Source: Halichondria panicea (taxonomy: Eukaryota > Porifera > Demospongiae > Suberitida > Halichondriidae). From it: a DNA stretch of 64,000 nucleotides. A program made the position numbers and the translations under genes. Location of the stretch: positions 537,001 to 601,000 of the forward strand of contig NC_087390.1 of NCBI RefSeq assembly GCF_963675165.1, read 5' to 3'. The notes beneath the pieces are model-generated. The model was given only the letters and a program-made list of their open reading frames with translations. It was not told where the DNA came from and did no database searches. Positions 1 through 64,000 of the stretch are shown here, piece after piece. The first letter of the stretch is position 1. Every line of letters starts with the position of its first letter.

Positions 1-169
1 GAGGGGGTGTTTTCATAACTAATTTGTGATAAGGAAGTGTCATCCACGCAAGGTAATACACACAGTTGCTATAATGGAGGAATGAGAGTTCACCATTCAA
101 ACTGTACTGTATACCACACCCACACACTGTACATGACTGTACTTAGAAACACTAAAATACAAATACATA

Positions 170-358
170 CGGGAAAGAGGAACCAACATTTGACAAAGGT
201 TTGAAACAATTTCTTTGGACAATGTATAAACAAAGGTGAACATGTTGTTTGTAGGTAATCAGTAGCCCTCATCTCCCCTCAAGCATATCAAACAGGAAAC
301 CACCACAGACCACTAAAGGTGATTGATGGTATCAGCAATAGTTGTAGGGTCAACTGCT
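170..358 (+). pseudogene. Relic of two exons of the Death-ZU5-Death gene
   Basis: This stretch on the plus strand is closely similar to the minus strand of about 59560-59720. That region holds the end of the coiled-coil exon and the next short exon of the ZU5 gene, and the similarity includes the intron between them. The second exon carries an in-frame TAG here (reading SNQ-stop-PSSP, where the gene reads DNQSPSSP). No other exons accompany it. The paralogous block near 15.85 kb lacks it, so it was inserted into this block. Similarity is seen directly; the mode of transfer is unknown. Confidence 0.7.
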
Positions 359-359
359 G

Positions 360-1090
360 GTTACCTAGGGCAGTATACTAGACTGATCTCATGATATGCC
401 AACATCTATCCTACATGTCAATGCACAACACTCGTTATTATAATTATAGTAAGAAAGTTACTCTGAAGTTTGTGACGAATCTGTGCAGAACGGGGAAGAT
501 GGAGTTGGGTTGACTCAGTTTAGCATTTTCTCCAAAGTATTGCACAACTTCTCCGAACGCCTCCTACAAAATGAGGTTTACATGTGGTGTGATCGATAAG
601 CAATTGGTAATTACATGTACGTACTCAACATTGATGATACCATTTGAAAGGTCTCTTTTTAAGCTGTCAAAAACCCCCAAAATAGTTGAAATTGAATGCA
701 CGTTATGGCAGCTGAAAGAGTCCTCAAACCATTGATTAAACGGAGGGGGGATGAAGTTGGTATGTAATAGACGGACTATAATTATAACACGAGTGTAGGG
801 TCCAATTTGTCTGACAAAAGCGTGGGCTATAATTAGGGTATACGTTGGTATAAATGTTCGCGGTAGATGCTTGATCAGCGAAAACCATGAACATTTATAC
901 CCTCGAAATATCCCCGCTATACGGTAGCTAGGGAAATACTGAATGGAAGGAACTACCTACAGACAACACTGATAGTACACTCATAGGGAGGTAATAAACC
1001 CTCCACTGATATAGCTAGTGCAGCACTATTAGCATGCAGTGGATGAGATGGTGGTCTCACACACACACAGCTATTATCCGCCCACTCTCT
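360..1090. repeat. Non-coding block duplicated at 15.9-16.6 kb
   Basis: No gene is seen here. The sequence recurs with small differences at about 15880-16597. It includes a family of short dispersed sequence with the words TTGAAAGGTCTC and GTTATGGCAGCTGAAAGAG, whose reverse complement is found in the EAF-CPVL intervals near 3.9-4.3 kb. It also contains a hairpin whose arms read GGTATAAATGTTC and GAACATTTATACC at about 849-901. The right side ends in CCCCGCTATACGGTA, resembling the ends of the MITE family at 52541-52749. Confidence 0.6.
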
Positions 1091-1093
1091 CAC

Positions 1094-1806
1094 ATGAAGA
1101 ACTGAGATCCGTTGGTGATTGGTCCCTTGTTGGCCATTGAGAGGAGGAATGGTTTCTCGTGTTTGTGCTGGAACACCTCATCCTTGAACATGCCACCATA
1201 GATGGACTCCCCACCCATTCCACCACCTGTGTGGGGTGTGGGGGGTGGGTATGTGTGTGTGAGGTGTGTGGAGAGGTGTGAAACACAAAGATTGTCCAAT
1301 TGTCTTCGGGGAAACTAGTGAAGATGTGCAGTACCCTTGTGTGTACACGTAATTAACTTGCGACTAAAAGATATTTAAGCATCGTATTTTTTCACACTTA
1401 GGTACAGAATTGTATCACAAATGACATGATACAATGTCCATACTGACCGCAGCTGAAGTCTCCTCCTTGTACAATGAAGCCCTTCACTATACGGTATGGG
1501 TGTGCCCTTGTAGTGTAATGGCTTGAACGTGCTCTTGCCCCTCCCCCCTCTCACCCGTACACAGACACCGGAAGTTCTCCGTTCTCTTGGGAACCACATT
1601 ACTATATAACTCAAACACAACCCGCCCAGCTGAACAAGAGAGGAAGAAATACTTTTTACGACAGTCTACATTAATACAGCATATTAAAATGTCTACTAGA
1701 TCTAGTACAGCTTGATTATACAGCCAAACCAACACATCCATAACTTACTTGCCACTCCATTGATAGCTATGTCAAAGAAACATCGTGGAAGAGGAGCAGG
1801 CATCAT
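1094..1806 (-). pseudogene. Cyclophilin 5' exons, copy 1 (frameshifted)
   Basis: Three exons of a cyclophilin-type peptidyl-prolyl isomerase are visible: 1806-1749 (MPAPLPRCFFDIAINGVA), 1629-1448 ([13 protein letters not shown]...) and 1226-1094 ([13 protein letters not shown]...NGSQFF). The N-terminus resembles the longer nuclear cyclophilins (PPIG/NKTR-like) more than cyclophilin A. Compared with the copy at 16.6-17.3 kb, exon 2 has one extra C in the run near 1540. This shifts the frame after GERGEG and loses the catalytic [14 protein letters not shown] stretch. The exon 3 donor (AT followed by GTGAGAG) is intact, but no later exons are seen in the window. Function as an isomerase is therefore not expected. 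Confidence 0.8.
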
Positions 1807-2046
1807 GAAATTAGGCTATCTTCATGCATGGAGGGTGTATCTTTTACCACATGGCAGTAGTTGGGCGTTGCTGTTGGATTGGACTGATACGCCCATCTAG
1901 CCAATAATTGTGATCTTACCAATGTTTCATTAATGATCTTTACCCTAATAAAGTATCAGATTTAGTACACAATGCATTTTCACAACAATTAACACTAGAC
2001 TACAAGTCAGAAAACAGAGAATCTTGTGCCTTGTTTTTTAATACTT

Positions 2047-2575
2047 GACCATACCATAGATTGAAGAGAGAGGGATAGGAAACGGAGTGGTGCACGTGAT
2101 GATTTTACATTGAATCTGCAGTGGAGCCTCGAAAATTATCCGCGCTACTCCCTATGAACGAGGCTATTAAGCACACTTTTGCCGGGTAACTCCCAAAGCT
2201 GTGTTTCCTCGAGACATAATCTCTTTCAGCAACTTAAAACACGCCTAGTCCATGAGCCACGTGTAGTACTTGCTAATGACTGACCACACCCAGTAAAAAG
2301 AGACTTTCCAATAAAGTTATATGTTCCCAAGGCTGTTTTAGAGCTATTGGAACATGTAACGTGTAAGCGTGCTGGTTATGACTACTACAATAGGTATAGA
2401 CCTTGAAATATAAGTGAGTTGCACGGACTAAGCACAGTTACTTGTAGTTTATTATGCACTGAGTGTAGAAATAGACATTGTTGTGATGGCCTCGATTAAA
2501 CCGCACCGTAGCGCGGATGTTACTCGAGATACAAACCGTTTCCTATCCCTCTAACTCTTCAATCTATGACCATAC
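2047..2575. mobile_element. MITE with about 33-bp inverted ends and 7-8 bp target duplication
   Basis: The ends CATAGATTGAAGAG (from 2055) and CTCTTCAATCTATG (to 2568) are inverted copies. The match continues for about 33 bp through GGGATAGGAAACGG. ACCATAC (or GACCATAC) flanks both sides as a target-site duplication. The homologous sequence at 14595-14610 is an empty site with one copy (TTGACCATACATACAAG). No transposase is encoded. The 8-bp target duplication fits the hAT superfamily; that assignment is inference. Confidence 0.88.
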
Positions 2576-2711
2576 GTACAAGACCCTCCTCTTTGACCAT
2601 ACTGGCATACAAGACCCTCCACGATTTTTGCAACGCTATTCTTTCAATTGTTTTATCAACGATCTTTACCGTATATGACAATTTGGCATCAAGTACGTGC
2701 AGTCTTGTTTT
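2576..2711 (+). promoter_or_regulatory. EAF-side half of the duplicated divergent promoter
   Basis: This 136-bp stretch ahead of the EAF ATG is similar to the intervals at 24.2-24.4, 34.9-35.0, 45.3-45.4 and 14.6-14.7 kb. They share the words AAGACCCTCC, TTGCAACG and GATCTTTACCGTAT. In this unit no NLR exon lies on the other side, because a cyclophilin-bearing block joins here. Promoter function is inferred from position only; no TATA box is obvious. Confidence 0.45.
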
Positions 2712-3683
2712 ATGGCTGAAGTTGCTTCTACTGAACAGCTCCCAGTGAAACTGGGTCAGGAATACCGAATAAAACTGAGCAAAAGCTTCACCTTCCCCAG
2801 GGAGAATGCCTATTACACCATCAAATGTGAGTCAGAGTTTCTCCGATTTACACCATACTAAAATATCGCCATGCATACATAGAGTTCATCTCCTTCAGTG
2901 AAGGATTATATAAACCAGTATGATAGGAAGACTGTAGTGGCGTGTCTCCACCCCCTTAGTCTTAATATAAATACATGTATTTTTTTCAGCCTAATTTTAC
3001 CGAATCATTTAGTGACTGACATTGATGGCCACTGTATCAGATGACTTGAAGCCTCTGTCAGTGGATCCCACAAAGCCTGGTAAACTGCGAGTGGCTGATG
3101 ATGAAGTGAACGTACGACTACCAGTAGTACAGGTGAGGGGATAACTGTAGCTTAGCTACAATCACTTCCTCCATACCCTGAGGTTGTATCTAGGGAAGTG
3201 AGCAGTCACCGTGGTGGTACACTGGGGTACTGTACAACTAGCCCAGCATCATATCATACACTATTTGCTATCTCACAGCAACTGAGCTAGATCTATTAGT
3301 AGGTTTCTAGGGAGCAAACTTAATAAGCAAGTACATGTAGTTGTGTAGTTACAATTATGAGCTCTCCAATCAGCTATTTTATTGTGAGGCATGTTTGCCA
3401 ATAGAGAGGTGGCCTCCTAACACAGTCAGGTCCAAACACACAATTATATGCTATGGAGATGTTGAGTGGCTGTATTATAGAGGGTGACTACAATAGACAG
3501 GTTTGACTATAACTACATTCTGCCCCCCTCCACTTCCACACAGGCTGAGTGGATTGATGATGTGGCCCAGTTCAGAGGACCCAAGAAGCCTGTCACTAAA
3601 GAGTGTGTGCTCATCATAGACACTGTGTCTGGGGAGGCAGTACTGGAGAGGATCAGTAACAACATCCAACTCAAGGCCATCAG
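2712..3683 (+). pseudogene. EAF: EAF-like N-terminal exons, copy 1 (gene truncated)
   Basis: Three exons with good splice sites: 2712-2826, 3041-3132 and 3544-3683 (115+92+140 nt). The reading is MAEVASTEQLPVKLG..., YDLKPLSVDPTKPGKLRV... and ...KKPVTKECVLIIDTVSGEAVLERISNN. This matches the conserved N-terminal domain of ELL-associated factors: a HTI-YDFKP block, a charged valine-rich strand, and the KRPYQKDCVLI/VLEKLSSSIQ block. EAF proteins bind ELL and belong to the elongation machinery in the nucleus. The frame is open through all three exons, but the serine-rich C-terminal activation region is not present downstream. Sequence goes straight into CPVL exons, so this is a truncated passenger copy. 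Confidence 0.8.
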
Positions 3684-3689
3684 GTTATT

Positions 3690-4485
3690 AGTAGGACACT
3701 CAGGCAGAGTCAAGTGTATTATGTGTGTACACTAACCACTAGGACACCCTCTATAATTATTACAGCCCAGGTTAATGGAGTTGCTTGCTTATAATTATAG
3801 ACAAAATCTGCTGTAGCAAAAGTCACTATAAGGGCACCAAAGTGTAATAGCTTCCCAATGGTGGGGACTCTTCAGCTGCCATAACTTGAATCCAATTTCA
3901 ACGCCTTTATGATTTCTTGAAAGCTTAGACAGAGACCTTTCAAAGGGTGTCATCAAAGTTTATAATTATTCAAGCGATAATAGCATTTGCCAATTTGGCA
4001 ATACCATGGACAATAGCCCATGGTCCAAAGGCGAAAAATGACAAATTACGGCCCCAACGATTTAAACACATAATTTGATCAGTCTCTTTGTACGCTTTCA
4101 GAAAATCATAAAAATGTTGACATTGGATCACCAGTACTGAAGAGTTATGGCTGTTGAAAGATACATGTATGTTTAACTACAACCCCCCTCCGTTTGTTCA
4201 ATGGTTCGGGGACTCTTTCATCTGCCATAACTTGAATTCCGGGTATCCAATTTCTGATTTTCTGAAAGCTTAGAAAGATACCTTTCATATTTGAGAGATA
4301 AAAAAGCAATTCTTATTTCTGCTGCTACCCCTCACACATACACACACACCACATCTATTTAATGCCTGTTCCCCATTCCCAACACTCCCATCACCACCAC
4401 AAAACCTCTAGACAATTCCTGAGGTTTATTATCATAAAATCACCTCAACCAAGCAACCTACATTTATACAGATAAGACACCCACC
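3690..4485. other. Non-coding interval between EAF and CPVL pieces
   Basis: No exon was recognised. The interval contains two direct copies (about 3860-3960 and 4200-4290) of a dispersed sequence with the words GGGGACTCTT, GCCATAACTTGAA and GAAAGCTTAGA. The same arrangement recurs at 25.5-26.0, 36.2-36.3 and 47.3-47.4 kb. Confidence 0.5.
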
Positions 4486-4529
4486 CACACACACACACAC
4501 ACATGCACACACACACACACACACGCACG

Positions 4530-4572
<43 letters not shown>
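4486..4572. repeat. CA microsatellite that replaced an exon start
   Basis: About 85 bp of CA/CG-interrupted dinucleotide repeat runs straight into the CPVL exon at CATACGCTGACC. In the paralogues at 26234, 36823 and 47691 the repeat ends in a clear acceptor (CAG or TACAG) followed by GGACGGAC and about 18 further exon bases. Those bases are missing here. Confidence 0.8.
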
Positions 4573-5997
4573 CATACGCTGACCTTGTGTTCCAGTTTGG
4601 AATGGCTGACGAGAACCAAGCCACTTACATTTATTCAAGGACCAACACGGCTGAGCAGTACATCAAAGCTGAACGGTTTTACGATGGCTTCAAGGTACAC
4701 ACATTATACACAGCATCAGAACTCTAGTCACAGAGGCAACTCTAGTACTCAGTACCTGTACAGGAACCAACTACTGAAGCCACTGACTAACTACAATGTA
4801 TGTGCATCACGTACCCCCTTTCGTCCACCAGGGTTCAGTACCTAGCAGTTAGTGAACATTGTAGCCAGCTGTGTGCTTGTCTAAGCTATTACTCAACGCA
4901 GCTGTTACGGTTTATTCGGTGGCCAATTCACAGAAGCTCAGCGTCCAAAATCCATTTCACATTCTCAAAGTAGGTATAACATGTTTGTGCCGACTGTTGC
5001 AGATTTTTGATGCTCTGCTCAACGGAGATCTGATACCGTATCCTACGTACTTGTACAACATCACTGGATCCACCACCTACTACAACATTCTCAGGACCTC
5101 GCTAGGTACACGTATGTTGATAGAGTATGTCAGAAAGTGTTGGATAGAAGTATACAGTCCTGTTTGGAGTGGTATATACTCTTTTTACCTATACGTAGTG
5201 TACTGAACATTCTACTGTATTATTTACCTTATGTTGGTACATACTTAACCAGTGTTTGGTTAAAGGGCTCTTGTTTGAGTAGCTGATTGAATTTGGGAAT
5301 CTGTACAAGTTAAGTTGTGTGTATGGATTGAATTTGGGGAAGTCCTGGACTATACAATTATCTCTATTGTGGTCATGTACTGTGTTAGAGGACATTGAGA
5401 AGCTGTGTGCATGGCAAAGAAAGATTAGCAGTAATACATGCTGCCCCTCCCCCAAGCCATAGTCTAGCCTGCCACCCTGTTTGAACTGTACACTGGGGGA
5501 AACACTGACTTAAGTATTGTAGGGTGTTGTTGAAATGTCATGCCCTGGGGTGATTGGTTTCTCCCTGTGTGTATACTTGTGTAAGGAAACCAATCTATAG
5601 CTGTCACCCCTTGCAAGGGCAGACCAACAGTGGCTATAATAAAGAGGTAGTCTGGCTCAAACACATGCTATGGAGACTCTGAAGCTTGTTAACCTGGCTG
5701 TATTGTAAAGGGTGCCTGATTATAGGCTGACCACAATAGAAAAGTTTCACTGCATTTAATTTAGTTACAGTATAAGAACTGTAGAGGGAAATTGCTGACA
5801 TTTTGGTCATACAAATTGATTATTTAAGACAGTTCTTCACATTCAATATTTCTTATTCGTCCAGCCTCCCCTGATTTTAACTACTACGTTCCCTTCATCA
5901 ACACCACTGACATCAGACGAACCATTCACGTCGGCAGTCTCAGCTATGGCTATCACGCTGAGGTGGACAGATTAAAGGTTGCTAGTTTTGTATATGT

Positions 5998-6885
5998 TCT
6001 TACCCCCCTCCCCACACACACACACATTTCTTGTTCTTACCCCCCCCCCACACACACACACATTTCTTGTTCTCCCCCCCCACACACACACAAATTTCTT
6101 GTTCTCACCTCCCTCCCCACACACACACAAATTTCTTGTTCTCACCCCCCCCCCTACACGCACACACATTTCTTGTTCTCCCCTCCCTCCCCACACATAC
6201 ACACATTTCCTGTTCTCACCCCCCCCCACAGATAAATTTCTTGTTCTCACCCCCCCCCACAGATAAATTTCTTGTATCACCTCCCTCCCCACACACACAC
6301 AAATTTCTTGTTCTCACCCCTCCCCCCCACACACATAGCCTCGAGACCAGCCGTTCGTTATCTGAAAGAACGCCTGGTCAAGTTCCAATGTAGCACTCAC
6401 TCTAGCTGAGTCAGCGTTTTATAGCATCATAATGATATTCATGGGTAATACACCTTGTGCGGACCTTTGTGGGCAATTACCTGTCCAAGAAATTCCTGGA
6501 CCATAGAACGAGTGCTACATTGGAACTTGACCAGGCGTTCTTTCAGATAACGAACGGCTGGTCTCGAGGCTACCCACACACACACACATTTCTTGTTCTC
6601 ACCCCCCCCCACACACACACACATTTCTTGTTCTCACCCCCACCCCACACACACCCACATATTCTTGTTCTCACCCCCCCACTCACACACATATTCTTGT
6701 TCTCACCCCTCCCCCCACACACACACACATTTCTTGTTCTCACCCCCACCCCACACACACCCACATATTCTTGTTCTCACCCCCCCACTCACACACATAT
6801 TCTTGTTCTCACCCCTCCCCCCACACACACACACACACATATTCTTGTTCTCACCCCTCCCCCCCACACACACACACACATTAAA
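5998..6885. repeat. C-tract/CA minisatellite array 1
   Basis: The unit is about 28-35 bp: ATTTCTTGTTCTCACC, then a C-run of 5-10, then (CA)n. It repeats about 10 times before and about 9 times after a MITE at 6336-6572. It lies inside the CPVL c-d intron. All long [16 protein letters not shown] readings across it are repeat artefacts, not proteins. The minus strand is G-run rich with about 25-nt spacing. Confidence 0.95.
6336..6572. mobile_element. 237-bp MITE with about 63-bp terminal inverted repeats
   Basis: The left end TAGCCTCGAGACCAGCCG and right end CGGCTGGTCTCGAGGCTA are inverted. The match runs about 63 bp to GTAGCACTC/GAGTGCTAC. Both flanks read CCCACACACA, so a 9-10 bp target duplication is possible but cannot be separated from the repeat. 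The same element sits at the same place in the array at 49483-49719. Confidence 0.9.
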
Positions 6886-6904
6886 GGTTTCTAATTTTGT
6901 TATG

Positions 6905-6927
6905 TTCGGGTTAACCCTAACCCTAAC
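6905..6927. repeat. Telomere-like CCCTAA repeat inside an intron
   Basis: GGGTTAACCCTAACCCTAAC precedes the last CPVL exon. It is preserved in every unit: about 18597-18615, 28705-28724, 38937-38957, 39298-39318, 39724-39744 and 49992-50012. It matches the metazoan TTAGGG telomere repeat, but only two to three copies long. Confidence 0.85.
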
Positions 6928-7096
6928 TCCCACACACACATTTCTCCCTTCACAGATAGGAGATGATGTTGCCGGGTATGTGAGGACAGTGAACAAGTTT
7001 ATGCAGGTGGTCGTGAGAGGGGGTGGGCACATTCTCCCGTTTGACCAGCCGGAGAGAGCACTCAACCTCATCCAGAACTTTGTGAACATGCAATAG

Positions 7097-7421
7097 CCTA
7101 TTATAATTATGTTGTCTGGAAATGATCATGCTTCAAGTATAAGGATAAAAATGAAATTTATAATTATAGTCATGTCATTTAATATGTTGTTTGAAGAGAA
7201 GATTTTAATTACCAAATCAACGAAACGATCAAAAACAATTGCTATTAGAGACATAAATAATTATGGAGTGTATAATTATTGTATAGAGTTTATACTCTCT
7301 GCCCAATGGTACACAAAAATATACTGTACATGTATAAGAAAGATAGCCACCGATTGGGAAGACTTATCAGATTTAGTATACAAACTAGACCATAACATAA
7401 AACAGGAGTCATGCATACATA
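7097..7421. other. Tail-to-tail interval between CPVL and NLR-A
   Basis: This is a 325-bp AT-rich interval between the two converging stop codons. It is conserved in the other units at 18.8-19.1, 39.9-40.2 and 50.2-50.5 kb. It should contain the 3' ends of both transcripts. No additional gene is seen. Confidence 0.5.
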
Positions 7422-10400
7422 CTACCAAATAAACACAATTCTTCGTCTGACATCAACGTACTCGGGACATGTGACAATGTTCTTTTTTGTATTCCTAGAA
7501 GTTCCGAATTCTTTCAGTGTTTTGTTTTCCAACAGCCCCCTGACAATTTGGGAGTAGTCGGTGATCTCAGCATTGAGGTGAAACACCTCTAGAGTCTTGT
7601 TCTTGGCTAACACATTACCGACAGCTTCAGCCTCTTCAGTGGTATCAGTGTACGGTATAAAATCTGAAACGTACAGACGGAGTATTAGGTGTTTAACTGT
7701 ATTGTTTTCTCCCAATGCTTCCAAGGCGGGTAGTAGCTCCATTGGCAACGACGTATCAACCCAATGTAGTTCAATAAATTGTAGAGTTGTATTAAGTTGA
7801 AACATTTGGGCCAGTCCTAAATAATCAAGCGGTTCACCATAACTCATAATAATAGGTGAAATAGTTAGCTTAGTTAGACTTGTGTTAACTTGCAGTCCCT
7901 GCATTAAATGACTCGGGCTACTTTTGAAATTCCTATAACACAGTGTCAATTCCTCTAGAGATGTGTCAGTCTGTAGACACTCACCAATAGCTTCATCAAA
8001 ATCGCAGTCAAGGTTACATGTAAGTTCAAGGCTTTTAATGGAATGTAATCGATTGTCTTTGAGAGAACGTAAAACTTCACAGGCATTATCAAGACATAAC
8101 AAAGTTAGTGATTGCAAGTGCTGGGGGGTACAGAAATATTCAAATTGGCCCATTTCACTTTGGATATCGAGTTCTTTAAGTATCGGACAATTGAGTAGAG
8201 TACTAAAAAGCTGCTCAGATTGTGCGGGGGTCAAGTTAACACGGGAAGAGCATCGCAGATATTGTAAGCTTAGTTTCCAGTGGCTTAATATTGAAATTAA
8301 GTTTCTGATACTAGACTCTGAAAAAACCTCATTGTCTGTTGAAAATATTCTTTTTGCTTCGTTATCGGTAAACGAATGTTCAAACAGTAAATGTGGTAAG
8401 ATTTTCGTGTTGTTCCTTTTTAACTCAGTCACGTTCAATCCAATTGAAATACACCAATTATAAGCATCTGTGATGGGTAAGTCAATAATAGAAATTGCTT
8501 GTACAGCAATAGGATCTTGTACCAAATGTATCACCAACATTTCAATACTAGAATGTGCAATGAAGTCAGACAACAACTCTTCATCAACTGGCGATACTTG
8601 AGCACATTTCAAAACTTTCAAGCAGTGTTTTGGCTTCAAAATATCAAGTATTCGTATCACAGTGTCTCTTGAGATGCCAAAATCTAGCTCTACAACACTT
8701 AAGTTTGGAGATAGCTGTATAGTGTCAAATATTTTTAATACACATGGAACCTCAGGCCCAACAAATTCATTGTCAATAATATTACTGATAGTGACTCTTT
8801 CTAATTCTGGTAGTATCCTATCAGTGAGTGTATGCCAAGCAGATGGAATCTTGAATGTGGTAGACATTTTCAGATGGCTTACACTTAGAGTAAAAGAAGG
8901 CAAAACTTTGTTGATTCCTGCTAATATCATTGATCTATCCACATTATACACATTGTCATTAAACTCGAACATGTCCATTAGAGTTACTTTGAAATGAGCA
9001 GACGCTACAACATAACCAAGTGCAAACTGATCAATATCATCCTCATCATTTAGCGGTGGTTCATACAGCACATTACAATACAAGTCCTTCATGGCTTGCA
9101 CATTTTGGCTTTCATAGATCCACAGAATTTGATCACTTGAGAATTCACACATTCTCTCGGCTTTTGATGATCCTTCCTCATAGTAGTACAAGTAATTCGG
9201 AGTTGGAAGTACACACTGTGTCCATGGGTCATTCAGTTTAGTCAATCCAGCTAAAAACAATAAAATCATCTTGTATGATCCATCATTAGCCTTCGTTTCA
9301 AACAAAATAAATTGCTCGTGTGGGGTGTTATTTTTCCAGACGTAAAATGCAGCGAGGAACTCTTGAAGTGTTAGATGAAGGAAATTGTAAGATGGAGAAC
9401 TGTTTCTTTTCATTATGGATTTATATAAAGGATATACACTGTTCATGAATCCAAGTGTAGTGCTAGCATCAGCAATATCTTCTTTGAAGAAAACCAACTG
9501 TTGTTTTTCTTTCGTTATTCCATTGTACGCAATTTGGCAGAGCTTATCAAAATGTACCTGAAGTGACGAAGGTAACTCACTCAGCTCACCACTCCAATCA
9601 CTCTCTGGTTTGTCATGCAAATATCTTATAATCAAAACTTGAGAGTATGCAGTGTATAGTTCAGTTGTTGTGTTAGGAAAGATGCTATTGCTTTCGTCGT
9701 GGCATTCTCTGTAAACTTCAACTACAATTCTGGCATGAAGAGGGTTATACATTGCACTAGAGATACGTGGATTAGAGTCAATGTATTCACGTAGTTCTGG
9801 TGGAGCCCCATCTTTAATCATTAGATCAATATACTCAAGAATTTTTTCTGAAGAAAATCCCAAGATTTCAATGAATTGATCAATTCTTGAACTACACTGA
9901 GTAGCAGGTAGATCACATGCCGCCCAGGGTCTAGTAGTAACAAGAACAGTACAACTAGAAAGAAGGTCTCCGGTTATTAGTTTCATAAAAATAGAATCTT
10001 TTTGTCTAAGGAATGGTGGTAACTCATCTAGGCCTTCCAAAATGAAAAGAATACCGTGCCCATGATGATTTTGTATGGTAGTAGTAGCAACAACATTTTC
10101 AGAAGCATCAATATTTTCACATTGAAATAGATCAACTAATTCTACAGCTTCCTGAACATTCTTATCTCGAAGTCGGAGCAATACAACGAGGGAGTAATCT
10201 GTCCAAACCTTACCATTAGCCCATTGTCTGCACAGTTCCCATGACAAAGTCGTCTTACCTCCTCCAGGAGCCCCTTTAATTACAATTAGCTTAGAGAACT
10301 TGCCCTCTACTTTGGAAGCTATCTGGTCCATTGTAATTCTCTCTCTAGGAAATCTATGCAGCTTGCCTTGAACTATTAGTGACCAAGACTTTTCCATTTC

Positions 10401-13400
10401 CTTTCTTGATAAATGTTTACTTACATCCGCACATTCTAGCTTAACAAAGTCTTTAACACACTGGAGAGGATATTTGTCATCAGCAGGGAGGGATCTTGTA
10501 TCGTAAATACTAGTTAAGTATGCTCGATAAATTCCTATTGCTTCATCTGGTTGAATGATGGAACGAATATCGGATTTGGATTCTATAATAATAGAATCAT
10601 CATGAAGCAAAGTTAAGGCCCTTCAATAAAGTAATTATAAACGTATAAAGTGTGGATACACATACCTCTCTAAATAGGAACTATCCCCCAAACTTTCTTA
10701 CATGATAAAGCGTACAGATATGTGTCTTTTATCCATCACTGTACACACAAACTAATAATAATTATTATGTAAGGCAATTCACTCACTGGTTGGTTCACGA
10801 GTCGTTGTAGACAATTTTTGCTTCTGAGATGGCCCAAGCGAAGTATGGTCATCTGAAAGTAAGTAATTGTTTGCATGGTAAAATACTGTTTTTGAGTATT
10901 TTTCAATGCTGGTGGCTGTGTCCTCTTTTCCCAGACTGCGGACAATAGTTAGAAGTGCTTGAAATGTCGCTTCTTTGGGTTTCCTTCTCTTCCAGTACTT
11001 CAAGCATAGATGTACTGCAATTTGTGTGCCCTCACTGGCTTTTGCTCGCGTTACATCACCGTTTTCATGAGGGTTTAGTGATATTGCGGCAGCAAGAAGT
11101 GTAGCACTATCAAAATAAGCAGCCAAATGAATCAGATCTTCATCTTTTATCACCGTATCTAGCATTGAATTTCCCAAGCTTTCTGTGAATCCAGCACCAC
11201 CTAATGAACAATATTATCTTTCACAGAGTCAGTATAATTATATATTATTATTATGTCATGTATCACAAATAATAATGCAGGTTTGGTACAGCGTTGTGCT
11301 ATAATACGGTAGGCACATATAAATAAATGATAAACCAAAACACAAATGGAAACAAAACATTCAATAATTGACCCTCCAAACTATTCTACCGCAATAGATT
11401 CAGCGTTACTATCCTGAGCTGTACGAATATTTAAAACACGAAAATTAATATTAAAAATAATGAGTATTTCATACGAATTTGCACCAACGAATATTACTCG
11501 CTATATAGCTATATACGGTAGGTACACTAAGTCTACTTGCTGAACTACGTACACTATAGTAACAATTGTAGAAATTATGGTAACTAATTATGATAATGGG
11601 CAATGGTGACCGAAGCTATTAAGATCAATGCCCGTGGTTCCATATTAATTTTATCAAGTAATATAAGAAATAATTGCAAGCCCTCCAAACTAAATAAATA
11701 CAGTACCACTCCAAATAAAGCTGTGCTTCCATCCCAGTACATAAACAATGTATAGCAATCTTTCAAAGGTGCATGTCTTTTATTCTATCTATCACCACTC
11801 ACACAAACTACCGATTAGCTAACTCACTGGTTGGTCCAGGAGTTGTTGTGGACAATGCTTGCCTCATAAATGGCCCAGGTGGAGTATCGTCATCTGAAAG
11901 TAAGTAATATTATTGTTTGCTACACAATGGACTGAAGTACAATAGTACTCCATCAGTTACATTCCTGACTAGGCTGGTAAACTATCCATTCATATACAAC
12001 TTCCATCAATACAAACTACCGATTAGCTAATTAAGGTGATTCACTCACTGGTTGGTTCAGGATTCATTGTAGACGTATTTGTTTTAGATGGCCCAGGTGA
12101 AGTATCGTCAACTGAACGTAAGTAATTGGATACTATATAATTATATACAAAAGTACATAATTATAGTAGTATACCTGATGTGGTCAACTACGTATATACC
12201 CATGCGTTCACATACCTAAGTCTATCCATAGAAATGCTTATAGTGTGGTCGAGGTTAGCCTCATCACTATTCATACCTGTACATGCCTTCTCTATAGCCT
12301 CAGCGACATCATTCCGTTCAACTGTTGGTGCTCTGAGACTCTGACATATTTCAGAATAGGTGAGAAGGCCAGTCTTCAAGCGAACAGCCAGCACTTCACA
12401 TAGACGAATTTGATTATCTCGATGTTTATCGCTGATATTATTAAGGGTGTCAAAACCTAATCCCAGATCAAGTCCCAGGTTGAACCAGTTTCCAGCGGCT
12501 TTTATCAGGTTCTTGTAAACAGAATTCAAATCATCGAGAGTAAGAATTGAGCCTACAAAAATTACCAGTGAATGGTAAGTGAATGGCACACACATGGTTT
12601 AAGCATACTCTATAAAAAACTGACAGCAGTTTGTACAAAGAGACTGCTTACCAAGCGTTGGTCCAGGGTTTGCTTCAACATCTCCTGACTGTAACAGTAA
12701 GCGGAATATCAGTAACAGTATATACAGACTGAGAGTGGGGGGCCGATTAGAGCTCTGAACTCTCACTTGGAACTGGGTCGGCTTTTCTTGAGTATCAAAA
12801 ACTAAAAAACACGAGTGACGTTTATAATTATTGTGGCAGTAAATATTCATTTGATTACCTGATGTGGTTGAGTTCCATTGTTTCCGAGGGTTCCATCTCA
12901 CCAAGCAGGCAGTGATGAGTGAGTAGCAGGTGATAAGCACAGCTGACAGAATGAGAACGGTCAGTGCACTCCCCCTCCATCCCAGCTCACAAGGAAACAC
13001 TCCGGTCCAACTCAAGTCAACCACAGGGCAAACAGGACGTGGGGGAGCTGTGTAGAGTTACATAAATATATTCATGTGCGGTGACATCACAATTGTGGTC
13101 ATGACTCCGTGAATACCAAGAATGCACTAATGCCTACTGTATAGCGGGTAATCTTCGGGGGACAAAATATTTGTGGTTCAGGAATAATTATTAAGACATT
13201 TCGTAGGTAATATTTTCGTGGTTGAACTTGCAAAGGTAGGCAAGGTCGCTTCATTCATGGATAAAATATTCATTCAGGCCTTCAACCACGGAAAACCAAA
13301 AATATTTTGTCCCACAAAAATCACCCTCTATATGGTATTTAAAACTGACCCTTTAAGTATAATTACATTGTGGCCTATGCCCCGTATAATAATTATGCTC

Positions 13401-14484
13401 TGTATAGTCGAGTAAGCGCTAATAATTCAGTTTCTACGGTAGACTACTACAAACTAGCACAGTGACACTCTCTAGCTTCCTAGATCTCTGTTGACCAGTA
13501 AGCAGTGCACCAAGAATGCTTCCACCTCTGTATGCAAGAGTAAAACATACAATTAACTTTTCTTCTTCATTCGCCACGTGATACAATAAACCCCGAAGTA
13601 GCCACACCCAGATTGGCATAAGCACCTACAATATAAAGCTGGAGTAGTGTCCATATTATATTTTCTACACATAAAGTTCGGTACTGCAAAACATTCAATT
13701 GAGTAAACTGTGGTCTGTTCTGGGAAGTATTGCTAATTAGTATACTGATGACTATCAAGTGGTGACCAATACAGGGCAAATTCTGTTACGTACTGTAGTT
13801 TAACACTTTTACTCTTATCTACTCTTGACTATAAATACACATGTAGCTGTAACTTAGTCTCATGGACCAGCCGATATATCATATCGTCTAGCAAATTACA
13901 CATGAGCTACTTGTGTTGTGCAGCTGTCTAAGTGACTGTTTGCATTGATAAGTGGTTAGTGGTTAGAGGACGGATGTGAAACCATATAATTAAAGCTAAG
14001 CCTGCAGCTGTGCAGTTTCACAACTTACTACAGTCAAACACTTATCAACCACTTAGAGCGCCACGACATTTGTGGCACGGTCAACACAACTCTGTACGGT
14101 GAAATTGGCCAGACTCTCTTTCAGGGTTTGGGTCAGCGAGACTATAGCTGTAACTTTCCTCTAAGTACACATAATTATAGTTATATGTTATGTGGCCTAT
14201 GCCTCGTAAATGCTCGGTATAATTATACCAAATTAAAATGTATGATAAGAAATGTTATGCAATTATTGGTGAGTATGCTTCACTGACTTACAGGAAAAAG
14301 TTTGTAAGAAGAGTATGTATCTGATGGTGACCATAATGAGGTAGAGTTGGTAGAGGACAGGGGTGATCAACACAGAGGCAAGGCTGGCTCTGAGCTGCCA
14401 ACTAGGCTTACGGAAAACCAGGGTAACATCGTCGTCCAAATCATTTGAGAAATAACGGGCATGTCTCTGAGATGTCATCTTCAT
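7422..14484 (-). CDS. NLR-A: 2A leader, Death, extra Death, NACHT, LRR receptor
   Basis: Exons (minus): 14484-14292, 13047-12859, 12801-12652, 12552-12277, 12111-12049, 11893-11828, 11200-10787 and 10582-7422. They sum to 4512 nt, giving 1503 residues; every junction is phase 1 with GT-AG. Residues 1-174 form a hydrophobic leader ending in GDVEANPG/P. Next come a Death domain (exon 4), two proline-rich linker exons (DDTSPGP, DDTPPGP), a second Death-like module, then NACHT. NACHT has Walker A GAPGGGKTT, Walker B LFILEGLDEL and a sensor-like VLVTTRPWA. The C-terminal half is LRR-like (SVVELDFG, LKELDIQSE, SLEELTLCY, TLEVFHLNA). NLRs of this kind are predicted intracellular pattern sensors that oligomerise through NACHT and signal through Death domains; ligand unknown. 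The model is intact. Confidence 0.87.
10787..11200 (-). other. NLR-A-specific exon with a second Death-like domain
   Basis: This 414-nt phase-1 exon begins GGAGFTESLGNSMLD. It carries a helical Death-like pattern (AVHLCLKYWKRRKPKEATF, ALLTIVRSLGKEDTA) and ends in the same proline-rich tail as the linker exons (SLGPSQKQKLSTTT). No counterpart exists in copies B, C, D or F at the equivalent place. The Death assignment rests on the characteristic W-containing helix and the terminal LxxLGxxDxA pattern, so it is probable rather than certain. Confidence 0.7.
12659..12685 (-). other. 2A ribosome-skipping motif of NLR-A
   Basis: The codons read GDVEANPGP, the exact DxExNPGP consensus. They follow a leucine-rich run (LLLIFRLLLQS) as in active 2A sequences. 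The established mechanism is failure of the Gly-Pro bond with continued translation. The leader would end in ...NPG and the NLR would begin with Pro. Confidence 0.9.
13135..13337. mobile_element. MITE of the TAGCGGGTAA family in NLR-A intron
   Basis: The ends TACTGTATAGCGGGTAA (left) and the degenerate inverse near CCCTCTATATGGTA (right) enclose about 200 bp. Internal words such as AAAATATT and CCACGG are also inverted. The same end sequence is found at 52541-52749 and 56558-56746. It lies in the exon 1-2 intron and is absent from the other NLR copies. Confidence 0.7.
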
Positions 14485-14720
14485 AGTTCTGTCAAGAATA
14501 GACCAACTTGTGCCAGCTCCAAGATTAGTGTTGCTTCTTTAGTGCAAATTTTATGCCAGTCGAGTCCAAACAGAGAATCTTGTGGTTTGTTTACTTGACC
14601 ATACATACAAGACCCTCCTCCTTTGACCATACAAGACCCTCCCCGTTTTTTGCAACGCTATTCTTTCAATTGTTCCATCAATGATCTTTACCTTATAGTT
14701 ATGCATGACTAGCTATTGTG
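14485..14720 (-). promoter_or_regulatory. Putative promoter of NLR-A (remnant of divergent promoter)
   Basis: The sequence upstream of the NLR-A ATG is similar to the NLR-EAF intergenic intervals of units 3-5, including AAGACCCTCC, TTGCAACGCTATTCTTTCAATTG and GATCTTTACC. The EAF exons that should follow are missing; other sequence begins at about 14700. Promoter role is inferred from position. Confidence 0.45.
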
Positions 14721-14990
14721 TAAACTTTTCATAATAATGTTCATCCCTGCTTCAAGTATATGAACTGCACTATATATAGTAAATCTCACAATGTCATACA
14801 TGTACATGTGCATACTTATAATTATATTCTCGCATATGCCAACTTGTTATAGTAATACGGTAAAGCATGGGTCATCAACGAACATACAATACATTTTATT
14901 ACATGTATAATTATATGAATTGAGCAAAGAAACACAAAATGTACAGAAGACAATAACGGTGAATGAAATGATTTTAGCTAGCTATACAGA

Positions 14991-15774
14991 TTATTTCAGC
15001 CATGGTCTATTGGCACCGTAATTGTCCTCTCTAGCTTTAGTTCTTCTCTGTAGGGACTTGAGAAGTTCATCATGTGGTGAGGGTGCTGCCACCTGATTGG
15101 ACGACGTAGAGTTGCCATGCTTACGTAATGTGTTACGTCTGTAGTTGGCCGGTCTGTATGCAGTGTTCTTCATACCTGTATATAGTACAAGCACAAGAGC
15201 GGCCGATGAATTCAGAATTGGTACACTGTCATGTCTGTAGTAGCATGCATGCAAATCTATACTATAGTTCAGTAGTTACAGAAGACAAAATAACCCAGGG
15301 CCAAATCTACACCTAAAAAATGTGCACGCTGCTCAGTAAACTTCAGACTACCAAACTATACACATTCTCAAACAATGAGCCTATACAAGTGGTTACACAC
15401 AAGTACTGACAGTAGCCAATCAACTGACCGGAAATGATCTCTTCAATAGCTCCGTCGTAGATCTGAGGCAGTACGTCCACACCCTGATCATCCTGTACAC
15501 ACAAGCAAGCAGGTTCTCAGTTAATATATAGACAGACAGAACATTCTCAGTTGATATTTAGACAGCAAGTGATTATTATTCCAGAGATATTCTTATACCA
15601 GGAGAGGGTGTTGTTTACCTCTGATAAGGAAGTGTCATCCACGCAAGGTAATACACACAGTTGCTATAATGGGGGAATGAGAGAATGTGTTAACAGAATG
15701 ATTGATGTACGCTCTTGTGATATACTTACAGCTTGTCTGATGGCTATCTTGGCAAGGTTGTCACTGTCTGCTTT
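14991..15774 (-). CDS. Last three exons of an unrecognised gene
   Basis: Three well-spliced exons: 15774-15730, 15492-15429 and 15175-14991 (45+64+185 = 294 nt, divisible by three). They read KADSDNLAKIAIRQA, DDQGVDVLPQIYDGAIEEIIS and GMKNTAYRPANYRRNTLRKHG..., ending ...NYGANRPWLK-stop. The C-terminus is basic and low in hydrophobics, suggesting a soluble or nucleic-acid-associated protein. I do not recognise the family. Earlier exons are not in the window: upstream lies the cyclophilin fragment on the same strand. In the paralogous block at the window start the first of these exons has been deleted. It could be a truncated passenger rather than a live gene. Confidence 0.55.
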
Positions 15775-16597
15775 CTGTATAGGGACAAAATATCATTCAC
15801 CATTCAAACTGTACTGTATGCCACACCCACATACTGAACATGACTGTAGAAACACTAAATACGGTTACCTAGGGCAGTATACTGTACATGCATAGATGCC
15901 AACATCTATCCTACATGTCAATGCACAACACTCGTTATTATAATTATAGTAAGAAAGTTACTCTGAAGTTTGTGACGAATCTGTGCAGAACGGGGAAGAT
16001 GGAGTTGGGTTGACTCAGTTTAGCATTTTCTCCAAGTATTGCACAACTTCTCCGAACGCCTCCTACAAAATGAGGTTGACATGTGGTGTGATCGATAAGC
16101 AATTGGTAATTACATGTACGTACTCAACATTGATGATACCATTTGAAAGGTCTCTTTTTAAGCTGTCAAAAAACCACAAAATAGTTGAAATTGAATGCAG
16201 GTTATGGCAGCTGAAAGAGTCCTCAAACCATTGATTAAACGGAGGGGGGGTGAAGTTGGTATGTAATAGACGGACTATAATTATAACACGAGTGTAGGGT
16301 CCAATTTGTCTGACAAAAGCGTGGGCTATAATTAGGGTATACGTTGGTATAAATGTTCGCGGTAGATGCTTGATCAGCGAAAACCATGAACATTTATACC
16401 CTCGAAATATCCCCGCTATACGGTAGCTAGGGAAATACTAAATGGAAGGAGCTACCTACAGACAACACTGATATTATAGGGAGTACACTCATAGGGAGGT
16501 AATAAACCCTCCACTGATATAGCTAGTGCAGCACTATTAGCATGCAGTGGATGAGATGGTGGTTTTACACACACACAGCTATTATCCGCCCACTCTC
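15600..16597. repeat. Second copy of the block at 1-1090
   Basis: From GATAAGGAAGTGTCATCC onward this matches the window start, with small indels. Two larger differences are seen. The 45-bp exon of the unrecognised gene is kept here and lost in copy 1. The ZU5-gene relic at 170-358 is absent here. No other gene was seen in it. Confidence 0.75.
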
Positions 16598-17337
16598 TTA
16601 GATGAAGAACTGAGATCCGTTGGTGTTTGGTCCCTTGTTGGCCATTGAGAGGAGGAATGGTTTCTCGTGTTTGAGCTGGAACACCTCATCCTTGAACATG
16701 CCACCATAGATGGACTCCCCACTCGTTCCATCACCTGTGTGAGATGTGAGGGGGTGTGTGGGCGGTGGGTGTGTGATGTGTGTGTGAGGTGTGTATGTGA
16801 GGTGTGTGGAGAGGGGTGAAACACAAAGATTGTCCAATTGTCTTCGGGAAAGATGTGTAGTACCCTTGTGTGTAGTAATACTTACCTTGTGACAAAAATA
16901 ATTATATTTAAGCATCGTATTTTTTCACACTTAGGTACAGAATTCTATCACAAATGACATGATACAATGTCCATACTGACCGCAGCTGAAGTCTCCTCCC
17001 TGTACAATGAAGCCCTTCACTATACGATGGATAGGTGTGCCCTTGTAGTGCAGTGGCTTGAACGTGCTCTTGCCCTCCCCCCTCTCACCCGTACACAGAC
17101 ACCGGAAGTTCTCCGTTGTCTTGGGAACCACATCACTATATAACTCAAACACAACCCGCCCAGCTGAACAAGAGAGGAAGAAATATTTTTTACGACAGTC
17201 TACATTACAGCATATTAAAATGTCTACTAGATCTAGTACAGCTTGATTATACAGCCAAACCAACACATCCATAACTTACTTGCCATTCCATTGATAGCTA
17301 TGTCAAAGAAACATCGTGGAAGAGGAGCAGGCATCAT
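16598..17337 (-). pseudogene. Cyclophilin 5' exons, copy 2 (donor lost, truncated)
   Basis: Exons 17337-17280, 17163-16981 and 16734-16598 join in frame to 125 residues. They contain MPAPLPRCFFDIAINGVA, the [14 protein letters not shown] block with the catalytic Arg, Phe and Gln, GESIYGG, and NGSQFFI. A stop follows at once. Normal cyclophilins continue for about 55 residues with HLDGKHVVFG. Copy 1 has the splice donor GTGAGAG at this place; here it reads CTAAGAG, so the donor is destroyed and TAA is read. The frame is otherwise cleaner than copy 1. The product would lack the C-terminal strands of the barrel and is probably not stable. Confidence 0.75.
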
Positions 17338-17534
17338 GAAATTAGGCTGTCTTCATGGAGGGTGTATCTTTACCACATGGCAGTAGATGGGCGTTGCTAT
17401 TGGATTAGACAGATACGCCCATCTAGCCCATAATTGTGATCTACCATTGTTTCATTAATGATCTTTACCCTAATTTTATCACAAATACAGATTTAGTACA
17501 AAATGCATTTTCAAATTTTAATCACAACAATTAA

Positions 17535-17835
17535 CACTAGACTACTAGAGTCCTTAGCTTCATAAACATTCAAAAAAAGGTTCTTCACAAACACAATTCT
17601 TTGTCTGACATCAACATACTCGGGACATGTGATAATATTCTTTTTCGTATTCTCAGAAGTGCCAAATTCTTTCAGTGTTTTGTTTTCCAACAGCCCCCTG
17701 ACAATTGGGGAGCACTCAATGATCTTAACATCGAGGTGAAACACCTCTAGAGTCTTGTTCTTGGCTAACACATTACCAACAGCTTCAGCTAACAGCTTAC
17801 TCACTGATTGGTTCAGGAGTCGTTGTGGACAATTT
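17535..17835 (-). pseudogene. NLR 3' fragment fused to a linker exon piece
   Basis: About 250 bp encodes the last LRR and C-terminus of an NLR (AEAVGNVLAKNKTLEVFHLD..., LLENKTLKEFGTSENTKKN). It runs directly into sequence of the proline-rich linker exon (ACTCACTGATTGGTTCAGGAGTCG) and then into minisatellite. All of NACHT and most of the LRR is missing. This is a recombination junction between two NLR copies and the CPVL intron array. Confidence 0.8.
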
Positions 17836-17842
17836 CTTGTTT

Positions 17843-18562
17843 TAACCCCCCCCCCCCACACACACACACATTTCTTGTTCTCATCCCTCCCACACACACA
17901 CACACCCACACACTTTTCTTGTTCTCATCCCTCCCCCCACACACACACACACATTTCTTGTTCTCGCCCCCCCCCCCCACACACACACACACACATTTCT
18001 TGTTCTCATCCCCCCACACACACACACATTTCTTGTTCTCACCCCCCCCCCACACACACACACAGATTTCTTGTTCTCACCCCCCCCCCACACACACACA
18101 TCTTGTTCTAACCCCCCACACACACACACACATTTTTTGTTCTCACCCCCCCCCCCACACACACATTTCTTGTTTTCACCTCCCCACACGCACACACATT
18201 TCTTGTTCTCACCCCCCCCACACACACACATTTCTTGTTCTCCCTCCCCCCCCCACACACACACACATTTCTTGTTCTCACCCCCCACACACACACACAC
18301 ATTTTTTGTTCTCATCCCTCCCCCCCCCACACACACACACATTTCTTGTTCTCTCCCCCCACACACATACGCACAAACATTTCTTGTTCTCATCCCTCCC
18401 CCCCATACACACACACATTTCTTGTTCTCACCCCCCACACACACCCACATGTTCTTGTTCTTACCCCCCACACACACACACTTTTCTTGTTCTCACCCCC
18501 ACCCCACACACACCCACATATTCTTGTTCTCACCCCCCCCACACACACACACACACACACTA
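17843..18562. repeat. C-tract/CA minisatellite array 2
   Basis: About 24 units of the ATTTCTTGTTCTCACCC + C-run + CA unit, uninterrupted by a MITE. It precedes the telomere-like tract and the last CPVL exon of unit 2. Confidence 0.95.
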
Positions 18563-18646
18563 AAGTAGATTAAAGGTTTCTAATTTTGTTATGTTCTGGT
18601 TAACCCTAACCCTAAAACCCCCACACACACATTTCTCCCTTCACAG

Positions 18647-18787
18647 ATAGGAGATGATGTTGCCGGGTGTGTGAGGACAGTGAACAAGTTTATGCAGGTG
18701 GTCGTGAGAGGGGGTGGGCACATTCTCCCGTTTAACCAGCCGGAGAGAGCACTCAACCTCATCCAGAACTTTGTGAACATGCAATAG
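18647..18787 (+). pseudogene. CPVL: CPVL last exon, copy 2 (alone)
   Basis: Only exon d survives in this unit (DDVAGCVRTVNKF, GGGHILPFNQPERAL, stop). It keeps an intact CAG acceptor and the catalytic His, with Asp to Asn in the DQP motif. Exons a-c are deleted together with the EAF exons. Confidence 0.8.
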
Positions 18788-19112
18788 CCTATTATAATTA
18801 TGTTGTCTGGAAATGATCATGCTTCAAGTATAAGGATAAAAATGAAATCTATAATTATAGTCGTGTCATTTAATATGTTGTTTGATAGAGAAGATTTTAA
18901 TTATCAAATCAACGAAACGATCAAAAACAATTGCTATTAGAGACATAAATAATTATGGAGTGTATAATTATTGTACAGAGTTTATACTCTCTGCCCAATG
19001 GTACACAAAAATATACTGTACTTGTATAAGAAAGATAGCCACCGATTGGGAAGACTTATAAGATTTAGTATACAAACTAGACCATAACATAAAACAGGAG
19101 TCATACATACTA

Positions 19113-22100
19113 CTAAATAAACACAATTCTTCGTCTGACATCAACGTACTCGGGACATGTGACAATGTTCTTTTTTGTATTCTTAGAAGTGCCGAATTCT
19201 TTCAGTGTTTTGTTTTCCAACAGCCCCCTGACAATTGGGGAGCACTCGGTGATCTCAGCCTTGAGGTGAAACACCTCTAGAGTCTTGTTCTTGGCTAACA
19301 CATTACCAACAGCTTCAGCCTCTTCAGTGGTAACAGTGTACGGTATTAAATCTATTAATGGTGGAACATACTGACGGAGTTTCAGGTGTTTAACTGTATT
19401 GTTTTCTCCTAATGCTTCCAAAACAGGTAGTAGATCCCCTGGCAACTGCTTACAAAACGTAAGTTTAATGAATTGTAGAGTTGTATGAAACATTTGGGCC
19501 AGTTCAAGCGTTCCGAGACTATAATCAACCGCTCTATATCTAATACCAGATGAAATAGTTAGCTTAGTTAGACATGTGTTAACTTGCAGTGCCTGCCATA
19601 AATGACTCAGGTTACTTTTGAAATTCATATAATGCAGTGTCAATTCCTCTAGAGATGTGTCAGTCTGTAGATACTCACCAATAGCTTCATCAAAATCGCA
19701 GTCAAGGTGACATGTAATTAAGGCTTTTAATGGAATGTAATCGATTGTCTTTGAGAGAACGTAAAACTTCACAGGCATTATCAGGACATAACAAAGTTAG
19801 TGATTGCAAGTGCTGGTGGGTACAGAAATATTCAAATTGGCCTTTTATTTCACTTCGGATATCGAGTTCTTTAAGTATCGGACAATTGAGTAGAGTACTA
19901 AAAAGCTGATCAGATTGTGCGGGAGTCAAGTGAAGTTGGGAAGAGCATCGCAGATATTGTAAGCTTAGTTTCCAGTGGCTTATTTTGGAAGTAGACTCTT
20001 CTTTTGTAAACAACAAACTTCTAACCAATGGACTAATGGTAATTGGATGTTCAGACAGTAAATGTGGCAAGATTTTCGTGTTGTTCCTTTTTAACTCAGT
20101 CACGTTCAATCCAATTGAAATACACCAATTATTAGTATCTGTGATGGATGAGGAAATAAAAGAATGCGCTTGTACCAAATGTATCACCAACATTTCAATA
20201 CTAGAATGTGTAATGAAGTCAGACAACAACTCTTCATCAGCTGGCGATACTTGAGCACATTTAAAAACTTTCAAGCAGTGTTTTGGCTTCAAAATATCAA
20301 GTATTCGTATCACAGTGTCTCTTGAGATGCCAAAATCTAGCTCTACAACACTTAAGTTTGGAGATAGCTGTATAGTGTCAAATATTTTTAATGCACATGG
20401 AACCTCAGGCCCAACAAATTCATCGTCAATAATATATCCTTGATTACCAATAGTGACTCTTTCTAATTCTGGTAGTATCCTATCAGTGAGTGTATGCCAA
20501 ACAGATGGAATCCCGAATGTGGTAGACATTTCCAGATGCCTTACACTTAGAGTAAAAGAAGGCAAAACTTTATTGATTCCTGCTAATATCATTGATCTAT
20601 CCATATTGTACACACTGTCATTAAACTCGAACATGTTCATTCGAATTACATTGAAATGAGCAGAAGCTACAACATAACCAAGTGCAAACTCATCATATAG
20701 CAGTGGTTTATACAGCACATTACAATACAAGTCCTTCATGGCTTGCACATTTTGGCTTTCATACATCCACAGAATTTGATCACTTGAGAATCTACACATT
20801 TTCTCAGCTTTTGATGATCCTTCCTCATAGTACACATAAGGAGTTGGAAGTACACACTGTGTCCATGGGTCATTCAGTTTAGTCAATCCAGCTAAAAACA
20901 ATAGAATCATCTTGTATGATCCATCATTAGCCTTCGTTTCAAATAAAATAAATTGCTCGTGTGGGGTTTTATTTTTCCAGACGTAAAATGCAGCGAGGAA
21001 CTCTTGAAGTGTTAGATGAAGGAAATTGTAAGATGGAGAACTGTTGCTTTTTTTTGTAGATTTATATAAAGGATGTACACTGTTCATGAATCCAAGTGTG
21101 TTAGTATCAATAACATCTTCTTTGAAGAAAACCAACTGTTGTTTTTCTTTTGCTATTCCGTTGTACGCAATATGGCAGAGCTTGTCAAAATGTACCTGAA
21201 GTGACGAAGGTAACTCGCTCAGCTCACCACTCCAATCATTGTCTGGATTTTTATGTAAATACCTTTCAATCAAAACTTGAGAGTATGAGGTGTATAGTTC
21301 GGTCGTTGTGTTAGGAAAGATGCTATTGCTTTTGTCATGATTTTCTCTGTACACTTCAACTACAATTCTGGCATGAAGAGGGTTATACATAGCACTAGAG
21401 ATATGTGGATTAGAGTTAACGTATTCACGTAGTTCTGGTGGAGCCCCATCTTTGATCATTAGATCAATGTACTTTTGAATTTGTTCGGAAGAAAAACCTA
21501 AGATTTCAATGAACTGATCAACTCTTGAGCTACAAGTAACAGGTAGATTGCATACAGCCCAGGGCCTAGTGGTAACAAGCACGGTACTAGCTGGCAGAAG
21601 AAGTCCGGTTATTAGCTTCATAAATATGGAGTCATTTTCTCTAAGGGATGGTGTCAACTCATCCAGGCCTTCCAAAATGAAAAGTATGCCCTGCCCATGA
21701 TTCTTTCGGATAATAGCATAAATATTTTGGGAATAATCAGTATCTTCACATTGAAATAGATCAACTAATTCTACAGCTTTCTGAACATTCTCATCTCGAA
21801 GTCGGAGCAACACAACGAGAGAGTAGTCTGTCCAAACTTCACCATTAGCCCATCGTCTGCACAGTTCCCATGACAAAGTCGTCTTACCTCCTCCAGGAGC
21901 CCCCTTAATGACAACTAGTTTAGAGAATTTGCCCTCTACTTTGGAAGCTATCTGGTCCATTGTGATTGACTCTCTAGGAAATCTATCCAGCTCGCCTTTA
22001 ACTTATTAGTGACCAGGACTCTTCCATTTTCTTTCTCGATAAATGTTTACTTACATCCGCACATTCTAGGTTAACAAAATGCTTAACACACTGGAGAGGA

Positions 22101-24169
22101 TATTTGTCATCAGCAGGGAGGGATCTTGTATCGTAAATATTAGTTAAGTATGATCGATAAATTCCTATTGCTTCATCTGGTTGGATGGTGGAACGATTAT
22201 CGGACTTGGATTCTACAGTATAAAAGAATAATCATGAAGCAAAGGTAATAATACAGTGGAATCTTCAATAATGGGCCCTCCAAACTAAGTAAACAGTGAG
22301 AAATACAACAAATAGGACTGCGCTTCCACCCCCACACTTTCAGTCTTACATGAACAAATGCAGCAATCCCTGAGATGTGTCCTTTTCTCAATCACCGTGT
22401 ACACATACAAACTACCGATTAGCTAACTCACTGGTTGGTTCAGGAGTCGTTGTGGACAATTTCTGCCTCTTAGATGGCCCAGGTGAAGTATCGTCATCTG
22501 AAAGTAAGTAATTGGATGCTATAGTATTGACTGGAGTACATAGTATTACGTTCGTGTTGTAGTAAAATTATTCATTACACTAAGTACTCATAGAACATGG
22601 TCGTAAGTTAGGCTCATCATTATTCATACCTGCACATGCATATGCCTCCTCAATAGCTACAGCGACATCATTCCGATCAACTGTTCGTGCTCTGAGACTC
22701 TGACATATGTCAGAATAAGTGAGAGGGCCAGTCTTCAAACGAACAGCTATCATTTCACGTAGACAGTCCTTATTCCTGTGATAGTCATCTTTTATATCAT
22801 CAAGGGTGCCATGACCTAATCCCAGAGCGAGTCCCAGGTTAAACCAGTTTCTTGCCGCTTTTATAACTTTCTCATAAACAGATTGCAAATCACTGAGCAT
22901 CAGAATTGAACCTACGCAGTAAATGGCAAGTTCTGTCATTTAAACTAATACTATATCATCATAATCATAAGGAGACACCCTCTTACCAAGCGTTGGTCCA
23001 GGGTTTGCTTCAACATCTCCTGACTGTAACAGTAAGCGGAATATCAGTAACAGTATATACAGACTGAGAGTGGGAGGCCGATTAGTGCTCTGAGCTCTCA
23101 CTTGGAACTTGATCGGCTTTTCTTGAGTATCAAAAACTAGAAAGTAAGAGTGACGTTTATAATTATTGTGGCAGTAAATATTACCTGATGTGGTTGAGTT
23201 CCATTGTTTCCGAGGGTTCCATCTCACCAAGCAGGCAGTGATGAGTGAGTAGCAGGTGATAAACACAGCTGACAGAATGAGAACGGCCAGTGCACTCCCC
23301 CTCCATCCCAGCTCACAAGGAAACACTCCGGTCCAACTCAAGTCAACCACAGGGCAAGCAGGACGTGGGGGAGCTGTGTAGAGTTACATAAATATGATAT
23401 TCATGTGCTGTGACATCACAATTTTGGGTTATGAGATTCCGTGAATACCAATTAAGCAATACACTAATGGCTGTTTCCTTAAGTGTAATTGTAGCCCGTA
23501 ATATGAGTAGAGTACAAGGGAGTATTATGAGACCTCTATAAAATTAATGTTTCTGACTTGCAGTAATCAGCTAAATAGCCTGTTCACTAACTACTGTATG
23601 GTCAATAGGCTTTGCATGTAAGCAAAAAAAATTAGTGACAGTGCTTTGTTTACAGCTAAATAAATGCTAGCATTTAGTGGTATGGTCAATAGGCTTTGCA
23701 CAAAATATTATATGCCTATATAATTCTGCCTGTATACAGTTTTAACAAATACCTAATGAATTTTACTTGGCACCCACACTTAAATTTGTTAACAAACTGT
23801 TGTGATATCTCTGTCAACACAAGCATACAACTACAAATTTCTTTTGGAAAAAATACTAGAGTTAATATATAAGAGACTATTAAGAATAGCTGAAGCACTT
23901 CTCATAATTGGTTCTGTCTCTACTCTATGACAAGAAATGTTATGCAATTATTGGCGAGTATGCTTCACTGACTTACAGGAAAAAGTTTGTAAGAAGAGTA
24001 TGTATCTGATGGTGACCATAATGAGGTAGAGTTGGTAGAGGACAGGGGTGATCAACACAGAGGCAAGGCAGGCTCTGAGCTGCCAACTAGGTTTATGGAA
24101 AACCAGAGTAACATCATCGTCCAGATCAATTGAGAGATAACGGGCATGTCTCTGAGATGTCATCTTCAT
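19113..24169 (-). pseudogene. NLR-B: 2A leader, Death, NACHT-LRR with frameshifts
   Basis: Exons: 24169-23977, 23373-23185, 23136-22987, 22911-22630, 22497-22432 and 22212-19113. The leader ends in GDVEANPGP. Death reads SVYEKVIKAARNWFNLGLALG... SLRARTVDRNDVA. The NACHT exon has two frame breaks against the other copies. Near 22000 one base is gained just after ESWSLI (AATAAGTT for AATAGTT), stopping the frame ahead of Walker A. Near 19717 two bases are lost (ATGTAATTAAGG for ATGTAAGTTCAAGG), splitting the LRR. The NACHT motifs between the breaks are intact (GAPGGGKTT, LFILEGLDEL, VLVTTRPWA). As read, translation would give only leader, Death and linker, so a short Death-only product is conceivable. 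Confidence 0.85.
22994..23020 (-). other. 2A motif of NLR-B
   Basis: GDVEANPGP is perfectly kept in a copy whose NACHT exon is frameshifted. The upstream LLLIFRLLLQS run is unchanged. Confidence 0.88.
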
Positions 24170-24391
24170 GGTACTGTCAGGAATAGACCAACTGTGCCAG
24201 CTCCAAGATTTAATATTGTGGTTGAAGCTTACTTCTTTACAGCAGATTTAATGTCAGAGCTAGAGAATCTTGTGCATGCTCTTTTGACCACAAAACCTCC
24301 CCCGTTTTTTGCAACGTTATTCTTTCAATTGTTTCAATAAGGATCTTTACCGTATGCGACAAATTTGGCCTCGCTCTCCTGAGTTGACGGT
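24170..24391. promoter_or_regulatory. Divergent interval between NLR-B and EAF-3
   Basis: The NLR-B ATG (minus) and EAF ATG (plus) are 222 bp apart, head to head. The interval is shared with the other units. A common bidirectional promoter is the simplest reading. No TATA box is evident. Confidence 0.55.
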
Positions 24392-25345
24392 ATGGCTGAA
24401 GTTGCTTCTACTGAGCAGCTCCCAGTGAAACTGGGTCAGGAATACCGAGGCAACACCTTCCCCAGGGAGAACGCCTATCACACACTCAAATGTGAGTCTG
24501 ATTTCTACCATACTAAAATTATCGCCATGCTAGATTATCTCCTCTTCAGTAAAGGATTATATAAACTGGTATGGTAGGAAGACTGTAGTGGTGTGTCTCC
24601 ACCTCCTTGGTCTTAATATAATGTCTAATAGATGTATTTTTTCAGCCGAATTTTACCGAATCATTTAGTGATTGACATTGATGGCCACTGTATCAGATGA
24701 CTTCAAGCCTCTGTCAGTGGATCCCACAAAGCCTGGTAAACTGCGAGTGGCTGATGATGAAGTGAACGTACAACTACCAGTAGTACAGGTGTGGGGATAA
24801 CTGTAGCTTAGCTACAATCACTTCCTCCATACCCTGAGGTTGTATCTAGGGAAGTGAGCAGTCACCATGGTGGTACACTGGGATACTGTACAACTAGCCC
24901 AGCATCATATCACACACTATTTGCTATCTCACAGCAACTGAGCTAGATCTATTAGTAGGTTTCTAGGGAGCAAACTTAATAAGCAAGTACATGTAGTTGT
25001 GTAGTTATAATTATGAGGTCTCCAATCAGCTATTTTATTGTGAGGCATGTTTGCCAATATAGAGAGGTGGCCTCCTAACACAGTCAGGTCCAAACACATA
25101 ATTATATGCTATGGAGATGTTGAGTGGCTGTATTATAGAGGGTGACTACAATAGACAGGTTTGACTATAACTACAATCATTCTGTCCCCCTCCACTTCCA
25201 CACAGGCTGAGTGGACTGATGATGTGGCCCAGTTCAGAGGACCCAAGAAGCCTGTCACTAAAGAGTGTGTGCTCATCATAGACACTGTGTCTGGGGAGGC
25301 AGTACTGGAGAGGATCAGTAACAACATCCAACTCAAGGCCATCAG
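24392..25345 (+). pseudogene. EAF: EAF-like N-terminal exons, unit 3
   Basis: Exons 24392-24491, 24697-24788 and 25206-25345. Exon 1 has an in-frame 15-nt deletion against the other copies (QEYRGNTFPRE for QEYRVKLGKSFTFPRE), removing part of the first conserved strand. Exon 2 begins YDFKPLSVD, exactly as in EAF family proteins, and exon 3 is intact. The donor of exon 2 is GTGTGG instead of GTGAGG. No downstream EAF exons follow; CPVL exons come next. Confidence 0.75.
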
Positions 25346-25399
25346 GTTATTAGTAGGACACTCAGGCAGAGTCAAGTGTATTATGTGTGTACACTAATA

Positions 25400-26130
25400 C
25401 CACTAGGACACCCTCTATAATTATTACACCCCAGGTTAATGGAGTTGCTTGCTTACAATTATAGACAAAATCTACTGTAGCAAAAGTCACTAAGGGCACC
25501 AAAGTGTAATAGCTCGGGGACTCTTCAGCTGCCATAACTTGAATTCCGTGTATCCAATTTCAACGATTTTCTGATTTTCTGATTTTCTGAAAGCTTAGAA
25601 ATAGACCTTTCAAATGGTGTCATCAATGTTCATATTTAAGAGATAAAAGTTTTTACCAATTTGGCAATACCATGGACAATAGCCCATGGTCCAAAGGCGA
25701 AAAATGACAAATTACGACCCCCAACGAAAGTTTGGATTTAAACACATAATTTGAATGGTCTCTTTGTACGCTTCAGAAAATCATAAAAATGTTGACATTG
25801 GATCACCAGTACTGAAGTTATGGCTGTTGAAAGATACATGTATGTTTAACTACAACCCCCCCTCCGTTTATTCAATGGTTCGGGGGCTCTTCATCTGCCA
25901 TAACTTGAATTCCAGGTATCCAATTTCAACGCTTTTCTGATTTTCTGAAAGCTTAGAAAGATACCTTTCATATTTGAGAGATAAAAAAGCAATTCTTATT
26001 TCTGCTGCTACCCCTCACACACACACACACACACACACACCACATCTATTTAATGCCTGTTCCCCATTCCCAACACTCCCATCACCACCACAAAACCTCT
26101 AGACAATTCCAGAGGTTTATTATCATATGC
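25400..26130. other. Non-coding EAF-CPVL interval, unit 3
   Basis: No exon seen. It contains the same dispersed GCCATAACTTGAATTC repeats as in unit 1 and a short CA tract at about 26016-26040. Confidence 0.45.
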
Positions 26131-26145
26131 AGTCCAAGATAAGAC

Positions 26146-26170
26146 ACCCACACACACACACACACCCACA

Positions 26171-26228
<58 letters not shown>
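26146..26228. repeat. CA microsatellite ahead of CPVL exon a, unit 3
   Basis: About 80 bp of CA repeat ends in ATACAG, which forms the acceptor of the following exon. Confidence 0.9.
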
Positions 26229-26232
<4 letters not shown>

Positions 26233-26233
26233 G

Positions 26234-28111
26234 GGACGGACGCAAGTGATGATGAATGCGTACGCTGACCTTGTGTTCCAGTTTGGAATGGCTGACGAGA
26301 ACCAAGCCGCTTACATTTATTGAAGGACCAACACGGCTGTGCAGTACATCAAAGCTGAACGGTTTTACGATGGCTTCAAGGTACACACACTATACACAGC
26401 ATCAGAACTCTAGTCACAGAGGCAACTCTAGTACTCAGTACCTGTACAGGAACCAACTACTCAAGCCACTGACTAACTACAATGTATGTGCATCACGTAC
26501 CCCCTCTCGTCCACCAGGGTTCAGTACCTAGCAGTTAGTGAACATTGTAGCCAGCTCTGTGCTTGTCTAAGCTATTACTGAACGCAGCTGTTACGGTTTA
26601 TGCCAATTCACAGAAGCTCATCAGCATCCAAAATCCATTTCACATTCTCAAAGTAGGTATAACATGTTTGTGCCGACTGTTGCAGATTTTTGATGCTCTG
26701 CTCAACGGAGATCTGATACCGTATCCTACGTACTTGTACAACATTACTGGATCAACCAACTACTACAACATTCTCAGGACCTCGCTAGGTACACGTATGT
26801 TGATAGAGTATGTCAGAAAGTGTTGGATAGAAGTATACAGTCCTGTTTGGAGTGGTATATACTCTTTTTACCTATACGTAGTGTACTGAACATTCTACTG
26901 TATTATTTATCTTATGTTGGTACATACTTAACCAGTGTTTGGTTAAAGGGCTCTTGTTTGAGTAGCTGATTGAATTAGGGAATCTGTACAAGTTAAGTTG
27001 TGTGTATGGATTGAATTTGGGGAAGTCCTGGACTATACAATTATCTCTATTGTGGTCATGTACTGTGTTAGAGGACATTGAGAAGCTGTGTGCATGGCAA
27101 ATAATGGCAAGAAAGATTAGCAGTAATACATGCTGCCCCTCCCCCAAGCCATAGTCTAGCCTGCCACCCTGTTTGAACTGTACACTGGGGGAAACACTGA
27201 CTTAAGTATTGTAGGGTGTTGTTGAAATGTCATGCCCTGGGGTGATTGGTTTCTCCCTGTGTGTATACTTGTGTAAGGAAACCAATCTATAGCTGTCACC
27301 CCTTGCAACACACACACATTTCTTGTTCTCACCCCACACACACACACGCACACATTTCTTGTTCTCACCCCCCCCCCCCCGACACACACACACATTTCTT
27401 GTTCTCACCCCACACACACACACACACACAGTTCTTGTTCTCACCCCTCTCCCACACACACACACACACACATTTCTTGTTCTCCTCCCCCCCCCCACAA
27501 ACACACACAGTTCTTGTTCTCACCCCTCCCCCACACACACACACACATTCTCTTGTTCTCACCCCCCCCCCACACACACACACACATTTATTGTTCTCAC
27601 CCCCCCCGACACACACACACATTTCTTGTTCTCACCCCACACACACACACACACACACACACAGTTCTTGTTCTCACCCCTCTCCCACACACACACACAC
27701 ACATTTCTTGTTCCCCCACAAACACACACAGTTCTTGTTCTCACCCCTCCCCCACACACACACACACATTCTCTTGTTCTCACCCCCCCCCACACACACA
27801 CACACACACACACACATTTCTTGTTCTCACCCCACACACACACGCACACATTTCTTGTTCTCACCCCCCCCCCCACACACACACACATTTCTTGTTCTCA
27901 CCCCACACACACACACACACATTTCTTGTTCTCACCCCACACACATATTTCTTGTTCTCACCCCCCCACACACACACACAGACATTTCTTGTTCTCACCC
28001 CCCCCCCCACACACACACACATTTTTTGTTCTCACCCCACACACACACACATTTCTTGTTCTCACCCCCCACACACACACACACACATTTCTTGATCTCA
28101 CCCCCCCCCAC

Positions 28112-28147
<36 letters not shown>

Positions 28148-28902
28148 TTCTTGTTCTAACCCCCCCCACACACACACATTTTTGGTTCTTCTTACCCCCC
28201 CCACACACACACACATCTCTTGTTCTCACCCCCCCCACCCCCCCCCCACACACACACATTTCTTGTTCTCACCCCACACACACACGCACACATTTCATGT
28301 TCTCACCCCCCCACACACACACACACACACACATTTCTTGTTCTAACCCCCCCACACACACACACACATCTCTTGTTCTCACACCCCCTACACGCACACA
28401 CACATTTCTTGTTCTCACCCCCCCACACACACACACATTTCTTGTTCTCCCTCTCCCCACACACACACACATCTCTTGTTCTCACACCCCCTACACGCAC
28501 ACACACATTTCTTGTTCTCACCCCCCCACACACACACACATCCTTTGTTCTTACACATTCTTTGTTCTTACCCCCCCCCCACACACACACATTTCTTGTT
28601 CTCACCCCCACCCCACACACACCCACATATTCTTGTTCTCACCCCCCCCCCACACACACACACACACATTAAAGTAGATTAAAGGTTTCTAATTTTGTTA
28701 TGTTCGGGTTAACCCTAACCCTAACCCCCACACCCCCACACACACATTTCTCCCTTCACAGATAGGAGATGATGTTGCCGGGTATGTGAGGACAGTGAAC
28801 AAGTTTATGCAGGTGGTCGTGAGAGGGGGTGGGCACATTCTCCCGTTTGACCAGCCGGAGAGAGCACTCAACCTCATCCAGAACTTTGTGAACATGCAAT
28901 AG
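26234..28902 (+). pseudogene. CPVL: CPVL-like C-terminal exons, unit 3 (nonsense, exon c lost)
   Basis: Exon a 26234-26380 starts GRTQVMMNAYADLVFQFG and carries an in-frame TGA after AAYIY, where the other copies have TCA. Exon b 26686-26788 is open. Exon c is absent: the sequence passes from CACCCCTTGCAAC directly into the minisatellite at about 27306. Exon d 28762-28902 is intact with GGGHILPFDQP. The catalytic Ser and Asp exons are missing as in all units. Confidence 0.8.
27307..28668. repeat. C-tract/CA minisatellite array 3 (longest)
   Basis: About 1.36 kb with roughly 40 units, some with CA runs over 30 bp and C-runs over 10. Variant units (TTTATTG, TTTTTTG, TTTCATG, TCCTTTG) are interspersed, and blocks of several units are themselves repeated (for example the order ending in GTTCTTGTTCTCACCCCTC near 27440-27540 and 27660-27760). 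Confidence 0.95.
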
Positions 28903-29431
28903 CCTATTATTATTATGTTGTCTTGAAATGATTATGCTTCAAGTCTAAGGATAAAACTTTAGAATCTAATTGTCATGTTAATGTTTAGAAGAAAAGATTT
29001 ATAATTTTTTTATGCCAAATCAACGAAGTGATCGTGATCAAAACAAGAGACATAAATATGGAGTGTATATATTGAGAACAGTTTATACTCTCTGCCCATG
29101 AAACTGGTCGGGAATGGTACACACAAACAATAATTATACTGTATAAGATAGATAGATACTGGGAAGACTTATAATCATAATCGAGATTTAGTACACAATA
29201 TTTCACTATTATATAATTATAACAAGAGTCACTATAATTATTATATATATACAAGAGACATAAACTGCTGATAATCTCTGCCAATAAAATTGGGTCAGGA
29301 ATGGTACACAAAATGTTAAAAATAATATATAGCCACCGATCGGGAAGACTTATATATAAATAATATAATATATATAAGTAACACAATAATCATTCACTAG
29401 ATAAGTTACTACAGTTATTACATAATCATAG
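28903..29431. other. AT-rich interval 3' of NLR-C
   Basis: This interval is diverged from the matching intervals of the other units and longer (about 530 bp). It contains two related copies of the words TTTATACTCTCTGCC and GGGAAGACTTATA (near 29085-29180 and 29270-29355), so part of it is internally duplicated. No gene seen. Confidence 0.5.
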
Positions 29432-32400
29432 TTAAAATGATCGAAATGGTTGTGTATCTATAAACACAATTCTTCGTCTGACATTAACGAACTCAGGACA
29501 TGTGACAATGTTCTTTTTTGTATTCTCAGAAGTGCCGAATTCTTTCAGTGTTTTGTTTTCCAACAGCCCCCTGACAATTGGGGAGCACTCATTGATCTCA
29601 GCAGTGAGGTGAAACACCTCTAGAGTCTTGTTCTTGGCTAACACATTACCGACAGCTTCAGCCTCTTCAGTGGTAACAGTGTATGGTGTATACTCAAAGT
29701 AATTAAACGGTGTATACTCAACGTAATATATACCTGTTGTTGCACCATGAGTGATTAGTGGAACATACAAACAGAGTTTCAGGTGTTTAACTGTATTGTT
29801 TTCTTCCAATGCTTCCAAGGCGGGTAGTAAATCCATTCGCAACTGCATATCAACCACAAGTTCAATAAATTGTAGAGTTGTATTAAGTTGAAACATTTGG
29901 GCCAGTTCAAGCGTTCCGATATCATAATCTGAGTCCATACTATAAGTTTGAAGTGACATTGTTAGCTTAGTTAGACATGTGTTAACTCGCAGTCCCTGCA
30001 TTAAATGATTCGGGCTACTTTTGGAATCATAATGCAGTGTCAATTCCTCTAGAGATGTGTCAGTCTGTAGATACTCACCAATAGCTTCATCAAAATGACA
30101 GTCAGGGTGACATGTAAGTTCAAGGCTTTTAATGGAATGTAATCGATTGTCTTTCAGAGAACGTAAAACTTCACAGGCATCATTATTAGGACAATCCAAA
30201 GTTAGTGATTGCAAGTGCAGGGGGATACAGAAATATTCAAATTCGACGTTTGTTCTCGTTTGGATATCGAGTTCTTTGAGTATCGCACAATTGAGTAGAG
30301 TACTGAAAAACTGCTCAGATTGTGCGGGGGTCAAGGGAAGTTCGAAAGAGCATCGCAGATATTGTAAGCTTAGTTTCCAGTGGCTTAATATTGAAATTAT
30401 ATCTTCTATTGGAAACATTTCGTTTGAGTCATTAAAGATAACCAAATGTTCAGACAGTACGATTTTTTTGTTATTCCTTTTTAACTCAGTCACGTTCAAT
30501 CCAATTGAAATACACCAATTACCAGTATCTGTGATGGGTAACGCAAGATAAGGCGCTTGTACCAAATGTATTACCAACATTTCAATACTAGAATGTGCAA
30601 TGAAGTCAGACAACAACTCTTCATCAGCTGGCGATACTCGAGCACACTTCAAAACTTTCAAGCAGTGTTTTGGCTTCAAAATATCAAGTATTCGTATCAC
30701 AGTGTCTCTTGAGATGCCAAAATCTAGCTCTACAACACTTAAGTTTGGAGATAGCTGTATAGTGTCAAATATTTTTAATGTACATGGAACCTCAGGCCCA
30801 TCAAATTTAACGTCAATATCTCCTGATCTTCGATTACCGATAGTGACGCTTTCTAATTCTGGTAGTATCGTATCAGTGAGTGTATGCCAAGCAGATGGAA
30901 TCTCGAATGTGGTAGACATTTTCAGATGCCGTACACTTAGAGTAAAAGAAGGCAACACTTTGTTGATTCCTGCTAACATCATTGATCTATCCACATTACG
31001 GTCATTAAACTTGAACATGTCCATTAGAATTACTTTGAAATGAGCAGAAGCTACAACATAACCAAGTGCAAACTGATCAATATTCGGATCACGTAGCAAT
31101 GGTTCATACAGCACATTACAATACAAGTCCTTCATGGCTTGCACATTTTGGCTTTCATAGATCCACAGAATTTGATCACTTGAGAATCTACACGTTCTCT
31201 CGGCTTTTGACAATCCTTTCTTATAGTACACATGAGGAGTTGGAAGTACACACTGTGTCCATGGGTCATTCAGTTTAGTCAACCCAGCTAAAAACAATAG
31301 AATCATCTTGTATGATCCATCATTAGCCTTCGTTTCAAACAAAATAAATTGCTCGTGTGGGGTTTTATTTTTCCAGACGTAAAATGCAGCGAGGAACTCT
31401 TGAAGTGTTAGATGAAGGAAATTGTAAGATGGAGAACTGTTTCTTTTCATTATGGATTTATATAAAGGATGTACACTGTTCATGAATCCAAGTGTAGTGC
31501 TAGCATCAACAATATCTTCTTTGAAGAAAACCAACTGTTGTTTTTCTTTCGTTATTCCATTGTACGCAATTTGGCAGAGCTTATCAAAATGTACCTGAAG
31601 TGACGAAGGTAACTCACTCAGCTCACCACTCCAATCACTCTCTGGTTTGTCATGCAAATATCTTATAATCAAAACTTGAGAGTATGCAGTGTATAGTTCA
31701 GTTGTTGTGTTAGGAAAGATGCTATTGCTTTCGTCGTGGCATTCTCTGTAAACTTCAACTACAATTCTGGCATGAAGAGGGTTATACATTGCGCTAGAGA
31801 TACGTGGATTAGAGTCAATGTATTCACATAGTTCTGGTGGAGCCCCATCTTTGATCATTAGATCAATATACTCCTGAATTTCTTCTGAAGAAAATCCCAA
31901 GATTTCAATGAATTGATCAATTCTTGAACTACACTGAGTAGCAGGTAGATCACATGCCGCCCAGGGTCTAGTAGTAACAAGAACAGTACAACTAGAAAGA
32001 AGGTCTCCGGTTATTAGTTTCATAAAAATAGAATCTTTTTGTCTAAGGGATGGTGGTAACTCATCTAGGCCTTCCAAAATGAAAAGAATACCTTGCCCAT
32101 GATGATTTTGTATGATAGTAGTAGCAACAACATTTTTAGAAGCATCAATATTTTCACATTGAAATAGATCAACTAATTCTACAGCTTCCTGAACATTCTT
32201 ATCTCGAAGTCGGAGCAATACAACGAGGGAGTAATCTGTCCAAACGTCACCATTAGCCCATCGTCTGCACAGTTCCCATGACAAAGTTGTCTTACCTCCT
32301 CCAGGAGCCCCTTTAATGACAACTAGTTTAGAGAATTTGCCCTCTACTTTGGAAGCTATTTTGTCTATTGTGATTGACTTTCTAGGAAATCTATCCAGCT

Positions 32401-34832
32401 TGCCTTGAACTATTTTTGACCAGGAATCTTCGATTTCCTTTCTCGATAAATGTTTACTTACATCCGCACATTCTAGGTTAACAAAGTCTTTAACACACTG
32501 GAGAGGATATTTGTCATCAGCAGGGAGAGATCTTGTATCGTAAATACTAGTTAAGTATGATCGATAAATTCCTATTGCTTCATCTGGTTTGATGGTGGAA
32601 CGGTTATCTGACTTGGGTTCTACAGTATAAAGAATAATCATGAAGTGAAGGTAACAATACAGTGGAATCTTCAATAATGGACCCTCCAAACTAAGTAAAC
32701 AGTGAGAAATACAACAAATAGGACTGCGCTTCCACCCTCAAACTTTTAGAGTCTTACATGAACAAATACAGCAATCCTTGAGATGTGTCCTTTACTCTAT
32801 CACCACTCACACAAACTACCGATTAGCTAACTCACTGGTTGGTCCAGGAGTCGGTGTGGACAATTTCTTCTTAGATGGCCCAGGTGAAGTATCGTCATCT
32901 GCTATAATTATATATACAATTGACTGAAGTATACATAAAGATAATATAAGTGTTCGTGACGAGGTGGACTATCCATTCACATAGTTAAGTGCTGTTGACT
33001 ATTCATAGAAATGCTTATAGTGTGGTCTATATTGCTAGTAGCCTCACAATTGTCCTACATATCTAAGTTACGTTCCCGGCTTTAGGCTGCGGTATACTGC
33101 ATAGAAATGCTGGTCAAGGTTAGCCTCATGACTATTTATACCTGTACATGCCTTCTCTATAGCCTCAGCGACATCATTCCGATCAACTGTTGGTGCTCTG
33201 AGACTCTGACATATGTCAGAATAGGTGAGAGGGCCAGTCTTCAGGCGAGCAGATATCATTTCACGTAGACAATCCTTGTTCCTGCGATACTCATCTTTTA
33301 TATCTTTGAGGGTCCCAGGATCTAATCCCAGATCAAGTCCCAGGTCGAACCAGTCTCCAGCAGCTTTTATCAAGTTCTTATAAGCAAGATTCAAATCACC
33401 GAGAGTCAGAATTGAGGCTACAAAAATTACAAGCAAATAATAAGTACACAATGTTATACACGTGGTTCGTATATGTTCTGTGATGAGCAACTTGTATTAA
33501 TAATTATATACATACACATGGTTTAGACGGCTTACTAAACGTTGGTCCAGGGTTTGCTTCAACATCTCCTGACTGTAACAGTAAGCGGAATATCAGTAAC
33601 AGTATACACAGACTGAGAGTGGGGGGCAACATCAGTCGATTAGTGCTCTGAACTCTCACTTGGAACTTGGTCGGCTTTTCTTGAGTATCAAAAACTAAAA
33701 AGTAAAAGTGATGTTTATAATTATTGTGGCAGTAAATATATAATTGATTACCTGATGTGGTTGAGTTCCATTGTTTCCGAGGGTTCCATCTCACCAAGCA
33801 GGCAGTGATGAGTGAGTAGCAGGTGATAAGCACAGCTGACAGAATGAGAACGGCCAGTGCACTCCCCCTCCATCCCAGCTCACAAGGAAACACTCCAGTC
33901 CAACTCAAGTCAACCACAGGGCAAGCAGGACGTGGGGGAGCTGTGTATAGAGTTACATACATAATGATATTCATGTGCTGTGACATTACAATTGGTAATG
34001 GGTCATGAGATTCCGTGAATAGCAATTAAGCAATACACTAATGGCTGTTTCCTTAAGTGTAATTGTAGCCCGTAATATGAGTAGAGTACAAGGGAGTATT
34101 ATGAGACCTCTACAATTAATGTAGTTAATGTCTGACTTGCAGTAATCAGCTAAATAGCCTGTTCACTAACTACTATAATTATGGTCAATAGGCTTTGCAT
34201 ATAAGCAAACAAATTAGTGACAGTGCTTTGTTTACAGCTAATGCTAGTATTTAGTGTTTAAAGTGGTTTGGGTATTGAGACAGGGGGGTATTACTGACAC
34301 CATTGCTAGTAATTAATTTAAACCCTAATTGGCTGTTCTAACATAATATCTGATAATAAAATAATTATAGTGATTATTCTGCCAATATACAGTTTTAACA
34401 TTAATACCTAATGAATTTTACTTGGCACCCACACTTAAATTTGGTCAATTAACAAACTGTTGTGGAATCTCTGTCAACACAAGCATACAACTCAAAATTT
34501 CTTTTGGAAAAAAATACTAGAGTTAAATTATTAATAAGACTATTAAGAATAGCTGAAGCACTTCTCATAATTGGTTCTGCCTCTACTCTATGACAAGAAA
34601 TGTTATGCAATTATTGGTGAGTATGCTTCACTGACTTACATGAAAAAGTTTGTAAGAAGAGTATGTATCTGATGGTGACCATAATGAGGTAGAGTTGGTA
34701 GAGGACAGGGGTGATCAACACAGAGGCAAGGCAGGCTCTGAGCTGCCAACTAGGTTTATGGAAATCCAGGGTAACATCATCGTCCAGATCAATTGAGAGA
34801 TAACGGGCTTGTCTCTGAGATGTCATCTTCAT
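29432..34832 (-). CDS. NLR-C: 2A leader, Death, NACHT, LRR receptor (intact)
   Basis: Exons: 34832-34640, 33940-33752, 33694-33536, 33417-33142, 32898-32836 and 32619-29432. They total 4068 nt (1355 residues), all phase-1 junctions. Leader: hydrophobic stretch in exon 1 (VLITPVLYQLYLIMVTIRY), a second in exon 2 (LAVLILSAVLITCYSLITA) and a third directly before GDVEANPGP. Exon 3 has three extra residues (LML) near the third stretch. The Death domain reads AYKNLIKAAGDWFDLGLDLG. NACHT has GAPGGGKTT, LFILEGLDEL and VLVTTRPWA. The LRR ends in a unique insertion with the doubled word EYTPFNYFEYTPY. The final residues IDTQPFRSF also differ from A and D. Proposed role: cytosolic immune sensor released from a membrane leader by 2A. 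Confidence 0.88.
33543..33569 (-). other. 2A motif of NLR-C
   Basis: GDVEANPGP directly follows a leucine-rich hydrophobic run. The next residues are TF instead of TLG, from a changed donor (TTTA then GTAAGC). Confidence 0.9.
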
Positions 34833-35046
34833 AGTTCTGTCAGGAATAGACCAACTGTGCCAGCTCCAAGATTTAATGTTGTGGTTGAAGCTTACTTCTT
34901 TAGTGCAGATTTAATGTCAGTCAGAGCTAGAGAATCTTGTGCATGCTCTTTTGACCACAAAACCTCCCCCGTTTTTTTGCAACGTTATTCATTCAATTGT
35001 TTCAATAACGATCTTTACCGTATGTAACAAATTTGGCCTCGGTTCT
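34833..35046. promoter_or_regulatory. Divergent interval between NLR-C and EAF-4
   Basis: 214 bp separate the two head-to-head start codons. It is near identical to the interval at 24170-24391. Bidirectional promoter by inference. Confidence 0.55.
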
Positions 35047-36045
35047 ATGGCTGAAGTTGCTTCTACTGCACTGAACTGCTCCCAGTGAAACTGGGTGAGG
35101 AATATCGAGTCAAATTGGGCAAGAGCTTCACCTTCCCCAGGGAGAACGCCTATCACACCATCAAATGTGAGTCACAGTTTCTCCGATTTCTACCATACTA
35201 AAAAAAAATCATAATTATCGCCATGCATACATAGAGTTCATCTCCTTCAGTGAAGGATTATATAAACCAGGTAGGAAGACTGTAGTGGCGTGTCTCCACC
35301 CCTTTAGTATTAATATAATGTCTAATAAATGTATTTTTTCAGCCGAATTTTACCGAATCATTTAGTGACTGACATTGATGGCCACTGTATCAGATGACTT
35401 CAAGCCTCTGTCAGTGGATCCCACAAAGCCTGGTAAACTGCGAGTGGCTGATAATGAAGTGAACGTACAACTATACCAGTAGTACAGGTGAGGGGATAAC
35501 TGTAGCTTAGCTACAATCACTTCCTCCATACCCTGAGGTTGTATCTAGGGAAGTGAGCAGTCACCGTGGTGGTACACTGGGGTACTGTACAACTAGCCCA
35601 GCATCATATCACACACTATTTGCTATCTCACAGCAACTGAGCTAGATCTATTAGTAGGTTTCTAGGGAGGAGCCAACTTAATAAGCAAGTACATGTAGTT
35701 GTGTAGTTACAATTATGAGCTCTCCAATCATCTATTTTATTGTAAGGCGTGTTTGCCAATAGAGAGGTGGCCTCCTAACACAGTCAGGTCCAAACACATA
35801 ATTATATGCTATGGAGATGTTGAGTGGCTGTATTATAGAGGGTGACTACAATAGACAGGTTTGACTATAACTACAATCATTCTGCCCCCCTCCACTTCCA
35901 CACAGGCTGAGTGGACTGATGATGTGGCCCAGTTCAGAGGACCCAAGAAGCCTGTCACTAAATAGTGTGTGCTCATCATAGACACTGTGTCTGGGGAGGC
36001 AGTACTGGAGAGGATCAGTAACAACATCCAACTCAAGGCCATCAG
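35047..36045 (+). pseudogene. EAF: EAF-like N-terminal exons, unit 4 (three lesions)
   Basis: Exons 35047-35166, 35394-35487 and 35906-36045. Exon 1 has a 5-nt gain (120 instead of 115 nt) that brings a TGA after ALNCSQ. Exon 2 has a 2-nt gain (ACTATACCAG for ACTACCAG). Exon 3 has GAG changed to TAG at 35963 within the conserved KECVLI block. Splice sites remain. This copy is clearly dead and shows that the EAF piece is not under selection. Confidence 0.85.
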
Positions 36046-36349
36046 GTTATTAGTAGGACACTCAGGCAGAGTCAAGTGTATTATGTGTGTACACTAACCA
36101 CTAGGACACCCTCTATAATTATTACAGCCCAGGTTAATGGAGTTGCTTGCTTACAATTATAGACAAAACCTACTGTAGCAAAAGTCACTAAGGGCACCAA
36201 AGTGTAATAGCTCCCCAATGGTTTGGGGACTCTTTTAGCTGCCATAACTTGAATTCTGTGGATCCAATTTCAACGCTTATCTGATTTTCAGAAAGAGACC
36301 TATCATATTTGAAAGATAAAAAAGCAATTCTTATTTCTGCTGCTACCCC

Positions 36350-36821
<472 letters not shown>

Positions 36822-36822
36822 G

Positions 36823-39800
36823 GGACGGACACAAGTGATGATGAATGCGTACGCTGACCTTGTGTTCCAGTTTGGAATGGCTGACGAGAACCAAGCCGCT
36901 TACATTTATTCAAGGACCAACACGGCTGTGCAGTACATCAAAACTGAATGGTTTTACGATGGCTTCAAGGTACACACACTATACACAGCATCAGAACTCT
37001 AGTCACAGAGGCAACTCTAGTACTCAGTACCTGTACAGGAACCAACTACTGAAGCCACTGACTAACTACAATGTATGTGCATCACGTACCCCCTCTCGTC
37101 CACCAGGGTTCAGTACCTAGCAGTTAGTGAACATTGTAGCCAGCTGTGTGCTTGTCTAAGCTATTACTGAACGCAGCTGTTACGGTTTATTCGGTGGCCA
37201 ATTCACAGAAGCTCAGCATCCAAAATCCATTTCACATTCTCAAAGTAGGTATAACATGTTTGTGCCGACTGTTGCAGATTTTTGATGCTCTGCTCAACGG
37301 AGATCTGATATACCGTATCCTACGTACTTGTACAACATCACTGGATCCACCAACTACTACAACATTCTCAGGACCTCGCTAGGTACACGTATGTTGATAG
37401 AGTATGTCAGAAAGTGTTGGATAGAAGTATACAGTCCTGTTTGGAGTGGTATATACTCTTTTTACCTATACGTAGTGTACTGAACATTCTACTGTATTAT
37501 TTATCTTATGTTGGTACATACTTAACCAGTGTTTGGTTAAAGGGCTCTTGTTTGAGTAGCTAATTGAATTTGGGAATCTGTACAAGTTAAGTTGTGTGTA
37601 TGGATTGAATTTGGGGAAGTCCTGGACTATACAATTATCTCTATTGTGGTCATGTACTGTGTTAGAGGACACATTGAGAAGCTGTGTGCATGGCAAATAA
37701 TGGCAAGAAAGATTAGCAGTAATACATGCTGCCCCTCCCCCAAGCCATAGTCTAGCCTGCCACCCTGTTTGAACTGTACACTGGGGGAAACACTGACTTA
37801 AGTATTGTAGGGTGTTGTTGAAATGTCATGCCCTGGGGTGATTGGTTTCTCCCTGTGTGTATACTTGTGTAAGGAAACCAATCTATAGCTGTCACCCCTT
37901 GCAAGGACAGACCAACAGTGGCTATAATAAAGAGGTGGTCTGGTTCAAACACATGCTATGGAGACTCTGAAGCTTGTTAACCTGGCTGTATTGTAAAGGG
38001 TGCCTGATTATAGGCTGACCACAATAGACAAGTTTCACTGCATTTAATTTAGTTACAGTATAAGAACTGTAGAGGGCAATTGCTGACATTTTGGTCATGC
38101 AAATTGATTATTTAAGACAGTTGTTCACATGCAATATTTCTTATTCGTCCAGCCTCCCCTGATTTTAACTACTACGTTCCCTTCATCAACACCACTGACA
38201 TCAGACGAGCCATTCACGTCGGCAGTCTCAGCTATGGCTATCACGCTGAGGTGGACAGATTAAAGGTTGCTAGTTTTGTATATGTTCTTACCCCCCCCCC
38301 ACACACAAAAATTTCTTGTTCTCACCTCCCTCCCCACACACAAAAATTTCTTGTTCTCACCCCCCCCCCACACACACACACATTTTTTGTTCTCCCCTCC
38401 CTCCCCACACACACACACATTTCTTGTTCTCACCCCCCCCACAGATAAATTTCTTGTTCTCACCCCCCTACACACACACATTTCTTGTTCTCCCCCCACA
38501 CACACACACACATTTCTTGTTCTCACCTCCCCCCCACACACACACATTTCTTGTTCTCACCCCCCACACACACACACACACATTTCTTGTTCTCACCTCC
38601 CCCCCACACACACACATTTCTTGTTCTCACCTCCCCCCCACACACACACATTTCTTGTTCTCACCCCCCCCCCACACACACACACACATTTCTTGTTCTG
38701 ACCCCCCACACACACACACACACACATTCTTGTTCTCACCCCCTACACACACACACACACACACATTTCTTGTTCTCACCCCCCACGCACACACACACAT
38801 TTCTTGTTCTCACCCCCCACACACACACACACACATTTCTTGTTCTCACCCCCCCCCACATACACACATTTCTTATTCTCACCCCCCCCCCCACACACAC
38901 ACACACACATTAAAGGTTTCTAATTTTGTTATGTTCGAGTTAACCCTAACCCTAACCCCCACACACATACATATATTCTTGTTCGCAACCCCCCCCCCAC
39001 ACACACATATTCTTGTTCTCACCCCCACCCCACACACACACATATTCTTGTTTTCACCCCCCCCCACACACACACACACACATATTCTTGTTCTCACCCC
39101 CCCACACACACCCACATATTCTTCTTCTCACCCCCCCCACACACACACACATTTCTTGTTCTCACCCCCCCCCCACACACACACACACACACACATATTC
39201 TTGTTCTCACCCCCCCCCCCCCACACACACACACATATTCTTGTTCTCACCCCCCCCCACACACACACACATTAAAGGTTTCTAATTTTGTTATGTTCGG
39301 GTTAACCCTAACCCTAACCCCCCTACACACACACACATATTCTTGTTCTCACCCCCCCCCCACACACACACACACACACACATATTCTTGTTCTCACCCC
39401 CCCCCCACACACACACACACACATATTCTTTCTTGTTCTCACCCCCACCCCACACACACACACATATTCTTGTTCTCACCGCCCCCCCCACACACACACA
39501 CACACACACATATTCTTGTTCTCACCCCCCCCCCCCACACACACACATATTCTTTCTTGTTCTCATCCCCCCCACACACACCCACATATTCTTGTTCTCA
39601 CCCCCCCCCACACACACATTTCTTGTTCTCACCCCTCCCCCCACACACACACACATATTCTTGTTCTCACCCCCCCCCCCCACACACACACACACATTAA
39701 AGGTTTCTAATTTTGTTATGTTCGAGTTAACCCTAACCCTAACCACCACACACACATTTCTCCCTTCACAGATAGGAGATGATGTTGCCGGGTATGTGAG

Positions 39801-39912
39801 GACAGTGAACAAGTTTATGCAGGTGGTCGTGAGAGGGGGTGGGCACATTCTCCCGTTTGACCAGCCGGAGAGAGCACTCAACCTCATCCAGAACTTTGTG
39901 AACATGCAATAG
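36823..39912 (+). pseudogene. CPVL: CPVL-like C-terminal exons, unit 4
   Basis: Exon a 36823-36969 is open (MMNAYADLVFQFG..., YIKTEWFYDGFK). Exon b 37278-37382 has a 2-nt gain (CTGATATACCG for CTGATACCG) that shifts the frame. Exon c 38153-38265 is open with IHVGSLSYGYHAEVD. Exon d 39772-39912 is intact with GGGHILPFDQP. The c-d intron is a 1.5-kb minisatellite and has no Asp exon. Confidence 0.8.
38288..39697. repeat. C-tract/CA minisatellite array 4 with triplicated telomere-like segment
   Basis: Three sub-arrays (38288-38908, 38960-39272, 39325-39697) are each followed by a segment TTAAAGGTTTCTAATTTTG plus the CCCTAA tract. The other units have this segment once, so the array end has been triplicated here. 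Confidence 0.93.
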
Positions 39913-40224
39913 CCTATTATAATTATGTTGTCTGGAAATGATCATGCTTCAAGTATAAGGATAAAAATGAAATCTATAATTATAGTCGTGTCATTTAATA
40001 TGTTGTTTGAAGAGAAGATTTTAATTACCAAATCAACGAAACGATCAAAAACAATTGCTATTAGAGACATAAATAATTATGGAGTGTATAATTATTGTAT
40101 AGCGTTTATACTCTCTGCCCAATGGTACACAAAAATATACTGTACATGTATAAGAAAGATAGCCACCGATTGGGAAGACTTATCAGATTTAGTATACAAA
40201 CTAGACCATAACATAAAACAGGGG
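39913..40224. other. Tail-to-tail interval between CPVL-4 and NLR-D
   Basis: AT-rich 312 bp, close to identical with 7097-7421. No gene seen. Confidence 0.45.
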
Positions 40225-43200
40225 TCATACATACCACCAAATAAACACAATTCTTCGTCTGACATCAACGTACTTGGGACATGTGACAATGTTCTTTTTT
40301 GTATTCTTAGAAGTGCCGAATTGTTTCAGTGTTTTGTTTTCCAACAGCCCCCTGACAATTGGGGAGCACTCGGTGATCTCAGCATTGAGGTGAAACACTT
40401 CTAGAGCCTTGTTCCTGGCTAACACATTACCAACAGCTTCAGCCTCTTCAGTGGTAACAGTGTATGGTATTGAATGTACTGATATTTTCACATACAGTTG
40501 GAGTTTCAGGTGTTTAACTGTATTGTTTTCTCTCAATGCTTTCAAAATGGGTAGTAGCTCCATTGGCAACCGCAAATAAAACGTAAGTTCAATGAATTGT
40601 AGAGTTGTATTACGTTGAAACATTTGGGCCAGTTCAAGCGTTCCGAGATTATAACCTGAGCCTGAACGAGGCGAAATTGTTAGCTTAGTTAGACATGTGT
40701 TAACTTTCAGTCCCTGCAATAAATGACTTGGGATACTTTTGAAATCAATATAATCCAGTTTCAATTCCTCTAGAGATGTGTCAGTCTGTAGATACTCACC
40801 AATAGCTTCATCAAAATCACGGTCAAAGTGACATCTAGGTTTAAGGGTTTTAATGGCATTTGATCGATTGTCTTTGAGAGAACGTAAAACTTCACAGGCA
40901 TTATCAGGACAATCCAAAGTTAGTGATTGCAAGTGCTGGGGGATACAAAAATATTCAAATTGGCCCTTTATTTCACTTTTGATATCGAGTTCTTTAAGTA
41001 TCGGACAATTGAGTAGAGAACTAAAAAGCTGCTCATATTGTGTGGGGGTGAACTTAACATAGTGAGAGCATCGCAGATATTGTAAGCTTAGTTTCCAGTG
41101 GCTTAATATTGAAATTATGTTTCTGATAGTAGACTCTGAAAAAACCACATCGTGTGTTGAAAACATTGTTTTTGCTTCTTCATTGGTAAATGGATATTCA
41201 GACAGTAAATGTGGCAAGATTCTCGTGGTATTATTTTTTAACTCAGTCACGTTTAATCCAATTGAAATATACCAATTATCAGTATCTGTGATGGGTGACT
41301 CAAAATGAGGCGATAGTACCAAATGTATCAACAACATTTCAATACTAGAATGTGCAATGAAGTCAGACAACAACTCTTCATCAGCTGGTGATACTTGAGC
41401 ACATTTCAAAACTTTCAAGCAGTGTTTTGGCTTCAAAATATCAAGTATTCGTATCACAGTGTCTCTTGAGATGCCAAAATCTAGCTCTACAACACTTAAG
41501 TTTGGAGATAGCTCTATAGTGTCAAATATTTTTAATGTACATGGAACCTCAGGCCCATCAAATCGATACAATGATTCTACTTCAATATCTCGATTACTGA
41601 TAGTGACGCTTTCTAATTCTTGTAGTATCCTATCAGTGAGTGTATGCCAAGCAGATGGAATCTCGAATGTGATACACATTTTCAGATGCCTTACACTTAG
41701 ATTAGAAGAAGGCAAAGCTTTGTTGATTCCTGCTAATATCATTGATTCATCCACATCATATTTATTAAGCTCGAATATGTCCATTTCAGTTACTTTGAAA
41801 TGAGCAGAAGCTACAACATAACCAAGTGCAAACTGATCAATTCTCCAATTATCATCATAATCCCGATCATATAGCGGTAGTTCATACAGCACATTACAAT
41901 ACAAGTCCTTCATGGCTTGCACATTTTGGCTTTCATAGATCCACAGAATTTGATCACTTGAGAATCTACACATTCTCTCGGCTTTTGATGATCCTTCCTC
42001 ATAGTACACATAAGGAGTTGGAAGTACACACTGTGTCCATGGGTCCTTCAGTTCAGTCAATCCAGCTAAAAACAATAGAATCATTTTGTATGATCCATCA
42101 TCAGCCTTTGTTTCAAACAAGATCAACTGCTCATGTGGGGTTTTCTTTTTCCAGACGTAAAATGCAGCGAGGAACTCTTGAAGTGTTAGATGAAGGAAAT
42201 TGTAAGATGGAGAACTGTTGCTTTTCTTATGTAAAGGATGTACACTGTTCATGAATCCAAGTGTGTTAGTATCAACAACATCTTCCTTGAAGAAAACCAA
42301 CTGTTGTTTTTCTTTTGTTATTCCTTTGTATGCAATATGGCAGAGCTTATCAAAATGTTTTTGAAGTGACGAAGGTAACTTACTCAGCTCACCACTCCAA
42401 TCACTGTCTGAATGTCTTTTAATCAAAATTTGACAGTATTCGGTGTATAGTTCAGTTGTTGTGTTGGGGATTATGCTATTGCTATTCTCATGGTTTTCTC
42501 TGTAAACTTCGACTACTATTCTGGCATGAAGAGGGTTATACATTGCACTAGAGATACGTGGATTAGAGTTAATGTATTCGCGTAGTTCTGGTGGAGCCCC
42601 ATCTTTGATCATTAGATCAATGTACTCTTGAATTTGTTCGGAAGAAAAACCTAAAATTTCAATGAACTGATCAACTCTTGAGCTACAAGTAACAGGTAGA
42701 TCACATACAGCCCAGGGCCTAGTGGTAACAAGCACGGTACTAGCTGGCAGAAGACGTCCGGTTATTAGTTTCATAAAAATGGAATTTTTTTGTCTAAAGA
42801 ATGGTGGCAACTCATCCAGGCCTTCCAAAATGAAAAGAATACCTTGCCCATGATGATTTTGTATGATAGTAGTAGCAACAACATTTTTAGAAGCATCAAT
42901 ATTTTCACATTGAAATAGATCAACTAATTCTACAGCTTCCTGAACATTCTCATCTCGAAGTCGGAGCAACACAACGAGGGAGTAATCTGTCCAAACTTTA
43001 CCATTAGCCCATCGTCTGCACAGTTCCCATGACAAAGTCGTCTTACCTCCTCCAGGAGCCCCTTTAATGACAACTAGTTTAGAGAATTTGTCCTCTACTT
43101 TGGAAGCTATTTGGTCTATTGTGATTGAATCTCTAGGAAATCTATCCAGCTTGCCTTGAACTATTTTTGACCAGGACTCTTCAATTTCCTTTCTCGATAA

Positions 43201-45195
43201 ATGTTTACTTACATCCGCACATTTTAGGTTAATAAAGTCTTTAACACACTGGAGAGGATATTTGTCATCAGCAGGGAGGGATCTTGTATCGTAAATACTA
43301 GTTAAGTATGATCGATAAATTCTTATTGCTTCATCTGGTTGGATGGTAGAACGATTATCAGATTTGGAATCTACAGTATAAAAGAATAATCATGAAGCGA
43401 AGGTAATAATACAGTGGAATCTTCAATAATGCATGGGCCCTCAAAACTAAGTAAACTGTGAGAAATACAACAAATAGGACTGCGCTTCCACCCCCAAACT
43501 TTCAGAGTCTTACATGAAAAAATGCAGCAATCCCTGAGATGTGTCCTTTACTCTATCACCATGCACTCACACAAACTACCGATTCGCTAACTCACTGGTT
43601 GGTCCAGGAGTCGTTGTGGACAATTTCTGCCTCTTAGATGGCCCAGGTGAAGTACCATCATCTGAAAATAAGTCTATTAAACAATTGTGTATTTAAGTAC
43701 ATAATTTACGTACGTTCGTGACTAGGTTATAAACTATCCATTCACATAATTATACTCATAGAAATGCTTTTAGCATGGTCGTAAGTTAGCCTCAATACCT
43801 GTATATTCCTTCTCTATAGCTTTAGCGATGGCATCTCGTCTAACTGTTGGTGCTCTGAGACTCTGACATATTTCAGAATAGGTGAGAGTGGCAGTATTCA
43901 AGCGAGCTGCTAGCATTTTCCGTAAACAGGTTTCATTATCTCGATGTTCATCACCAATATTATCGAGGGTGTCGGGGCTTACTTTCAGCTTAAGTCCCAG
44001 GTTGAACCACTTTTTGGCGGCTTTTATCAATTTCTCGTAAACAGATGGCAAATCATTGATAGTCAGAATGGTGCCTATACAACAATTACAAGCAAATGAT
44101 AAGTGCAATGTGCAATGTCAACACATGGCTTATACATGCACACTCTATGAAATAGCTGACGAGCAACTTGTATTATATACGCATACATAAAGAGACACTG
44201 CTTACTAAACGTTGGTCCAGGGTTTGCTTCAACATCTCCTGATTGTAACAGTAAGCGGAATATCAGTAACAGTATATACAGACTGAGAGTGGGGGGCCGA
44301 TTAGAGCTCTGAACTCTCACTTGGAACTGGGTCGGCTTTTCTTGAGTATCAAAAACTAAAAAGTAAGAGTGACGTTTATAATTATTGTGGCAGTAAATAT
44401 ATAATTGATTACCTGATGTGGTTGAGTTCCATTGTTTCCGAGGGTTCCATCTCACCAAGCAGGCAGTGATGAGTGAGTAGCAGGTGATAAGCACAGCTGA
44501 CAGAATGAGAACGGCCAGTGCACTCCCCCTCCATCCCAGCTCACAAGGAAACACTCCGGTCCAACTCAAGTCAACCACAGGACAAGCAGGACGTGGGGGA
44601 GCTGTGTAGAGTTACATAAATATATTCATGTGCTGTGACATCACAAGTGTGGGTCATGAGATTCCGTGAATACCAATTAAGTAATACACTAATGGCTGTT
44701 TCCCATTAATTATGAGTAGAGTACAAGGGAGTATTATGAGACCTCTATAAAATTAATGTTTCTGACCAATTAATGTCAGCTAAATAGCCTGTTCACTAAA
44801 CCATAAATATTCATGTGCTATATTCATGTGCTGTGTCATCACAAGTGTGTGTCACGAGATTCCGTGAATACCAAGCAATGCTGTTTAAAACTGACCTTTA
44901 TATTATAATGTGGCCTATGCCCCGTAATATGCTCTGTATAATACCAAAGTGTATGATAAGAAATGTTATGCAATTATTGGTGAGTATGCTTCACTGACTT
45001 ACAGGAAAAAGTTTGTAAGAAGAGTATGTATCTGATGGTGACCATAATGAAGTAGAGTTGGTAGAGGACAGGGGTGATCAACACAGAGGCAAGGCTGGCT
45101 CTGAGCTGCCAACTAGGCTTAGGGAAAACCAGGGTAACATCGTCGTCCAGATCATTTGAGAAATAACGGGCATGTCTCTGAGATGTTATCTTCAT
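40225..45195 (-). CDS. NLR-D: 2A leader, Death, NACHT, LRR receptor (intact)
   Basis: Exons: 45195-45003, 44601-44413, 44355-44206, 44074-43799, 43661-43596 and 43370-40225. They total 4020 nt (1339 residues), all phase 1. The Death exon is the most diverged of the array (VYEKLIKAAKKWFNLGLKLKV, RDAIAKAIEKEYTG). The NACHT exon opens DSKSDNRSTIQPDEAI, with GAPGGGKTT, LFILEGLDEL and VLVTTRPWA. It is a mosaic: up to Walker B it resembles copies A and C (ENIDASKNVVATTIIQNHH). From sensor 1 onward it resembles B and F (LLPASTVLVTTRPWAVCD, ENHENSNSIIPNTTTELY). The LRR-like repeats end in IVFIWWYV. Function as for NLR-C. Confidence 0.88.
44213..44239 (-). other. 2A motif of NLR-D
   Basis: GDVEANPGP with the leucine-rich run before it, identical to the other copies. 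Confidence 0.9.
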
Positions 45196-45439
45196 GGTTC
45201 TGTCAGAAGACCATGCAACTGCGCAGCTCCAAGATTCAAGACAAATAGTTGCTGAGAAGCTTTTTCTGTAGCGTTCAGTGCAGACTTAATGCCAGTCAGA
45301 ACAAATAATCTTTGTTTAGCCTTGACCTTTGACTACGAGACCCTCCCCTTTTTTTGCAAAGATATTCATTAATTATTTCTTTAATGATCTTTACCGTATG
45401 CAACAATTTGGTTTGGAGTTGTCTCTCCTGTCTTGTTCT
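45196..45439. promoter_or_regulatory. Divergent interval between NLR-D and EAF-5
   Basis: 244 bp lie between opposite start codons, more diverged than the intervals of units 3 and 4 but still with AGACCCTCCCC and GATCTTTACCGTATG. Promoter role by position. Confidence 0.5.
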
Positions 45440-45554
45440 ATGGCTGAAGTTGCTTCTACTGAGCAGCTCCCAGTGAAACTAGGTCAGGAATACCGAGTCA
45501 AACTGGGCAAGAGCTTCACCTTCCCCAGGGAGAACGCCTATCACACCATCAAAT
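45440..45554 (+). pseudogene. EAF: EAF-like exon 1 only, unit 5
   Basis: A 115-nt exon (MAEVASTEQLPVKLGQEYR..., ENAYHTIK) with intact GTGAGT donor. Its sequence is the closest to a family consensus in the window. Sequence continues to GGCCACTGTATCAG, the acceptor of exon 2, at about 45798, and then breaks off into unrelated DNA. Exons 2 and 3 are gone. Confidence 0.8.
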
Positions 45555-46108
45555 GTGAGTCAGAGTTTCTTTAAGTCGATTTCTAGCATACTAAAAAAAT
45601 AATATTGCCATGCATACATAGAGTTCATCTCCTTCAGTGAAGGATTATATAAACCAGTATGGTAGGAAGACGGTAGTGGCGTGTCTCCACCCCCTTAGCC
45701 TTAATATAATGTCTAATGTATTTTTGCCAAATTTGTACACAACACTGGTGTGAATCATTTAGTGACTGACATTAGTATTTTTGATGGCCACTGTATCAGT
45801 AGCCTCGATCCCAGGCCGCACTTCACCAGGGAAGTGGGCCTGGTATCGACTGCTTGCGCATGCGCTAATATCCCCCGGTATCTGGGGGCTTTGGATAACA
45901 TCGTATATGCTCAGTAAAACAATGACATCATAATGGGCAGAGTACTGCAGGACAGGTGTGTGAGGTGTAAGGGGTGAGGGGTGTGAGGTGTGAAACTACT
46001 AAGTCATGGAGTGTATTAATTTAGTGAGGAGTCATCAATATTAGGGTGCTTCCCTACAGTATAATTGCTAGCAAATATGGTTTTTTGGTCCGTGTACTGT
46101 TTTAAAGT

Positions 46109-46472
46109 TACTCAATCATTGTGATGTGATTCGTTGAAGGCACATATTCGTACTTATAGATATATTTTAGTACGTATCTTGTGTTAGAAGGTCAAGGCCA
46201 TTATTCACATACTTAGGAATAAATTCATTAGTTTTGCTATACTCCCCTTTGAGACCTCATACTTTGACACTTCTGCCTATTAGAATTATTAGCAATTTTT
46301 CTTCCTAGTATACTCAATCATTGTGATGTGATTTGTTGAAGGCACATATTCGTACTTATAGATAGATTTTAGTGCGATCTTGTGTTAGAAGGTCAAGGCC
46401 ATTATTCACATACTTAGGAATAAATTCATTTGGTTTGCTGTACTCCCCTTTGAGACCTCATACTTTGACACT
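46109..46472. repeat. Two direct copies of about 163 bp
   Basis: TACTCAATCATTGTGATGTG through CTCATACTTTGACACT occurs at 46109-46271 and again at 46311-46472 with few changes, separated by about 40 bp. Confidence 0.9.
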
Positions 46473-46899
46473 GATCCCAATAAGGGGAGGGTAAGCGTCA
46501 GTCGTCTGGCTGTTCAAAATAGCTGTATAGCTTTATCATAGTACTATGCATAATTGCCCGAGGCTGTGCCGTGGCCAGCGGGTATATAGTAGTCATCTGG
46601 TTTGTTTGTTTATGTGTGGCACATGAGTCTACTTCTGCGTTTACAGCATGGATAGCCTTCACCCAACAAGTTAATACGTAGTTGCAGATTTTGATATAAA
46701 GCCTCGTTGTCGAATATAAGCGAGCAAAACTAAGAAGCTTAAACTTGCACGTTGGCAGCTAGCTAACTAACTACACGCGGCCTTTATTCGAGGTACCCTA
46801 CTTATTTACAGCTGAAGTGATCCCGTACCAAGAACAATGGAACAGGGTCGCTAATAGAAAGCTAAAATTATGATTGTGGTTGTTGCTTATAATTATTAT

Positions 46900-47114
46900 C
46901 CTAGCCCCAGAGCATACCCCACAGGAGCTATACTGAGACTCTAGGCTTCTTTGCTGACTGTGCTGTGATCCTAGCCCCAGAGCATACCCCACAGGAGCTA
47001 TACTGAGACTCTAGGCTTCTTTGCTGACTGTGCTGTGATCCTAGCCCCAGAGCATACCCCACAGGAGCTATACTGAGACTCTAGGCTTCTTTGCTGACTT
47101 TGCTGTGATCCTAG
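46900..47114. repeat. 70-bp tandem repeat, three copies
   Basis: The unit begins CCTAGCCCCAGAGCATACCC. Copies start at 46900, 46970 and 47040, almost identical, with the start of a fourth. No coding content. Confidence 0.95.
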
Positions 47115-47472
47115 TCCACAGTACACTACTAAACTCCATTCTCAAAACTTTCAGTCTCTAGACTTTAATTGCTCCCGTACGTTACTTGCTGCTTAGCCTG
47201 CTAACATAACACCCTTAATTCTGATTTATGTGAACAGCCGAGGGTTAGCACTTAGTGCTCTAGTTAAACTTAACGTACTGAAGTTATGGCTGTTGAAAGA
47301 TACATGTATGTTTAACTACAACCCCCCTCCGTTTATTCAATGGTTCGGGGACTCTTTCATCTGCCATAACTTGAATTCCAGGTATCCAATTTCAACGCTT
47401 TTCTGACTTTCTGAAAGCAACCTTTCATATTTGAGAGATAAAAAAGCAATTCTTATTTCTGCTGCTACCTCT

Positions 47473-47508
47473 CACACACACACACACACGCACACACACA
47501 CACGCGCA

Positions 47509-47580
<72 letters not shown>
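47473..47580. repeat. CA microsatellite, unit 5
   Basis: About 105 bp of CA/CG repeat located as in the other units, ahead of CPVL exon a. Confidence 0.9.
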
Positions 47581-47581
<1 letters not shown>

Positions 47582-49146
47582 CCATCGCCACCACAAAACC
47601 TCTAGACAATTCCTGAGGTTTATTATCATAAAATCACCTCAACCAAGTAACTTACAGATAAGACACCCACCCACCCACACACACACACAGGGACGGACGC
47701 AAGTGATGATGAATGCGTACGCTGACCTTGTGTTCCAGTTTAGAATGGCTGACGAGAAAACCAAGCCGCTTACATTTATTCAAGGACCAACACGGCTGTG
47801 CAGTACATCAAAGCTGAACGGTTTTACGATGGCTTCAAGGTACACACACTATACACAGCATCAGAACTCTAGTCACAGAGGCAACTCTAGTACTCAGTAC
47901 CTGTACAGGAACCAACTACTGAAGCCACTGACTAACTACAATGTATGTGCATCACGTACCCCCTCTCGTCCACCAGGGTTCAGTACCTAGCAGTTAGTGA
48001 ACATTGTAGCCAGCTCTGTGCTTGTCTAAGCTATTACTGAACGCAGCTGTTACGGTTTATTCGGTGGCCAATTCACAGAAGCTCAGCATCCAAAATCCAT
48101 TTCACATTCTCAAAGTAGGTATAACATGTTTGTGCCGACTGTTGCAGATTTTTGATGCTCTGCTCAACGGAGATCTGATACCGTATCCTACGTACTTGTA
48201 CAACATGACTGGATCCACCAACTACTACAACATTCAGGACCTCGCTAGGTACACGTATGTTGATAGAGTATGTCAGAAAGTGTTGGATAGAAGTATACAG
48301 TCCTGTTTGGAGTGGTATATACTCTTTTTACCTATACGTAGTGTACTGAACATTCTACTGTATTATTTATCTTATGTTGGTACATACTTAACCAGTGTTT
48401 GGTTAAAGGGCTCTTGTTTGAGTAGCTAATTGAATTTGGGAATCTGTACAAGTTAAGTTGTGTGTATGGATTGAATTTGGGGAAGTCCTGGACTATACAA
48501 TTATCTCTATTGTGGTCATGCACTGTGTTAGAGGACATTGAGAAGCTGTGTGCATGGCAAATAATGGCAAGAAAGATTAGCAGTAATACATGCTGCCCCT
48601 CCCCCAAGCCATAGTCTAGCCTGCCACCCTGTTTGAACTGTACACTGGGGGAAACACTGACTTAAGTATTGTAGGGTGTTGTTGAAATGTCATGCCCTGG
48701 GGTGATTGGTTTCTCCCTGTGTGTATACTTGTGTAAGGAAACCAATCTATAGCTGTCACCCCTTGCAAGGGCAGACCAACAGTGGCTATAATAAAGAGGT
48801 GGTCTGGTTCAAACACATGCTATGGAGACTCTGAAGCTTGTTAACCTGGCTGTATTGGAAAGGGTGCCTGATTATAGGCTGACCACAATAGACAAGTTTC
48901 ACTGCATTTAATTTAGTTACAGTATAAGAACTGTAGAGGGCAATTGCTGACATTTTGGTCATGCAAATTGATTATTTAAGACAGTTCTTCACATGCAATA
49001 TTTCTTATTCGTCCAGCCTATTTTAACTACTACGTTCCCTTCATCAACACCACTGACATCAGACGAGCCATTCACGTCGGCAGTCTCAGCTATGGCTATC
49101 ACGCTGAGGTGGACAGATTAAAGGTTGTTAGTTTTGTATATGTTCT

Positions 49147-49968
49147 TACCCCCCTCCCCACACACACACACACATTTCTTGTTCTTACCCCCCCCACACA
49201 CACACACATTTCTTGTTCTCCCCCCCCACACACACACAAATTTCTTGTTCTCACCTCCCTCCCCACACACACACAAATTTCTTGTTCTCACCCCCCCCCC
49301 ACACGCACACATATTTCTTGTTCTCCCCTCCCTCCCCACACACACACACATTTCCTGTTCTCACCCCCCCCCCACAGATAAATTTCTTGTTCTCACCCCC
49401 CCCCCACAGATAAATTTCTTGTATCACCTCCCTCCCCACACACACACAAATTTCTTGTTCTCACCCCTCCCCCCCACACACATAGCCTCGAGACCAGCCG
49501 TTCGTTATCTGAAAGAACGCCTGGTCAAGTTCCAATGTAGCACTCGTTCTAGCTGAGTCAGCGTTTTATAGCATCATAATGATATTCATGGGTAATACAC
49601 CTTGTGCGGACCTTTGTGGGCAATTACCGGTCCAAGAAATTCCTGGACCATAGAATGAGTGCTACATTGGAACTTGACCAGGTGTTCTTTCAGATAACAA
49701 ACGGCTGGTCTCGAGGCTACCCACACACACACACATTTCTTGTTCTCACCCCCCCCTCACACACACACACATTTCTTGTTCTCACCCCCACCCCACACAC
49801 ACCCACATATTCTTGTTCTCACCCCCCCACTCACACACATATTCTTGTTCTCACCCCTCCCCCCACACACACACACACATATTCTTGTTCTCACCCCCCC
49901 CCCCCCACACACACACACACACACATATTCTTGTTCTCACCCCCCCCCCCACACACACACACACATTA
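49147..49968. repeat. C-tract/CA minisatellite array 5
   Basis: The same unit and the same order of variant repeats as array 1, including two CCCACAGATAAATTTCTTG units and the MITE at the same place. It is the closest relative of array 1 in the window. Confidence 0.93.
49483..49719. mobile_element. 237-bp MITE, second copy at the orthologous site
   Basis: Same length, ends (TAGCCTCGAG/CTCGAGGCTA) and flanks as 6336-6572, with a few point differences. Shared position means the insertion predates the split of these two units, or was copied by conversion. Confidence 0.9.
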
Positions 49969-50508
49969 AAGGTTTCTAATTTTGTTATGTTCGGGTTAAC
50001 CCTAACCCTAACCCCCACACACACATTTCTCCCTTCACAGATAGGAGATGATGTTGCCGGGTGTGTGAGGACAGTGAACAAGTTTATGCAGGTGGTCGTG
50101 AGAGGGGGTGGGCACATTTTCCCGTTTGATCAGCCGGAGAGAGCACTCAACCTCATCCAGAACTTTGTGAACATGCAATAGCCTATTATAATTATGTTGT
50201 CTGGAAATGATCATGCTTCAAGTATAAGGATAAAAATGAAATCTATAATTATAGTCGTGTCATTAAATTTTAATATGTTGTTTGAAGAGAAGATTTTAAT
50301 TACCAAATCAACGAAACGATCAAAAACAATTGCTATTAGAGACATAAATAATTATGGAGTGTATAATTATTGTATAGAGTTTATACTCTCTGCCCAATGG
50401 TACACAAAAATATACTGTACATGTATAAGAAAGATAGCCACCGATTGGGAAGACTTATAAGATTTAGTATACAAACTAGACCATAACATAAAACAGGAGT
50501 CATACATA

Positions 50509-51533
50509 CTACCAAATAAACACAATTCTTCGTCTGACATCAACGTACTCGGGACATGTGACAATGTTCTTTTTTGTCTTCTCAGAAGTGCCGAATTCTT
50601 TCAGTGTTTTGTTTTCCAACAGCCCCCTGACAATTGAGGAGCACTCGGTGATCTCAGCTTTGAGGTGAAACACTTCTAGAGTCTTGTTCTTGGCTAACAC
50701 ATTACCAACAGCTTCAGCCTCTTCAGTGGTAACAGTGTATGGAATAGGGATATCGAACTCAGTGTTGGATGATGGCACATACAGCTTTAGGTGTTTTACT
50801 GTATTTTTTTCTCTCAATGCTTTCAAAGCGGGTAGTAGATCCATTGGCAACTGCATAAAAACCATAAGCTCAATGAATTGTAGAGTTGTATTAAGTTGAA
50901 ACATTTGGGCCAGGTTCAAGCGTTCCGAGATTATAATCTGGGCCTCTTTTATTACTATAATAATTACGTAAAGTAGTTAGCTTAGTTAGACATGTGTTAA
51001 GTTGCAGTCCCTGCCATAAATGACTCATGTTACTTTTCAAATCAACACAACGCAGTGTCAATTCCTCTAGAGATGTGTCAGTCTGTAGATACTCACCAAT
51101 AGCTTCATAAAAATCGCAGTCAAGGTGACATTTAAGTTTAAGGCTTTTAATGGAATGTATTCGATTGTCTTTGAGAGAACGTAAAACTTCACAGGCATTA
51201 TCACGACAATCCAAAGTTAGTGATTGCAAGTGCTGGCCATGGTGGGTAAAAAAATATTCAAATTGGCCCTTTATTTCACTTTGGATATCGAGTTCTTTAA
51301 GTATCGGACAATTGAGTTGAGAACTAAAAAGTTGCTCATATTGTGCGGGGGTCAACTTAACATCGGAGCATCGCAGATATTGTAAGCTTAGCTTCCAGTG
51401 GCTTAATATTGAAATTAAGTTTGTGGAAGCAGACACTGAATCTGTTGAAAACGTGTTTTCTTCGTTATTGGTAAATGAATGTTCAAACAGTAAATGTGGT
51501 AAGATTTTCGTGCTATTCTTTTTTAACTCAGTG
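50509..51533 (-). pseudogene. NLR-E: LRR end only
   Basis: Only the C-terminal LRR part remains (LSLQYLRCSD, LKELDIQSEIK, SLEELTLRCVD, TLEVFHLKA, IVFIW-stop). One extra G near 50913 (GGGCCAGG for GGGCCAG) shifts the frame between TLEPGPNV and AQMFQLNTT. Similarity to the NACHT-LRR exon stops at about 51533 after TTTTTTAACTCAGTG. All upstream exons are missing. Confidence 0.85.
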
Positions 51534-52540
51534 AACTACATGCAGTTTAAACATGTACGTATGTCACACACCCACACATTAATTTTACGACCTCTATTAA
51601 TTAATTATTGTGTCCCTCTAGATGTGGCTGAGCTGCTAGCATGGACAATGTCTGCAGAATGGACCCCTCTTGATTATTAATAATACTCACTGGCCTTAAT
51701 TCGGAACACTATAGCTAGTTCTGATATGAACGATATATTATACATGCATGTACAGCGTACATTGTAATTTTAGGGTTCAACAATAATTAATCATGCTGTA
51801 TACGTATTCAATTTTGGCATTAGAGACTTTCCTCAATGAAAAAATAATCTTCTATATCAATAAACGTAATTTAGCAATGAACAAACAATTAATTTTATGG
51901 AAGAAAATTCGACTCGTAACTGGGCAAACAATTATGGAGGGTGTCAAGCATAAATTCGTGTACTATTCCTCAATCTGTTCCTGAGGAGGTGACCATCAAC
52001 AGACGAGCTGGACAGTGTACGTAGTCCATTCTCCTCCCTCACTGTTCCTCTGACCGAGGTCTCTTGGGGGGAACTGCATGGAGACACTCACCAGTAAAAT
52101 AGACCATCACAACAACTGACTGTCTCACCTTGCTCAGTGTGTTCAGTGGCCTCTCTCTTCTCACCAGTGAGGGGGTGTGGTCGGGACGAGTGCTCTGCAT
52201 GGGGAACATGTTTTGTATTATTAATTGGTAGCTGTTGCATGTATAATTATACTGTGCTGATATGAGGACAAGTGTCTACTAGCAACATGTATTTGTGATT
52301 GGAGAGCATATGGTTGGTCAAAATGGGGAAAACACCAACTATATATAATGTTAAATTCAAAATTGTTTGTGCCTTGTAGCGGTGGTAAAATGGGGGCTAG
52401 TGGCCATTGATGATAGTCCCGGCCAGATTGCTGACCTGGTATTGCTAGTGCACTCATCAGGTTGGGCACTTGTGGAGGGGCCACTGACAGTGAGCCTACA
52501 GATTTGGGCATGTATAAAAATTAAGCAACAATTATTACAA
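51534..52540. other. Interval with no recognised gene
   Basis: AT-rich at 51.7-51.95 kb and higher GC at 52.0-52.2 kb. Short open frames are present on both strands (for example 52367-52612, plus), but none shows a family pattern or a convincing splice chain. Confidence 0.4.
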
Positions 52541-52749
52541 TACCGTATAGCGGGTAAATTTCGTGGGGTAAAAAATTCGTTCAACTCGAGAAACGGTGGT
52601 ATTCGTGAATAAAAATTTCGTTTAGTCTCGTGGCTGCACGGCATTCCTACGTTCCGATAAGCCACGCCTACGTTAAAATTTCGTGGAGGTCAGCCTGCCC
52701 ACGAAAATAACGAATATTTTATCCCCCGAAAATTACCCGCTATACGGTA
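52541..52749. mobile_element. MITE of the TAGCGGGTAA family
   Basis: The ends TACCGTATAGCGGGTAAA and TTACCCGCTATACGGTA are perfect or near-perfect inverted repeats over about 20 bp. Internal words AATTTCGTGG and CCACGAAAAT extend the inversion. 209 bp, no coding. Confidence 0.88.
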
Positions 52750-52793
52750 TGGAATTACAAGGAATACATGCACCATTATAATTATTTATTCAC

Positions 52794-53096
52794 CTTTGTA
52801 TTTCTCCTCGATTTTATCAGCAAGATTGATTTGTTTGACAGTGTCACTTCTGAGGCCATTGCAAATGTCACTCCATGTACGAGAAGGTGAGTACTACAAC
52901 CAGTGGGTCAGCATTTCACGCAAGCGATCTTGGTCGTTGCTTTCATTAGATTTGATGGCTTTGAGTGTGCCAACTTGAATTCCCAAAGAGAGCCCCAAAT
53001 TAAACCAACTAGTAACAACCTCCATCAAGTTTGAAAACACTTCTTGCAAGTCTCTAGTGCATAATTGATTTTCACACCCATGATCATCCTCGTTGC
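52794..53096 (-). pseudogene. Isolated Death-domain exon with a stop codon
   Basis: A 303-nt phase-1 exon flanked by ATATAG and GTGAAT. It reads GNEDDHGCENQLCTRDLQE, then ...VVTSWFNLGLSLGIQVGTL..., ...DRLREMLTHWL, then ...WSDICNGLRS...LADKIEEKYKG. This is a Death domain distantly related to those of the NLRs. An in-frame TAG lies at 52896-52894, between THWL and YSPSR. No partner exon with NACHT or another domain was identified nearby, so it is probably the relic of a different Death-domain gene. Confidence 0.75.
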
Positions 53097-53396
53097 CTAT
53101 ATGTGTATAGGGTGAGAATAAGAAGTCATGGCTCTACACATGCAGCATGACCAAAATAAAGGATACTGATTTGCCTCAATATCACCTACCCTAAATTGAT
53201 TTGAAGGCTGAAGTAAACCGTTATTGTATGCATGGCTGATCAGTAATCTGGGTCATGTTTGAGGCACTGAATTTTCGCGGATTGCCTAAACTAAACATTT
53301 CAAGGATTTTACTTTAAATTTCAAGGATAGGTTCAAACGACCACACCCCTACAATATAGATACTGGATGTAAACCACTTTTCGAGGCACTAAATTT

Positions 53397-53590
53397 TCAT
53401 GTTTCTGGGTCAATCCAGAATGTGCCCACAAAAATACATCGTGGCTTCTTTTCATGTGTGTTCACCGACATTAGAGATTGAACGAGACTTAGAATAGTTT
53501 CCCTGTGTGATAAGTGTGAGAGGGAAGGAGTGCCGACTTGTTCTCCTCCTATAGAACTCATCATGGTTTCACTGTAGCGAGAAGATAACA
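53397..53590 (-). pseudogene. Possible GTPase/Roc-like fragment
   Basis: The frame reads GGEQVGTPSLSHLSHRETIL, then SLVQSLMS and KPRCIFVGTFWIDPE. This resembles the helix-strand ahead of a G4-type VGTHxD motif in Roc-like GTPases that accompany Death domains in some invertebrate proteins. The match is short, from memory of the general pattern, and the motif itself is altered. It lies upstream of the isolated Death exon on the same strand, so the two could be pieces of one former gene. Confidence 0.25.
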
Positions 53591-53682
53591 AGTACAGAAT
53601 CACTATATAAATATGTTCTTACATTGACAGCTATAAGCTTACTCCTATAGAGCTAGTGAAGTCAAGGCAGAGATCCACAGTT

Positions 53683-53930
53683 TTGTTCTGTTGTTGGAAA
53701 TCCAACAATTCCTCCAGCTCCAATCAGATTGCAGTATCTCAAGGGGATTGATCACACCCACTCAACTGTACCACATGTGAATTTTGCACACGTTGGATTG
53801 ACTGAGAGGCGAGGGCCGCGAGGCCAACACCCACTTTAATAAATGATATTCATCGCTATTGGTTAGCACCCACATAGAATGAATGATATTCATGATACTA
53901 TTGCGTAACAGGCCAGAACAAAACTGTGGA
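53683..53930. mobile_element. Candidate MITE with about 18-bp inverted ends
   Basis: ATCCACAGTTTTGTTCTG at about 53683 and its inverse CAGAACAAAACTGTGGAT ending near 53930 enclose about 250 bp. A direct repeat of GAATGATATTCATG-like words is inside. No clear target duplication was found. Confidence 0.5.
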
Positions 53931-54162
53931 TAGGCTTGATTCCCGACCTCCTTCAAGGAGGGCAGCGGCGCTCGACTAGTCACTGTATACGTGTTGGAAG
54001 GAAGAGTGTGGGCAGATATCATGTGATCTTTAATTGACCTTTGACCCAATGCATGCATCAGGTGATCTCTAAGTGATCTGTCTAAGTCCCCTAGGTAGGG
54101 GAGCAAATTCAAGTCTAATCCCCACTTATTCCCGGTAGGGGGGAGGTGGGGCATTACTTTGA

Positions 54163-54383
54163 TAGACTCGCAAACCGTCACTGTTAAAGGCAAACAGTAG
54201 ACTGGTCAAACTCCGTGTTGAGACTCGTGTAACGTTTACCACGATATTTGTGGCAACTAACCGCATGCGGTTACCACAAGCCACTTAAAATATTTTCTGA
54301 TATGCTGACTGTGCAACACGAGTCTCAATACGGAGTTTGACCAGTCTACTGTTCGCCTGCAACAGTGACGGCTTGCGAGTCTA
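54163..54383. mobile_element. 221-bp MITE with 9-bp target duplication
   Basis: The ends TAGACTCGCAA and TTGCGAGTCTA belong to inverted repeats of about 65 bp (AGTAGACTGGTCAAACTCCG and its inverse are inside). TTACTTTGA flanks both sides (54154-54162 and 54384-54392). The 9-bp duplication and long inverted ends resemble Mutator-like elements; superfamily by inference. Confidence 0.88.
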
Positions 54384-54639
54384 TTACTTTGACAAGTGCA
54401 TTAGTAGAACATTCTAGAAACAGGTGTTTAGTATTGAAGTGTTGAGTTTTGTATTATTTTGTTGAGTGCCATGAATTGACTGTGAAAACTGAATCAATGT
54501 TATCTCTAAATCCCTGATCCCTCGAGCTCACACCACTCACAGGGGGTACGATTCTGATAACCCCCTCGCCGTTAGGGACATCCAGCTCCAATGACCAATC
54601 TCAATGAAAGGTAGCTGTTCTTGTTTGGAGCATTTTCTC

Positions 54640-55620
54640 CATATAATTATGGATTGCAGAGAGTAACTCTAGAGATTGTAAGATGGAGAATTGATACTTC
54701 TTTTTATTGTTGATATTCTCTGTAAACTTTACTACAATATTAATTCTGGTAAAATTCAACACAACAATATTATTCTGACATGAGATCTAGATTAGAGTTT
54801 AATTAATAGAGTCTAATGTATATATTCACGTAGTTCTAGGGGAGCCCCATATTACGATTAACTGCATGATCAATAAATTATTGGACTAGCCAATGGCTAC
54901 ACTACACTGATAGCAGGTAGATCACATGTCGCCCAGGGCACGGTATTATATATACAACATTCATTCATGCTCTTTAGGAAATCTATTCGTGACCAATTTC
55001 TTTTGTCGATAAACGTTTACCTTAAGGTGGCATATTTTCTGCTATTTCTGCGAATGAGAGTAAAATCGCAAAAATTGGTACTCGCAAATAATTGGCTGCC
55101 CTCTTGTTCAGATCGACATTTCGCAAAAAATTATACCAGCAAAATGCACAAAACTGTAAAAACGCAAACAAATCTACCTGTGAAAATAATTTATGTCACC
55201 TTAAGGTATTTATATACATCCGCACATTCTAAGTGTTTAGTGTACTGGAGAGGATATATTTGTCATCAGCATGCAGGGAGGGATCTTGTATCGTAAATAC
55301 ACTGATAGCAGGTAGATCACATGTCTCCCATGGGCACGGTACAACATTCATTCATTGTAATTCTCTCTTTAGGAAATCTATTAGTGACCAAAACGCTTCA
55401 ATTTCTTTGGTCGATAAACGTTTACTTATACATCCGCACATTCTAGGTTAACAAAGTGTTTAGTGTACTGGAGAGGATATTTGTCATCAGCATCTTGTAT
55501 CAGTAAATACCATGAAGTAGGATCGATAAGTTCCTATTGCTTCATCTGGTTACTGAGATGAATGGTGGAACAATTATCGGATTTGGGTTTTGAAACGAAG
55601 ATAATAAAGTGGAACATTCA
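54640..55620 (-). pseudogene. Decayed NACHT exon with internal duplication
   Basis: Scattered blocks match the 5' part of the NACHT-LRR exon: the words for SPSYNFLHLTL (54670s), the GAPPELRE region (54830s), the TTRPWA region (54910-54945) and the DDKYPLQC/SKHLSRKE region (55210-55560). The TTRPWA-to-leader portion occurs twice (54907-54946 and 55301-55341 both begin ACTGATAGCAGGTAGATCACATG). Large deletions remove Walker A and B. It sits where the NACHT exon of the Death-ZU5-Death locus would be. Confidence 0.8.
55021..55206. mobile_element. MITE inside the decayed NACHT exon
   Basis: CTTAAGGTGGCATA at the left and TATGTCACCTTAAGG at the right form inverted ends around about 185 bp. It interrupts the NLR word GTTTACTTACATCCGCACATTC between GTTTAC and ACATCCGCAC. 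No coding. Confidence 0.7.
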
Positions 55621-55788
55621 ATATTGGGTCCTCCAAACTATATGTATAGGAGAAATAATTATATACCTTATTATATAGGACCAAACTTTCTTATACTTGA
55701 ATAATGTACGTACAGTAATCTTTGAGATAATTATGTTTTATTCTATCACTATCAACATAAATTAAGCCGATTAACTAAGGTGATTTAA

Positions 55789-58700
55789 TCACTGCATGGT
55801 TGGTCCAGAAGACAATTTTGGCGTCTTAGATGGCCCAGGCGAAGTATCATCATCTGCATGAAAGTATAAAGATGGTACATGTATAATAGGATGGCAATTG
55901 GATGCTATAATTATAGTATCTAGTTTTACGTTCCTGACTATAGACTGTGGTCAATAATCCATTCACATGTCTCTAAGCTGCATGATGTCTACTCATAGAA
56001 ATGTTTATATAATGTGGTCGAGGTTAACCTATTCTCACCTGTAAATTCCTCCTTTATAGCATCAGCGAGGGCATCTTGTCTAACTGCTGGTGCTCTGAGA
56101 CTCTGACATATTTTAGAATAGGTGAGATTGGCAGTCTCCAAGCAAACAGTTAGCATTTCACGTAGATAGTCCTTGCTCTTGCGATAGTCTTGTTCTATAT
56201 TTTTGAGGGTTCCAGAATGTAATCCCAGGGCAAGTCCTAGTTCCTTCCAGTTACCAGCGACTTTGATCAGTTTCTCATTAACAGACCCCAAATCATCGAG
56301 AGTCAGAATGGAGCCTTTTTATAGGTACAATGGGATACATGCATGTGGTTTTACTATATGAAATAGCTGATAAACTACTTGTATATGCATATATATAGGA
56401 GACATCTGCTTACCAAGCGTTGGTCTTCCTGACTCGTCTTTTTTGTCCTCTTTTTTTCTCTTAACACCAATTATGGTTGATGGTTTGGACTCTTAAAATA
56501 TTTGTAGACGTAGAGTATAATTATTATAGTTGAAATGCTAACTATAATTTATAGTGTTACTGTAATATAGCGGGTAATTTTCGTTGGTGAAAAATGAACT
56601 ACCCAATTAAATAGTTCGTAATCTAAATATTCGTACAGCTCTTGGGGTAGAATAATTTCGCAGTTTTAATTTTCGTATGATGCTCTTCAATACGAAATGT
56701 ATATACCATCTTACGAAAATAACCCGCTACTGATATACATACGGTATAATATATGGCATGATTTGTACAGCTATATAGACGATACAGAATCCACATAGTA
56801 AGACGCTCCATTCCCTCATGTGCTCCTGACGATAACAAGAGTTTATTATAGGAAGAGTACGCAAATCCAACCATATATTATAGTATGGGGGAAATTCTGT
56901 ACATTTAGAACTCAAAATTAGCTATGTGTACAGTAATAACAAGGCCGTAGCAAACAAGTTTAGAGTTGTCAGGCCAACGGTAAATTTTGCTAAAAAAAAC
57001 GTTAACTACTTTACTAATCGATTACAATATTGACGACCTTTACCAGGAAACCATCAGGCATTTTCAACAATGTGACGACCATTACCTACTTAGGTCCAAA
57101 AAGTGGTAAGGCTAAAACTGACCAGCCTGACCGCTTGCTATGGCCTTGAATAATTGTGCAATCCACGTTTTTGCATGTTATAGTACTGGATTTGGACCTA
57201 CGTACATTCTAACACTCAGATTACCCGGTTTCATATTTTATATAATTATGTATCAAATCGAGGGTAGGTAGGTGTATAGAGCAATATAATTATACTTAGT
57301 CGCATGTGATTAAGGTTGCATTACTAATAGAAAGATTTGTAACACCTGTTAGCACACATCTATTATGATGTTTTACATGCATTAATCGACAGTACATAAC
57401 TTGGGTTCTCTTTGGATAACACAGCAGCTATACTATATAGGTTTTCAATGAAATAATTATACGTATACAGTGACAGTATAGCTATAAAACACACAAAATC
57501 AACTCACGTGGAAGAGTACTTTGGAGGTCTAGATCAATAGTGGTGAATTGGAAGGGATCCTTTGCACCCAATAGATTGACTTTGTGTGACAGCTTTGGAG
57601 CAGATTTCCTGCGTTTGTTGGTAATCTCGGCTTTCAAGTGGCAGTGCGGAATTCTCTGTCCTGGCTTGAACTGATCAACATTCTTCTTGATGACCTAATA
57701 GAGATGATGTAATTCTGTATAATTCTACAGAAAAGTTATATTATACAAATAATTTAGTCTCGCACCAGCCCCGATTAAAAATAGGGTCTGGAGAACTTCC
57801 TATCAACGAGTTGTGCAAGTGATAGTAAATAGTGGTCACAAATAAAATTATTCATGGTTGATGACCACATTGTGGTTACAATAATGTGAAAACCACAGTT
57901 CTGCAAATAAATTTATATGTACAGTATAGTTGAGAGTCCTCGGTGCTCAGTGCTCAAATCAGGATGAATCTACACATGCAAGAAGGAGAGAAGCTATAGC
58001 AACTACTCAGAGTCACTAGAAAGATCTAGACTGAGTTTAAACCAGGCATGTTATGTTTCAAGGTTCTCAACAATGGCATGGATTCAGTTCTCAGAGAAAA
58101 AGATGCAAATCAAATCTTATTTGCAGTACTGCCACTTGAATATGGAATGCTGGTTTCAGGTATAGATGTAGTACTAGTAGGAGACATCCTTGAAGCTAAT
58201 TATCTACAACTCAGCTCTTGCTTCTGTACAACTACCCATGGAACTTCTCTCTCTTTGTGATCTTCTGGGATAGTCTTAGGGCATAAATAAGCCATTATAT
58301 TGTCAGTTGCATTTAGCTAGAAACTGTAGCAAGTTGGGCAACAAGAGGCTGCTTTGCATAACTATCTTTCCTTCTTTTTGCCTCCAGTTGACCGCAGCGG
58401 TTAACACGCCGAGAAATCTTCGGCGTGTCAACACAACTTGTACATAGGAAGTTCACCAGACCCATTATCGACCTAGGGTTCAAATAGAAAACATCCGGGG
58501 CTGGCTGTGCGAGACTACAAATAATTATGCCTACCGTAGGATGAAACATTGGCGTTATTTTCCATCCTCCTTTGACTTTAGTACCGTCAATAGGAATATC
58601 CAGTGTTATCCTGTCCCCCTCGAACTCAACAAAATGATTCACTCCGAGAATGGCTTCTTTAGTGGAGTACTTCTCACTCACAAACTGCAGTGAAACAATA

Positions 58701-60245
58701 AATTGCTGTATAATTATAGTGTCACTTACTGTGTTATGAATATCATTATCCCAGTTAACAACAAAATGTATTTCCCTGCTGTACAGCTCTGAGCCAAGGT
58801 AGTAGAGGCTGGCAGTGTACACTCTCTCCACATTCTCTCCTGTCACAGCCAGCCCACTAAACTGGCTCAGCTCCAGTGATCCATACGAACTGTGCTCAGT
58901 GAAAGAGCCACAGCCTTCGAGGTGCTTGAATGTATAGGGCAGACTCTCCTGGGAGCAATGTGCTCTCACAAATGAGAGCTTGGTGGAGCTGGTCATCTTG
59001 GCACAGTGCTGTATCTCAACTGTCAGCTGCTGTTGGAATCGACCCGAGGGAAGAGGACGTATCCAGAAGACACCACTAACCAACTGGAGATTGTTGGGAA
59101 ACAGGTACTGTCCAGCTACACTGGCCTTGATGTCTAGTCGACACTGGTCAACACCAGCTGGCAAGGAGCCCTGGGGTATGGTGAGCTTGAACCCATAGCC
59201 ATCCCAGTGGAAGGTTTGGGGTGAGTTGGTGACTATCACACACGTGCTGGCCACAACTTCAACACCAGGGAGGTCTGAGTAGAGGTAACAGTATAGAACA
59301 ATGCAAATGAGGTACCTAACTCACTGAATGGTATTGCATGATGCTGTACAGTAGACAATCCCAAAGGTAGTAGCTGTGAGACTGGTTCTTCACTTTTCAC
59401 TGTAGATAGACATACATACATGCATGAAATACGTATTTGCATAAATATTATGTACCAGGACGCTTGTTCTAGAATACATACAGTATACATGTTCTGTGAT
59501 TCAACCCTACCAGTGGTTGACCCTACAACTATTGCTGATACCAGCTGATGCCCAATCACCTTTAGTGGTCTGTGGATCAGCTTTGGTTTCCTGTTTGATA
59601 TGCTTCAGGGGAGATGAGGGTGACTGATTATCTACAAACAACAAGTTCACCTTTGTTTGCACATTGTCAAATAAATTGTTTCAAACTTTTATCAAATGTT
59701 GGCTCCTCTTTGATAGAAGCTGGGTCTAGTTGCTCTTCTTTCACCTTCTCAGATTTCAAATGATGCTCAAGGTTGATATTCGCCTTCTTCAATTGAATAT
59801 TCTTCAGTAGAATATTAGCACTAATGTACTCAGCCAGTACATTGTTTAGCCTGAGATTTTCTTGTTTCGGTGTTTCATCTGTGGAATTTTAAACATTAAA
59901 ACAAAACAGATAATCATTAATATGCTTACCATCTTTCTCCTCCTCTGAGTCACCTTCCTCATCAGGGGGTGGTCGAGGTGGGTCCTCGGGAACCGACCCT
60001 CTTAAGTACTTCTCTATCCGACCAGCCAGCTCACTCAAGCCTATCTCCTTGAGAACTCTGAACAGCTCTGTCCATGTGGGTGGGTGTGGTCCACGTCCTG
60101 ACTCCCACTCTCCCAAGATGTAGTTATACATCTCCCAAACATCCACACCAGCAACAGCTAGGAAGGCAGTGGGTGAGGTGTGTTGTACAAGCTCCTCTTT
60201 CACAGAGATTCCTGCTGAGACTTTGAGGCGATCAATAGCTCTCAT
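55789..60245 (-). CDS. Death-ZU5-Death domain protein
   Basis: Exons: 60245-59930, 59878-59687, 59631-59560, 59399-59325, 59274-58457, 57694-57508, 56491-56414, 56314-56039 and 55853-55789. They total 2079 nt (692 residues plus stop), and all splice phases agree. Domains in order: a Death-like fold (YNYILGEWESGRG, WTELFRVLKEIGLSELAGRI); an acidic DEEGDSEEEKD hinge; a coiled-coil charged region rich in IKEEP/VKSEEP words; ZU5 (FHWDGYGFKLTIPQGSLPAG, FWIRPLPSGRF); a basic linker; and an NLR-type Death domain (VNEKLIKVAGNWKELGLALG). It stops inside the proline-rich linker exon (DDDTSPGPSKTPKLSSGPTMQ split by no intron). ZU5-Death proteins (UNC5, PIDD, ankyrin families) act as scaffolds in death or immune signalling. 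The start may lie in an earlier exon, since an acceptor precedes 60276. Confidence 0.78.
56558..56746. mobile_element. MITE of the TAGCGGGTAA family in ZU5-gene intron
   Basis: The left end TACTGTAATATAGCGGGTAA and right end AACCCGCTACTG...ACGGTA are inverted and partly degenerate. About 189 bp, located between exons 6 and 7. Confidence 0.7.
56750..57500. other. Intron sequence without further features
   Basis: AT-rich intron of the ZU5 gene. No exon or element was recognised apart from the MITE just before it. Confidence 0.4.
57700..58450. other. Intron between ZU5 exon 5 and exon 6
   Basis: It contains a short hairpin near 58395-58440 (AACACGCCGAGA and TCTTCGGCGTGT). An open frame on the plus strand (58048-58260) is judged to be chance. 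No exon was recognised. Confidence 0.4.
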
Positions 60246-60404
60246 AGTGAAGTGACTGTCAGCATCAAATGGAGTCACTGTAAAGTGTGTGTCAGTGAAT
60301 AAAGATTATGTTCTGTTAAGCATGTTAGAACGTTAGAATTAGAAGTAAAAATAAATACTAAAACTACACATTCTCTCGGCTTTTGACGATCCTTCCTCAT
60401 AGTA

Positions 60405-60833
60405 GAGTAGACTCTCGCTATTCCAGCTCCCTGAAGTACGGCCACCTCGATATACCGGCCATTTGGCTTGGCACGGAATGCTAGCTATATGTTTACTGCA
60501 CAAAACTCGACCTGAAGTACGGCCACTCGCTATTCCGTTTACCGGCCAGTGCTGGCTGTCCCAAACAAGGTTTTCAATGTACTTTAATACGTGTATTACG
60601 GCCGGATATGACGTTTTGGGTGTGGTTTAGCAAATAAAATTGAATTACACTTAAATAGAGAACAAAATGATTCATTATCCTACATTATCCTCGAGACAAG
60701 AACCGCAAAAGTAGTCATTAGATTCGAGGTAAGGTCGTTTTTAAGCCGCGGCTATTTACTGAGATGCAGCCACCTCGCTATTCCGGCCAAGCTGCATGGT
60801 CCCAAGGGTGACCGGATTAACGAGAGTCTACTG
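60405..60833. mobile_element. 429-bp pogo/Tigger-like MITE with TA target duplication
   Basis: The ends GAGTAGACTCTCGCTATTCC and, inverted, CAGTAGACTCTCGTTAATCC resemble pogo/Tigger inverted repeats. The insertion site is TA in the NLR word CATAGTACACATA, as seen uninterrupted at 42000-42010; both sides keep TA (60403-60404, 60834-60835). The internal word GAAGTACGGCCAC is repeated. No transposase. Confidence 0.9.
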
Positions 60834-63133
60834 TACACATATATATAAGGAGTTGGAAGTACACACTGTGTCCATGGGTCATTCAGTTTAGTCAATCCAG
60901 CTAAAAACAATAGAATCATCTTGTATGATCCATCATCAGCCTTTGTTTCAAACAAGAGTAACTGGTCGTGTGGGGTTTTATTTTTCCAGATATAAAATGC
61001 AGCGAGGAACTCTTGAAGTGTTAGATGAAGGAAATTGTAAGATGGAGAACTGTTGCTTTTCTTATGTAAAGGATGTACACTGTTCATGAATCCAAGTGTG
61101 TTAGCATCAACAACATCTTCCTTGAAGAAAACCAATTGTTGTTTTTCTTTTGTTATTCCTTTGTACGCAATTTGGCAAGGCTTATCAAAATGTTCCTGAA
61201 GTGATGAAGGTAACTCACTCAGCTCACCACTCCAATCATTCTCTAAACATCTTTTAATCAAAATTTGAGAGTATTCGGTGTATAGTTCAGTTGTTGTGTT
61301 GGGGATTATGCTATTGCTATTCTCATGGTTTTCTCTGTACACTTCAACTACAATTCTGGCATGAAGAGGGTTATACATTGCACTAGAGATACATGGATTA
61401 GAGTTAATGTATTCACGTAGTTCTGGTGGAGCCCCATCTTTGATCATTAGATCAATGTATTCTTGAATTTGTTTGGAAGAAAAACCTAAGATTTCAATGA
61501 ACTGATCAACTCTTGAGCTACAAGTAACAGGTAGATCGCATACAGCCCAGGGCCTAGTGGTAACAACCACGGTACTAGCTGGCAGAAGACGTCCGTCTAT
61601 TAGTTTCTTAAATATAGAGTCATTTTCTCTAAGAGATGGTGGCAACTCATCCAGTCCTTCCAAAATGAAAAGTATGCCCTGCCCATGATTCTTTCGGATA
61701 ATAGCATAAATATTTTTGGAATAATCAGTATCTTCACATTGAAATAGATCAACTAATTCTACAGCTTTCTGAACATTCTCATCTCGAAGTCGGAGCAATA
61801 CAACGAGGGAGTAATCTGTCCAAACTTTACCATTAGCCCATCGTTTGCAAAGTTCCCATGACAAAGTCGTCTTACCTCCTCCAGGAGCCCCTTTAATGAC
61901 AACCAGTTTAGAGAATTTGCCCTCTACTTTGGAAGCTATCTGGTCCATTGTGATTGACTCTCTAGGAAATCCATCCAGCTCGCCTTTAACTATTTCTGAC
62001 CAGGATTCTTCAATTTCCTTTCTTGATAAATGTTTACTTATACATCTGCACATTCTAGATTAACAAAATGCTTAACACACTGGAGAGGATATTTGTCATC
62101 AGCAGGGAGAGCTCTTGTATCGTAAATACTAGTTAAGTATGATTGATAAATTCCTATTGCTTCATCTGGTTGGATGGTGGAACGATTATCGGATTTGGAT
62201 TCTACAGTATAAAAGAATAATCATGAAGCGAAGGTAATAATACAGTGGAATCTTCAATAATGGGCCCTCCAAACTAAGTAAACTGTGAGAATTACAACAA
62301 ATAGGACTGCGCTTCCACCCCCAAACTTTCAGAGTCTTACATGAACTAATGCAGCAATCCCTGAGATGGGTCCTTTACTCTATCACCACTCACACAAACT
62401 ACCGATTAGCTAACTCACTGGTTGGTCCAGGAGTCGTTGTGGACAATTTCTTCTTAGATGGCCCAGGTGAAGTATCGTCATCTGCTATAATTATATATAC
62501 AATTGACTGAAGTACATAAAGATAATAATATAAGTGTTCGTGATGAGTTGAACTATCCATTCACATAGTTAAGTACTGTTGACTATTCATGGAAATGCTT
62601 ATAGTGTGGTCTATATTGCTAGTAGCCTCACAATTGTTCTACATATCTAAGTTACGTTCCTAGCTTTAGGCTACGGTATACTGATATTTATCAATAGAAA
62701 AGGTCAAGGTTAGCCTCATGACTATTCATACCTGTACATGCCTCCTCTATAGCCTCAGCGACATCATTCCGTGCAACTGTTGGTGCTCTGAGACTTTGAC
62801 ATATGTCAGAATAGGTGAGAGGGCCAGTCTTCAAGCGAGCAGATATCATTTCACGTAAGCAGTCCTTGTTCCTGTGACACTCATCTTTTATATCTTTGAG
62901 GGTGCCAGGATCTAATCCCAGATCAAGTCCCAGGTCTAACCAGTCTCCAGCAGCTTTTATCAAGTTCTTGTAAACAAAATTCACATCACCGAGAGTCAGA
63001 ATTGAGCCTATAAAAATTACAACCAAATGATAAGTACACATGGTCATACACATGGTTTATGCAAGCATGTTCTCTGAGGAGCAATGTCATTGTGTATATT
63101 ATGTATCATAAGGAGACACCGCTTACCAAGCGT

Positions 63134-63160
63134 TGGTCCAGGGTTTGCTTCAACATCTCC
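63134..63160 (-). other. 2A motif of NLR-F
   Basis: GDVEANPGP with the leucine-rich run before it; the leader exons are fully open. Confidence 0.88.
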
Positions 63161-63957
63161 TGACTGTAACAGTAAGCGGAATATCAGTAACAGTATATAC
63201 AGACTGAGAGTGGGGGGCCGATTAGTGCTCTGAGCTCTCACTTGGAACTTGATCGGCTTTTCTTGAGTATCAAAAACTAGAAAGTAAGAGTGACGTTTAT
63301 AATTATTGTGGCAGTAAATATATAATTGATTACCTGATGTGGTTGAGTTCCATTGTTTCCGAGGGTTCCATCTCACCAAGCAGGCAGTGATGAGTGAGTA
63401 GCAGGTGATAAGCACAGCTGACAGAATGAGAACGGCCAGTGCACTCCCCCTCCATCCCAGCTCACAAGGAAACACTCCGGTCCAACTCAAGTCAACCATA
63501 GGGCAAGCAGGACGTGGGGGAGCTGGGTAGAGTTACATAAAATTAATATATTCATGTGATGTGACATCACAATTGTGGTCATGAGATTCCGTGAATACCA
63601 AGCAATGCTGTTTAAAACCGACCTTTATATTATAATTATGCAGATTATATGATGTAGCCTATGCTTTGTAATATGCTCCGTATTAATATGCTCGGTATAA
63701 TTATACCAAAGTGTATGATAAGAAATGTTATGCAATTATTGGTGAGTATGCTTCACTGACTTACAGGAAAAAGTTTGTAAGAAGAGTATGTATCTGATGG
63801 TGACCATAATGAAGTAGAGTTGGTAGAGGACAGGGGTGATCAACACAGAGGCAAGGCTGGCTCTGAGCTGCCAACTAGGCTTAGGGAAAACCAGGGTAAC
63901 ATCATCGTCCAGATCATTTGAGAGATAACTGGCATGTCTCTGAGATGTCATCTTCAT

Positions 63958-64000
63958 GGTTCTGTCAGAAGACCATGCAACTGTGCAGCTCCAAGATTCA
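63958..64000. promoter_or_regulatory. Start of the divergent interval of NLR-F (cut by window end)
   Basis: The 43 bp past the NLR-F ATG match the interval upstream of NLR-D (TTCTGTCAGAAGACCATGCAACTG). An EAF-like ATG would be expected about 200 bp beyond the window. Confidence 0.4.

Follow-up and report, generated by a model that had tools for sequence, protein, structure and literature searches.

The window analysed here is a 64-kb stretch of the sponge Halichondria panicea (contig C14:537001-601000 of a 131.5-Mb, 39-contig genome). It contains the motif GDVEANPGP in frame at exactly five sites, all on the minus strand, one in each of genes A, B, C, D and F (12659-12685, 22994-23020, 33543-33569, 44213-44239 and 63134-63160, respectively), which confirms the five exact copies of the original prediction. 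The sixth NPGP of the window lies on the plus strand at 15292, where the rest of the motif is absent. The motif is found at the 3' end of an exon of 150-159 nt (the 2A exon, leader exon 3), which is followed by a short intron and then by a Death-type exon. Each of gene A's three leader exons has five matches in the window, in order and 5' of the Death-type exon. The features, in window coordinates, are as follows.

14292..14484, minus strand: gene A leader exon 1, with the start Met (ATG), a basic N-terminus, hydrophobic segment 1 and donor GTAAGT
12859..13047, minus strand: gene A leader exon 2, hydrophobic segment 2
12652..12801, minus strand: gene A leader exon 3 (2A exon), an L-rich stretch and then GDVEANPGP; donor GTAAGC
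12277..12552, minus strand: gene A Death-type exon that immediately follows the 2A exon; assigned by our own profiles, the profile of 20 such exons matching Death structures
10785..11213, minus strand: gene A second Death-type stretch (Pfam Death, 8e-6)
7425..10622, minus strand: gene A NACHT exon, 1066 aa open (Pfam NACHT, 3.8e-19)
23977..24169, minus strand: gene B leader exon 1, match to the gene A exon
23185..23373, minus strand: gene B leader exon 2, match to the gene A exon
22987..23136, minus strand: gene B 2A exon with the motif
22643..22909, minus strand: gene B Death-type exon
34640..34832, minus strand: gene C leader exon 1, match to the gene A exon
33752..33940, minus strand: gene C leader exon 2, match to the gene A exon
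33536..33694, minus strand: gene C 2A exon with the motif
33143..33415, minus strand: gene C Death-type exon
31856..32326 (C14:568856-569326), minus strand: gene C NACHT domain, 1101 aa open
45003..45195, minus strand: gene D leader exon 1, match to the gene A exon
44413..44601, minus strand: gene D leader exon 2, match to the gene A exon
44206..44355, minus strand: gene D 2A exon with the motif
43800..44072, minus strand: gene D Death-type exon
63765..63957, minus strand: gene F leader exon 1, match to the gene A exon
63334..63522, minus strand: gene F leader exon 2, match to the gene A exon
63127..63276, minus strand: gene F 2A exon with the motif
62733..63005, minus strand: gene F Death-type exon
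56040..56312, minus strand: gene E Death-type exon without an upstream leader exon or 2A, a natural 2A-less relative

A further weak match to the Death exon (40%), with a stop inside, is located at 52804-53052 of the window on the minus strand.

When exons 1 to 3 are spliced in silico they form an open leader that reaches NPG at residue 174 in genes A and D and at residue 177 in gene C, and exon matching places the exon 3 acceptors of genes B and F at the position equivalent to that of the other genes. The leader of genes A, C and D has three Kyte-Doolittle peaks (19 residues) at approximately residues 34-54, 96-114 and 149-169, which bears out the prediction of three hydrophobic segments in a leader of about 174 residues; segment 3 overlaps the 2A. 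In the genomic sequence of the window family, the exons are open and their donors and acceptors are in phase. The intron after it begins with GTAAG or GTACG in 46/46 copies and ends with the acceptor TAG in all 43 copies that have a Death exon within reach, three copies having none. In NCBI model P0063 (LOC135343203 isoform X2, H. panicea), a leader, DVETNPGP and the next stretch form one protein; this automatic model is identical to locus L100 over the shared part and belongs to a 2A family other than that of the window. Relatives of the leader were found neither in phage records nor among 284 viral-contig stretches matching a short pattern, in searches that may miss near records. In the public relatives P0040-P0044, exon 3 is preceded by another stretch in place of leader exon 2, which we take to resemble a piece of an EHD-family GTPase.

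Judging from sequence profiles, a Death fold follows the 2A. The best match of the profile of 20 Death-type exons in the PDB had an E of 0.004, and the 15 matches with an E no higher than 0.1 were all FADD, PIDD, LRR-and-death-domain protein or CRADD. Pfam Death recognises four of the 20 exons and gives 2e-15 for L083; Pfam gave no match for the Death-type exon of gene A by itself and did not recognise two CARD-like stretches. An AlphaFold model built from 11 sequences (pLDDT 74) retrieved no Death match in Foldseek, so the Death assignment is one of sequence profiles, and searching the PDB with a profile of leader-containing sequences gave no information. The NLR part of the proposed identity stands for genes A and C, which supply the NACHT evidence of the window, and the Death part stands by profiles, with Pfam blank on gene A's own exon.

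The 2A phenomenon is far larger than five genes. The pattern D[V/I/M]ExNPGP occurs at 116 sites in the genome compared with none for the reversed pattern, and the exact GDVEANPGP at 39 sites, again with none for its reverse; 37 of the 39 are on C14 at 0.50-1.63 Mb. Our sample of 111 copies comprises 110 of the 116 sites and L109, a D-to-N relative. Outside the search pattern, a G stands directly before the motif in 110/111 copies and is preceded by A, S or C in 108/111, and at least three of the four residues before the (A/S/C)G position are hydrophobic in 111/111. Since the copies are related, these counts are not independent trials; the pattern nonetheless extends across nearly all groups. 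Upstream 2A motifs include an L-rich class ending in (A/S/C)G before the D, and the four upstream classes tested, one of them L-rich, all supported skipping in vitro, with the L-rich member efficient, N at p12 among the active variants, and V/I and x changes tolerated (PMC12846837, PNAS 2026). The upstream residues of the sponge copies fit what would be expected of a real 2A of the L-rich class. The motif was also retained in searches that did not require it. A DNA search with exon 3 found D[VI]E[AV]NPGP in 39 of 40 scored copies (47 candidates) and NVEANPGP (D to N) in the remaining one, the places being compared by eye. Three protein searches with leader stretches kept [DN][VI]ExNPGP in 59 of 68 matches; inspected by eye, the other nine comprise five that run from exon 2 into the intron, two with the frame lost and two with a broken motif. 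Four of the public matches no longer have an intact motif or frame (P0001, P0019; P0018, P0020).

The link to Death domains is broad. Our own profiles, which were built partly from the same loci as were scored, place a Death (76) or CARD-like (10) stretch no more than 1.8 kb downstream of the motif in 86/111 copies, mostly at a distance of 57-160 nt. The remaining 25 comprise seven retrotransposon-like copies and 18 with no Death or CARD-like profile match; by eye, the motif runs straight into a Death-like stretch in seven of these 18 (the C12/C6/C10 group), several of the others have short fetched sequence, and one, L040, leads to a COR domain. Starting from the Death side, 150 of 543 candidate Death matches were scored, and 55 of these have a 2A 61-640 nt upstream. 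The other 95 have no 2A within 1 kb upstream, which indicates that the 2A is dispensable for many relatives; 52 of the 95 are on contig C1 and offer a natural comparison set. NACHT follows a 2A within 6 kb in 13 of 102 scored NACHT matches (265 candidates), and the link to NLRs is shown for 14 sites in total, gene A included; the sites with NACHT downstream include gene A, gene C and L046.

Grouped by eye, the 111 copies comprise the C14 type, which is the window family (46 copies), the C5/C10/C13/C6 group (16), the C2 group that stands before a CARD-like stretch (11), the C1/C3/C4/C11/C12 group (8), the C12/C6/C10 group (7), the C2/C4 group (3), a three-member group with no assigned function (L047, L048, L049), the C1, C15 and C7 groups (2 each), four singles and seven retrotransposon-like copies, the CARD-like and retrotransposon-like labels also being given by eye. 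When 80 of the 111 leaders were compared by blastp with the 14 residues nearest the motif removed, they fell into components of 34, 23, 5, 3, 3, 3, 2 and 2 members and five singletons. Most of the leader sequence differs between families whereas the 2A is constant. A short WRARIGLF-like N-terminal stretch recurs, by eye, in leaders of several groups, a hint of common descent for some of them. A hydrophobic stretch of at least 1.6 is found in the last 30 residues of 67/104 non-retrotransposon copies and 2/7 retrotransposon-like copies, and an additional one further upstream in 42/80, so an obvious membrane leader is not present in every copy.

Several smaller groups have features of their own. 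L047 and L048 (C16:2.73-2.74 Mb) and L049 (C17:4.085 Mb) have mutually related leaders and carry the motif inside long open frames, two of them with 206-213 aa before it and 605-713 aa after it; domain searches of these three gave only sub-threshold Pfam matches (Transpos_assoc, bZIP_1) and nothing clear in NCBIfam. In the C7 group (L087 and L099; C7:4.93-4.95 Mb) the stretch after the 2A is weakly CARD-like by profile, and L087 has an astacin/matrixin metallopeptidase match further downstream. The COR-A (ROCO) domain of L040 (C11:4571341) lies about 4 kb downstream of the 2A (4.5e-11). L084 (C7:3176807) has a leader of the window type, a Death-type exon and, downstream of them, a Roc GTPase match below threshold. 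In the C12/C6/C10 group, one Met position would allow a short leader of the sea-urchin type (by eye). Five retrotransposon-like frames (L012, L014, L016, L028 and L041) show, by eye, a Cys-rich PHD-like pattern directly after the 2A.

The claim that a genuine 2A lies at the boundary between leader and Death domain is strongly supported by the upstream context, the several leader families, the exon-bounded conservation described below, the splice phase and the related gene model, and peptide-bond skipping at the sponge motif is very likely. In our preferred reading, which we consider probable, the motif is a working 2A (StopGo) that ends a membrane leader and gives free and tethered receptor pools from one mRNA. 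The last Gly of NPG would not be joined to the next Pro, the leader would be released during translation, and the ribosome would continue with a receptor that begins with Pro followed by its Death (or CARD-like) domain, while a minority of ribosomes would read through and produce a leader-receptor fusion. In the window family, two predicted transmembrane segments would already be out of the ribosome before the 2A decision, with segment 3 still within the exit tunnel. The fusion would most likely be membrane-tethered, its Death domain facing the cytosol, and skipping would yield a free cytosolic receptor, so that a single mRNA would supply both pools of the same sensor.

For the window-family leader, we infer two transmembrane segments before the 2A with both leader ends cytosolic. 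Gene A has six Lys/Arg and four Asp ahead of segment 1, three Lys/Arg between the first two segments and another six Lys/Arg after the second. This topology is drawn solely from charge bias, with the charges counted by eye. Because positive charge lies outside both predicted transmembrane segments, the Death domain is predicted to be cytosolic and the unskipped product to be tethered rather than secreted. Incomplete skipping had been expected to tether or secrete a fraction of the receptor; the charge bias is consistent with the former, and we favour a choice between tethered and free receptor over secretion.

It is possible, though we think it rather unlikely, that the 2A serves bicistronic co-expression instead. 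Skipping would then be near-complete and would supply a small two-pass membrane protein together with an equal number of cytosolic receptors, the leader being a partner of the receptor with no targeting role. Leader exons 1 and 2 contain no stop in 8 and 39 full-length copies (6 and 8 partial matches dropped), and their codon-rate ratios of 0.63 and 0.79 indicate mild purifying selection, as a partner protein would have it; the shared WRARIGLF-like stretch points the same way, as does the in vitro efficiency of the L-rich 2A that has been tested (PMC12846837). However, this purifying selection is weak, and leaders that mostly differ between families while the 2A stays constant would be odd if the leader had one specific job.

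A bolder extension of the working-2A reading starts from the report that the 2A reaction can be blocked when sequence upstream of it engages the translocon (de Felipe et al., 2010; PMC2978324). Segments 1 and 2 would have reached the translocon by the time of the 2A decision, so the balance of skipping may depend on docking. The leader could then be a membrane-docking sensor that sets the 2A outcome, and the 2A a translational guard of the secretory pathway, exon-shuffled over dozens of receptors. The decision would be taken with the ribosome either docked or undocked on the translocon: normal docking would yield the tethered unskipped receptor, whereas failed ER targeting, as in infection or stress, would let the same mRNA give free cytosolic receptor. 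We hold this proposal to be distinctly unlikely.

The conservation of the 2A exon bears on whether the motif is under selection. Among 45 window-family copies, mean identity is 0.94-0.98 in exon 3 up to the end of the motif, and falls to 0.83 in its last 7 nt and to 0.64 in the first 60 nt of intron 3. Exon 2 (0.80) is barely more conserved than its introns (0.71, and 0.77 for intron 2). In 46/46 copies the E, N, P, G and P of the motif are invariant; the amino-acid changes are V/I (42/4), A/V (44/2) and one D to N, and synonymous changes are present at the D, V and N codons. Conservation whose limits are the splice sites of the 2A exon, between diverged introns, is not explained by recent duplication alone, and the warning that perfect conservation is expected of recent duplicates is thereby largely answered. 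Within the window family, the codon-rate ratio of the 2A nonapeptide is 0.24 (42 copies). The ratios for exon 3 and the Death exon (0.67 and 0.75, from 19 and 36 full-length copies with 56 and 65 partial matches dropped) are, like those of exons 1 and 2, only mildly below 1, and codon ratios are for this reason not leaned on.

Synonymous sites are conserved too. The exon 3 core has a pS of 0.05, compared with 0.21 in the Death exon, which leaves room for exon-limited gene conversion among the roughly 45 mostly clustered copies. We regard it as very unlikely that such homogenisation, and not selection for the 2A, keeps the exon alike. Conversion tracts are not expected to stop at both splice sites, even if diverged introns could mimic such boundaries, and the motif is also kept in other leader families on other contigs. 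Exon-limited conversion may share the credit for the conservation of exon 3.

It is most improbable that the motif is a relic inherited without activity and that the leader simply anchors the receptor in the membrane. Sponge NLRs with transmembrane segments have indeed been reported as putative membrane-bound receptors, in passages that do not mention 2A (PMC12909245). Against this, the window family keeps five motif residues constant and shows exon-bounded conservation, nearly all of the 111 copies have the upstream residues typical of active 2As, and the family changes are confined to positions reported as tolerated, namely V/I, x and N for D (PMC12846837). Hardly credible, likewise, is the notion that the 2A exons were captured recently from non-LTR elements with a 2A and persist by duplication: the seven retrotransposon-like copies among the 111, five with the PHD-like pattern after the motif in a long frame, suggest that a donor may exist in the same genome, but blastp at 1e-3 found no similarity between receptor leaders and the three of their seven upstream stretches that were long enough, the introns flanking the 2A exon are 23-36% diverged while the exon is not, and what stands downstream of the gene A motif are Death and NACHT exons. 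An old retrotransposon capture is compatible with the working-2A reading.

One animal genome with 116 such sites stands in contrast to the description of 2A recoding as rare in cellular genes (PMC12846837). If the sponge motifs are active, the use of 2A by NLRs extends from echinoderm to sponge, which suggests deep ancestry or repeated recruitment, and sponge NLRs taken to be membrane-bound would have to be reread, as translation may separate them from their predicted transmembrane part. The natural variants found here, namely the D-to-N copy, the several leader families and the 2A-less gene E, make the purpose of partial skipping testable.

Non-LTR retrotransposons bearing 2A have reportedly been described by Odon and coworkers in 2013. 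They share the motif with the receptor genes, and the seven sponge copies that resemble them by eye have long frames in which no receptor domains were seen, unlike the receptor copies. A systematic catalogue of eukaryotic and viral 2As is said, by its title, to have been compiled by Rao and coworkers in 2025 and may include sponges. In the open-access literature on 2A with sponges, NLRs and eukaryotic genes, a partial coverage, we found nothing on 2A in sponge receptors. The viral StopGo/2A sequences of the L-rich class share with the sponge copies the core octapeptide, the upstream (A/S/C)G with leucines and the N variant at p12, but stand in virus polyproteins, whereas the sponge motifs belong to receptor genes with introns (PMC12846837).

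The closest precedent is the 2A signal sequences of sea-urchin NLRs. Skipping and dual targeting were described for the 26-residue 2A of a Strongylocentrotus purpuratus NLR, one mRNA giving cytosolic and exocytic products; skipping was about 80%, a qualitative value for one sequence, and 85 of 241 sea-urchin NLRs carried 2A-like motifs, many of them predicted signal sequences (Roulston et al., 2016; PMC4981915). In both systems, NLR receptors carry D(V/I)ExNPGP at the N-terminus or close to it. In the tested sea-urchin element, the 2A and the signal sequence coincide within a 26-residue N-terminus, whereas in the sponge window family it closes a 174-residue leader of three exons, occupies an exon of its own and has two predicted transmembrane segments well upstream. 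Other sponge groups, in a phylum different from that of the sea urchin, place the 2A in front of CARD-like, Roc or COR proteins.
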